Source: Hoplostethus atlanticus
Lineage: Eukaryota > Chordata > Actinopteri > Trachichthyiformes > Trachichthyidae
Direction of reading: 5' to 3'
Assembly (NCBI GenBank): GCA_034670405.1
Contig: JAXDDX010000018.1
Coordinates: 2,914,501 to 2,978,500 of the forward strand
DNA length: 64,000 bases
The notes under the pieces were generated by a model. The model saw nothing but the letters and a program-made list of their open reading frames with translations. It did no database searches and was not told the DNA's origin. A program made the position numbers and the translations under genes. Positions 1-64,000 of this stretch are shown piece after piece; the stretch's first letter is position 1; every line of letters begins with the position of its first letter.

Positions 1-2141
1 TATAATCTGTAGAAGCTCAGTATTAACCACAGCCACCTGATCACATTCACAATGAAAAGCTATTGTAGAGAGAAGCGCAGTTAATTAAAGTAAGGGCACA
101 CCTCTACATCTGTCACCTCACCTGGCAATGGTGTTCATTATTTATTTTGGTCAATCTGTTCTTGATGTGAGAGGGGATGCCATACATGAGACAACATCTG
201 CTGAGGTATGTCACGAGTTTCAACATCTGTCCATGTTTTTACACAGGCTGTCAATCACCTGAGTCATGCCTCAAACCCGTTTACGTTATCACATGGAGAA
301 ACCACAAACACTGTCATTTACTGAGAGCTTACGTCTGCATCACAGTTACAATTAACACTCTGCTAAACAGAAAATCCACACACAGACACAGATATTGATG
401 TTGAACACAAATATCCAAACAACTCCATGGCTTGGAGTCACTTTGGTCCCTTATGTTGTCCATCAAGGAGACAGTTGTGACTGTGGGTGACTGTTCTCTA
501 AACTGACTCCACCCACAAAGGCGTCTGATCACCTAAGCTGTCAGCCAACATCTGCTGAAACTACCCACCAGCAAACTGCTACTGACTGGCTCTGACTCAG
601 CGGCATATTTCACATTTCTATTTCTGTTAATTTCTATGTGTCAAATTTGATTTGCAACATCTTGGAAAAATACCTTTAGGAAGGTGTTATATATTGCACA
701 ATTGTGACATTATGTGTGGAAGTGTTTTGTATGCCCATGTCAGCTGATAACCTAGAATTCTATACTTGAAATAAATATCACATCAACGTCAAATATTTTC
801 AGTATGAGGACCATATTTTGAATACAGACAGATAATGGTAGTCAGATTATATCCACTGTTTTATCTATCCACCTTATCTTATCTTATCCCCCTACACACA
901 CACTAACACTCACATTCACACACTTGCAGATGACACAGAAACCTACAGACACAGTGGCTTTCTATCCCTAGACTCCACAATTTTTCCATTCATAATCCCC
1001 TCTGAGTCTATTAATATTTCTGTTTCCATGGCAATTCGAGCTGTACCACATGTTGTAGAGATAAGAGGAGATAAGAGCATGAGGAGTAAAGAGATAAGAG
1101 CAAATGACCTGCAGAGATCAGAGCACTAGAGGTCAGAGAGGAGCATGAGTAAGTCACTGAGAAATAGACCTTCCCTTCACTGCTTACCTCCACTGCCAAC
1201 TGGATGGATTAATGAACAGACTGGAGAACCATCTGCATCTGCTTCTTGCATTGCAACATTTCACAACATACCTTGAGTTATTAATTTTTACAGCTAATAT
1301 ATTTTGTTATAGCTAGCTTTTTTGTCACATGGGAGCAAAAGTAATACCATAACAGCAATGTGACTGCAGCTTATGATTAGGGAAATGATTGAGTGATGTT
1401 GCTTGTAGCTTATAGGGAGGAGGCACATGGCAGTGTATTAGGTCAATAATTGTAGTCTGAAAAACTATATGAAACACTCCTGCCACGATTCAAAACAACT
1501 TAATCGAATTACTCTCAAAAGCAAAATACCGGCAATAATTATTTAATTTTATGCTTATAACCATTGTCACGCTTGATTACTTTTTCAGTGGATAGAAACC
1601 TAAAGCTAGAGCTTAAGGGGATTACCATTGTATTTCAGTTTAACATATGCCTTAAAACAGTTTGGTCTGTAATAGTGTAGATTCATAAGTTTCTGCTATA
1701 CAAGAGAAAAGAGTTTGTCCTAGCCTATTCTGTGATGTCACACAGATGTACATATCCATAGAGAATCAATTGGAAAGTGACAGTGACAAATTTATGATAT
1801 TTTTTTCACGATAATTTTACAATGATCAAGTAAGGACTGATGACACAACCATAACAGAAAACTCACTTGCAAATGTGCAAATATAATCCATTGTCAGAGT
1901 ATATCCTGGCAGTACATTGGGCTGACATCACAGATTTTGTTTATCTGGTTTCTAATGCTGGGAGAGTTGCTCATTTTCAAAACATTTTGGACTGTTGCAT
2001 GCTATAAGAATAACATATACACATTCCTAATTTTAAGGATTGCCCTCCAAACATACATCCTCTGCAAACAAGACACAACTCGCCCACCCCAGAAACGGAC
2101 CTTATGTAAAGTAGTTAAGTTTTAGAAGATATGGCCATTAC
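1..2141 (-). other. pcdh1 intron downstream of the large exon (partial)
   Basis: Begins at the GTAATGG donor next to base 2142 and runs off the window. I looked for the conserved protocadherin cytoplasmic exons on the minus strand and found none, so the later exons must lie outside. Reading through the donor adds VMAISSKT and then a stop at about 2115, which would give a short-tail isoform. Confidence 0.8.
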
Positions 2142-4329
2142 CTGTTTGCTGTTATACTTTGGATGGCTGGTCTTGTAGCTATAATCTGAGTATTGGTCTG
2201 AGCCGGTAGAGTTGTCATCTCCTCCTGTTCCTACAAAGGTGTTGGTGGCAGGAAGGTCCTGGACAGCCTGATGCTTCTGAGAGGCTGAGGGGGATTGGGC
2301 CTGCAGCTGGATGGATGGTAAGGGGGAGTTGGAGCGATAGTGCCTGCCTATATCAGGGCTTCCTGGAGAATATGTAAGGGGCAGGTGAATTCTGGGGCTA
2401 TCACTGACTCCATCAAGGTTGAACTTGAGACTCTTTTGAAGGCTGACTTCTTCCTCTTCTCCAAGGGGTTTTGGAGACTTTTGGGGTTTTCCTTTCCTTC
2501 CTCTTTTGCCTTTTCCATTCTTTGGTGCCTGTTTCGGGGCATATAGGTCCTTTGATTCCTTCTTGCCAGCCTGGTAACCACTCTTAGTCTCTCTCTGGAT
2601 GCGGTGTCGAATAAATACCACCACCAAGATCAACATGATAACGCCTGCCACACCGGCAAGGCTGCCATACAAAATGTTACTGCGCTGAGCTGCAAGACCA
2701 CTGTCAGGGGTCACCAGCAATGTCCCTGTCCAGCGGTGTGTAAAGACTGTGTCCAACTAGCGCCTCCACCAGACTGACATTTGAAATGGTTTCATTGACA
2801 TAGATGTGGACCAAGCCAGTGGCATGACGTGCAGGCTTGCCCCTGTCACTCACCCGCACCACCAAGCGATGTAGTCCACCATGTTTTCTGGTCATTTCCT
2901 TGGCTAGGGTGATCTCTCCATTGGAGGGGGAGATGCGGAATAATTGATAAGGATTTCCACCAGCAATACTGAAGACCAGCTCCGCATTAGGCCCACTGTC
3001 CAGGTCTTCAGCTTCTACTACCTCCACATGGCTATCTGGGGAAGCTAGAGGGGACAAGCGCCTGAAGGAGGAATTTGAAGGCTTGGTGACCACAGGATCA
3101 TTGTCATTTTCATCCAGGACATTGATGGTAACACCTACATATGAAGACCTAGGGGGTTCTCCTCCATCCACCGCTTTCAGACGGAAAGTGTAGCTGCTCT
3201 CCTTCTCTCTGTCAAATGAAATGCTGGAGAGAATGGTGCCTGTTCCATTTTGAACCACAAACTTCCCTCCATCAGGATCAACGGAGAGGTGAACATGAGC
3301 ATTCTCACCCTTATCCACATCCAAGACGGTCACCATGCCAACAGGACTGAGGGGGGGCATGTTCTCCAAGACCGAAAAGCTATAGCCACTCAGCATGAAC
3401 TTGGGGTCATTGTCGTTGCGATCAAGGACTTTTATCACAACAGTTGCTGTTCCTTTATGAACGGGTGACCCTTTATCTGCTGCAGTGACACGGAACTCAT
3501 AGCGCTCTTTATGCTCTCGATCGAGCGGGCTTCGGGCTCTTACTTCTCCTGTATTTGGGTCAATCTCAAATAGGCTCTTGATGGATGAATCTGCCACAAT
3601 GCTATAGATGAGTTCTGCGTTAGTGCCACTGTCAGCGTCTGAGGCCGTCACATCCACAACCCTTTCCCCTGGCTGGTTCTCTTCGGCAAAATCTACCTCA
3701 AACAAGGTTGGGGAGAATATTGGAGAGTTGTCATTCACATCAGTCACCTGCACCTTCAAGGAGTTTGTACTAGAGAGTGCTGGGTTGCCAGAATCTACAG
3801 CCACAATCTCTACTCGGTATTCCCTCACCCTTTCATAATCAAGAGGAGTGGTGGTCTGTAAGAAATACTTCCTCTTGTTGTCACTGGATGAGTCGCTGGC
3901 AGGGCGCAGCTGGAAGGGCACATCACCTGCTACCACACAAGTGACCACGGCATTCTCTCCTTCATCCCTGTCAGATACCTGCACCAAAGCTACGGCTGTT
4001 CCCACTGGCATGTCCTCTGAAATGTTAGCCACTCCTTCACTGTGAATCACAAGACCAATCCCACGGATCTCCACAGCTGGAGCATTATCATTTTGGTCAG
4101 TCACCTCAATGGTTACAAATGTCTTAGAGCTTTTAGATTGTGGACCTTTATCCCTTGCTACCACATAGAAGGACAAGCTGCTGATTTCCTCCCTGTCCAG
4201 TGATCCTTTGACATAGATAATGCCGGTGGACCGATCAATTCGTAGGAGTTTTGGCACTGGGTCCAATGCTTGGAGAAGGGTGTACTCAATTTCTCCATTA
4301 AGGCCCATGTCAGAGTCATTTGCTTTGAC
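2142..4329 (-). CDS. pcdh1: Protocadherin-1, second large coding exon (EC3-EC7, membrane segment, proximal tail), with a frameshift
   Basis: Seen: acceptor TTTTCATTGTAG| then GTC AAA GCA, continuing EC3 in phase 0 from the previous exon. EC-ending motifs, numbered from the first Met: DQNDN 343-347, DVNDN 462-466, DRNDN 568-572, DENDN 671-675; EC7 ends near HIYVNETISN. The frame meets TGA at 2706..2704, after residue 806. The next frame continues the family sequence: a short linker, a hydrophobic membrane segment (about 22 residues from ILYGSLAGVAG), a basic stop-transfer, SGYQAGKKESKDLYAPK, and the tail block ending PKYNSKQ at a CAG|GTAATGG donor. So one extra base in the C4 run at 2710..2707 breaks an otherwise intact exon. 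Known: the conserved tail blocks are delta-1 protocadherin features; the PP1-binding RRVTF-type motif lies in later exons, not seen here. An assembly error or a rare allele is more likely than a real pseudogene, because everything else is intact. Confidence 0.92.
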
Positions 4330-5481
4330 CTACAATGAAAAGGAATGTCTATGGTTAAAATTTTGACTTAGGGGTAACAATTTAGGGTTAGAAAGGGGAG
4401 TAATTAAAGGGAAACTATGTAGGATTTTCTCTACACATCATTGATTAATGAAAGAATAGCTGAATGGACTGTGATAATGACATCATCATCACGTGAGCAG
4501 CTTTTTAAAGGCATATCTCATTATTGCACTTCCTCACTGCTTTTGATGGTTAACTTACTGGTATGTTTTTCCCCTTTTATTCTGAGGAAATGAGCCAGAG
4601 AACTGGCAAATTGTATCAAAACATACAGCAGATCATTTGGGTTGCTGTTCATTACATAACGGTATTGCAGTTTCACGGCGAGAGAAAATCCTACACCTAC
4701 CAACATATAGGTAATAACTAATAAATTAGACAAATCATTATTAATGATAATTACTTAACATTATATAAATGTATAATATTGTATTATACAGTATTATACA
4801 TCTTCATTGTGTATCTCTAACTCTACCAGACAATATCTGCCAGTATCAAGGCATAAGAACAACAGCAACAAGGAGTTGTATGCATTTATGCAACTGCATA
4901 TGTATAATATGCTAAATACTGTAATACTTGCAGTGTTACTACAACATGCAAATAAGAGTAAATCAATTCTGTATAACACATTTTAGGAATTTGAATAGAA
5001 TAAAGAGATGCGGCTCAATGACTAATTATGGTCTTTTTGTATTTTTGTACTTTTTGTATATGATTTTGTATCAGAGATGAGATCTGAAACATTCAAATTT
5101 GAAAGGCTATTTTTTTTTTAATTGAAAGCAGTCTCCGAAATTCAAAGATACAAATGTTCTAACTATGAAAATATGTTTTATTGGCTATGGTTTTACAGAT
5201 TAAGTCTATGTATTTGAGTAAGAAAGACATATGTGCAGACTAATTGTTCAAAAACACTTTCATAGATGGGCTGTACTGTTGTGTGTCAGTTGTTATTGAC
5301 ACACAATTAGTTATTTAAAGTATAAAGTTATTTAATTCAAAACAATGCATTGAGCAGCACAACATATTTTGATTGCAATTTGACTTTTCATTCCAGTATT
5401 GCAAGTTCATTCACAAAAAGCTCTTTAAACCCAAATGTCAAGCATATCATACATTAAAGAGTCTTTACCAAACCATCTCAC
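4330..5481 (-). other. pcdh1 intron between the two coding exons
   Basis: About 1.15 kb, phase 0, with GTGAGA donor and TTTTCATTGTAG acceptor on the minus strand. AT-rich; I see no coding remnants or recognisable mobile element inside. Confidence 0.9.
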
Positions 5482-6276
5482 CTGTAACACAGAGTGTCCC
5501 ATCGGGCTATTCTCCGACACTTCCGCCTCATAAGTGGACTTCTCAAACTTGGGAGAGTTATCATTGGCATCGGTTACTAACACTCTCAGCAAAGCACTGC
5601 TGTAGCGCTGTGGGTTTCCTCCATCCACTGCCTTGATGGTCAGGTCATAGGAATCCTTTAACTCACGGTCTAGGCTACCCAGGACAATGAGCTGGGGGAG
5701 CTTCTCCCCCCTGTCCTCAGCCACTTGCAGGCCAAACAGGGTTGCTGCATCTGGCCCTGCTGTCAAGGCATAGTCAGCCACCCCGTTCCTCTCTGAGTCC
5801 CTGTCAGTAGCTAGGGGTATGGGGAATAGTGCCCCCATGTGTGTGTTCTCGGGGACAGAGATGGAGAGCACAGAAGAGGGAAATTGTGGTGTGTTGTCAT
5901 TGATGTCCTGCACCTCAATGCGTCCCTCGATGAGTCGTGGGCTCTGGTTTTGAATCAAGTCTGTCACTGACACTTCAAATTCCAGGTAGCAGGGCTTACC
6001 CTTAGTCAGGGATCGACAGTCCCTCAGGGTCTCTCTGTCTAAGGGGATCTCTGTGGTGAAGATGTCTCCTGTCTTCCCATCGACACGAAGGTAAGGGGCA
6101 CCCACCTCCAGCTTGTAGAGATGACCCGAGTCTGGCAGTCCCTGGTCTGCTGCCAGGCTACCTATAAGGGTGTTGGGAGGCTGCTCCTCCTGGACCCGGT
6201 ACAGGATACTGCCTTCAGCCAAGCCACAGTCCAGCACTAGGACACACAACAGGACTGCTCCCAAATTCAGTTCCAT
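5482..6276 (-). CDS. pcdh1: Protocadherin-1, first coding exon (signal peptide, EC1, EC2, start of EC3)
   Basis: Seen: 265 codons from an ATG at 6276 to a CAG|GTGAGA splice donor (last exon base 5482). Residues 1-22 form a hydrophobic signal peptide. EC1 ends with the calcium-binding motif DINDN (124-128) and EC2 with DANDN (236-240); EC3 begins after that. The mature N-terminus (YRVQEEQPPNTLIGSLAAD) and the stretch HLYKLEVGAPYLRVDGKTGD match what I know of PCDH1 closely, better than other delta-protocadherins. Known: PCDH1 is a seven-cadherin-repeat, homophilic adhesion protein of the plasma membrane at cell-cell contacts. The exon probably starts at 6296, after a TTTCACAG acceptor, leaving about 20 bases of 5' untranslated sequence; an upstream untranslated exon is therefore expected. 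The ATG is the first in the exon and is followed by G at +4. The paralogue (a or b of teleosts) cannot be decided here. Confidence 0.93.
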
Positions 6277-8794
6277 TAGGTCATCAGAAGATCTGCCTGT
6301 GAAATGATAAACAAATGGTTTTAAAATGTTGCTTCCTTAAGAAGATCATCAAGATTTAGCTGCAACAAGCTTGATATACATTATTTGAGACTGTGTAATT
6401 AGGTCATCTTCTTCCTGAAAAATAACATCTTTGTAGGCAATAATTCATTATCGGATGTTACATAGGGAGATCACAGAGCTAATATCAACACATAATACAG
6501 AGTGATACATTTAGTCAGCAGAAAAACCTTTGCAGAAAAATCTTTCTGCATTGTATTGTTGTACCTATTATAACTCTAAAACTCTCTCTCTAAAACTCTC
6601 TAAATGTTATATGTTTGTCAATAAATTGTAACCAAACCTAAAGCAGGCCTGGAAGCACAGTATAATAATTAGCAAAGCAAATTACTGTAGCAAGAGCTAA
6701 ACCTCCGGTTTTTCCAACAACAAAGGGAAAAGAGCCATTTTCCAAACATGAAATCCTAACAGTAGCTCAGCATGGTTTCTTTTCTGTCACATAGCTTTAA
6801 TGAATGTCTCTTTTGTGCAAATTTCATTTTGTAAAAATGATATTTAGAGAGCTCACGCAGAAAACAAACTCAAGCACCAGTGTGCATTGTTTCAGCTGCA
6901 TAATCAAATGAAGGACTAATATGAAATATTTCAGAACACCAATGATCAGAACATCATTAAATGGCTGAGAAATGCAACTCAAAAATAATATAGAATAAGT
7001 ATAATACATACCCTCAAAGATACATTTCTTAACAACAAGCCAAGACATTGTCTAAGGAAAGGACTGAACCTTTTGAATGCCTCTAAGAACCGATACTTGG
7101 GTAAACTAAGTGCCACAGAGGCAGTAAAGCCATTTATCTTCATGTAGATTATGTAACTTGGGCCTAACATTATCAACACATGCAGCTTGCAACAATGCAA
7201 AATGCACATATTTCCATCCCTGCTCCATTGCTATTGGCTAATTCAAACACTGCAATCATCATGTTTGATTTCTAACCTGCTATGTCAACTCATTAATTAC
7301 TAACTATTATTTTAGTATCTTCTTTGATCCGTATTACCCCAAGCTACAGAATTCAGACTTTTTATGCTGCAAATGATTTTAGACTTTATAATTATTTCCT
7401 GTGCATGTGAACAATTCTACTGGTAATTGAAATGGAAGCAGACATTGAGGTTAAATATCAAGGTCCAGTGCTCTGGAAAACCTATTGGTGGCAATGTTTT
7501 GCCTGTTTAGATGGCTCTTTATTAGTTTGTGTGTGTGTACATGTTATGAGGTGGTGTCAGTTTATGTGTGTGCTCTCAGTGCACATAAGGACCCTTTTGC
7601 AGTGGTGTTGAGTGTGTGAGAAAAAAGGCAGAAATAAAAAGACAGTCTATAAGTATACATGAATATGGGCAGATAGTGCATTATTCTAAACTTGAATCAA
7701 TATTTTCTGCACCTTCTAGCATGAAACAATGTTCCAAAGAAGAGCTAAGCAAATATGTATTAAGCTAGACAGCAAAACACAAATATACAGAAATCCAATG
7801 AGAAATCCAATTCCTCTGAATATGTTAAAATTGGAAGTGCAGGTTATTGATGCACTAATTGCTTAGTTATTGATGTGTCCCTTTTTACATTTGCAGGGGA
7901 GCCTCTAGTCGATGTGGCTTGAATAGTGAGTCTGTGTGTGTTTGTGTGTAGGAACGAGGAAGACAGGCCGGGGCAAAAGTATAATTAGAGAATGCAATGA
8001 AGAAACACATTTCTGAAACTAACCACTGACAGTTAACATAATGTGGGTTAAGGGAAGATCACCGTTTCTCATATCATCATGAAGTATGGGTGATAGAAAT
8101 GTTTCAAATTGCTGTCCAGAAGTAGGCCAGACATGAACTGATGTACTGATTTGTTAAATAAAAATATTTTAATAAATATTTTAGATAAATGAAGATTTAA
8201 ATAATATTTTTCCTCAGTATTTAAATAACACTTCAATTTTAAACTGATCAAAGGAAATTATTCCATTAACATTTGAAGAGTTTAATTAATTAAAATGAGA
8301 TATCCACCATTTGGAAAACATAACAACTACTCTTACAAATTATACCAGGAATTGAGTTGTCTTGATGCTTACAAAATGGTTATGTTTTTGAGGATAGAAT
8401 AATCTGGTGTTGAAATATTACATTTCTTACATTTTTGTTTAGCTAAAACTGCCCCTACCATTACGGCCCCTTCCAGAATGAATAGGATTGCTTTGGTAAT
8501 GGCATGATTGTTATGGTTGATGACACTCACGACTTAATGTCTTCCAGTTGGCCCTATGCCTCTCTTCCAGATGGCACTGTGCCTGGCAGCCACAGTGAAT
8601 TGGTGTTCTTTTTCTTTGTTTACACTTACATCAAATTCATGTTACTTGTGAAATATGGGTTTTGCCATCAGTCATCTGATGAATATTATGGACACTGTGG
8701 CTTTAGGTCTTTATCCCAAATTCTGAGCTCTCTCACTGCCATTTATAATCAAAAATTTGACTGCAGTGAAATTCTTTTGCCCAGTCCAAATCAC

Positions 8795-9720
8795 TCTAAG
8801 ACGGCGGTGTAGGGTCAAGTGTGCTGAGGTGCTTCACCGCTGGAGGATGTGAGGTTTCTGCATGACACTTCCTGGACTACTGTATGTCTCTCCCTGAACA
8901 ACAAAATGGATGAATTAGAACTGCTGAACAGAACTAAGAATGGCTTGTCTTGCAACTCAGCATTTTTCTCTGGAAAATGCGGTTAGCATTTGCTATTCTA
9001 GATGCCGTGGTAGACCTACAAGACTACAAGCTGATTCAGGCGGATCGTGATACATAACTCAGCAAATCAAAAGGAGGCAGCCTCGAGTTTTCATCACCAA
9101 ACAGTGGTGCTCCGATGTGGCAGGCATATCACAAATCTAGTCAACCAGCCTGGAATCAATGGTTTTAGTCTATTGTTTTAACATCTGATGTTTTTACATC
9201 TTGCTTCTATAACCTTTGCAGTGTGCAGATAATAGAACTGGAAATCAGTCTATCAAATTGACATAATAACTCTGTAATCTTCATTCTGGGTGATTTTAAC
9301 ACTGTAATGATAACATATAACTCCCAAAATCCAACTGTCCAATCAACTGTCCAATCCAATGAGGAAAAAACATTTGTTCCAACATACACAAAAGATTTAG
9401 GCAGCCGTACCTATCTGTACCACAATACAAAGGTGGACTCTGAAAGACTCACACTGCCTGATGGGTTTGACACATACACACACACTGTCTGCTCCTATAC
9501 CACTTTCTGTGAGGATGTTTGCTTTGCAAAGAAGACCGCTGTCAAGTGAAAAACCAATGAACCATGATTTCCTAAGGAGTTTAGGACCCAGAAGAATATC
9601 ACAGAGCAGACTCTCCGGATGGGAAATAGAAGCGAATACTGCCTGGCCAAAACCCAGCTTATTAAGGCCATCAGGGATGCCAAGTCTGTGTACAAGACCT
9701 GACTAGAGAGTCCGTTTTTC
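8795..9720 (+). mobile_element. L2/CR1-group LINE fragment: endonuclease and linker region, broken
   Basis: Translated pieces in changing frames follow the usual fish L2-group ORF2 order: SLNNKMDELELL near 8900 (start of the endonuclease domain), a degraded CADRD-type stretch near 9040, ILGDFNT near 9285 (the GDFN motif of the apurinic endonuclease), then GFDTYTHTVCSYTTFCEDVC and KAIRDAKSVYKT (9460-9705), which match the linker before the reverse transcriptase. There are many stops and frameshifts and no RT domain follows. A dead fragment inserted in pcdh1 intron 1 in the antisense orientation to the gene. Confidence 0.75.
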
Positions 9721-11430
9721 ATGACTCAGGCTCAGCATGGCCATCGCTCAACAGATTCACAAGCTGCAGGAGAAGACCCACCCAAGCATACCCAACTCCC
9801 ACACTTGCCAACGGCTTCTATAGATAGAAACGGAGTGGAGGTCCAACCGGAAGCAAGGGGAAAGGAAGAGGCTCTCACCATTGCCGGTAATGTTAAATAT
9901 CCTACTCTCTGTCACCTTGGACTCAGTCTGAATTGGAGTTGCCCTCCTCATATTTCTGGTTGCGCCCTTTCCTTTCATTTCTATCTATTCCTTCTACACT
10001 GACATTTTGCAAAACAGGGTAACCCCAACTTCCCTGTTGCAACTGCCAACAATCCTCCATCCCTCCTCCTCCTCCTCACCCTCCAGACCTCAGTACCCAG
10101 CGCCTGCACCCCTGCTCAACACAAAAGAGAAGGTACAGAGACTTCTCTGGCAGCAAAACAATCCATCAAGCTGCAAGTTCTGATTGAGTCTCACCTCATC
10201 CTGAAACTGCTCCACTGACAAACCTCCCAAAAACCTTTTAGTATCACAAGCACCCTTCTCGTAGTTTCGGTTACCTCCCTTCAAAACTATCTTCAAGGTT
10301 GGTATAATTTTATTTTTGGGTGGAAATAAAAACAGAAAATAAGTTTTATGGGGTTGATTGTTGCACGTATTATAATTTAGATTATGATTTAAGAGTTTGT
10401 TTTCTTGCTTTATGTGGTATAGACGGTGGTGTAGATTTGAAACCATGATACATGGGTTTTGGTACAAGAAATGAAAATGTTGGTGACACAAATCCCAATC
10501 AGAAAGCATCCATAGGAGTAGATTCTTAACAGCTATGTCTTCCAGGAAGACAAAGTGAAAAGAGAGATTCATACTAAGTATCAGCAGATACTGTTTTTGT
10601 CAGACTCTAAATCAATTGAGGTTATGGTTATTAGTTAGGTAGAGAACAAGTCCCTTGTCCTTCTCTGCTGATATTCTAGACAGCATTTAGGGACCTGTTA
10701 GTCAGAAATGAGCAAGATAAGCAGAATATTATTAGACAGCCCACAATAGTCCCCATTACCTGCAAGATACAGATTATTTACAACTCAATGACTTTTAATC
10801 AGCACCTGGGGGGCTGAAGTCAAATACTGTTGGTACTATGAAACAGGGTATCCATATACAAAAACGGATGTAGTTATCCTTTAACTTATCCAATTTGGTG
10901 GAAAATACCTTATAAAAGCTGGCAATTGCTCATGAATTTGTGTCATTTCATTTAAAACCTTTTTTACATTAAGAACCCACTGAGTAGTATTGAATGGAAA
11001 TGATGTGGTCCCTGGAGGGACATATTGTGCTATCGCACAATTCCCATTCTTGGTGGTAGCAGCAAAATAGCACAATTTTGCAAATGGAGCATGTGATTAA
11101 ATAAATTAATCTGTAAATAAATAACTTTTTAATAAGTATTCACACTAGTAACTGTGAATTTCACAAAAGCTTACAATGCTAAATGTAACATGAAACCAAT
11201 AAAACTCTATTATAGTACCGTTTCGACCAACCAATTGAAGTGTATGAAGCGCAATGACTATCATGTAATTGATAGAGCCTGCTAGAGTAAATGATGACAT
11301 CATCCACACATCCTATCTAGGTCACCTGAACATTCTGCAATTTATTTGGAAAGAGGCGTTGCAGAAGAATTTTAGAATCCCCAGCAGCCATGTTGGGAGA
11401 CCACCACATAGTTCTAGGGCAACTGCCTAG

Positions 11431-11592
11431 TCCGACTTGTTGTGGTTGGCTGTTTCAATAAGGCAGGAAAATGGTGGAGAAGAAATCATTTTATAGAGTT
11501 CCAAAATTCCAAATGGATAGTCATAATCAGTTGCAAAGACATCAAGGCAGACAACAATCAGTACAGGGTCTGCTCAGATAATTTCATCTGAG
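11431..11592 (+). pseudogene. Broken THAP-domain exon (P-element-like transposase or THAP gene remnant)
   Basis: Read across two frame changes, the stretch gives TCC-VGCFNKA, then KKSFYRVPK, then KWIVIISCKDIKADNNQYR followed by VCSDNF, and ends at AG|GTGAGT, a strong splice donor. This is the order of a THAP zinc finger: a first Cys pair, the F-x-x-P-K patch, a central W, and the C-x2-H pair. The final His is Asn here, so a zinc ligand is lost as well as the frame. Known: THAP domains bind DNA and occur at the N-terminus of P-element-type transposases and of host THAP proteins. No following transposase exon is recognisable, so the source is undecided; the intronic site favours a transposon relic. 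Confidence 0.6.
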
Positions 11593-13194
11593 GTGAGTCA
11601 ATTTAAATAGGTATAGCTTTTCAAACAAAAGGCTTGCTATCCAAGTAAGAGTCAACAACAAGAAACCTTGCTCAACTTCAAAGAAATGTCTGAATGATTG
11701 CTAGCATACACAACACCATCTACTGCTTTCATTGCTTACAAATGCAAAAGAAGAGTCATGGATTTGTTAACACAGCTGTTGATTTACTTAGTGTTACTAG
11801 CCTAGCTAGCTTGCTAAAGTTTAAAACGCTAGCAGTAAACAGTATTTTGCTTTAAGTACTTGATGACAAAGTTTGTGGCTGACTAAATTTGGACAGAGGA
11901 ATAATAAAAAAGTAGTATAGATATGAGTAAAAAACAAAACATGCATGCTGTGCATGTGCGCCTGGACTGGTTACCATAGAAACAGACAATCTACTGAGAG
12001 AGTCAACTCAGTGAGTGACTGGGTGACATTTGCTCTTTAGGTTGGCCACTCCACAGGTAGAGCAAAATGACTGAAGAATACACACTGCCAGCTATTGGGT
12101 TTGGCTGTATATTTGCTAATATGTTAAATAGAGATATCAGAGGACAGGTTAGTGTTGTGTCCAGTTTCAAACATTTCAGTTGATTATAGGGGACATGTGT
12201 GATTTAATACTATTTGGCTGCTTAAAGATTTATGATCCATCAGCACCACCGGATAACTTCATGTCTTACAGCCTCTATTGTAGAAATCATGCTTATGAAA
12301 TTTAACTGTACGATACGCTCTACCCTGCTTTGGTACAGTGTGGAATGAGCAATGATTTAATGATTTTATCCATTGATGTGATTTGACTTATTGACAGACT
12401 CAGTGCCCTTAGCTAGTATACCAATTAAAAACCATTGCCATCCCACCACCATGACTCATGTTATGCAGTATCATGTCAGCCCCAGGTCTCCTTTCAGCTC
12501 ATGTTCCCATGAGGTTTATTGCAAAATGTTATTCTGTAGGAGTCAGACCTCTGAAGTGACTGTATTACCTGATGAATGGTGGTGAGAAGGCAATGGTTTT
12601 TGGTTGGTACACAAGCTCAAGGCCTGGGCATTTGAATCTGTCACAGAGTCATCCATGGATTCCACACTAACAAAAATAATGAGGGAGGTCCATCCTATAT
12701 CTGAAATCCAAGTGAATGCATTGAGATGAAAGTGGCTGCATGTAAGCCTTGCCAGATCATTTAAAGGGAGATATAAAGACTTTGATGATGCTGATAAGTC
12801 ACAAACTTGATATTTTTTCTATGTCGTGCTGTGACAAGATTGAGTTTAGATTACTTTAAAAGGGATATTTAACCAAATTATTTTAAAGAGTTATCTTTCT
12901 CACATTCAAAATATATATTGAGTAGTCATGGCAGAATACATCTTTTGCCATTTATATGGCAACAGCAACAGCAACTCCATTAGATGACACATCCCGAAAC
13001 TAATATTCCACAGTGGCTCTTCAGTTTTCAGAGCACAGTAGAGAGACTGTGTAAGGTGGATGCTGTCACTAAGGTTCAGCTGCCTGCTATGAGGATGAGA
13101 GAGTCAAATTAAAGGGGAACAAATGGTGAAATGACCACTGACAGTCTATCTTTTTGATCCCTATTAATCCTTTCACATTAGAAATTTATTGAGC

Positions 13195-13240
13195 GATAGA
13201 TAGACAGATAGACAGATAGATAGATAGATAGATAGATAGA
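13195..13240. repeat. GATA/GACA tetranucleotide microsatellite
   Basis: About eleven GATA units with three GACA interruptions near the left end. Confidence 0.97.
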
Positions 13241-14235
13241 TTTCCACTTAAGTTTGTATTTTGCCAAACAACATAACTGCTGGGGTGGATCATCACATTC
13301 ATTAGGTTAACATATTCCTTGGAGATAGTTGAAGTATAGGGTAAAACTGGGTTATGGGCCCGTTTTGATCTGCTCAGTTTTGATGTCCTTTAGTGTGGGA
13401 GCTTAGACAGACATCACTATGTAGAATAGACTATTAAAACCTGCCTGGTGGTCGGTGGAGTGGCGAGAAACAACACCCCAGACTCTCACTACAGAGGAGA
13501 GTAGATTACCCGTGTGGATGCGCCAATTAGGATTTTTCCACCCATTACCAATTACACAATCTCTTCATATGAAAATTGCAGGATACCGATCAGATAATTG
13601 TTTATTAATAGGCTAAGAGATACGAGTCGGACGTCTTTGCACAGAAATCGTTAGTTTGAGTAAATGGGTTTAGATAAAGATCCTCCGCTGATAAATGGAG
13701 TGAATGTTATGTTTACGGCTAGTAGAGAAATGCAATGCAACAGAGTGATGGTGACTAAGGGGTGATGCAAATGGCTCAAATTTTCTGCTTCACAGAATCA
13801 GACTGGAATAATGAAATGAAATTAACCGATCGCCAGTAAAGATTACCGGATTGAAGCGCGTGCATTTATCCATGTACGTGAAGTGTTTGATATGCAGACT
13901 TAATGCCATTACTCACGGGGGCTATACCTTAAGTCCAGTCTGATTTGCTTTGATTGCGATGTATCATTCAGCCGTATCTAGATCCATTCCACAACCTGTA
14001 ACACCGAACAGTGAACTACCGTAGGCTTGACTAGTATAAAGTGCACCGCACACACAAAAAACATTTATTCTGTTTAGTCTATTTGGCCTATGTTATCCGA
14101 TTTATATCGTTAAGATTTAAGCCATTCAGAAATATTTTCTTGATCGACAGCCCATCACATATCTTTAACAATCCAAACACACATGCCCAACAAACCACAC
14201 CAACTTTTTGGTTTATTTTGCCATAATTCCAATAC

Positions 14236-14460
14236 CTGTGCCAGAGACTTCTCAATGTGCGCTTGTCGCGTAATCCGTCTGTAGCTGATATTTCCCCCGG
14301 TGATCCCAGAGGCAGGTGTCTAACCCTCAAACCTCCGTCTCAGTGGTATTATCAAAATTACTTCGGCAGGCAGCAAATCCATTAAAACGACGTATAACTT
14401 TCCGCATCAGATTCAAGGATCCCACGTCTCACAGTCGTCAGGCAGCCGTTTATATATAAC
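14236..14460 (-). promoter_or_regulatory. Candidate pcdh1 promoter and 5' untranslated exon
   Basis: On the minus strand a TATA-like TATATAAA (about 14458..14450) is followed some 30 bases downstream by a CpG-richer stretch, then about 190 bases later by CTGGCACAG|GTATTGG, a good splice donor (last exon base 14236). CpG dinucleotides are commoner here (13.4-15.3 kb) than in the surrounding AT-rich DNA. This would give an untranslated exon 1 spliced to the acceptor at 6297, as the first coding exon requires. The orientation and start site are inferred; there is no transcript evidence. Confidence 0.35.
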
Positions 14461-16250
14461 ATTTTAAAATAAATTAAATTTCTGTCCACGGAAATATTCT
14501 ACACGTTATGAGCGGATTGTATCAGATTGGTTTTATGATAACGTTGGGAAATGAATCGTCTCATCCCATAGGAGTAGCCTACTGTATGCCATTTTCAATC
14601 CTCAACAACTGATCCCTGCCAAGATATGCACTCGTTTGGTGCATCCCTTTGGTCCAAGTTTCTCCAGCGCTTCTCCTGTTATAGTAAGTAAGGCGCACTC
14701 TAAAGACGCACAGACTATCCTAATATTAGCATTATAAATGTAATTTCCAGCAACATAAATCAGAGTAGCCCGCACCTAAAACAGGATTCCATCTGAAGCA
14801 TTTCCAGAGAGCAAGTGATGAGATATTGTGGGTAGGTTTAGTTGCTCCTCTGCCTCTCTCTCTCTCTCTCTCTACTCATCGGAGCGTGGGAGGAGGTGGG
14901 GCTCCCGTCCACCGCAGCACACGGCAACTTCACAATCACATCATATTATGCCTGGGCTGCCTACCAGGAATATGTTTAATACCTTTAGTTTTAGAAGATC
15001 TCATCAAACTAGGTCACCTAAAAGAGAAATAGACGCTAGGCAATAAACACCTCGTGCAATCACTAATCTTATCTAGCGTTTACCTTTTTTTTGCTGTAAA
15101 ATTAAAGATTTAACGCATTGATCATATAACTTTTGTCCAAATGTAATGTAACAGGTAGCCCGCACTGATGATTTACTTGTTGATTTGCATTGGATGTAGC
15201 AAAGTGAGTAACCTAAGATGGAAGCTGGGTGCATATGGGCGCTATTTATTCATTTGGCGCCACCCTCAGGCGGTTATGATAAGCGAGGGAAGTAATTCAC
15301 TCGTCTCAATCATCTCGGGATATTAGGGGAATTGATTGTTAACGATGTTTGATGTTTGAGTAGTGCACATTATTGAATTGGTCTCTTGCCAGTGAGCACA
15401 ATGACAATCAATTCTACAGTACAAAGGCTTTGTAGTTAGTGCACCTTGGAATAAGACACTTTAGTTATCTCTGACATCATCTGTTAAAAACTGCAGCAGT
15501 GTAATTAAAAAACAATGCATTTTCTTAGGGCTATAAATCAGCATTGCTCATCAGGGAGCAAAATCCATCCGCCACACTCTTCCTTTCTTCCAACACTAAC
15601 GCCAGTGTTCATAACTGCAAAAGCAGAAGCAATGGACCAGGAGCAATGAGTCAAATGCAGGGTTTAGTCACAAAAGAGAGCCTTGAGCAATGTTCTCCGG
15701 AGAAAACATGATTTCCTATCTTCCCCAGCCATTCTGAGGGAAGAGTTTATCAGAGAGTTTCCAGTTTGTGATCCTTTACTCCTCCTCCTGTCTCTCATTA
15801 ACTGCAAATACACAGCTGTTGGGTTACGTCTCCAGGGCTCCCATTAAGGGCTGCCACTCAAGCTTACAGTGTCCCAGAGCCAATCATATTAGAGTTCCCG
15901 CCCCCGCACCGCCACTGAGATGCAGGTCTTCACCAGTCGTAAAAATAATAATATGGGAGCATTCACACAAGTGACCCAAGGGCTCTTTGTGATGAGGACA
16001 GGTAGCATTGTAGAGGAACAATAGTTAACATGTACACCAAATAGAAACAAAATCATACTAATAATACAAGTGACACAACAGTCTGGTAGAGGTGAGGACC
16101 AGTGGAGTTTTAGAACAGTTGTCACCTATAGGGGCCAACAAGTCACATCTATCAAATTTCACTCATTTTAAGAAGGGACCTTTTATAATCACAGACCAAT
16201 AAAATCCAAATTCTTCTTTTCTTGTAAATATAAGTGATCATCTCCATCCT
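14461..16250. other. Upstream region with possible regulatory DNA, no gene seen
   Basis: No coding signal. It is richer in CpG than its surroundings to about 15.35 kb. At 15.52-15.95 kb there is a balanced-composition stretch with no microsatellite or transposon signature, containing GAGCCAATCA (a CCAAT box) and a C-rich CCCGCCCCCGC (an Sp1-type box) about 20 bases apart near 15.88-15.91 kb. It may be a distal promoter or enhancer of pcdh1 or of a gene outside the window. Confidence 0.35.
14853..14873. repeat. (CT)n microsatellite
   Basis: About ten CT units, some 400 bp upstream of the candidate pcdh1 promoter. Confidence 0.9.
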
Positions 16251-17379
16251 GTACAGTTTCATTTAATAGAAAAAAAAAAATCATATTTACCTGTTCGTGA
16301 ATAAGTTTTAACGATTCTCATACTGGGTTTTAGTACAAAAATCTCACAAGGTGTTTGAAATGTGTCTTCATGTGTAAGTGTTACGGTATAAAGTTCTTTG
16401 GTTCTTTCATAATGGACACAAATCCTCATAACATTGCTGTTGCTGTCAAGTCTTTCAAAGCACGCATGTTGAAATTCATCTCTTGTTCTTTGAAAGCTGA
16501 TCAGCAAAGAGAGACAGAAATTGCACTGAGGCTATGACACAACAGTGATATTGTCTGTTTCAGGAATGACAGAGCATAGGCTGAACCTGACTCGTTTGAT
16601 CTCTTTTTTTAGTCAGTTGAAAGAGTACAGTTCTGTTTGATTCCCACTCACATTTTCCTGATGGCCAAATCTGCAAAAGAGGAAAAAGACATGGGTAATC
16701 AATGCATTAGAACAACGGCAGAGACTGCGCTCAAGGTCTCCTAACTTCCCCAAAAGAGTCTGCCCATCATATCTGGCCAGTATATTCTGCATAGCCAGTG
16801 CCAGAGTATTATAGCATTATACTTTGCAGTACATGATGCGTAATGCCTTTGAGCATGGTAAGGTTTGGATTTGTCATTTTTGATAATTTTATTGCAAGTT
16901 TTAATCCCCCAGAATTTTAATAACCCAAAGTCAACAATAGTTTTACAATGATCATGCCATATATTTTCTTCAAATCCATTCAATTATCCCAAATTTGTTC
17001 TACAGTTGTAGAAGCATACACAAACCGTGGCCGTGTGATCTGTATACATTGACATGTATCCCTTTATCACACACCACACGCAGAGTCAGCTGTTTACAAA
17101 AGAAACATTGATACACAGGAGTCTGATTTCTAGTCTGATTAATAGTCTTCTCCTTAAAATAGTTGCCAATTACTTATGAATTGTTCCTGAGTGCATGTGA
17201 CAATCTTTCAAGTGGAAGGAAATTCATGCCTTTCTCATACCAGAGATGTCAGGTTTTGTTAATGTTTACGTAACCATCAATCCAAAGTTGAAAAATGCAT
17301 AACCTTGCAGCATACCAGCACAGCCGTAGAATATTTCTAAACTTAGACACTGACTGTTCCCAGAATACAAACCAGGGTG

Positions 17380-17960
17380 TTCAAAGTTAAAGTGCATCCT
17401 AGAATGCCTTCAATGACTTCCTTGATATCGTACCAGTATGCTGCATTCTTTGGACAAGTCCAGGATACATGGAAATAAGTGGCCTTATCCATATTACATA
17501 AAAAATGTCATATTTTATATAACAGAGGTTACATGGAATTTATGGATGAGCTTAAATTGTGTTTCATGGATTTATTGCAAAAAATCATCTTTTTTGCATT
17601 CAGAAGGATCCTCTTCCATTCATCATCCTCAATAGTAATCCCTACGTCTAATTCCCAGGAGCGTCTACTAGCATTTATAATGATTTCATCCACACCAGCA
17701 ATCCTTTTCTGAACGTAACTCAGTATTTTCTGAACCATGGCAGATTTCAGGAAGACCTCCTCTATATTATTAATTTCTACTTTAGTTATATATTCTGATA
17801 CAGAGTTTATGTAACTTAATTGCAAATAACAAAAGATTTGAGCTTGGTCTAACCCAAACTCTGTCAGTATGATTTCATGAGATCTCCATGAAACAGATCT
17901 TTTATTTTGGCTATCCCTAATTCATTCCACAATTTGAAACCCATGTCTGTGCAGGTAGGC
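17380..17960 (-). mobile_element. L1-type LINE remnant, ORF2 C-terminal region
   Basis: An open stretch of 98 codons (17825..17529) contains ASRRSWELDVGITIEDDEWKR, which matches the WE-DLG-x-I-x-x-x-x-W segment downstream of the RT domain in fish L1-clade ORF2. Further along the same strand, CPKNAAYWYDIKEVIEGILG (near 17.4 kb) matches the C-terminal CPK-x-x-x-YW segment. The frame breaks between the two, and neither the RT core nor a tail is recognisable. Confidence 0.6.
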
Positions 17961-20900
17961 TAGGAAATGAAGTAGGAAATGACGATTATTTACAGTGGGT
18001 GCGAGGCAGGTTTCTAAATAAACATGGTGGTATATGCTTGAAGAAGTCTTAATTCCACAATTAAATGGACACAAGTAAAAAGATCAAGATAGTATCAGTT
18101 GTTTATCACTGCAAATTACATTGTGTCTCAAACAGGACAGATGCTAATCTCAAATACACATCAGGCATCTACTTTTATTCCACTTTGCTTCTATTCTATT
18201 TGGAATATTCCTTGTTCCACTTGTAGTTTAGTTTTGCATATGTGATACTTTGCAGTTATCATTTTAACATTCCACCTGGTAATTCAGGTGTATTTCATGT
18301 CAATAAAAATGATATCGCAAGAAAAAAAAAGAGAGATAGCCCTAGTAATCATTCTCTCCATGTGTCCATGATCTAACAAATGAAATGTTGCAATTTACAA
18401 TTTAATTCCTTATAACACATTAATATCTGATGAGATTTAAAAGTGGTGTGGTTATAATGCTGTCAGATAGTGCCACAGAAAATGAATAACTCCACATCAT
18501 TCTTTTCTTATCAAGATTCTGCACAGTGTGTGTTTCTGATTGACAGCTACAAAGGTTGAACAATTTACCCGCTAATATTTTCACCAGCAGCTGTCAATTC
18601 AGTTATCACCTCACCTCATGCATGCTTTATCCCATTTCCAAACAACATCATACAAGAGACAGGTGAGAAACTTAGCAGTGAGATGGGCATTGATGTGATA
18701 AAGAAGGCTGAAGCAGAAGAGACATAAGTAAAAAAAGAAGATGATGGCTTGAAAAGGCACACACTCAGGCAGTGTGAATAATTATTAAATGAGAAGACAA
18801 GTGTCAGAAGCCTTTTTTCTGTTATGACAATGAAACATATTAAGGTGACACTATACCAGCACTTGTACTCTTTCCATGAAACAACATCAGGGTAGCCAGA
18901 TGAGGTCTGACTGTCAAGTGCCCAATATTTTAAATGGCCTTGCATTATGGCATCCTATAGGCATTTTTCTTATGAATACTCTCTGCTTCTTGCTCTCATG
19001 CTCTCATTTATGAGGAGAGAGTATACAGTAAACTTAAATCAAAACAAGAGGGAGCATTTGGACTTATGGTTGGACCCATGTGGTTTCGTTAATTAACACA
19101 ATGGCACTCTAGTAAGCAGAAGAGAAGAGTACCAGAGGTGGGAAGACGCACCTCTCTTGACACTTCCCTCTAGTAGGAAATATACTCTCTTGTTTTGAAA
19201 ATAGGGTTCTCTCATTCACTTGAGCGTCAAGTTCAACGACTTTTCAATGATATTCAAGGTCTTGTTTGGTGAAATTAAAGGACTCAAATTTGGAATGTTT
19301 TGGTTTAAGACAACATTGGTCCAAATTAGACATCATATAGGCCTCAAGTCAAGAAATCATGGTAAATTCATATTTTTTTTCCTCAGGATGTGAAGTGTTG
19401 ATCTTAGAGCAGAGAGAGCTAATGCATACTGAGGAATGTGGGTGCTATATTTTAATTTTAAAAAATCAATTCATTTTCATAAAAACTTTTAAGGTCTTAT
19501 TCTATTTTTCTCAAATCCACAAACCTTCAAGGACTATTAAGGCCCATGGCAACCCTGTGAAAAACAGACTCAGAAAGGTTTCATCTTCACAAAAGTGGAC
19601 TTCAAACATGCAGCCTGCAAATTAAATGAAATTGACTTTTAAATTCCCATTTTAACCCATTTATATAAATATGCGGGTGATAAATATACTACACTTAAGG
19701 TGTAAATAATCCTGTTAGCATCAACATCATGTAAACATGTTTCCATGACTGTTCCACAATCCTCAGGCCTCCTCGAAATATTCAATGCATTTATTTCAGC
19801 GCTATGGTATGCATTACTCATGGATGTGTCACTTTTTCTTAAAGGATTGGAGTTTTGCAGTGTGTTTAACCATGCCAGGAGCTAGTTTGCATTTCCTGTT
19901 TTTGCTCATTGTTTATGTTTGCCACTGGGTTGGGATTATATCCACATGATCCCCACAGCTAGGGATGCGTAGCAGAAAAAAATAACATGTCTGATAGTGA
20001 AACAGTGGGGCTTTAAAGTCTCCTGCAGTCATTTGCTCTCCCACCAAAATGCTGCACAGCTCAGCTGCTAACCCACCACCACCCAAAAAAGGAGATGGAA
20101 ATACCAAATTAAGCTGATTAACATTTTGGTCTTGCTTTTTAAAATGATTTGTGTACAAAGTTGTAAATTAATTCTATAGATTTGAACGGATTAGCAAATG
20201 CAGTGCCTTTCATAGCATTCCTCCAGTTTTGCAGTCTGAATTAGGGACTCAAGTAATTAAATTATGCATCAAATTCTGCTGTCTTGTTTTCTAAACTTTT
20301 ATTTATTGGGCTCATGCATAGTGTAAACCATTCAGTTGACTGCAGATTCACTAACAGTAGTTCAGATCTTTCAATAGATTTTTGGCTCCTCTTTGATGTA
20401 GTTTCAGGAAAATCATTGTGTTTCCAGGCTGACGATCAGCTATGAGGTTTAGTATAAATTACCTCCACCTTACCTACTTGGGCAATTTTGTAATAGAAAA
20501 AGATGCCATGCTGTGTACTGTGGGGTCAAAGGAACTGGATGCCTTGCTTGAGATGTGTCTTTGGTAATACTTGGCTCCAACCACAATGGGAATAAACCAA
20601 CTCTCTGTTCCAACCCAGATACTAACCTACTACATACTAATATGTACTGTATACTGTACACTCAAGTGATGACTCAGTTTACTATTACCAGTGGATCGGT
20701 CAGATTGCAGTATACACAAATATTACATCACATGACCAGGCCATGCTATAAAACACAGTTGAAAATTAAAATGAGCCTACTTTTCATCAATTAAATGTAA
20801 CAGAAAAAAGTATCCATTGAGACCCGAGAGAGTTAAAACATACCAAAGAGCGAATGAACACCTGGGCTCCCAAAATTCACAAACACTGAAATCAGGCTGG

Positions 20901-21000
20901 TGCTATCATTTTTATACCCTCCCCCACTCCCCAGTATCCTAAAGAGCTACCTGCTACACCTGCCCACGCTTTGAAAGGTCACCATCCCAGTGGTCAGTAA
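17961..21000. other. Gap with no recognisable gene
   Basis: AT-rich non-coding DNA with short chance reading frames only. 20.16-20.45 kb lacks repeat signatures and has several TAAT/ATTA and ATGCAT cores; it might be conserved non-coding sequence, which cannot be judged without alignment. Confidence 0.4.
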
Positions 21001-21269
21001 ACCTCTATTCTTGTGGATCTGGTAACACACCCACGGCCTAGATAACCTATGCATGAATTGGAATTTCTACAGGGTTCCAAATAGTCCTGTCTGGGGGTTT
21101 GTTGGCAGACTGGGGCAGGTGGAAAGGGTTCGGGTGTTGGTCTTATCAGGTTGGGGATGGGTAGCAGCTGGGGTGCAGGGGACAGGAGGTGAAGCCTGTG
21201 TTTGGTTCTGGTCGGGGGGAATATTAGAGTGTGGGGTGAATTAGGCTTCTGATACACTCTGCTTGTTCC

Positions 21270-22830
21270 TGTTTGGACTGTGGCCGTTCACCCTTGCCAA
21301 CAGTCTCCCTTCCAGCTCAGCAACCAGTTGATGTAATTGGGCGGCATACCTGGCAAACCCTTCAACAAAGCGTCTGTAGTAAGAGGCAAACCCCAGGAAA
21401 GACTGAAGCTTTGTGGAAGTGGTGGGCCCCTTCCATTCAGATACTGCATTGGTCTTTTCAGAGTTAGTGGTAACACCCGGTGCAGATATGCACCAAATGC
21501 TACAGGTTTAGCTCTTGGAGATGTTTAAGGACTAACTCGAGGCATTGCAGGTGCTCAGTGAAGGAGGAGGAGAAAATGACAATGTCATAGAGGTACAGTA
21601 CTGGTAACTCTGGTGTCCAAAGATAATACATTCCATGTCTCCATGCCTGACGCATGCCTAACGCATTGCAAAGACCACACAGCATTGAACTCAAATAATG
21701 CTTGTCGTTTTTGGCCACTGGTACCTGATTGCACCCACTTGCCAGGTCCGAAGTTGGGAACTACCCTACCCTAATGAGGGCATCCAGTTACTTCTCAATC
21801 AACAGGAGGATAAGCATCTTTCCGGGTTTTGGAGTTGAGCAAGCGATAGTTCACACTGTTGACTTACACAGAGTTGTATACCTCTATCCTTTTTCATCAC
21901 AACAGCAATAGGGGATGTATGCGGACTACAGCTTGGCCTGGCAATATCTGCTCTATTAACTCCTGGATGTGGGCTTTAAGTCCTTTTTCATTGTTAAAGC
22001 ACTAGCAGTAGAAACAATAATGCACAGATGACCATATTAACTTAGTCAATATCTGGTATTAGTTGTTAAATTATCAAAACAATTCCCACTGTGCATTAGA
22101 AGCAAACATGTGTTAATATTTGAATTAAATGGTGTGACAACAATTTGAGAAAACCTTACCAAATGGTGTGAACAATTTCATTTCAATTTCATACAATCTT
22201 TCTCAAAGGTCTGAAACTATTGATTTGTATTAGTTCTAAATAATGTATTCTTCAATAAGAAGTATCAACTGAGTAAAACATTTTTATTAGCTTTTGGTAA
22301 TTACAGCGGTGGCAGATTAGAGTTTTGTTTTGAGTTTCTCTTCTCATTCGGCCCTACTTCTCTCCCCTCTTGTTTTGAGCTGTCCGTGAGAAGTGGGGTA
22401 CCCCACCCCAAGTGTTTGGCGTCCAATTGGGCCTGTTGCCTATGGAGGCACTCTTTTAGCTCAGACATCTCATCTTTATGTTTAACGGCTATAGAATTTG
22501 TGTCTGCCTCACCCCTTCCCACTGCTTGAGGAATAGGCTTGGAGTCTAATTTTCCATGTCCACTTTCCCTCATCTGCCCACTTAATGGTAATGCAGCAAA
22601 GGTCTACAAAAGACATGGTCGGGTGAAAGGTACCTCTCTGTTTTAGTTCTCTACACAACATATCAACCTGAACAAACAAACCACAAACACCAGAATGTTT
22701 ACCAGAATATTTGAGACATTTTCTTTCTCTAAGGATATGAGCATAATGGGCATGAGTGACTTGACTTCGGAGACTGGAAGACAATTCTACATGATCAAAT
22801 GAGTCTGACATAGGGTTATTCTGACCTGTA
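21270..22830 (-). mobile_element. Ty3/gypsy retrotransposon remnant (gag piece, RT and RNase H piece)
   Basis: Read on the minus strand. From 21915 down: PIAVVMKKDRGIQLC, then DLASGYNQ-like TWQVGAIRY, the RT fingers of gypsy elements. Near 21600: LYLYDIVIFSSSFTEHL, the second half of the active-site region, where the usual LDDI is YDI (first catalytic Asp replaced). Near 21400-21300: GFASYYRRFVEGFARYAAQL, the connection to RNase H. At 22830..22300 an upstream stretch (ELKQRGTFHPTMSFVDLC, then a Gln-rich coiled region) is weakly gag-like. There are many stops and frameshifts, no LTRs were found, and the element is dead. Confidence 0.72.
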
Positions 22831-23639
22831 ATCTCAACTGTTCACTGTCAGCCTTAAATTGTCATACCAGCACATAGGTCACTCCTACTCTCTCTGTCAT
22901 TGTGTCTCACGTACAGGGAAACACAAACTAATGTGCAGGCACTGTGAAGTTCTTAATGTGGAGAGTTTGCTGATGCAAATCCACCACTGCAATTGGTGCT
23001 CTGGGTGCCAGCACTGTTTTCCCACAACTGTGTGCCGTATACCGTAGGGCTTATAAACACTACCGGGCTAAAAATATAAATAAAACATCTAAATCAGCCT
23101 CTTATCCTGACAACAACACCAAATGCAATAGAATCAAACTGCCTATAAAGTTACCCTTTTACTGGCCATCAATATAAGTCAGGATTTTAACAAAAACTCC
23201 ACAATGTTGAAAGAAAAGCTGGAGCAGCGCAGGTAACGGAGACAATAAAATACAAATCAAAATAAAGAGAATTAGAAACAAGGACATCAGGGGTTTGATG
23301 AGACAAGGAAGGGACCTGAGGAGGTATGGGAAGTGACAGATTGGGTATAGGTACTCAGACAAAGTTGGTGCCAAAAAAAGGGTAGGGCAAGCCTGGGGCT
23401 CAGGGGGGCTAAATGGGTGGCTTTTGGGCATACTAGGTGGGCATGCAACCAACACAATAAATCAAAACGTGAAAACAATTAGCAAATACGCAAAAATACA
23501 TTCACAGGTTCACTACACACCATAAAAATATCATAAAAATCAGTTTGCAGAGGGGATATGGGTCACCATTACTGCTGTGCTTTTTCAGCATGATACAAAT
23601 GTTAAAACTAAGTGTCTGGAAACACTATATCCTTTTCCA

Positions 23640-23979
23640 GCCTTATAAGCCTCAACAACTTTGTAGGATTCTTATATGACAGGTCACCTCTAAACCACAC
23701 CTGAATGTCATTTCATTGATTGGATCACCTGACTTCAATTACCCCCTTTCATAGAAGTCATTATCCTAGAGGTTTACATACTTTTTCCAGCTTAGGCTGT
23801 TAATGTTGGAACAATATGTTCGATAAAAACATGTAGAAGTAATTTTTTGTGTTATTTGTTAAATCACATTGTGTTTATCTGTTATGACTTAGATGAAGAT
23901 CACACCATATTTTAGGAGCCATTTATGCAGGAATGCAGGTAATTCAAAAGGGTTCACAAACCCTTTTCTTGCAACTGTA
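23640..23979 (+). mobile_element. Tc1/mariner-type transposon, 3' end
   Basis: The right end GGGTTCACAAACCCTTTTCTTGCAACTGTA matches the terminal pattern common to fish Tc1 elements (GTTCACA...TTTTCTTGC-ACTGTA), ending in the expected TA target base pair. The preceding AGATGAAGATCACACC and GGAATGCAGGTAATTC are also familiar from these elements' 3' flank. No transposase sequence or left inverted repeat is recognisable, so it is 5'-truncated or too degraded. Confidence 0.6.
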
Positions 23980-24399
23980 GCTTACATTAGCTATGTATAG
24001 TTATTAATAATGAATGAAGTTTACTGTTGCATATTAAGTGCACTGAAATTCTTCAATAGGATTCCCGAGAGTGATTGATGCAATAGATTGCACCCATATT
24101 TCCATCAGCACAGCCCTGGAGAACTTGATGCTGACTTTGTGAATAGAAAATCTTTTCCACAGCCTCAATGTGATGACACAGTATTGTATCAATGAAAAGT
24201 ATACACTTAATGACAGGGCAGTGATAAGCTAATTTCCTCCAGAAATCCTGTCTAGCATTTTCTTTCGCTGTTATCTTTTTGCACTGTTCATATTCATGTA
24301 ATAGTTTGTATGTCTCTTAAGAACATACATGTTAGTAATTGTGTTGAAATTGTCAGCAGAATATATTTAAATAAACCCACAATTATTTACAGTCTACAT

Positions 24400-24545
24400 C
24401 TTTTTTTTTTTAATCTTTTTTTCAATATTTATTGCTTATTTTTATATTGTAGTTGTGTGCTAATATTCTGTTTCCTTTTCCCCGCTGAATCCTATCCTAT
24501 CCTAATTTCCCCATGGTGATCAATAGTTTAATCTTATCTTAAATA
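24400..24545 (+). mobile_element. LINE 3' tail
   Basis: Ends in TTTCCCCATGGTGATCAATAG followed by TTTAATCTTATCTTA. The 'ccc-nn-ggg-GATCAATAAAGT + short tail repeat' arrangement is typical of fish L2/CR1-group 3' ends. Nothing coding is attached. Confidence 0.45.
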
Positions 24546-26005
24546 CGATACTCTGGACCTGTCCATGTTGCATGCGATTGCCGATTTGTTACAAACATCG
24601 CCCCTTTTAACGCTGTTTGTGAGTGCGCACATAGCCGGATTGGAAAACCTGGGGTGGAAAAAACAAGTTGATAACCATCTTTGTGGGGCCAGTTAGCCAG
24701 GATTGTCATTATTAGGTTTTATGAGGCCAGCCATCGCAAAGATACCCTGACTATGTTGTACTTACTTTGTGAGACAGACCCTTAGATGATAATAATACAA
24801 TAATGCAATTATTTCCAGATGCAGGACCAGAGAGCAAGAAATCAGTGCAGTGTAGTAAATCAATGCAAAATATTTTTTTGTCTGTTCAAGGATTATAGTT
24901 TGCAAACCTTTTCAAGACGGTGTATAAAACTTTACTTCAATAGACTCAGGCCATGCTAAATTTGAGTTTCCCTGTACTTTATCAAATCTGGTACACAGTT
25001 GTAGACTAGCTCCAATATTTGGAGTGACTGAGGAAACAGGATCAGGGTGAGAGCTGGAGCTCCTCACTCCCCCTCTTACATTTCAAAATCACCTGACACC
25101 AAATCCAAGATCTAGTCTAATTGATAGAACATTTTGTTTATTACTATTCCAAATGAACTTAAGAATTCCTAGGACATACATGGACAGCTACAAGAAAGAC
25201 ACCAGTGGGTGGATGAAATGCCCATTTGCCTGTCTATTAATTATTTCATTTTCATTATTAGTTTATTGGTAAAGCTTAATCTCATTCCCATGGGTCTAAT
25301 AATATTCAGAAACTATTCAGAATCAGATTCAGCTCTATTTAGGCAAGAGCTGCCGCAGGAAATTGTTTTTCTATTATTTTCAAATTATAAGAGGCTAATT
25401 AATGAACACCATATTCACGTTACACATGAGATAACAACCAACATTATTTTCCCACTTGGAGCAAATTACTACAAAATGGTGGGTGTGGGTGTGTGTGTCA
25501 GTCAGCCTGTCACACAGATCCTGTTGCATACAGTTAAAAGGTAGGTGCATTAAATGTTTTATCAAGAACAGTAGTCAAGCTCATCATCCATCTGACAGGT
25601 AAACACTGTTGACTGATTGTTCACTAAGCCCATAGTTACAAAAAATAAGGCACTATAATTTTGTATGAAATTGTACATATCAAGTGAAACAGGAGGCAGA
25701 ATAAAACAGGCAGTAGTTTGACAGAAATAGCGCAATGGAAAGGATGTGGTGGATGGGTGCATACACTTGCCTTTGACTGTGGTGGACTGGGTTCATGTCC
25801 AAACAACACTTTGTGCTTGTTTCTCAAAGGTCAGACCAGAATAAAAAATTACTTCTGGCTTCTAGTTTGATGTTAGCTGTTAGGTTGCCAAGATTATCAT
25901 GAGCTTTAGCAGTGGCATCAGGAGTGCCAAATACAACAGCCCCAAACTTATCTTTATGCAGTTGCAAAAAGTTTTGAGACATCCAATATGTAGTGTCAGT
26001 TAGGC
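24546..26005. other. Gap with no recognisable gene
   Basis: No coding signal. 25.14-25.46 kb is AT-rich but not repetitive, with runs of ATTA/TAAT cores and 'TTAATTAATGAACACC'; its texture suggests possible conserved non-coding DNA. Confidence 0.35.
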
Positions 26006-26009
26006 ACTC

Positions 26010-27480
26010 CCTGACAGTGTCAAAGCTACTTCAGTCAAGGCTACTTGAGTGTCATCAGCATATTAGTGAAAGGAGATATTATGTCAACAAATTATGTGGC
26101 CGAGTGGGAGAATATAAACAGAGAACAAATTTGAACCAAGAATGAAGCCTCGAGGTACCCCACATGAAGATTGTGCTACAGAGGATGAAGAACTACCTAG
26201 GCCAGAATTGCCTGTCGGAGATAAGATATAAGCCAATTAGGAGTAGAATCTGTGATCCCAAGAAAATTGTTAAGACGTTAAGATGTTGTGATCGACAGTA
26301 TCAAAGGCAGCACTAAGATCCAGTAGAACCAGAATGGAACATTCACTGGCATCAGCTGTAAGAAGATAATTTGAAACTCTGAGGAGTGTGGTCTCAGTGC
26401 TATGTTAAAAACCATGGTGATTATTAACTGATTATAGCCACATTTTTAAAAGTATTTTTCTAAAGTCAGAAATGGGAGATTAGAAACAGGTCTGTAATTG
26501 CTGAGAATGGAAGGGTTTAAAGCATTGGCTGGATAAGTGCACATTTGAAATATGATGGCTCAAGGCCAGTAGTCAATGAGCAATTTATGAGTGCAAGAAT
26601 AAAAGGACAAACAGCATCAAAGACCTCTTTTAGGAGTCTATGGGATTATATCTAGAGGGCAAGATGGAACATTTCATTTGAGAATCTCCGATAGTGTTTG
26701 AGCTGAGATTTGCACTCTCTTTTGATAGCATGGGTATGGTCATCCAACACTCTTGAGAGTTTGTTTACTTCTAGTTTTAATAGGAGCAACTTTAACAAGA
26801 GAATCCAAGCAAATAGAGGTGAAATAATCCACTAGATTTTCAGGTAGACAGTGAAAGACCCAGAAGTGATTGAAAACAGCTTCAGATTTACTAGCAGTAG
26901 AGGAGTTACGGGTCTGAATAAGACATATTTGAGAGGAGGTAGGTAACATAAAGATGGAATCAAAGAGAATGCATTTGTGATCAGAGATTAAATCCTCCAT
27001 ATAAATGGGGTTGACAGACCCATGGAGAAGACCAGATCAAGGGTACGACCCCGACGAGTGGGCCCTGATACATGCTGTATGAAGCAATTCAGTAATATTT
27101 AAAAAGTCAGAAGTAAGACAATTAGATAATTCATCTTCATGAATATTAAAATCAACAACCATAATCACTACCCTGTTTAAGCACACCAGAAGAGATCAAA
27201 TCAGAGAACTCCAATAGAAAGTTTCTGCTTGGTTTAGGTGGGCGGTACACAACAATACAGCAGACAGGATTGGCACAGTAAATTTTGAATGATATAGAAG
27301 AAGTATCAAGAGTAATAGAAATACATTTAAAATGGTTCTTAAAAACAATGGTGAGGACCCAACCCCGGCCCTTGAGTCTGGAGGGAGTTACATTATCCAT
27401 AATTGGCTGCTTTCGCTAGGCCTAAGCCAGGTTTCTGTTAGAAATAAAAAAATAATGTTGTTGGTAGTAATAAAATCATT
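26010..27480 (-). mobile_element. Non-LTR retrotransposon remnant: endonuclease to reverse transcriptase
   Basis: Minus-strand order from high to low coordinates: CCIVVYRPPKPSRNFLLEF (27.25 kb, endonuclease), GRTLDLVFSMGLS then EDLISDHKCILFDS (27.05-26.95 kb, the SDH catalytic motif of the endonuclease), [17 protein letters not shown] (26.3 kb, RT block A), GVPRGFILGSNLFSVYILPL (26.15 kb, RT block B) and YADDTQVAL (26.05 kb, the YADD catalytic box). All are joined by stops and frame changes. The motif set fits the L2/CR1/Rex group; I do not assign a family. The copy stops just after YADD, so it lacks the C-terminus and 3' tail. Confidence 0.8.
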
Positions 27481-27489
27481 TAGAATAAA

Positions 27490-29435
27490 AGTTTTATTAG
27501 ATAAAGCTCTTATATATTGATATTATATTGTTAAGATTCCTGTGCCTGGTAACAAAGCCTTCATCGGGTCTATGTGTGGTTATGATGGGAATATTAAAAG
27601 CGCAGCCACAAATTATGGCTCAGACTCACTGAGTGTCAGAAGCCAGCCTAACATTAACCAAAGTAGCTTGATTTGATTTTTGCACATGTGCAGTGAGAGG
27701 TAATGCAGCTGGCCGTGCGTAAGTATGGTACGAATCAAAGGTGTCATTACGTAAGATATATATGATTGTTGTTAAAACATGTTGCGTAGTTACTGGCTCA
27801 AGTGAGAATTAATTATCCTCAAGTGATGTTTGCTGCAGCTCACTCTGCCAGCATTAGTTATGTATGTTAACAACCTCATTGAGGATACAATGTACGTAGC
27901 AAAGGCTAGGTGATTGGTGACAAACAGTTCCTCTACTATAACTATTTCCCTTTTCCTCTGTTTATCCTGGAGGATGAGTGTCGATGAGCCTTTTGTACAT
28001 ACGTATTTAAGATGTTTACATAATCTGTATGGGCCTCAAGGACCAGGTTGTAGTTAAAATCTTCAAGACGGATCTCTCAAAACGTTAAATACAGTAAAGA
28101 CCACCTGTTCCCAAAATCTTGAGCCAAACCAACAAAAGCCTTGATGAGCCATAATGTGTCACAAGTGTGTATGTGAAAATAATCAGTGTTTTTGTACTAG
28201 TGTGAACCAATGTTGGTAATAAGGCAAAAACAAATTATATCAGTGCAGTCCTTTAACAGTATATGCCCCCATGCCACTATAAGGCATTTGGATAAAAAGC
28301 ATTCACCAAATCACATCTATATAAGAATATCCACTGGCTAAAAATGAAAGAAAAATGTGTTGCTTTATTGTGCATCCAAATAGCTTCTTGAAAAAACAGA
28401 GGCTGGAGGCTGCCAATAAAATACATTGGGGAAAAGAGAGAGAAGGCAAAACATCTGGCCTCCAAATTTTAATTAGACTTACCGATGGGATTTCTTTAAT
28501 TTTGGGTACTGGGGTATTTCTTATCCTTGAGGACTACCTGACAACATTATGTGAAAATAGCTCATTCTCACTTAAAAGGGGAATATCACTCAATTTAAGA
28601 TTTATATTCATATATACTCCACCAACATCAACAGTTCTACAAATCTCCACATACCATGATAAACAATGATGCTATGATATGACTCCAGTTCTCTGTCCCA
28701 AAGCCAGACTCTGGAAGTCACCATGATGTGAAGTCTGGACCTACTCTTTAAACAAGGAATGGGCCTTTGTGAACAAGCAAGTCGTTTGTTTGTTTTTAGT
28801 TTGTATCTACCCAAATTATACTAGTTCAATTATCAGTTCTGGACCAGAAAATGCACCCTTATCTCCAGAAAATACCCTGGAGTGATCTTTACCATCTTTC
28901 CCAAACCACTCTTAACGCAATAGTTCCATATTGGTGCCATCACTGATATAAGTATTATTCCTTGGAGAAGAGTACTGCATACTGTTGTGTATAGAGGTTT
29001 GTCATAAAGTCTTAGTCCCTCATTCATCATTGTACATTGTATTCCAAGACTTGTTGGCCATCTCTGGTAGGGGTATACCTTTATTTAAAAGGGCATACTT
29101 GGAAAGCTTCACTATTATGTATTTATACTACATAGAAATGTGTAGTACAGTACAGCCTGAGGTCTGCTGACCGACACTAAAGCTTGGCCAAAGATGAGTA
29201 AAATTCATTCAGAATCTCTGTCTCTGCTACAGCCTGCAGAAAGACTTGAAACTTAAGTAATTGGCGACTCTGAGCTGAGTTTAAAGCAGTTATTTGGACT
29301 GTAGAAAATAAATCAATTGTAAATTGTCAATGCTTTGATTTACATTTAGGTTTTAGGACAACCTTGCCTTGCATTCCCCCAATAGGATTTGATGTTAAAT
29401 ATTTTGAATGAATGAAAAGTTACAGAAGAATAAAA
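27490..29435. other. Gap with no recognisable gene
   Basis: AT-rich, short chance frames only. I could not place any segment in a known element family. Confidence 0.4.
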
Positions 29436-29439
29436 TAAT

Positions 29440-29910
29440 ATTAATAGTCTGTACAAATGTGTTTCATAAAGGGACTGAAAAGATGAGCCTGACATTGCCA
29501 ACTCAAGTTCCTCAGACACTGTGTCCTAAAGCCTGAGGGCCTGAAAGACAAAGGCCATATGACCTTTGGTCTTAGTGTGGACAGGAATCCCCTGCCTGCG
29601 GATGTCAGGCTTCATTGCTGCTCATAAGGAGTTAAAAGAGCTGAGACAGTTAGAAGTCAGACCAAGCTGAGTGTTAAAAATAATCAATAAACCTTAAAAT
29701 CAATTCCAACACTTACAGACAACCAGTGTAGAGAAGCTAAAATAGGGGTAATATGGTTTGACATGTGTTTAGTCTTCTTCAATAACCTAGCAGCAGAATT
29801 CTGCACAATCTGGAGAACTGCCACGCTTTATCAATAAAGGCAGAAGAGCAGTACATTACAGTCGTCAAGATGAGATGATATAAGTGTATAAACCAAAAGC
29901 AATCTAATCT
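29440..29910 (-). mobile_element. Non-LTR retrotransposon remnant: end of RT domain and C-terminus
   Basis: On the minus strand the frames give a degraded 'RLDCFWFIHLYHLILTTVMYC', LCRILLLGY and then 'LLYTGCL*VLELILRF', which correspond to the LDYCNSLLYG, QNSAARL and LHWLPV-RI-FKILLL blocks at the end of L2/CR1-group ORF2. It is a separate copy from the 26.0-27.5 kb fragment, because the C-terminus lies on the wrong side of it. Confidence 0.65.
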
Positions 29911-29914
29911 CTTC

Positions 29915-32900
29915 TGGTAAAAACATGTCCAACCATTTTTAGTGTGTTGCTCATGCTTTAAATGGAAATGGAGCATAACTCCTACATTCTTAGATGCAGG
30001 ATGGGATGGATGGATTAATGAATAGGATGCATAGAATGGCCACAGCAAGCCAATTTGATATGGGTAACCATTTTAACACATTCAACACATTTGAGATCTG
30101 GTTTTATAACACCTTCATAATGCTGGAATAAAAAGGCTTCAAAACCACTACATGGCACATTCATGAATACTGATTCAGTTCTTATGGAAGGTATGTGTTT
30201 ATGGAATGCTTTTATAATTTGTGACATACCAGTGGAACATTTTTACACTAAATGTTTTCCTATTAATTGTTACTTGTAACTGAAAAATATGCCTTTTCAT
30301 GCATTTCTTAATGTAGCTGAGGGATTTCATTGTATATTTGGCATATTCTTGTAATTAATGTTTAAAAATGGCAAGTGCCAGGAAGACTTATATTCAGATT
30401 TTTTTTTATTACAAGAAAACTTAATAATGAAAGCAGACTTAAATTTATATTCATCAAGGTGCTAGTGAAGTGTTAAGGAGCAATTGTTGAGGCATTTGTG
30501 TATGTCGTGAATGTTTAATAAATAGGAGAACATGTTCACCGTAACCTAGACAGAATGGAGGAATGTCCATAGAGAGTGGATGGCAATGATGCAGAACTGT
30601 TTTAGTCCCCCTCAGTTTCTGTTAAGATATTTGGCTGCATGTGCTGTGCAAGCATTGCCATCATATGGAAACAAGTCGTACTTAACTTAGACAAAGAAAG
30701 AAACTTTTGTTTGCAGAAACCGAGGACAGCTTTTGCCAGCGTGCCAGATGGGTTCTATGTTTGTAATTCTACGTGATTCATGAGTGACAGAGAAACGGAA
30801 TTAAGATGGTTTGAGAGGCTTTTCTTCGATAGCGTGAGGCTGATGGAGCTTCAGCTTTCGAGTGAGAATGAATATTTGTGACTTTCAGAGCTATCCTGGC
30901 TGAACCTAGAGGACACAGATCAGTAGTTTTGTGAGTAGCAGGCTTTTGTAATCCACTGCTGGAGTCCTCAACCACCTGCAGTATTGTGATATTTTGTAGC
31001 AGGATGTTGTAAAGCTCCCTTCAGATGGCTGTTCCAGAGGGCCACACAAGGCAAACAGTTCACACAGAGGTAATCATTTTGGGAGTTGTTGGAGTTGCTA
31101 TGACTTAACATTAATACAGTCATAATGCATAGTTATAGGTTTTTGCTATTCATGCATCCGTGAAGGTGTTCAAGCACTAGAGCATCATTTTTTGAAGGTG
31201 ATTTCTAACTCCATTCCTCTGTGAATCACTCACTATCACTCAGTGCTGTTTTGAAGCAGACACCATGATACAGAGGAAATGAGAAGCTTTTCATGTTTAA
31301 TTAATAATGCTAATGAAACTTAATTAGAGCAGCTTATGAAAAATGCATTCAAATGAGAGATGAGCTTTATCCTTAAATAACAAACCTCCTGTGCTGGATT
31401 TGGTGTCCTATTACATGCTAATTAGACTGCACTAGGGACTGTTAATGAGCATAGATCATTTCAATCTTCTGCACAGCGGGGCCACCATCAACCTGTTTGG
31501 ACCGTATATATGGAGATTTACTTGCATATGTATGTATAAGTGTGAATGGTTTATTGTTTACTATTGTTTACTTGTCTGCTCAGCCATAATATAGAAGATA
31601 TTTAATCAATCCAGAACTTATAATTATTACTGAATAGTATACAACAAACAGATGCATGAAACCTAATTGCCTCTGTTGCCTACAATGTTTTCATACGATA
31701 CTTCAAAATAAATGGGGCTGTCTTTCAAACTCCAATTATAAATTCCATTTGCATGGGTTTTTGCAATCTGTTTCAGTGTGTAATTGGCATGATATCTATT
31801 TTGAGATCAATGAATGAGGAAACTGCTAAAATAGACCCACTGCATGATATTTTACAGGTGAAGTGCTGTTTTTTTATGCTGATCTTTTCAATGTTAAGTT
31901 TGTAGTTTTGTAGCCATGTTTAAAGTTTCCTTTGCAAATAAATTAAAAAGGTTGAATATTACTGTCACTTACAAAAGTCTCTAATGTAATCTAATCTGTT
32001 TTAAACAATGGTTGAAGTTTGCTGCACTGAAAACAACTCAGGAGACCAACATGTGAATCATACTTGAGCCTCCGAGCGTTTATATATTGTACACTCCTTG
32101 GGGAGTGTATTAAAGAGAGCTCGGCAGACAGTAGGCTATGGCAGTTCACAGTTTACAGATCTTCAAAAAATCTGAAAAAAAAAAATATCATGCTAGCACT
32201 GTAAACCCTTATCTTTGCTCATTGATTCCCATCAAACCACATATTTTCAGATCATCTGTGAAGCTAAACATCTATTTTGAACTGTTGTTATTCTGTTATG
32301 TTGTAAGTCATGTCAACCTTTACACATTTGGTTGTCCACTTTCATTAATGTATAAAATGTCAGGAATAATTACTTTGTAATGCTAACAGGCTTAATGATA
32401 TTTGTAGCATCACTATCAGTGTTAGCGTACCTGAAAGCACATGGATGGCCTTTATGTCTCTATAGCAGAAAGTGGTAAACTCCCACCGCTCAGTAACATC
32501 CCAGCTCAATTGTGAAGAAAAAAAATGCCTTCATGCCCTGAAGGTAAGGGGCTGTTACAGTCTACTACTGTGTGATCCTGCTCCTAAGACTGATAGGTGC
32601 ACCACCTATGGCCATTTACTTCTCTAGAATTTTCATAAATTAGCCCTGGAAAAGGAACAAAGCAATTGTTGATTTTATAGCCAACATATGACAATACACC
32701 ACAGCTGATAAATGATCAGTATGATATGTATACATAAAGTAATTAACCATATAACCACTGTCACTGTGATAAAGAAAGAGAGGGGGTTGGATGAATGGGT
32801 GGATGTGTGCGCTCTGTTTTACACTGTCAATTTGGCAGCCGCCTGCAGGGGTTGGTGTGTTGCCATGGTGATATGAGCAAGGCATGAAAGAGCAGCAAGG

Positions 32901-33925
32901 TTTGCCTAACAGGCCCAGTCTCATAAGGACTGATCAAATGAGACCTTTCTTTAAGATTCTCACATATACTGCATGCCTATTCAATACAGCAACAACTGAG
33001 ATCTTCACATAAGTACCACACAGTGTTTTTTAAACAAAATACCAATAGGCAAATTGAAGGCTTAAGTCCCTGATGAATCCATCAGGCTTGCACATTTGAA
33101 ATGCTAGACTGAGTGTAAAACACCAATCATTTTTTTGAAGATACATCTGATTTCTCTCCAGTATCCATCAACTGTCCTACGCACTGAATTACTATTTAAT
33201 AGATATTCACAGTTGGGGTTGTTGCCTAAAATTATTTAATAATAATCTAATTTAATATTCTGCAACTTGCTGAGAGTTAAATCTATCATAGGCCATAGCT
33301 TATCATTGAAAAAAGGCATGTTAAAACTGATTATACCTCATGTTCACATAATAGTCAAAACTGGAGATTTCATTCTAGTCTAGTCAATCTATTGTGCAAC
33401 TTATCTTCAGATAATAAATGTGACAAGTAAGCTACTGTTTATTATCAAAACCAGCAAATAGGCCAGCAAACCTTGAGCAAGTGGAACTTTTAAACTGTAA
33501 ATATTAGTTACAACTATGTATAATAAATACACAAGAAACATGAGAGTAACATATATCGATGTACTGCATGCAGCCAAATAGACCTGATTTGTCTTCAGGA
33601 CAAGATTTATGATTGTTCCAAGTACTGGGATGGTACCAAAGCAACAATAGTAAATTCCCAGAAAACCGGATAAAAACATGAGACAGGAGACGTTGCTGTT
33701 TATCACAAATCCTCTAAAGTTATGTGAGGATGTAGTAAATTTGTGCGCATATACAGACAGTCCACAGGCCAAGTAATGGTCCCACACTGACCCCTATTGT
33801 TGGGAAGTAAGTAATATGGCAAGTGCATTTTCATTTGCCAGTATTAAGATAACAGCATATGATAGTAATGACAATATCGCATTAAAAACGGTAAAAATGC
33901 ATTAACACAAATGTGACCACAAATG
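29915..33925. other. Gap with no recognisable gene; possible conserved non-coding block
   Basis: No coding exon or transposon recognised over about 4 kb. The part at 31.28-31.49 kb stands out: moderate GC, no repeats, and many homeodomain-type cores (TTAATTAATAATGCTAATG, GCTAATTAGA, TTAATGAGC) plus an ATGCATTCAAAT octamer-like stretch. A 126-codon hydrophobic frame on the minus strand (33787..33407) is probably chance in AT-rich DNA. Confidence 0.4.
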
Positions 33926-34787
33926 TTCTGGTCTTTCACTTGTCTCAGCCTCAGGATAAACTACACACACTGGATTCTCAGCTACCTATTGTTTCACAAT
34001 GTAAATTGCCTTTACCCAATACGATCTTAACTTGTCAGGCCCATGTTGTTTGCTGATGTTCCTCACTGCAACCCTAACCGCGCTATACCACAACTCCTTT
34101 CATTTTCTGGTCATAATATAACTTGCCTCCTGCACTTGACTATTCTGTTCTCATTAGCAATCTGATACGCTTCAGCCATTCTTCCAGCCCACAGGTCAGT
34201 GTAACCTTTGAGTGAGCCTGGTTCTGTTTATTCCATAAACCCAAGCAGAAATTCAACTGGCAGGTACAGATGACAGCCTTAGATACAATAGAACCTACCT
34301 AGTAGACTCTTGTCTGATGTAATTATGCATGTGCATTTTGTGGAAGATGGTCCTTCCAACACCCTTATTGCCCAACATCTCAGCAAGGTACAGGATAAAG
34401 TATTTATTTCTAAGGGAGCCAAGCATCTCCTCCATGCTCCACTGGAAATCTGCAGGTGCATTGGAAAGGCCAAATGGTATACTGACCAGTGGCAGCTGGT
34501 GCAATTTTCTCCAGGGACTGGACAAAAATCAAGCAAACATGTACAGTACGAAGGTATTACACCAATATATTTAAATTAATGAAAAAGTCTTCATTTGCAA
34601 TTGCTGAGCTAAATTAACATTTTTTATAATGAAACCTGCTTAAAGTTACAGTACTTTAATTTGTACAATTTTTTTATAATAATTGCTAGCTAGCTAATTT
34701 GCAATCTCCATCTGTTTCAAGGCTCTTCTAACAGTACTCATTCTGCCGCATTTTATGTCAGACCTACCGTGAGCCACATGCTCTCTG

Positions 34788-34802
34788 CTGCCACCTAGTG
34801 GT
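34788..34802 (-). promoter_or_regulatory. CTCF-like binding motif
   Basis: Minus-strand ACCACTAGGTGGCAG fits the CTCF core consensus CCASYAG-x-GGCAG. It lies in the deleted gypsy element, between its RT and gag pieces. Motif match only; occupancy is unknown. Confidence 0.45.
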
Positions 34803-35051
34803 TGGTGGTGTGTAAAATCAGCAGCATTCAGATAAATGCTGTGGGTGCTAGTGCCAGGCGCCGCCCCATCATGCTCCTATCTCTTGTATTGAACTGCTAA
34901 CTGCGCATGTACAACTTATAAGTAAATGGTTCCAGTGCCCCAGAAACATGTGACCTATCAGTAACTTTCTACAATGTAGAACATTTTTAATCTACATTTT
35001 ATTGCATATTATACATGCATATTTAACTCGCAAATAAAAAATAAAATAAAA

Positions 35052-35076
35052 AATATATATATATATATATATATAT
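35052..35076. repeat. (AT)n microsatellite
   Basis: About twelve AT units preceded by an A/T-rich run. Confidence 0.95.
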
Positions 35077-35640
35077 GTCAAAGTAAATTTTGAAAGTCTT
35101 GTCCACTGATACTGATACTGACCCATTTGTAAGAGTCCCCATACAGTTTCAATGGTAAGCTTTAACAGGATACTGAACCAGTAGTAACCACCAAGGGTGT
35201 CCATGAGGTCTGTGAGGACACAATCAGGGTAGGAAGACACCCTAGACTGTGTCTGCACTGTATTATATCTCCATCAGCAAGGTGAACAGTATTTTTTGTC
35301 CTGTCACTCAGTACAGAAACTGCTATTTCATCTGGTGCACTTTAGCTCTTGGAATAGTTCCTTGCTACTTTATTTCCCTAAGTGGGACTGGAGAAAACCC
35401 TTGAGCTCCTCTACTGTCAAGTCATCCTTGTTCATTAGCATATCCTTGTAAATTCTTGATTTTATTATTCTCAGCATGCCTCTGACTATTTCTGTATCAC
35501 TGAATTGCTCTTTGACTCTTTCTTCGATCTGTCTGCACACATTGTTGTAGCTGATGTCTGACCTGTGGTCGCCGATTTGACCCTGCCTGTATTTTAAATT
35601 CTCTATGGTGGAGATCTCTTAGAGAGAACATCTTCCCATG

Positions 35641-37285
35641 GATTGCTTATGTGGCACGTTCAGACTCACAGCTACTGTGTGGCATGACAGTGTGTGTGGT
35701 GCACATTGTGTCTGTGAAGTTTGTGATGAGAACGGTCATGCACTTAAGAGGTTTCTTACTAAGCTTCTTGTGGTTTGTGTCAATTTTCTGCAAAACAATA
35801 TCTGTAGTATGCTTGAGGCTGTATTGTATATGAAGGCATGGATGTACTCAAAGCAACCTGCCTCATTCCCAACTTCAAGCATCGACTGATCCTTGTCTGA
35901 CCTACAGTCTTATGGAAAAGAGAGAGTGAGCAGGCTCTTCCTGACAGTCCAAACTAGGGCTACATATCAAATCCAAGAATGCCAAATCGCTACTTGTGTC
36001 CTCATGGAGAAAGTGCTTCCCAAGTTGTCTTGGACTGTAAAACTTTTCATGAGAGCGAGTACAAAGAAGCATCCTTACAGTTTGAGATTGGCTGTGTGAT
36101 TGACATTGCGTGCAACCAATTAAGACACACAGCTGTTCGTTTCCGCTGTTTGTTTCAACTGGCTCTGTACTATAGTCAATATCGCTGTTTGGACATGATG
36201 TGTCGTTCTCGCAATGAATCTTGGGGCTTCCAATTCGTTCTTGTTGGCCAAGTCAAGCATCCTCAGCTAGCAAGTAAACTTCCGGGATCTTTATCCATCC
36301 TCCTTTCTTGCATTCTTTTCTTTTGAAATTGTGCTTCAGCTGTTACAGGTGTTACTGAGGTATTGAGGCATCTGCTTCCTCTTGTTCCCAGGTGTCAGCG
36401 ATCACTGGATCAGCTCCCAACCAGGCAGTGGCACTAATTCCAGACAAGCTCCCAATAATTTCTTAGAGGTAGCAAGATGGTAGCAAAACAAGAGTTAAAA
36501 TATGATAAAAAGTGGTTGCTGATAGACGTCGATAAAAGGCATAGATTAATTAATGTTGAAAACTAGAATTTGGTGAAACATGACTGGTTAACTCAGTTAT
36601 CTTGTTAAACTATTAGGAACTATAGGAATGAATGAGCCCCACTGCAAATGAAACAACATCTCCATTAGCCTTAGCCAGTCTGATATTTATTAATGGGACA
36701 TAGGGGGACAACATTGCATGACAGTGGTCATGCACTCTATATTCCAATTAGATAAATAAATCCTATAAACATGTGTACGTGTGAACACCTTTAATGTAGT
36801 CAGCTAGTCACTACTTTGAGGTTTCAGCACTACTGTTAATCAATCAGAACAGTCTGGGGGAGACATTGCAGTTGCAGTGATAGTTGTTGTTTTTTTGTCA
36901 GAGAGACAATGGCAGGTGGGACATAAAAAAGTCATCATTATAGAGCAGATTCTGTCCAATAAGAAGATTTGGCTCACCATTTATGAAAAATGTTATTTCC
37001 AAAATTGTATGTGTCACTTGCCCAAATGCCTTTTAACTATACAGAAAGGCACAAATGTGAATTTCTCAATATTACCTGGTACAAACCGTATTTTTCTAGA
37101 TGGCTGTGCAGATGGGTTTCATAGGTTGATGGGGGTTGTCACTGCCCCACTTTGAGAAAGTGGCAATAGCCACTATTGCTCTTATCACTGTATGTGCCAC
37201 CAATGCATCTGATTAAACCCTTCGCTAATCTTGAGGGTTTTTAATTGATCATTGGTTCAGACATGAGCATTGTAATACATGACAT
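35641..37285. other. Gap; overlapping unassigned reading frames, no gene supported
   Basis: Plus-strand frames of 60-115 codons cover 35638..36326. They are Cys-rich in part (FRCLFQLALYYSQYRC) but match no family I recognise and have no splice-site framework. The rest is AT-rich with nothing seen. Confidence 0.35.
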
Positions 37286-37289
37286 TTTG

Positions 37290-37650
37290 GATAAAGTTAT
37301 GCCACCAACTCACTGCTTTACAGTAATGAAAAGAGGTAAATCAACTGGTGCAGAATTCCATCGTATGCTTTGGCATAAACCTCTCTTTAAATGACAGATG
37401 CAAGTTCATGTTGGATCCTTTCAAGCAGATATAAATATAGTCACCTCAAAAAGAGAAAGAGCTCAATCTTAATGCTCAAGTGACAGAGGCCTATGTTTAC
37501 TTCATTTGGATATAAAACTGTTTGTCACAGTGTTGTCTTAAATACTGGAAGCAATGTAACTGAAGTTAACTCATCCAGCTCAAACTGGTTTTGTTAAAAA
37601 CAGATCGTCATCTGATGTATGTAGTGTAATATCTGGCCATGATAAAATAA
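37290..37650 (+). mobile_element. L1-type LINE remnant, early RT domain
   Basis: Frames read GKSTGAEFHRMLWHK near 37340 (the DG-PAEFY block) and, after several breaks, TGFVKNRSSSDV near 37590 (the QTGFI-NR block). These two blocks lie about 80 residues apart in fish L1-clade ORF2, which fits the spacing here. Heavily mutated. Confidence 0.6.
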
Positions 37651-39335
37651 CTGCTGATAATGTAATACAACATGATAATATAAAATATTTTGCTAACACA
37701 TTATTGGGAAAATGTGTTAATATTAACTTAATACAGTACAGACAGTTTTTTGCATTGTTGAGTGGGTAACCATTTTTACCATTAAAAATGCATCAATTCA
37801 TAACACTGATATTCCTTTAAATGCTATTCATTAACATTACATGCTACATATATATTATGAATATATTCTATATTATTACATATATAGTATATTATTTCAG
37901 ATAAATAACCTATGATGCTCAGCAGTCATGCTCCACCCATCAGCTAGAAACCAGCCATTCAGCTAGAAAGCTAAATAATGAAGAGATAGCAGCAGCCACA
38001 ACCAAGTCCCTCTAGTCATCCACGACCAGGTCCCACAGACTCTTGGCCCCCAGTAGCTTTGCTGTCAGCAGTGCTCTGCTTTTGCTTGCAAAAGGAATAC
38101 GAAAATGAAAATTATTTCCTGACAAAATGTACCGTTCTATAGTCCAGTGAAAGCATAGCTATTTAGGAATCAGATATACAGAAGTATAAACTAATTTCAG
38201 CTGGCAAAATGTGAACATTCACTTGAGGATGTTAGCCTCACAAGTGTAACAGTGGATATCTGAGCACATAACAGTAGATAATATCCTACATTATTATAGA
38301 AGCTAAAGCCATCCCAGTATGTCCAGAGGGGAGGTGAGTATAGCAGCTGAGGAGCTGGCTAACAAGCCTGTCAGGATGTGGTGGCAGTGCTCTGGAACAA
38401 AACAATCAAATTGGGCTAAAGCAGAATTTGTTTTTCCTCAGTGTGCCTTCTAGTGATAAAGCAAAGTTTCATACAGAGCTAATTAAGAGATGTCTGCTAT
38501 GGTCCATACAGCTTCTACCCACTTTCCCCCAAAGCCATTATAGCCACCAGTGCCCTAGTATGATGATTCAAAGCTGATTTGATTTGTTCTTCTTCTCCTC
38601 CTTTTCCTTATTCCCAAAAATTGCCTTCCCATGCATGAAAATGCATGAAACTTTGTAAACAGGTCCAGTCCCACAGCACACAACATCCACTGCAGTATGG
38701 AGCCAATTGTCCTCATGATGCCACTTCAGCAATCATTGTAATCTAAAATGTACTACTGCATTAAATCAGTAGTACATCCTACGGAGCTCTGCTGTTTCCA
38801 ATACATCTGTCAACATGTGAAGAATTGTTGCAACGTCAATTATGCAACTTCAATGACAATTATAGTTATCTTTAGAACTGATTCCTTTTTTAGATTATTT
38901 TGAGTTCAGCTGGCTCAATGAATTTCTGACTTGCCATTGGCACCAAAAATTGTGCGATTGAATCCAGGGTGGTGCTGAAGAAACATTGCACATGCTCATT
39001 CACCAATGTTGGCTGTGATTTGGGCAAATATGTGACTTCTTATACAAAGGTGTTGATTATATATTGAATATGGCACATACAATGTGATTTGTCCAGAAAA
39101 ACTTCAATGCCTGGACCCCTAGAGTGGCTGTTTAGAACTATATTTCTTTTTTTTGTTTAATTCAACCATTTTTCATATTCTTCTTATTTCTTTCTCATAA
39201 CTTTTATTTTTCTTCTTACAGTACAACAGGCCAGCCCCATTCATGACTGCTTGCAAGCATAATCTAAGTGTGATCACAACTGAATCGTGATAGAGATACT
39301 CTGAAATGCAAAAGACGTGAAAGAGAAATACACAA
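37651..39335. other. Gap with no recognisable gene
   Basis: AT-rich, with an (AT)-dense patch at 37.84-37.90 kb. Nothing else recognised. Confidence 0.4.
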
Positions 39336-39339
39336 ACAA

Positions 39340-39990
39340 TTAGACAATTTTATTTCACACACACTATCATGGATTACCGATGCTACCGATGGACTAATCT
39401 ATATGATCTACATGCCTTGCACATTGTCACGTTTCCTTAACATAGGGTTCCTCCATCTAGTCATGCACATGCCCAAATCTGTATATATCTACATCTGTAA
39501 AGTGAACATATCTGAATGGTGTATAACTCTTAATGCACAAGTCTAGAGACTTACGTATATGTATGGCCCCCTGTAGACCTGTAAATGTGATTGCAACCAG
39601 TTTTTCATATGCTGTATATATGCTGTAGACATATTGTCTTCATCATGCTCTTAAATTCCTCTCATTGTATATTACTCATATTTTGTATAATTATTCTTTA
39701 CCTTTCTCATGATGCAAAAACTTCAGACTTCACAGTATATTCTGCTGCTACTGGTAGTACTGCTGCTATTTTGTACATCCTGTCAATGATTGAATCCCCA
39801 TTTTTTTGCAGTTTTATTCTTACTAATTAATATGTCTGTATATGCAGCAACCCCCATGTCCTCAATTATTATCCTGGTTTTTCTTTGATATTTCCTTTTA
39901 CTAATTGCTGCTGCAATTTATCCACAGTGAGCATCAAAGTTTCATCTAATTTAATCTATTCTGGTCTAATCTAATCAAATCGAATCTAGC
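39340..39990 (+). mobile_element. LINE 3' untranslated region and tail
   Basis: T-rich, low-complexity sequence ending CAGTGAGCATCAAAGTTTCATC, then TAATTTAATCTATTCTGGTCTAATCTAATC, a degenerate short-unit tail. This matches the usual 3' end of fish L2/CR1-group elements (ATCAAAGTTTCATCT + tail). No ORF2 is attached upstream. Confidence 0.5.
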
Positions 39991-40519
39991 ATGACAACGC
40001 TGTTTGCTTAACCGATTATCTTGACATTAGTGTATGGAGGAACAGAAGAAACAGTACACACTTCTCACAAAAGGCTTATCGTTCTTCCAAGTGTTCCTGC
40101 AGAGTCAACACAATGCATTGAGTCCCTTATTCTGGTCCATTAAATTTTAGTGCCTAAGGCCCTTAGATGTCCGTTTACCTCCCTATGGCTTCTATACAGG
40201 CAGAAAAATGTAAGATATTTTCATTAATTTATGAATAATAATTGAATACATTTTAAATAATCACTCACTTTATCAAGTTTAACAATTTAGAGGAATCAGT
40301 GGAAGGCATTTCTATATGGTATCAGTGATGTAGGAAATAATTAACCCCTCTCTAACAGTTTTTCAAAAGGAAAACCTATAGGGACTTTGCTAAGGTGACC
40401 ATATTTCAACAGACTGATACAAATAGAAACATGGCAACAGTAAAAATCCCCCATGAATGATGTTGCCCCCCTTACTGCCAGTCATTAACAAATATATCAC
40501 CTTGTTTTGATGTGTAATT

Positions 40520-40910
40520 GTAGCACCCCCTTGGGCCAATCCACGTCATTTTGAAACTGCTGAAGTGCAACATTTTCCCCAGGTTCCGTCAAAATCTGAT
40601 CAGTGGTGTCTGAAATATCACAAGTGACACAAGGACAAATGAATGAATGAACAATGTAGCATCCCCCTTGGGCCAATCAGTGTAATTTTGACAATGCTGA
40701 AATGCCATGTTGAGATGCATCATTCCCCCAAGTTTTGTCAAAATCTGATCAGCGGTGAGATATCATGCATGACTCATGGACAAACAAACAGACGATGTAC
40801 TGTCCCCTTGGGCAAATGAGTATAATTAGCATATAATATAGCATTGAGATGCATCATTCCCCCCAAGTTTCATCAAAATCCTACCTGTCTGCGATATCAT
40901 GCATTATGGA
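40520..40910. repeat. Three diverged tandem units of about 110-141 bp
   Basis: Units start at 40520, 40656 and 40797. Each begins GTA-x-x-x-CCCCTTGGGC-AAT and contains TTCCCCCAAGTTT-x-TCAAAATC followed by a GATATCATGCAT-type end. The first two are 136 and 141 bp; the third is shorter. No coding content. Possibly a decayed minisatellite or a tandemly repeated piece of an unknown element. Confidence 0.85.
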
Positions 40911-42142
40911 TTCTCTATTGTAATTCTTGTATTTTTCCCTTGCCCTGTTGTTCCTGTACCATGTTAGTATGCACTGTTACTATGCAAATTGTCCATATGT
41001 CTTCCCAAATTCCAAGCCAGATTTCTGTACATTTATTACACTTAGTGAATCAACTGATTCTCATTCTAATTTGTAGTGATATATGAATTATGAATAGATG
41101 TAAAAGCCCCCCTCCTTTCTTCTTACTGCTTTGTTTTCCTCTGTCCATTCACACCAGTGGGATAGGCTGAGGGCCTGTTTCCATGAAACACATTAGGCTG
41201 GTTTCCCGATATTCCCACAGTGCCCTAACCTAGGCAGAGAGCTCATCAAGTATTGTGAGTATTTAAAGCAACACATGGGACACATAATATGGCGCATATA
41301 CTATGGTGTTATAGTATAGTAATATAAGGCAGCTGAAATGGTTAGCCACACACAGTTCCTTGTGTAAATCTTTTTACAAAGTTAAATATATATTTTGCTG
41401 AAATTATGTGGTTTCTGAACTGCTGAGCAGGACATTTCAAGCCAGAAGGTCAGCTATTATTTTGCGTATGATTGTTTGTACAACACATTTGAATGAACTG
41501 AAAGATGCACTGCTGAATGAGCTGTTTCAAGATAGCAGAGCGAGTTGTGCCATTACTCTCTGGTTGTTGGTGCAAAATGAATTCTGAACTGCTGAGCAGA
41601 CTATTCAAATCAAGTAAGGTTAGCCATCCTATTAGCCTATTATTAGCCTACTATAGGTGCAGTGTCAGTATAGTGTGAATGCTAATTATTGTCAGAATTT
41701 ATTGTCTTCTTGTCTTCAATTGTGTTATTGTTCTATCGTGGTATTGACAGCGCATGAAAGTGGAAAGCAGAATCCATTTGGACAACACAGGATAACAAGA
41801 GTAATGTTAAAATGTTGACTCTATGTATCATGACCTGTGTATGGATAGACTAATTAACTTGATTGACTGAAAATAAAACAGTTGACTTAAGTTTTTGTTA
41901 AAACATAAAGCCAGACTGTCCAAAAACTAAAATCAATAAATTAAGATTGTAACCCAGGTTCTCTCCAAATATTGCAAATATTGTCTTTCTCAAGGAATTT
42001 GAGCACAAAGAGGGATCAGCCACCACCTGCTGTTTGTGTTTTTTAACCTTTAACCTTATCCAGAGAAAATCAACTGCATATGCATGATGACTTTCCAAAA
42101 AATGCCCTGCTTCACATTTACACTGCGCCACATATTCACACC

Positions 42143-42503
42143 AGGGGCTAAATATATAAACGATGTGTACACACAAAAAGTGTGCGTATGCCACCTTCCA
42201 CACAGAATTCCTAGTTTATGAAAATCGAATGGGCAGTGAGATTGTGTGCATCTGTACACTGTATATTCTGTATATGTCACATCACATTTGCGTCAGATTA
42301 GTGTAATATTGCGAGTTGGCAAAAACATGATATATTTATTTAGAGCTTTTTTCTTTCACTACATTGCATTAGGATGTAGTCTAGGTGAAGCTTTAAAATA
42401 TGATGAAGAGACTGTGTGAAAAGACTTTCCTCTTTTTTCTTATTTTGGGTGTGTACAGGTTTCTACTTTTAAATATACACAACATTTTATGCATCTGGCC
42501 CCA
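42143..42503. mobile_element. Probable MITE, about 360 bp
   Basis: The ends form an imperfect inverted repeat: left AGGGGCTAAATATATAAACG then ATGTGTAC; right, reverse-complemented, TGGGGCCAGATGCATAAAAT then GTTGTGTA. The interior is non-coding, with GTGTGCGTATGCC, typical of a common fish non-autonomous element. Superfamily not assigned; no clear target duplication. Confidence 0.45.
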
Positions 42504-45500
42504 CTAACTTATGGGCTAATTAAAACAAGCAGAATAGAAAGCTTTACTTCAAGATGCACCGACTTCATCAAATATAGCACAATATTCAGTGGTGGAATAG
42601 GTCCAGTATCTAAAATATGGGTGCTCTAAACAAAAAACAAAATGTACGTGTAACATGAGTTCTTGTTCTTAGACACTGACATTGTCTGAGAGTATACAAG
42701 TGTAATACAATAATTCCAACCCTCACTTCAAGCAGATAATAAAACTGCACACTTTTCTGAATTGCATCAACATGTTTATTAACCCCTTGGTGCCACCACA
42801 ACTTGGACCATTTCTAGATCCAAAAAGGGATTGAGGACTACCTGGACCTTAGTTTAATTTGCCTCGCGCATGACTGAATAAGATTCTCTGCTCTTCAGCA
42901 GTATCTACTTTTATTGGGTCATCTATTAATTCTGCTGCTGTCCATGGGATCAGCGTTATTATATATGCCTTCCTTGTTCCAAACTGGTCTATGAAAAAAC
43001 TACCTGTGCTAACAGTTTCTTTAGCCAACCCTAGGATTTGGGCTCCTTTCCTTGCTTCCTTGTCATCCACACACTTATGCAAAGGAATTATTCTTCCTCT
43101 ATTATAGCATATGCTTCTCAGCTACTCAAAGGGACTCAATTAAGCTATTAAGTCAAGCTGGTCAATAAAGAACCGATGGCATTCCTCAATCTGAAGCTAT
43201 CACTTCCACCTCCAGTAATGGAAGAAGCACACAAATACTTAGGTTAACATAGAAAGCCCTGGGGGAATTATACTCTGGTAAGAGTCCTCCACTCAAAATT
43301 ATAACTAAGTACATCTAATGAAGTTATAAATATTACTGTACTTCAGTCATGCTCAATATAAAGTACATGCTCAATATAATGTTCTCTATTTTAAGTGCTT
43401 GATAGCATCCTATCTTCAATGCATTAACCTTAATGGATTAAGTTGTCAGTGGTCAATTTACTTGTTCCTGGTTGCTTCCCTTTAAAGATGGCTGGCGCAA
43501 AGCCATTTTAATGAACTGATCACATTTTGTATAGATTAAGTTTTTCTTTACATTAAGAACTGCAGTAAATGTTGATGTTGGATGAATGTAGTTGAGCAAA
43601 AAGTAGAGTATTTGTATGGAAATGTTTTGCAGTAAACGTAAAGAATTGCAGTTCCTTTCCATATAGAATGCATTGATATCAAACATGTGCAAGGGGACCA
43701 TGAACTTGCCCAAGGTTGTGACCTGTGCCACATGCTACCTAAAAATTAAGGTGTGGGAGGCTGAAGTTGGTGGCTTAGGCTTCAGCCGGCCATGATTCTC
43801 ACCTCAAGGACTCCTCCAACAAGGACAACCCCGAGGATTTAGACTCCTTTCAGTCCCAATCAGCCATGAACTGAAGTGACTGGGCTGAGTCAGACCCAGG
43901 AGCCCTAACTAACAGGACCTTATCATGGGAGTAGGACAGGGTGAAGGAAATGGGAATGATGACAGCAAGAGCGACAAAGAGGAAAATGAAATGGACATGG
44001 AGTGCTCTGGCGACGCTGCCATATGGGAGCAGGGTTTGTCTCTCTATCCTAATAGCCATGAGGTGATTCAGTGTGCCATGGCTAGCAGAGATAATTCCCC
44101 TCCTTCACAACCAACTAGCCCTAATGTTACACATGGACTCAATGTCTCAAGCAAACAGAGACTGGGTGGCTCAAATAAGACCAGTTAATGGTTTTATCTT
44201 AAAGATTGCTTTGTGACAAAAACTACAAAATAATAATTACCACTGAAAGAAATTCTTGGGAGCCCTTGAGGGCAGTGCTAGAAAGTAAGGCTGGTTGGTG
44301 GTATTGGGTATAGGATGCTGAGTCCACTGTATGATGAAAAGGGATAGTCCCCCACCCCCCCCGCGCCTCTGTTCAAGGCATTTTTAATGCAGTCAGTTTA
44401 ATAAAAAAATAAATACAAATTATCTCCAGCAAACATAAATACAGGCAGGGCATTCTTCAGTAGCAGATATTTGGTCTCCTTGGCCTTTATAAAGCCATGG
44501 AAAAAACACATATCGCTGTTGTCATGTGAAAACCTTGTAACTCCAATTGGAGTTACATGTTTTAACTTCAGTTGAAGGATTCCATGCTCCTTTATGGGTT
44601 GAGAAAATTCCACCAGGGCCTTATGAAACAATTTCAAAACCCAACTGAATAAACTAAAAAATGCATGCAGGTCAAGCTGAGAACAAGGCTGTTTTTCTTC
44701 AGTCCTGAAAAGTTGACATTTTGTAGAAATTAAATGCTCCTATGTTTCCATTCATGTAATCAGCACCAACGTCAAACATTAAAATCATCTCCTCTGAGTT
44801 AAATGATGTCTTACAAATCTGAAAGCTCTGTTACACATTCCATCCAAATTCCATCCTTATTGATTGAAATGTGTGCTTGTCAATCAAACCTAACACTAGT
44901 ATGAACACGGCTTTACATATCCCCCCATGGGAGTATCATATTGGAGGCATACATTTTGTGTATTTGCACAGTTCAGAATGTGTACTGGTGGGGGATATGA
45001 TATGTCTGGAACTGCCTCTCTTGAGGCCATATCCCAGAGGAGACTATCTGTTTATTTTGGCCTGATGATGTCTCCTTAAAAGTATATAGGCAACCCATTA
45101 GATGCCCAAATCTTCTGAAAGTGTGAAAAATGTGATACTTGCCTATCTATGGATATTTTTAACATGGAGTGGAGTTATCCACCTGGCCTGCCCTCCTTGC
45201 CACGCATGATGTAAGTGTGTTCACCGAGTTGCAGGTGGAGTGCAATCCCCACTTTATGCTCACATGATGCCTTTCTCTTTCCTTGTCTCTCTGTCTCTCA
45301 CCTGGTGCTATTAGGTGACCTAAAATGTAGCATTTCCTATAAATGTATTGTCAGTAAGCCTAGCCTTATATGTGTGTGACCATGATGGCGATGAATGATT
45401 ATGTGCATTGCTTAGTGCAGTACAAATCAGAAACAGTTCTGGGAAAGCAGTTTGTTCCCCACAGATAGGCAACATATTTTGTTTACATTTGGTTTCGACA

Positions 45501-46235
45501 TGGGATCTACAACATATGGCAGCAGGCACTGCTCTGTGTGCATGCTATCCACAAAGGTGATTATCCATTTTTTTCTGAATGGCAGTGTTCAAATTAACAG
45601 GGAATTGTTAACTAGCTAATGGCCACACTATGCCTTCCTCAATATGCATTTTTGTGTGTTACTGTGTCCTCCATGCCACGTTTGACGTAACATCTAATGG
45701 CTGAAGTATGATTCCAAAACAAAAGAGCATGAGGTCGGACAAAGATCCTGGAAGCTTACTTGCCAACCAAGGATGTTTTCAATGGTGACTTGGCCAATGA
45801 GATGTATGGGAAGATTCATTTTGAGAACAGCACATCACTTCCAGACAGTGCTACAGTTTATAGTACAGAGTTGGTTGAAGCAGCTGGCAAAATGAACATC
45901 TACGTGTCTTAACTGATGGCACAACCTCCAGCACACAGCACATCTCAGACTGTGAAGATGTGCTCTACTCTGTGTACTTGCGTCCCTGGGAAATTCATTG
46001 TCTCCAAAACAGCTTAGGAAAAACATTTTCCACAATGACACAAGTATCGACTTGGTGTTCTTAGATTTGATAATCACCCACTGATTTGTGCCAATTTTCT
46101 GGGGAAGTGAGCAGACTGAGATTATGTTGTGGAATACAGAGTTAGTACTGGTGATTTTGTGCCATACTGCCTGTGAAAATAAATCTGTTGATGCAGCCTA
46201 TCACAAAGCCTGGTCAAAATGGTGGTTTTGCATGG
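42504..46235. other. Gap with no recognisable gene
   Basis: Short frames (minus 43082..42849; plus 43925..44188) match nothing I know. A 22-bp perfect palindrome lies at 44536..44557. No transposon signature found. Confidence 0.4.
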
Positions 46236-46239
46236 GCAA

Positions 46240-47180
46240 AGTTACAGAAATTAAGTTCATCCAACTGTTGCACACTGATCGCTGTAAAGGAGCTGATTGT
46301 GGACTTTAGGAGGACACAACAACAGAGGACGTACTCACCACTGGGGATTAATGGGAATACTGTGGAGAGGGTGAGCAGGTATAAATACCTGGGAGTCAAC
46401 ATCACCGAAGATCTGACATGGACAACACACACTGACACTCTGGTGAGAAAGGCGAGGCAGCGCCTTTACCACCTCAGGCAGCTGAGGAAATTCAAAGTCT
46501 CCCGGAGGATCCTTCAGTCCTTCTACTCTGGAGCTGTGGAGAGCATCCTGACAGGAAGCATCACTGCCTGGTTTGGCAGCAGCTCCGCTCAGGACAGGAA
46601 GGCTCTGCAGAGAGTAGTGCGTTCGGCCGAGCGCACTATTGGAACTACACTCCCCACCCTGCAGGACTTGTACACCAGGAGGTGCAGAACCAGAGCCTGC
46701 AGGATCATGAAGGATCCTCACCACCCCAACAACGGACTGTTTCAGCTGCTGCGGTCAGGCAAGCGCCTCCGTAGTCACGCTGCCAAAACAGAGAGACTGA
46801 GACGGAGTTTCTTTCCTCAGGCCATCAGGACTGTGAACTCTGACCTCACCAGGGCCCCCACCAAGACACACACACTGCCCCTCTTATGCACACACACACT
46901 TAGGTAAAGACTACACATAATTTATAGTATATTACATTCATACAATTTCCCTTACCACTATATTTTCATTTCCAAAGTGCTCTTACTGTATATATTGTGT
47001 TGTTTTTTTTATATAAGAGCTCTTACTGTAATTACTGTAATACTGTAAATATTGTGTTGTTTTTTTATTGTAAATACTGTGTACTGTTGCCCTTTTGCAC
47101 ATTCCCGTTGAGCATTGCCACTTTTCATTTCACTACACACCCCGTGTGTGTATGTGACAAATAAAGTTCTTGAATTGAAT
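46240..47180 (+). mobile_element. L2/CR1-group LINE, ORF2 C-terminus and 3' end
   Basis: An open frame to 46907 contains KELIVDFRRTQ (after one frame change), RYKYLGVNITEDLTW, RQRLYHLRQLRKF, ILTGSITAWFGSSSAQDRKA and LQRVVRSAERTIG, the standard order after the YADD box in these elements. The 3' part follows: an AT-rich untranslated stretch, CACCCCGTGTGTGTATGTGAC, and AATAAAGTTCTTGAATTGAATTG, the 3' terminus with a short TTGAA-type tail. The frame is long and little broken, so this is among the younger copies here. It is 5'-truncated at about 46.24 kb, as is normal for reverse-transcribed insertions. Confidence 0.85.
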
Positions 47181-48099
47181 TGGTTGGCCTACTTGTAAAG
47201 TGGACATTCCCGTACTATACATGGTATGATAACTTTGCAGCAGGTGAAGCCAAAAACATTGTGCTGCGATGTTGCAGAAAGCAAACTTAGTTTATGTCTT
47301 ACTATATCAGTGATAAAGACTATAATATTACTGGTTTTAATCAATAATATTTCAAATGTAAAGTGTGTTACAAAGTGTGTCACAGTCAGAAAAGTAAACA
47401 CATTGAAAAAGTAATACGCTGAAATAAGTTTTTCAGTTTAACACACATAAAGTGATTTAAAAGAGATTTTGCATGCCTCATATCCTTATTCAAGTCATTC
47501 CTACCAGAAAAAGCACAAAAACCCTTTGATTTTACTCTTACTTTGGGATGGAGAGTTTTGTCCATTAACATTTTTGTTATTCACTGACAATCACCAATTT
47601 GTTCCCCTGTTAGAATTTCACTTATTGACTTATGCCTACACATTACAATAATTATTAACATTCTACTTATTTGTGACTACTGCAGAGTTAATGAATGATT
47701 AAAATATTACCAAATAATTTATTTAACTGGTAATTAGCATTGTAGTAATTAACTCACACATAACTTACACATTAATCAGCATATTAAGTGACCACGATTG
47801 ATACATACTTAACTAACTAGCTAGTAACTAGCTAACATGTTAACACATGGTTAGTTAATGCTTAACCAATAGTTAATTAAGCATTAATAAGGGAAAATGT
47901 AATGTAAAGCGTTATCTCCAGTATTATGATCACAAATAGTGCACTTATCTTGCAGCTTTAAACAAGCTGCTCAAACCTGCACTTTGACAAAAATAATACA
48001 CTTGCATGAGAAGATTGTTTTAGTAAGAAGACGTGGAAATAGAAGGAGGGGCTGCCAGCAGAGCTGCTAGCTGTGACCCTTATAATGATCATGATTATG

Positions 48100-48135
<36 letters not shown>
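48100..48135. repeat. (AAT)n microsatellite
   Basis: About twelve uninterrupted AAT units. Confidence 0.97.
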
Positions 48136-49928
48136 GTTTAAACTGTAAAAGTGGGGTTCATCAAACAGGAATACAGATTGGTTCCTTGTAGTCATTCAAA
48201 TAGGCATTGTGTAACAATCTGACATGGGTGATGTCTCCGTCTCTTAGACTAATAAAAAGAGCAAGGATTGCCTAAGGATGAAGGAAAATGAATATCAAGT
48301 GCAATACATCATTCCTGTCTTGCTAGTGATATGGCAATCTTGGGTGGAAAATTAATTTGATTTCCACCACAGCCTGACATTGTAAGATGAGCAGCAGAAA
48401 CATTTCTATATTTTCTGTCAGTACTGATGATCCCAATGTGAGGACTACCACATTTCTGTGAAGAATGCTTGTACATTTTCATATCTTTGTGTTTTCTGTC
48501 TGTGTACTATTTGATATCAAGTGTTATCTCATTTTTAGTTTAGTTTAGTAGTTTGCTTTTTTCTTACGACTCTCAAGGGTGAAATTTAGTCCTGAATACT
48601 TTCACCAGCAGAGTAATTTCAGAACACAGGAAACACCTAAGAAAGGATCGAAAAGTACAGAGTAAAAAAAAACAAAAAAACTATAGGAACATCTGCTCTT
48701 TCCTTAAAATAGACTGATCATAATGTATACAAATTAAAAAGTATGATCCCTTATTAATTATACTTACTTACTTATTCCAACCTCGTAAGAAAAAAAAAAC
48801 ATTGCATGCTCTGGTTTAAAGGGGAACACCAGACATAATATATATATATGTATATATTCAGAATGTAATAGAACATAATAGGAGACACACTGCTGCCTGA
48901 TCATGCTGATCAATGCATGGGATCATGCAAAGCCTGTGGTATAAAGCCATTGCCGGTATGAAGCTATTGCCTTCCAATGGGAGAATGAATGGAGAATAGA
49001 ATTGCAATGAAATGTGCAATCTAAATAAATGCTGTCAGTCTGAATCTCTCAACAGCAATTATGAATACAAATCAATCTTGCCCCATCCCTAAAATGCAAG
49101 GTTTTTTTCTTCCTTGAGACCCCACATCAAGTGTTCTATTTAGTTAGTGTTTTTTTTTAATCAGTGTCTGTTTTTAGAATCGAAGGAAAATTAAGTTTTT
49201 GTATTACACTCATTCTACATGAATGCCATTATTAGACCCTGTCAATCAATCTAGGAGACGGAATCAAGATAGCTGCATAATTATTCAAACATCAAAAAGG
49301 TTTCTGATTGATTTTCTCCCTTGCAATTGAAAGCTTAAATGTGTGTTGGCTTTCTTTGTGTGTTGGCTTTCTTTGTATTTAAGGTGTTGCCATTGGACTG
49401 TGGTGATAAACTAACTGATGATGAAAAGCATCCAACTGAAGGCTGAGAAAACAATGAGTCAAGGTTGGAAAACAGAGAGGGAGGAGGTAGAGTCATCTCT
49501 TGGAGGAAGGGGCAATGAAAACTTTTGTGTAGGAGGAAAGTTAGAATCACAAACTCACTGCTCTAGTTGGACTCTTGCCATATTCCTTTTAAGCCCAAGC
49601 TGATTTGTGAACTAGTAACAGAAAGAAAACAGAGTAGCGTAAAATTCACCATATAATGTGATATGGATGAACCACTATTTCTACCAGAGGAATGAGTTTT
49701 ACCACCATTTCCAAGTTCCACAAAGACAGGTAGCAAGTAATCTCAGTTATTAGTTCTGATCTTAACCGTGATCTCAGTTACAGCTTCACATTAGTTACAT
49801 ATAGCTTAGAAATACTATTACAAAATGCTGACATTTTATTGCAGGTGCAGTCGCATGTCATAGATTACTTAGATGGTAGCATTAGGATACTGTACTAAAT
49901 TAGCAACTGGGGTCAACATTATCCTAAA

Positions 49929-49931
<3 letters not shown>

Positions 49932-49971
<40 letters not shown>

Positions 49972-50020
49972 TGAGTGAGTGAGTGAGTGAGTGAGTGAGT
50001 GAGTGAGTAAGAGAGAGAGA
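49932..50020. repeat. Compound microsatellite (GT)n-(GAGT)n-(GA)n
   Basis: About 18 GT units, then ten GAGT units, then a short GA run; the motif changes without any gap. Confidence 0.97.
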
Positions 50021-50814
50021 CAGAGATGATTGAAGAAATCCAAAGTTGATTTCATCTAACAATATATTTAAAATGCTTTTAGAAAATGTCTTTGACTAGA
50101 GGCAAAAAGCCTGTGAGATCTCAGCTGGGGAGCCTTAATAGCTGAACATATTACTGGTGAAAGAGTGTGCTGCTTTGTGGCAAGCTGAAATACATGATGA
50201 AAAAGACTATTAGTACTTACACAATCAGAGGGAAACATATCAGCAAACCCAAAAGAGCAGAGACTGGAGCATTCATTTTTCTCATTAGTGGCTGGCAAAT
50301 TTAATCAATCCTTCAGTCCAGTGCTTCTGAGCACCTCAGAACCCAATTATTATGCAACAGACAACATCTAAAGGCCTAATCATGCCAGTCCCACAGCCTG
50401 CAGTCAGGGAGAGCCTCTCCATTCACATGATTCTTACACTGCATCTGTGACACTAGAGTCCCCAGGGCACGCTCTCCACAGATGCTGCTGCCAGACTAGC
50501 TCTCTCGTACAGTCCTTATTTGGGAAGAAGAGATATGCAAGGAAAAAAAGAGCAGCCTTCTTTATATCCTTGACAGCTCATTACCAGGGAAACAGCCCTG
50601 GCCTGACATCACAGGCCAGTCCCCCTTACTGCAAGAGATGGAAAAGGAAAAAAGGGAGTGTTGAGAGTGAAATGAGAGTGCAATAATGTAGACACTAACT
50701 GTACATTTAATTAAGACACTTAACAGCAGAGTGTGGAGGTCTCCCATAATTTGGGCTCCCATCATCTTCCACTAGTGTGTCATAAACTCCTCCCAATATG
50801 GCCATGAGTGAGAC

Positions 50815-51908
50815 CAGGTAATACTCATATTACAAAACAGACCTACGGTGTGGTTAAGCAGTGTCCATTAACTGAGCTTGACTACTTACTTTGATGTCAC
50901 CAGGGCATTTCCCCCAGACCAATGTATGATTTCTTAGAGGGCATTGTACCAATTGTTGTCTGTAAAGTTGTCACTGCGCTTCACTTGCTGAAAATTGTAA
51001 TAGATAGAGGTAACATCCCGCAGATATTATCACCAAGTATACTGAAGCACAAAAAGTTGACTGGATCAGCGGCACAAAACTGGTGTTTATTCAGGATCTT
51101 ACCATTCCTTATTGGACACTACATTCCAGAAGGTGAGATACACTGGAACGTTTATCTCAAGTGCAGAGAGATTGGAGATATCATCCTCTCTCCCTCCATC
51201 AGAAAAAGCATCATTCCTGTCCTCAGCTTCCAGATTGGTGAATTCCTCTGTGTTCCCAGAGACCTTCACACCTAAATTACACTATCTCATTCACTATCCA
51301 TGTTTGACTTTAGAGTTTGGCCCACTGAAACCACTGTGGTGCATGCGATTTGAGGGGAAACATCAGTACTTCAAGAGGTTATCCCACAACACCTGTAACT
51401 TCAAGAATCTTTGTTACACCCTGTCCAAGAGACACCAGTTGCGGCAATGTTGGGAGTTAACTCTGGATATCCTTCGCCAGTGCTCATACACTGAAGGTGA
51501 ACGCCAAGTCCCATTCCGGTCTCTTCCCCTTGATATTCAGGAAGGTATTGCTGTCAGTGGGGTTGAAGACTTCCCAAATGAGGAGAAACTAGGAGTTGTT
51601 AGCTCTCTCTTGACTAATACCATCAAATACAAAGTAGATGACACCATCATAATTGATGTGGTAGAAGGGGACATTCCCATCTTTATGAAAAAAGCTAAAA
51701 TCATCCAGTTCAGGGCTCTCTGGATGATCTTTGGAAAGCTACTGACACCCAAGAAGTTCAACAGCCACTATCATGCCTTTTCTTTGGAGGACCAGAAGAA
51801 GTGGATTGTGGTTTAGCCAGAGGAGGAGAAAGACTACCATGCTTTGGACACTTATGTTCATGATGACAATATGTTCCTTACACTTCATCATAGTGTGCAT
51901 GTCCAGAG
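50815..51908 (+). pseudogene. CACTA-type transposase-like region, broken
   Basis: Pieces in changing frames: YGVVKQCPLTELDY (50.85 kb), FPPD then MYDFLEGIVPIVVCKVV (50.90-50.97 kb), HWNVYLKCREIGDIILSPSI (51.14 kb), then TPKLHYLIHYPCLTLEFGPL and LWCMRFEGKHQYFKRLS (51.26-51.37 kb) and CNFKNLCYTLSKRHQLRQCW. The HDLLEG-like motif and the 'H-LIHYP...GPL...MRFE-KH-YFK...NFKN' block resemble the C-terminal half of tnp2-type transposases (compare plant DUF4218). There are frame breaks near 50.87, 50.91 and 51.24 kb and an in-frame TAG at 51814; the frame then continues to a CAGAG|GTAAAA donor at 51908. The N-terminal half with the catalytic acids is not present. Dead copy. Confidence 0.65.
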
Positions 51909-52036
51909 GTAAAAGCCCTATGTATTCCTGCAATTGTCTTAATGACGTTTTATTTTTGTCCTTCTGAAATAAGTAACCAACCTCCTGTTTAGGATTACAA
52001 TTTCCTGACAATTTAATGTAATTCTTACCTCAACAG

Positions 52037-53264
52037 AACAGCAGATTGATGGGGAAACTCTGCTGGGATTAACAGAGAGGATGTTGGAATTTTTTTTCCC
52101 TGTGATGAAACACCAGGTCATGTTTTTGAGAGAGTTGGAGAAGGTAATTGTAATTGTAATTGTTGAACGAGCCAATAGTAAAACCAAAAATCTAGATTCC
52201 ATGAATATGGTGAGTGGTGCTATGGAAAGTCTCTGTAAAAGATTTCCTATTCATTTCTTTATATAGTCAAGGAGCCCAGGAGTCATGGCCAGCATTATAT
52301 AGCCTGCCTCTACTGCCCCAAGAGTTGCAGGAAGCTCTGCAAAGAAAAGATCCAAAAAGAAGGACAAGTCCCATTTACGATCACTGTTGATCCAAGTGTT
52401 GTTCGACAACATAACCAAATACACATGGTACTTATAGTCAGTGTTATCCCCTTGATTTATGCTCGACTAGTTTGATGTCAGGAAAGTACATTTAGATCAC
52501 TTTTGCTATTGCTTATTTTAAGTAACTTAAATTGCAGTAACTCCTGAAAAGAAAGGACTACATCTTGAAAGCAGGAAAGTTTTAACTGAGGAGATGATCT
52601 TTCAGGTATCCAAACCATAAAAAATATGCTGATGTCCTGGGATGTCTGATCACCAGGTTTCCATTTCTGAAATACGACAGCTCCTCTGGCTATGTATGGA
52701 AAGCATTCTTCCACAGTTGTATTTTTATAATTTTTTTTCTTTGTGTGAGCATTATAATTTATGTCTATATCTACAGGAAACCTTACTGGAGTGCCTGAGA
52801 AATAAGTTCAAGAAAGAGAGGTCTCCTTTAGTGAACTTACAATCAGTCCGGGAGATGAAAAAAAAAGTTTGCCGCCAAGTTGGAGACAGAGAAGTGGGGA
52901 CCACGTGCCTTTGGAGGACCTAGCTGGACAAGAGCTGCCTGTCTAATTTCAGAGAGCAAAAAGGCGAAGAATTGAAGATGCAATCCAAATATCCTCTGGG
53001 GATCTTGATGCAACACAAGAGGTTTGCAATTTTTTTGATGATTGAAATAATGTAGTATGAAAATTAGCTTGAGAACATTCACATTATCATTGTTCACACC
53101 CTGAATACCAATACTGTGTTTCTTGTTATATTTCTTCCCAGATTGTGTTGGAGCTAGAAGTTGTTGGGGAGGATGAATTAAGTTTCAGGGAGCACGTAAG
53201 TGCTATCAATAATGAGCTGCACCGGCGACAGCCAGACTTCTTCACTATACACTATTGTGCATAG
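52037..53264 (+). pseudogene. SAM-domain exon and following exons of the same transposon gene
   Basis: Exon 52037..52143 (AACAG| acceptor, GAAG|GTAATT donor) reads QQIDGETLLGLTERMLEFFF, then PVMKHQVMFLRELEK: the C-terminal half of a SAM domain (pattern IDG-xLL-LTE-ml-...-P-k-R-x-L-x-x-i). Exon 52777..53021 begins ETLLECLRNKFKKERSPLVN, familiar from fish SAMD3-like proteins, but meets a stop at 52921; other frames continue to AAGAG|GTTTGC. Exon 53142..53264 reads IVLELEVVGEDELSFREHVS and ends at TAG. SAM domains are protein-interaction modules. Exon joins are inferred from splice sites; the phases do not all agree, so the copy is damaged. Confidence 0.55.
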
Positions 53265-53508
53265 TAATGTTTTTATATGGTGCAACTACTTTTTGATGAT
53301 CAATAGTCAATTTGAAACCACCTCTCTTTTCTTTTTCTTCAATCTACAATTGATGGTAGTGGCAAAGGGCTTACTTTATGTTATTGAAGTTTTATATATT
53401 ATAGGTTATTTGTTATTTTATTTAAATTAGTATTAGTAGTTAAATTAACTTCATATCATGGTAATTCTGCAGAATTATTAAAAAATATGTGGCCAACCAA
53501 GGCAATAA

Positions 53509-53673
53509 GGCAATAAAAGGTTTTGGATATTGATTGAACCTTTAAAAGGTTCTATATAGAACCATTCTGTTTAGCAACAAAGAACCCCAAGGGTTCTTTT
53601 AAATGAACCTTCTGAAATGGTTCTATATAGAACCATTTGAGGGTTCAATCAATATCCAAAACCTTTTATTGCC
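53509..53673. repeat. Inverted repeat with about 56-bp arms
   Basis: Left arm 53509..53564 (GGCAATAAAAGG... to the palindrome) and right arm 53618..53673 are near-perfect reverse complements, separated by about 53 bp. Copy 2 of the transposon lacks the right arm, going straight from the palindrome to ACTTATTCTTT. So either copy 1 gained an inverted duplication of its subterminal region or copy 2 lost it by recombination between palindromes. Confidence 0.9.
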
Positions 53674-54169
53674 TTTATGTACCAAGCTATAGAACCCTTA
53701 AAGGTTCTATATAGAACCACTTATTCTTTGTGTGTATGACATTCACAATTCTTCACAAAGCTAGCCCTGATACAGGACCCTTTTGGAGTCTTTCATCGTA
53801 TGGATTTTTTACTTTTTCCAAAGGGTCCAGCTCCATTGAACTTTTCCTGTGCGAAAGTCGGCGAGTCCTATAACAGCGAGGGTGACTGGGTGGAAAACCA
53901 CCAGGAAGACCATGCAGCCTGGTCAGACTGTTGGATTGTTCACCAGGAATGGCAAGCTGCCCGCCCCGTTTGCTAGCTGTATGTGGCTACAGTTTCTCCT
54001 TGATGGGTTTTTTCTGTTCTTTCAGTTCTACACAATGGCTGTAATTTTCAAGTAATTTTCTCTATCAAGTTCAAGCTGATAGAGGACGTTTTTTGCTTTT
54101 GCATTATTATTAAGTTTGCCAATGTTTGGCCATGCACATCTCAGGTTGTCTTTAATAATTGCCTGATTG

Positions 54170-54650
54170 TCAAGATATTTACCCATCTGCAGTTTCATTG
54201 GACTCATGCATTAGGCTCTGTAGTGATAGCTCAGAGGAGCCAGGTAAGAGTCATCCTGCCTGAAGACCAAATTGACTCTTCTGACAGCATGCTTGGAGCT
54301 GCCATTGGCCTGGGGGTAATGTGGACTTGATATGACATGCTTGAAGTCTTACTTTGCAGCAAATGTTGGACTTGGAACTTTTGCAGATAATTTTTGTTTG
54401 TCAGTGGACTCTGCCAAAATCCACATTTAGCATCTAAACTTCAGAAAACAGTTGTGTCTGCTAGTTTTAGAAGTAGGTCAGTCTTTTAAGATCAACACAT
54501 GCACAGATTTTCATTCATAGCTTTGAGCCAGGAACCATGGGGGCACACCATTTGGTATGTTCAGTTACATTTGAAATGAAGCCCATTAAGTGCAATCTCT
54601 TTAACTCTTCCTCTTCCTTAGGAATCAGCGGGACTGGGATGAGTCACTGT
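54170..54650 (-). mobile_element. Ty3/gypsy remnant: start of RT joined to integrase C-terminus
   Basis: Minus strand from 54640: IPKEEEELKRLHLMGFISNV, then TKWCAPMVP and ICACVDLKRL, the N-terminal RT segment (E-x-x-EWCAP-VPV...VDLK-LN). From 54350: FKHVISSPHYPQANGSSKHA, the integrase C-terminal segment (SSP-YPQ-NG-AE-A). RT core, RNase H and the integrase core are missing. A different gypsy lineage from the 34 kb element, judging by the RT sequence. Confidence 0.72.
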
Positions 54651-54968
54651 ATGGCTATACAAAAAAGAAAAGAAAAAAACTTGTGGTGGTTTTTATGTAT
54701 TTATATGTATTGAACACAAAGTCCAATATAGAGCAAAAATCAAGAACAGGACAGGTCGACATTATATTTCATATGATGAGGCAGAGAAAGATAGAGGAAA
54801 TTAGACATATCATTTAGGTAAGTAGTAGTATTGAATTATTGGATTTGGATTTTATTCTAAAATAATAGCATGTCGTTAACATTAACATCAAGATTTAGAA
54901 TGTAATCAAGGTGCTGTGACACATGCTTGTACTGTTGTTGCCTGTCACTCTAAAGTGAAAATGATAGC

Positions 54969-55330
54969 ATGTTAAGATTTAAGAATTATAAACGTCTGGG
55001 TTGTCCGCCAAATCCAATGTGTCCCTACCAACTTTCAAACCAAACCTACACCCTTGTTCACCACAGCCAAACAGCAGCTAGCCAGGCGAGCACTGGCCAA
55101 GAAAAGCAGCAAACGCTAGAACAATCCATACACAGGCAAGAGTGGCTCGCTGGTGATGGCACGAAAGCAAAAAGAATCACGGAGAAAAGAGCAGAATTCA
55201 TTGCGTTAGATGACCAACCACTTTCAGTTGTGGAAAATCAATGATTCACCTCGAGCCACAGTACACCATCCCCAACCCCCCGAAAACGGAGAAGCTATAT
55301 CCTCTAGCAATATGATATGAAGCCCATTTT
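54969..55330 (+). pseudogene. hAT transposase (ZBED-type) N-terminal fragment
   Basis: A 91-codon frame to 55244 ends AEFIALDDQPLSVVENQ, the characteristic segment of hAT transposases between the BED finger and the catalytic core (A-FI-LD-QP-SVVE-x-GF). The upstream TLEQSIHRQ and the Lys-rich linker fit too. After the stop, the +1 frame continues HLEPQYTIPNPPKTEKLYPL, matching LEPRYT-P-R. So there is one frame change near 55.23 kb and then the copy ends. Neither the BED zinc finger nor the catalytic region is intact. Confidence 0.75.
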
Positions 55331-56394
55331 CTATTTTATTACTTTTCATTTGAGTATTGTTATACAATTTTATCATACACGTTTTCTCAAATTATTGTCA
55401 CACCATATATTTCATTCAAATATTCTAAAAATGTCTAATTATTAATTTAATTAATTGTAAGATTATGAAATCTTGTTTGAGAAATAAAATTTGACTAAAA
55501 TTTTGTATTTGTTTTTAATAAATGATGAAACAAGAGTTCTTGGTAGTGGACTCAAGACTTTTAGACCCGACTATAGATGTACAGATTGGTAAGTCAGTGT
55601 ACATTTGTACACGGTGTACGTTTGGCTTCATATTGAATTGACCACCTGTGTGTTTTAATTGTTGCTGACTGAACGCAAGACAGAAACATAATTGGTCGCT
55701 GTGTCATAATTAAGGATAAAGATGGTTGCATTGTAATCTATTACTGATGCTGAACATAGGCTGCTGGTGCTTAGTAGTTACATTTCAGAAGCAGTCGTTT
55801 TGTATGCCACTCTTGTATGTGATTCCTGTGTCATCACTGATGAGAACTTGCTTGATATTGACCGGTGTGTGCGTGCCTGCGCACGTGCGTGCGTGCGTAA
55901 AGTTTACCACAAGTAAAATCTGGGTTTCATAAAGCTGTGCCTACCCTGTTATTGACCTCACCGCACATCACTGCATGGCTGGGCAGGGGAGTCTCGCCAA
56001 TGGCGAGCCTGCAGCTACTGCCCAGACAGCAAACATTGAGTATGCCATGGTTCAGTCCCCATTTCTTAGAGCTGACTGAGACAGTCAGACCTCGTATGGT
56101 CTCTATCAAAAATACTGCAGTGCATAATAATAATAATCAGACTATTTGTATAGCACTTTTGTAAAAACATTGTGCTTTACATACAATAGAATTAGAAGGG
56201 AATTAGAATTAGATAAAAATAATGTAATAAGAGATACAGATACCAACGCAAATACAAACAGAGAGCAATTTACATAAAAGCATGTCCATGAATGTCCAGC
56301 CAAAACAAATAATAAATAATAATAAATAAGACAAAATTCACAATTACAAATAGAAAATAGATCAACATGTTCTATGTTTTTAGAAGTGTTGTAA

Positions 56395-56900
56395 AAGATG
56401 AAACTAAAAGGCGCAGTCACCAGCCCAGACTGTGGAACAGACAGAAGGGCCTTCCCTGAAGATGTCAGGCTGCACGCTGGCTCAGAGGGGGTTAAAAGGT
56501 CAGCAATATACGTGGGGGCTAGACCATGCCGTGCTTTAAAGTAAAATCTTAAAATCAATTCTAAATCTAACTAGTAACCAGTGTAGAGATGCTAAGATTG
56601 GGGAAATATGGTCTCTTTGTTTGGCACCAGTTAAAATCCAAGCTCCTAAGTTAATTTTCTGGCCGTTGGCTTTATATTCAATGACAGGTTATGTAGGCCA
56701 TTTAGAGTAAGATTTCTATTGTTGTTTGGGCCAAGTAAAATATTTCAGATTTGCCTTCATTTAGCTGGAGACAATTTTAGGACATCCAGCATTTGAAGTC
56801 GCTGAAGTAGTTTCTGAGTGTCAAAGCAATTTGGGTCATTATGTCTTAAGGGTATAACTGTGTGTCGTCAGCATAGTAGTGAAAGGAGACATAGGGAGGG
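56395..56900 (-). mobile_element. L2/CR1-group LINE remnant: RT YADD box to C-terminus, deleted
   Basis: Minus strand: HYYADDTQLYP (56.86 kb, RT catalytic box), CLQLNEGKSEIFYL (56.75 kb, the LQLN-xKTE block), then after a deletion TGYQLDLELILRFYFKARHG and LAPTYIADLLTPSEPA (56.58-56.48 kb, the HWLPV-RI-FKILLLTFKA-HGLAP-Y block). Few stops compared with the 26 kb and 29 kb relatives. Confidence 0.75.
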
Positions 56901-56913
56901 AAAGTAATCAAGT

Positions 56914-56926
56914 CGCCCCCTGGTGG
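56914..56926 (-). promoter_or_regulatory. CTCF-like binding motif
   Basis: Minus-strand CCACCAGGGGGCG is an exact match to the CTCF core. It lies just outside the upstream edge of the LINE fragment. Motif match only. Confidence 0.45.
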
Positions 56927-57731
56927 TAGCGTTCCTAACGCTGAGAGAAATGAATGACATTCTCCATAGAGAAAAAATATATCTTGGGCTACATTGCAAA
57001 GTTAACAAAACGGTGTTCATGACATATACACGGGGTTAAACTTTATTGATTCTGGTTATCATAGTTTATTTTCATCATTGCAGATGTAAATAAACTATGA
57101 TCACCAGATGCACTTACATCGTGGCCCAAAACAAGGACCATGAGGAAGAGAAATGAAGGTCGAGATGACAGTGACATTTCCGACAGCCCTGTTGAAAGTA
57201 ACAAAGTGGATAACGTTATCAGTGGACTGAGCACAAGTAGTAGCAGCATGAGTGAAGTCAGCACAACAGCAAATGGCACAAAACAACAAGAAAATATGAT
57301 CCAAGTTATCTCAGTTTTGTATTCACTTGGAGCGGGACGGAGGGAGAGCCGAGGCATGTGTAGGTGTTTTTCATATTGTTGATTTTGCTAGATACCAGTG
57401 AACTGTTTAGACCTGGACCTGCAGGGTCAAAGACATCATCTTGATATATATCAAGATGATATATATCATACCTATATCAGGGGGATGTATTTGTGGTTGT
57501 GTCCACCTGGACTGGTAAGCAAATCGTAGTTGGCAAGGATAAAAGAAAGAAAGACAAAAGCAAGATTGAGCATTGCATCTTGTTGTGGTTGTGTGCAAGA
57601 AAAGCAAAGGTTCTCATAACCAACAGGTGTAATGTTTTGTTTGTATGTTGTGGTTCTCGTGGGGGGAGCTGGTGTACTTGTCTTAGAAGTAGGGTGAGAG
57701 GGGGATGGGACAACACCTGGAGGTTTGCAGC

Positions 57732-57780
57732 TGTGTGTGTGTGTGTGTGTGTGTATGTGTGCATGCACGCGCGTGTGTGT
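57732..57780. repeat. (TG)n microsatellite with CG-containing interruptions
   Basis: Alternating purine-pyrimidine run including GCATGCACGCGCGTGTG; potentially Z-DNA-forming. It ends 12 bp before the left end of the CACTA-like copy 2. Confidence 0.95.
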
Positions 57781-57791
57781 GGCCATCAGCT

Positions 57792-59950
57792 CACTGTCAG
57801 AAAAAAAGGGTTCATTAGGGTTCTATATAAAACATCAAGGTTCTATATAGAACCCTAAGATTCTATATCCTCTACCAAAGAACCATTTGTCTAAAAAGGT
57901 TCTATAAAAATTCAGTAAAACAACAAAGAACCTTTTTTTAAAAAAAGCACAAACCACAAACTTGCGGTCTTTTGACTGTGAACGCGAGCCACTGTCTTCA
58001 CAGAATGTCCACGAGCGAGGACAGTTCAGTGTCAACTGTCAAATATCAACTGGAAAACTGACCGCGATAGTTTCCAACGAACTAAAGGTGGGTACAACGT
58101 CTAACAGACTTTTTTAAATGGAAATTATATTTGTTGAGATATGCTATCTGTTTTCCTCATGGTGTTTTAACTGGCGGCAAGTGTCGATAATGTTACATGT
58201 AACGTTACCTTGGCTTATTGTAAACTAACAGCTAACTAACAGCTGTTAGTTAACCTAACTAACCTAGTTATCAACGTTGTCAGTTAACCTACTGTTAATT
58301 CCCAACTAAGTTAGCTAGTTAGCTTGGTGATAGAACGTGTGGTTACAGATATCTCATTTCTCTAACATATAGCGTTAGTTTTTAGCACTCTATTCAGGGG
58401 GTTATGATTTTAATTTCCAATTAATTTGGTTTATATACAACTACACTTGTATTTTACTTATTTATAAGTATACTTTGTTTTTATCACAGTTTACCAAAAT
58501 GTATTATCATGCTTAGCTTTAGTCTAATTTTGGTTCACTTGAAATAACCTTGGTAACCACAATTTTTTAATGTTGTACTTATTGTTTGTGTTTGTTGCAG
58601 ATGCATCATGAAATAAGGTTGCGTTTTGGCCAGGACTTGGAGCTAAATCTTCAAGATGCTCTCAATGTGATGACACCCAACATCATAAGGGTGGCTCGTA
58701 GTGGGAGTGAGAGGGGCCTCCTGTCAAGCCTGCTGGGAACTGAGGCTAACAAAGATGGTATGTTACATCTTATCATACATCATACACTTGCACTCTCACA
58801 CACACACAATTGTATTCATAAAACTACATGGTTTTATGCAGAGATCATTTATTTTTTCTGAAATTTCAGACCTGCAAAGGAGCGCAGCAATCCTGATTCT
58901 GCCTGTCCTATTCAAGGAGAGCTCCAAGTTCCTTTACTGTTTAGATGAGGTATATGTTGAATCTTCACACTGTCATTGACATTTTGTTGTATTGTCAATT
59001 ACCTATAGCTTGAATTCTATCAGGAGGTTCCTTAGATATGTTTCTTTTCCATAGGAACCAACAAGCTCATTCCCAACCATCATCTTCTATGATGCAGGGA
59101 ATCCCCTCCTTGCTTTGAAAGCATCCATAAAGATGGATGGAGTTGCCATCACAAGTGGAGAAATGGATGTGCCACAGGCTCTGCAGTGTCTGCTTGAGGT
59201 GTATTTCCTGTTTCGTATGGAGTACCCAGATGAAACACACTGTCATTTATAGAACATTATTTTTTCAAACTAGGAAATGGTAAGAAAAGAGTGTCTATTC
59301 CGGTGCTCAAAATGTACAATCATCTTTCACAGTGAATGATGGAATTGATGTAAATAGTAATTTTCAAGAAAGTGTTTGCCAAGATTAAAAAACTTTAGCC
59401 TACTGTTCTTTTGTTTTTGCTGGTTGATTTTAATCTGTCACTCTATTCACTAACATTTATTGGCAATTTCAAATGTTGAGGATTGCCCAGTGATATTTAA
59501 AATCTTAACTGAAATTTAAATTGTATTTTTATTTTATATGTGGTGCTGATATACTGTATTTTAATAACTGTGTGCATGGAATGTTTTGTTCACTGTAATA
59601 TTTTATATTGTGTAATGTAGCCTACTATTTGTGTATAGTAATGTTTTAGGTGTAACTACTTTTTGATGATCAATACAGTCAATTTGAAACCACCTCTCTT
59701 CTCTTTTTCTTCAATCTACAATAGGTTGGTAGTGGCAAAGGGCTTACTGTATGTTATTGAAGTTTTAAATATTATAGGTTATTGGTTATTTTATTTAAAT
59801 TAGTAGTAGTAGTTAAATTAACTTCATATCAGGTAATTCTGTAGAATTATTAAAAATATGTGGCTAACCAAGGCAATAAGGCAATAAAAGGTTTGGGATA
59901 TTGATTGAACCTTTAAAAGGTTCTATATAGAACCACTTATTCTTTATACT
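57792..59950 (+). mobile_element. CACTA-like DNA transposon, internally deleted copy (copy 2)
   Basis: Left end CACTGTCAGAAAAAAAGG, then repeated GGTTCTATATA motifs (perfect palindrome at 57839) over about 130 bp. A possible untranslated first exon ends at ACTAAAG|GTGGGT (58087). Three coding exons follow, then an AT-rich 3' region whose last 310 bp (59632..59945) match copy 1, ending with the palindrome at 59919 and ACTTATTCTTT. The exact right end is uncertain by about 15 bp. It carries no transposase, so it would depend on an autonomous relative. Confidence 0.65.
58601..59334 (+). pseudogene. SAMD3-like C-terminal domain carried by the transposon, three exons
   Basis: Exon 58601..58757 (GTTGCAG| to GATG|GTATGT) reads MHHEIRLRFGQDLELNLQDA, then NVMTPNIIRVARS. 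Exon 58870..58949 (TTTCAG| to GATGAG|GTATAT) reads DLQRSAAILILPVLFKESSK then FLYCLDE. The last exon from 59055 (CATAG|) reads EPTSSFPTIIFYDAGNPLLA and ALQCLLEVYFLFRMEYP. Splice phases agree across all three, so the frame is intact to a TAG at 59250. After it another frame gives GKKRVSIPVLKMYNHLSQ and a stop at 59334, which looks like the true C-terminus lost by a small frameshift. From memory, this layout resembles the C-terminus of fish SAMD3-like proteins; function unknown. The upstream exons supplying the start are missing. Confidence 0.6.
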
Positions 59951-60185
59951 CTAAGTTGACATATACAAACCTAAACTCCTGAACTCACTTACCCATTCAT
60001 TTTCTACGGCCGCGCACAGTTGAACAAAAACAAAACAGATGTCCTAAGTTTGAATAAAACACCTGGCCTTCACTTAAAGTTGTGAACATGATTTTTTTTG
60101 TTTTGTGTTCTGATACCTATTTAGAGGACGTCATGAAGCCTTATGGCAATCCGATAAAATAAACCATATTTATAAAAGCTGGAAA

Positions 60186-61190
60186 TTGGTCAGATTTTAC
60201 CGTAACACAACACAAGGGTTAAAATGCGAGAGTGGACATTTGAACTTTGAGGTAGAGTGTAGCAGTGCATTAAATACAATTGCCTTGTGGTCAGACACAC
60301 AAATGTCCTTTGTTTCTACATTACTGAGGGGCAGACCAAAAGAGAGTACTAGGTCAAGAGTGTGGCCACAGATGGGTATAATCACTCATAGATTGAGCAA
60401 GGTTTAAAGACTCAATGAGCTGTATAAAATCAGTAACAAATGCATGAGGTCAGCAACATGTAGATATTAAAATAAGTATTCAAATTATATCATATTTAGA
60501 CGTGATAGACGAGACAGGAGGTCAGAGAATTCGGAGTTGTAGTTCAGCATGGGGGGTCTGTAAACTAAGATGCATAGCAAGGGAGCCTTATATGAAGGTA
60601 TTTCATAAGTGTATCATGATTTGCAAGAGCGAAAAACGATTTGAGCAAGAAAAATAAATTTGTATTCACAAAATTCACGAACATTTTTTTTGCGCACAGC
60701 GACTTTTGTCACTGTTTCAGCGCTCAAAGCCTGCCACATCGATTTGCAAGGGTGTGGACCAGGATTTGCAAGCAAAGGGGAGACGGGGCTAGAACAGAGA
60801 GCTATCTAATTGGTGCACGGAGACTGATCACTATGCTCTGCAATGATTGGATACAGAACGTGTCACTATGACTGGCACCATAACTGCTCCAATGTGTTAG
60901 CTATAGTGGATTTATTTCACTAAATGTAAATTCTGGTCCACACGCTTGCAAATCAATTTGGCAGGCTTTGAGCGCTGAAACAGACAAATGTCGGTGCACG
61001 CAAAATTGACGTTTGCAAGTGTAAATTATCAATTATACATTGATGACAGATAAAAGACCTGTTAGAGAGAGATCTAACATTCAAGAGTCCAAACCTAACA
61101 ACTGAATCAGATATGGGAGTAGGAGTTGAGGGCTGTCCAGGAATGTAAATCAGGTTATTTGCATTGGCAGCTGTGGGTCTTATCAATGAT
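60186..61190 (-). mobile_element. Non-LTR retrotransposon remnant: endonuclease region, split by a MITE
   Basis: Minus strand: FGLLNVRSLSNRSFI (61.1 kb, the N-terminal endonuclease block), then below the inserted MITE GHTLDLVLSFGLPLSNVETK and DICVSDHKAIVFN (60.37-60.25 kb, the SDH catalytic block). Same family type as the 26.0-27.5 kb fragment. Truncated before the RT. Confidence 0.75.
60688..61006. mobile_element. MITE with long terminal inverted repeats, nested in the LINE
   Basis: Left arm 60688..60770 and right arm 60925..61006 are imperfect reverse complements over about 82 bp, sharing CTGTTTCAGCGCTCAAAGCC, TGCCA, GATTTGCAAG and GTGTGGACCAG. The interior is about 155 bp and non-coding. 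The outer limits may extend some 60 bp further, to ATTTGCAAG-like ends near 60625 and 61020. Superfamily not assigned. Confidence 0.75.
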
Positions 61191-62509
61191 GATCAATGAA
61201 ACAATGATATCTATACAGAAATGAGGCAATGTGGATAATGGCTGGGAAAATGTATTTCCTACCACACCAACTCATCAATAGTTCATGGACTCCCACACAA
61301 AGTCACACACACTCTTAACCATTTGGATTTAATGATCAAATCCTTTTTAACAGTCCTCCACTGTCCCCTAATTATACGTCTAGGTATAAGCATATCTGCA
61401 AGATTCCTGTAGTTGTGAACAAAAGGGCCCTCTGGAGGTAGCAGTCATAGTAACTTAATAGTGGTTTGAACCTTAAAGGGTAATCCAGGGATTTTAAAAC
61501 CTGGGCCCTATTTATACATATTTTGGGGTCTAAATGACTAATAGGTACAAAAAGTTTTGGAATTGCTCCAGTAGATCGCCTCAGCCGGCAGTCGCGAAAC
61601 AGGCTGCAATGGCTGTAACGTAATCCGTTGGGGCCACTGCACCCAAAGTACGTCCACTAAAAGTGCTTGTTTTTGCCACTGACAGGCTCAGATTTTTATT
61701 CGAAGTGTCTGACAACATTACGGAAAGGATCCCTACAGAAGATTTTTCTGTTGGGCACAGGTTTTTTTCTTGCCTGCGCCCGTTTGGTATTTTGGTGACT
61801 CCCCGTGCTCCTAAGTGGGAGGAGAGGTGCAGTAGGGGGTGTGTCAGTAAAGATCAAGCAGTGCAGTGCAATTTTGGTGTCAAGGATTATGGGGATTTGT
61901 GCTTGCACCATCCACCTGCGCACACCATGTCAAAAGTGCACGCTGCAAAGTGCAGGCGGGTTCTGTGTTATTTCTGATCCTATTCAAAAGCTTACCAACC
62001 ATTTTTGTGGATGATATGTTGGCCAATTTGACTTATAAACCTCAACTTATATAAATACCTCAAGCAGAAGAAAATGAGTTATAACATTTTTCATTCTAAC
62101 TATATACACATGTGGCTGGGAATCAATATTTCCATGAAAGTTTTTTTCTTCACAAAAGGTTTACTGATTGGTGAACTAGGCTGGGTCAAACACTTAGGTT
62201 AGAAAGCCAGTAGGCCTTCTCATCTTAATTTGCTAATTATTGTAGGCCTACCCAGAGGGTAAGGAGGGTAAATATTGTGGAGGTGGCCGCATTCCTCTAT
62301 AGATGTTATGGACTGGCTGGTAGATGCAGCCCTCCCGTAGCCAAACTGTCCCTACGGTTCTTACATTGGGAAACAATTCTCCTGGGACCAGAGCAACACA
62401 TGTTAACCAAATGCGTTATCTCCTCCCAAGCTAATTTAAGAAAATTTGTCAGCAGTGACTCATTTAAGATGCCATATTGTCACTCGTGGCGATTCTGCAC
62501 GTCCTGCAA

Positions 62510-62550
62510 AAGTTTTGTTCAGTTTCCCAAGAGGAAACTGAACAAAACTT
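62510..62550. repeat. Perfect inverted repeat, 18-bp arms, 5-base loop
   Basis: AAGTTTTGTTCAGTTTCC, loop CAAGA, then its exact reverse complement. No T-run or other context suggests a terminator; it may be a foldback or a small-RNA hairpin. Confidence 0.95.
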
Positions 62551-62730
62551 GTGCAAAACTGTTCTCTTCCATCACCAAAATGTCAGAGCGCAGAGTGCAA
62601 CACTTTTAAAGAGAAGGAAGATTATTTTATTGGTCATGATTGAAGCCAGACCCACCTACCTTATATCCAACTGCAGCGTAGGTGCACCGTGCACCTCTGG
62701 CCACATAATCACCAAAAATAAATCGCCATG

Positions 62731-62771
62731 CGCTTTACACTCGTGCTGTGCGCCTTTACACTCGTGCTGTG
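62731..62771. repeat. Tandem duplication of a 20/21-bp unit
   Basis: CGC(C)TTTACACTCGTGCTGTG occurs twice back to back, differing by one C. Confidence 0.95.
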
Positions 62772-62859
62772 CTGTGAGTCTTTTAATTTAACGCAGCATG
62801 TACTGGGCCCCACGCATAACCATGGCCACACCTTGATCTTGTTTTTACCCTGGGCCTGA

Positions 62860-63370
62860 CTCTAAGTTCCATTACCATGGAGAATTTTATCTCTGATCAC
62901 AATTGCATCCTCTTTGACACGGTTTTGCAATCTGGTTCCCCAGTGCAGAGAGGCATACCACTCGCTCCTGTGTATTCAATCATCAATCTCATTTCTCTTA
63001 CATTGATGATAGCTTTAATGATCTGTGTCTCCCCACATTGAATGCTGTTGATCCTGTTAAAATCATGTCCATTCTCACAGTTAACTCCTCCCCATGGTTG
63101 AAGGACCATGTTCATGCCATTAAGAGAGAATGTACAAAAATGGAACAGAAATGGAAGAATGTTAAGTTTGAAGTGTTTCATATTCATATGAAGGAATTCA
63201 GAATTCAATAATGCAGTTGAGGCTGCAATAGAAAATTACCCTCTAATTTCTCTAATCTAATCACTGTGAACTACCACAACCCTAGAATGCTCTTCAGAAC
63301 CATTGATCGTATTGCTAATGCTCCAGTAATCACTAATATTGAACACTGTCGTTGTTCCTTGCCTAGAACA
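62860..63370 (+). mobile_element. Non-LTR retrotransposon remnant: end of endonuclease and linker
   Basis: Plus strand: MENFISDHNCILFDTVLQSG (62.88 kb, the same SDH block as the minus-strand copies), then degraded NDLCLPTLNAVDPVK, VNSSPW, HAIKRECTKMEQKWKN (63.12 kb, the linker with basic helix) and NPRMLFRTIDRIANAP (63.28 kb). Opposite in orientation to the 60.2-61.2 kb copy. Truncated before the RT. Confidence 0.72.
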
Positions 63371-64000
63371 ATGGCAACTGTGGGATAAGCGAAACAAACG
63401 GCGTGTAAAGTAGTTCTATGAATGGGTAATCACTGTTTTTATGGGTCGATCTCAGGCTAAGAATGAGGTAGCAGGACCTGGTTAGCAGCTAACGTTAACG
63501 TTGCAAGGCATTTAGCTTAGCTTTTTGACTCGAGTGAGCCACACACTGACTGTAAGGTTGGCTAAATGAGCCAAACATTCAACAATGTTTTGAATTGTTT
63601 TATCTCTAGGCTAGCACTTCTACCTCTATGAAGGAAACACTTCAACAATACATTTACTGTTGGTTTCCTAATTTATTTTGTTAATGCATGGCAGTAGCTA
63701 GCCCAACCAGTTTAGTCCAGCTGATTTCTGCTGTGACAAAGATTAGGAATTCATTTAGAGCAGCACTTGAAGCTTGGAGATTTCTTTCTTTCATGTAGTC
63801 ATGTATTGGTTTATTGACAAGTCTGAAGTTGTTTTTGTCTCCCTTAGTATGTCACTCACAATGGAAGAAAATTTGACACATCATGACAGAAATGTCTTTG
63901 ACTCTGGTCTGAATTTTGAGAAGCAATCCAATTGGTCCAATCCAAAATCCAGCTTCCTTAACGTGAGGACTAACTCCAAAATTAGATAATTTCTAACCTT
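63371..64000. other. Gap with no recognisable gene
   Basis: Nothing beyond short chance frames. Confidence 0.4.

Follow-up and report, generated by a model that had tools for sequence, protein, structure and literature searches.

We report that two repeats in a 64-kb stretch of the genome of the fish Hoplostethus atlanticus (the window), here called copies 1 and 2, are remnants of a larger element, which is probably a CACTA-type (CMC) DNA transposon whose single transcription unit encodes two proteins: a transposase and a TnpA-like accessory protein made of a SAM domain and a tail that we take to be SAMD3-like. As read from the genomic sequence, all parts stand in order in one element, the SAM domain is divided between two exons that join in phase, the transposase has a stop codon of its own, the pairing of a transposase with a related core recurs in other families, and the insertions are flanked by a target site duplication (TSD).

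Results

The genome also contains seven longer copies, at C210 (three copies), C67, C5, C238, and C458, and 7/7 possess the transposase and the last SAMD3-like exon together with the two ends of the element. The longer element for which a search had been proposed, complete with its ends and with its parts in sequence, was thus found; the entire exon order was read in one long copy only, L037. Two of the three C210 copies have both flanks in common and therefore represent one insertion, so that the seven long copies amount to six independent insertions. The genome searches scored the best 103 of 256 and the best 141 of 254 candidates, and the resulting counts are to be read as "at least." The element is ∼8.3 kb long, and both window copies, which align colinearly to L037, are its deletion remnants, as the original prediction had held. 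When L037 is read exon by exon, the SAM and SAMD3-like frames are open except at one junction, around 4552-4817, which fails to join in frame. A further candidate, L011, whose ends lie 8.4 kb apart, was rejected as a full-length copy and reclassified as a short copy carrying an insertion, because the insert has frames that we liken to those of a Ty3/gypsy-type retrotransposon. Nested and rearranged copies are present at C144, C458, and C238.

The features of both window copies are collected in Table 1. Copy 2 corresponds to L037 382-890 plus 6467-7943, and its terminal 154 bp match C210:616220-616366, immediately left of the start of L037; its description as a left terminus followed by three in-phase SAMD3-like exons, with no transposase, proved accurate. 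This type of deletion has been amplified: of 20 right-end copies retrieved, 12 align with copy 2 as a single stretch along 2,000 of its 2,147 bp (95-97%), and copy 2 is one member of this amplified derivative. Copy 1 retains five SAMD3-like exons, one of which carries LRNKFKKERSP and the last of which is shortened, and then, near 53244/53253, switches to a 3′ end that shares 93% identity with that of copy 2, again as predicted. Its description as an internal deletion was right but incomplete, since the copy is also 5′-truncated and the left third of the element is missing. Pfam gave no usable match for individual open reading frames of the window. Copy 1 differs from the long copies by a dS of 0.035 and a dN of 0.037; in exons 10 to 12, the majority of the short copies differs from L037 by a dS of 0.103 and a dN of 0.036 (Fisher p 0.012), a contrast that comprises 25 differences and in which L037 is the sole long copy. 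Both window copies are derivatives that arose by deletion and are dead or non-autonomous.

Table 1. Positions in the window of the features of copies 1 and 2
Feature	Position	Strand	Remark
Copy 1	50833..53734	+	Remnant, 5′-truncated and internally deleted; L037 3010-5938 plus 7643-8092
Copy 1, C-terminal part of transposase	50833..51912	+	Frameshifted, ending VQR-TAA; 91% to L037
Copy 1, exon with second half of SAM	52037..52143	+	3′ part deleted; acceptor CTCAACAG kept in 6/6 aligned copies
Copy 1, SAMD3-like exon QGAQESWPALYSLPLLP...	52267..52427	+	
Copy 1, SAMD3-like exon YPNHKKYADVLGCLITRFPFL...	52606..52693	+	
Copy 1, SAMD3-like exon ETLLECLRNKFKKERSP...	52777..52934	+	Donor CT in copy 1, GT in L037
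Copy 1, SAMD3-like exon	52953..53021	+	
Copy 1, SAMD3-like exon	53142..53244	+	Shortened by deletion
Copy 1, right end	53548..53718	+	Three GGTTCTATATAGAACC subterminal palindromes (53548, 53619, 53703)
Copy 2	57792..~59945	+	Deletion derivative; left end CACTGTCAG, right end common to copy 1
Copy 2, left end	57819..57854	+	Two subterminal palindromes, one with 2 mismatches
Copy 2, end of putative 5′ non-coding exon	58080..58087	+	CTAAAG/GTGGGT, identical in L037
Copy 2, internal deletion junction	58407..58408	+	L037 about 890 to about 6470
Copy 2, SAMD3-like exon	58601..58757	+	Starts MHHEIRLRFGQ
Copy 2, SAMD3-like exon	58870..58949	+	
Copy 2, last SAMD3-like exon	59055..59252	+	Early end by frameshift versus L037
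Copy 2, right end	59919..59934	+	Subterminal palindrome

The left end of the element reads CACTGT[C/T]AGAA and the right end, on the other strand, CACACTAAGAA in most long copies, which makes the terminal inverted repeats imperfect (8/11 positions alike, counted by eye). CACTA/CMC elements have terminal inverted repeats that begin with CACTA or CACTG, and their TSDs are 2 or 3 bp long; the ends found here are of the CACTG type. A 2-bp TSD (TA/TG/CA) flanks 11 of the 13 copies with both ends readable, against 5.9 under shuffling (p 0.0024), and a 3-bp TSD flanks 0 of these 13. The other 14 of the 27 copies did not enter this test, in which C210a and C210b are not independent. Palindromic subterminal repeats lie near both ends of the element, and their unit GGTTCTATATAGAACC, with up to three mismatches allowed, occurs six times in the window (0.36 expected), always within copies 1 and 2.

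The transposase frame starts at an ATG of its own and ends at a stop codon kept in 6/6 aligned copies; it is broken in all five long copies read. Open frames exist in some families, for example that of C83. A TNP2/Transposase_21-type DDE transposase would be expected of a CACTA/CMC element; the Pfam matches of the transposase stay below the curated level (best Plavaka, 0.0063; DUF4218, 0.033), the transposases of two other families likewise gave no curated-level Pfam match, and a search of the PDB gave no match for the transposase. Since Pfam provides no curated-level transposase match, the CACTA label rests on the ends, the TSD, and sequence motifs, namely, FPPD..HD..EG and MRFE.KH stretches that recur in three families and that we presume to be catalytic.

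Exon 1, upstream of the transposase, encodes one half of the SAM domain, the first, and exon 2, downstream of the transposase, encodes the second. Joined in phase, the two exons match Pfam SAM_1 over profile positions 1 to 64 of 64 (E 1.3e-8), with 35.5 bits compared to a curated cut-off of 23, and the I variant found in 4/6 copies improves the match to E 5.4e-9. Exon 1 read on alone matches half of the SAM_2 profile (E 1.6e-5), and neither exon 2 alone nor the end of the transposase joined to exon 2 has a SAM match in Pfam. Exon 1 is present in 5/5 long copies read, one of them with an 18-bp deletion. Because the SAM domain is completed only across the transposase, which has its own start and stop, the transposase open reading frame appears to be nested within the first intron of the SAMD3-like gene, in an En/Spm-type layout.

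A core 26-28% identical to the SAMD3-like core of the element occurs at no fewer than 91 merged loci elsewhere in the genome. Taking the nearest transposase match within 8 kb of each of these 91 core loci, we found, among the matches listed, 48 loci with the transposase 5′ of the core in the same orientation, 0 with it downstream, 3 with it on the other strand, and 40 with none; the 48 same-strand upstream pairs, among the matches listed, have a median gap of 673 bp, with about 0.0008 expected per locus. Conversely, there are at least 124 merged transposase loci, 75 of them without a downstream core by the core query; among the matches listed, 6 of these 75 belong to the window element's own family, whose tail this query misses, and the remaining ones may be without a partner gene. 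A second core query (L041) gave at least 101 matches, which by-eye comparison places largely at the same loci, and the association was counted on the first query alone. Five N-termini of these divergent proteins were read. PB1 is the best Pfam match in 4/5 (E 7e-4 to 0.011), at 16.1-20 bits and thus below the cut-off of 23.6; the fifth matches PSD3 (0.0021), likewise under the cut-off; and the PDB returned chance matches only for the PB1-like piece. The N-terminus read in these five proteins differs from that of the window family and is weakly PB1-like.

Discussion

In our model, transcription would start at the left end with a 5′ non-coding exon, and the transcript could be translated as the transposase, with C2H2-like fingers and a DDE-type core. 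Alternatively, the transposase would be spliced out, joining SAM exon 1 to exon 2 and about nine more exons into a SAM and SAMD3-like protein. SAM and PB1 are self-associating modules, and the N-terminal module of this second protein (SAM here, PB1-like in divergent families) might cluster it, in a TnpA-like manner, on the palindromic subterminal repeats, where it would pair both ends and recruit the transposase. The splicing, the DNA binding, and the requirement for transposition we infer.

The original prediction had instead proposed that one gene may join the transposase to the SAM/SAMD3-like tail; in such a fusion, the end of the transposase (VQR/GTAA) would be spliced into SAM exon 2. A possible donor, CCAGAG/GTAAAA, does overlap the transposase stop in 6/6 copies, in the same phase as exon 1 and in a similar context. 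Yet the fusion would hold half a SAM domain, with no SAM match across its junction, it leaves exon 1 without explanation, and in the two divergent families read, L040 and L041, translation of the second protein would begin 3′ of the transposase stop, at a separate ATG that closely follows a likely acceptor. Given the transposase's own start, its conserved stop, and a SAM domain that is complete only across the transposase, the single fusion is not supported, and we consider it quite unlikely; a minor fused isoform may exist, because of the possible in-phase donor at the stop.

It is also rather unlikely that the SAMD3-like part is a captured host gene that travels with the element and contributes nothing to transposition. 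Capture has a precedent in a soybean CACTA element described with captured gene fragments in the accessible text of PMC1947982, but the pairing seen here keeps its order and strand when it recurs with a core that is just 26-28% identical, and dN lies below dS in exons 10 to 12, if on few differences. Very improbable, and already contradicted, is a nested insertion that brought a transposase element together with an unrelated SAMD3-like repeat, with the common 3′ end as a third repeat: the nested and rearranged copies noted above would fit it, but seven places have both ends and the parts in common, and the two halves of the SAM domain flank the transposase in matching phase.

The two-protein reading has its closest parallel in maize En/Spm, which needs two proteins from one nested transcription unit and makes a 3-bp TSD, unlike the 2 bp found here. 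En/Spm is given as 8.3 kb long in the accessible text of PMC2613891, with the tnpD open reading frame within intron 1 of tnpA according to that of PMC2613891 and PMC1636069. Our element is similar in its size, CACT ends, subterminal repeats, and deletion derivatives, and, judged from sequence alone, in having a large transposase frame within the first intron of a second gene with many exons; it seems to differ in its second protein, which has a SAM domain by Pfam and a tail that we take to be SAMD3-like. The nested layout suggests either an ancient or a convergent arrangement. The accessible text of PMC1636069 describes SmTRC1 of Schistosoma mansoni, an animal CACTA element, as having several spliced transcripts, the shorter ones without the transposase domain, and states that for its second proteins no similarity to other elements was found; our element resembles SmTRC1 as a CACTA-type element outside plants and differs in its SAM protein, none being mentioned for SmTRC1 in that text. 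In its accessible part, PMC11258905 names samd3 beside a fish sex marker. Among the titles and abstract starts of open-licence literature, none joins SAM/SAMD3 with CACTA/EnSpm, and the SAMD3-like protein had no confirmed match among viral contigs.

Vertebrate SAMD3 and fish SAMD3-like proteins have an N-terminal SAM followed by a tail, an order that we take to be similar in the window element, and fish genomes hold many SAMD3-like genes. A broader reading, which we put forward tentatively and which may well prove wrong, is that of an animal CACTA-type group with a zinc-finger DDE transposase and a SAMD3-like accessory protein with an exchangeable self-associating N-terminus (SAM or PB1-like), the protein being made in the window family by splicing over the transposase in the manner of plant En/Spm, with vertebrate SAMD3-like genes as domesticated accessory copies. 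The SAMD3-like partner that accompanies transposases in divergent families offers a concrete, testable candidate for the second role in animal CACTA relatives, and it could account for the many fish SAMD3-like genes and for the former role of vertebrate SAMD3.

Results

Both deletion copies described in the original prediction are present in the window, and each aligns colinearly to a single longer element of the same genome, L037 (see table), which makes it close to certain that copies 1 and 2 derive from one element. That prediction had also suggested that one gene might join the transposase to the SAM/SAMD3-like tail, and this part of the interpretation was not supported. In L037, exon 1 (upstream of the transposase) and exon 2 (downstream), joined in phase, encode a complete SAM domain (Pfam SAM_1, 1.3e-8, profile positions 1-64 of 64). 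As controls, exon 1 read straight on gave half a SAM_2 match (1.6e-5; SAM_1, 0.0013), and Pfam found no SAM match either in exon 2 by itself or in a splice of exon 2 onto the end of the transposase. Since the complete domain came from the joined exons only, its two halves flank the transposase, which lies outside the SAM protein. The sequence strongly supports a predicted layout in which a SAM + SAMD3-like gene carries the transposase within its intron 1.

Features of the window copies, the reference long copy L037, and related loci
Feature	Location	Details	Remarks
Copy 1	window 50833-53734	L037 3010-5938 + 7643-8092	colinear alignment blocks
Copy 2	window 57792 to about 59945	L037 382-890 + 6467-7943	colinear alignment blocks
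L037	C210:616500-624950		long element matched by both window copies
Exon 1	L037 1601-1682	82 nt; begins ATGACAGACC..., ends CAGAG/GTAATGG	acceptor TTTTCATTTCAG before it
Transposase start	L037 1686	ATG	three bases past exon 1
Transposase end	L037 4151-4153	stop	C-terminal frame ends VQR-TAA
Exon 2	L037 4275 (start)		directly after CTCAACAG
Long copies	C210 (three); C67, C5, C238, C458 (one each)
33%-identity transposase family	C152:678506, C542:21884, C120:744140, C26:4668200, C97:40078, C372:30688, C199:351677, C854:5247	eight loci

The remaining L037 exons have AG/GT boundaries except for the donor after 4985, which is AT in L037, L030, and L032 and GT in L034 and the window. The tail, read through as a whole in L037 only, stays open over 403 residues until a stop at 7354-7356; between the exons that end at 4551 and begin at 4818, no in-frame join was obtained. 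Exon 1 and the transposase were read in five long copies (L030, L031, L032, L034, and L037, thus excluding those on C5 and C458), and the transposase frame is broken in all five.

Searching the 633-Mb genome recovered, as lower bounds, at least 69 pieces matching the shared right end (38 candidates) and at least 64 matching the left end (35 candidates). Seven places combine both ends with the transposase region and the final SAMD3-like exon. Two of them, on C210, share their flanks on both sides, so that the seven long copies represent six independent insertions; the same-flank pair (C210:278-286 kb and C210:317-325 kb) apparently reflects segmental duplication of one insertion. Five long copies span about 8.2-8.7 kb, and those on C238 (about 21 kb) and C458 (about 17.5 kb) contain insertions or internal duplication; at C458:45440-50071 the transposase-to-tail part occurs twice inside one long copy.

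The left end, CACTGT[C/T]AGAA, and the right end, ...TTCTT[A/T]GTGTG, form an imperfect inverted repeat; within the window, GGTTCTATATAGAACC is confined to stretches close to the two ends. Of 27 copies examined for target duplication, 14 were set aside because an end was off pattern; of the remaining 13, whose ends are both readable, 11 are flanked by a 2-bp duplication (TA, TG, or CA), compared with 5.9 under shuffling (p 0.0024), and none by a 3-bp one.

The copy-2-type derivative is fairly recent, with 12 of 20 fetched copies matching over 2,000 of 2,147 bp in a single piece at 95-97%. Across exons 10-12, the short-copy majority (17-20 copies per exon) compared with L037 as the sole long copy gave dS 0.103 and dN 0.036 (25 differences; Fisher p 0.012). 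When copy 1 was compared with the long copies, dS was 0.035 and dN 0.037, values expected of a dead copy. Short derivatives (window:58601-59252 and other short copies) retain the donor of the 5' exon together with an exon starting with an in-frame ATG, and so could still yield a shortened tail product that might act as a repressor. Some short copies are nested or inverted, inserted beside or into one another (L016 and C144:350273-354850), and one is interrupted by a retrotransposon with long open frames (L011:2340-8553), which we take to be of Ty3/gypsy type. A 142-codon minus-strand frame at window:56142-56570 resembles a remnant of a non-LTR retrotransposon.

With the SAMD3-like tail as query, three further loci were found at 26-28% identity (C337, C7, and C14); around each (L038-L040), a related transposase precedes a second protein that shares the core but differs at its N-terminus; in L040 this protein has a frameshift close to its start. 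The divergent core in turn gave at least 104 matches (91 merged loci), and the divergent transposase at least 144 (124 merged loci). When each core locus was scored by its nearest transposase match within 8 kb, that match lay upstream in the same orientation at 48 of the 91 (median gap, 673 bp), on the other strand at three, and downstream at none; the other 40 have no match. Reciprocally, 49 of the 124 transposase loci have a core downstream; six of the other 75 belong to the window family, whose tail the core query misses. A third family, represented by L041, has an open transposase frame of 823 codons, and its second protein has its own ATG shortly past a likely acceptor, so that no nested split is seen there and the two coding regions stand in succession. 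An alignment of three sequences, one core per family, has 23 invariant columns. Five divergent N-termini align mutually (30-45% identity to the first), their best Pfam matches being PB1 in four and PSD3 in one, all below curated cutoffs; self-association is a known property of both SAM and PB1. A further, related transposase family, at 33% identity, has open frames of 792-943 codons at eight places and no SAMD3-like core match within 8 kb downstream; its activity may be recent, and its partner may be a different one.

Discussion

PMC2613891 describes maize Spm/En as an 8.3-kb element that needs both of its proteins, with an abundant transcript of 11 tnpA exons, a tnpD transcript that includes the large open reading frame of intron 1, and a TNPA that recognizes subterminal repeats. 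Compared with this account, our element has a layout of the same kind but an accessory protein of another kind. A schistosome CACTA element, as described in PMC1636069, has multiple spliced transcripts and second proteins without detectable relatives; PMC4158355 offers general background only. Among the matches listed from the open-licence literature, which leaves aside most subscription journals and Repbase, we found no report linking SAM or SAMD3 with CACTA/EnSpm.

One might suppose that the SAMD3-like gene is a passenger captured from the host, with no role in transposition. The core loci lacking a nearby transposase match and the single N-terminus not assigned to PB1 make such a passenger, which we consider improbable, slightly less so, and both slightly lowered our confidence in a two-protein element. 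We nevertheless regard as reasonably probable a two-protein CACTA-type element with its transposase nested in intron 1 of the SAM + SAMD3-like gene, whose product would play a role like that of TnpA.
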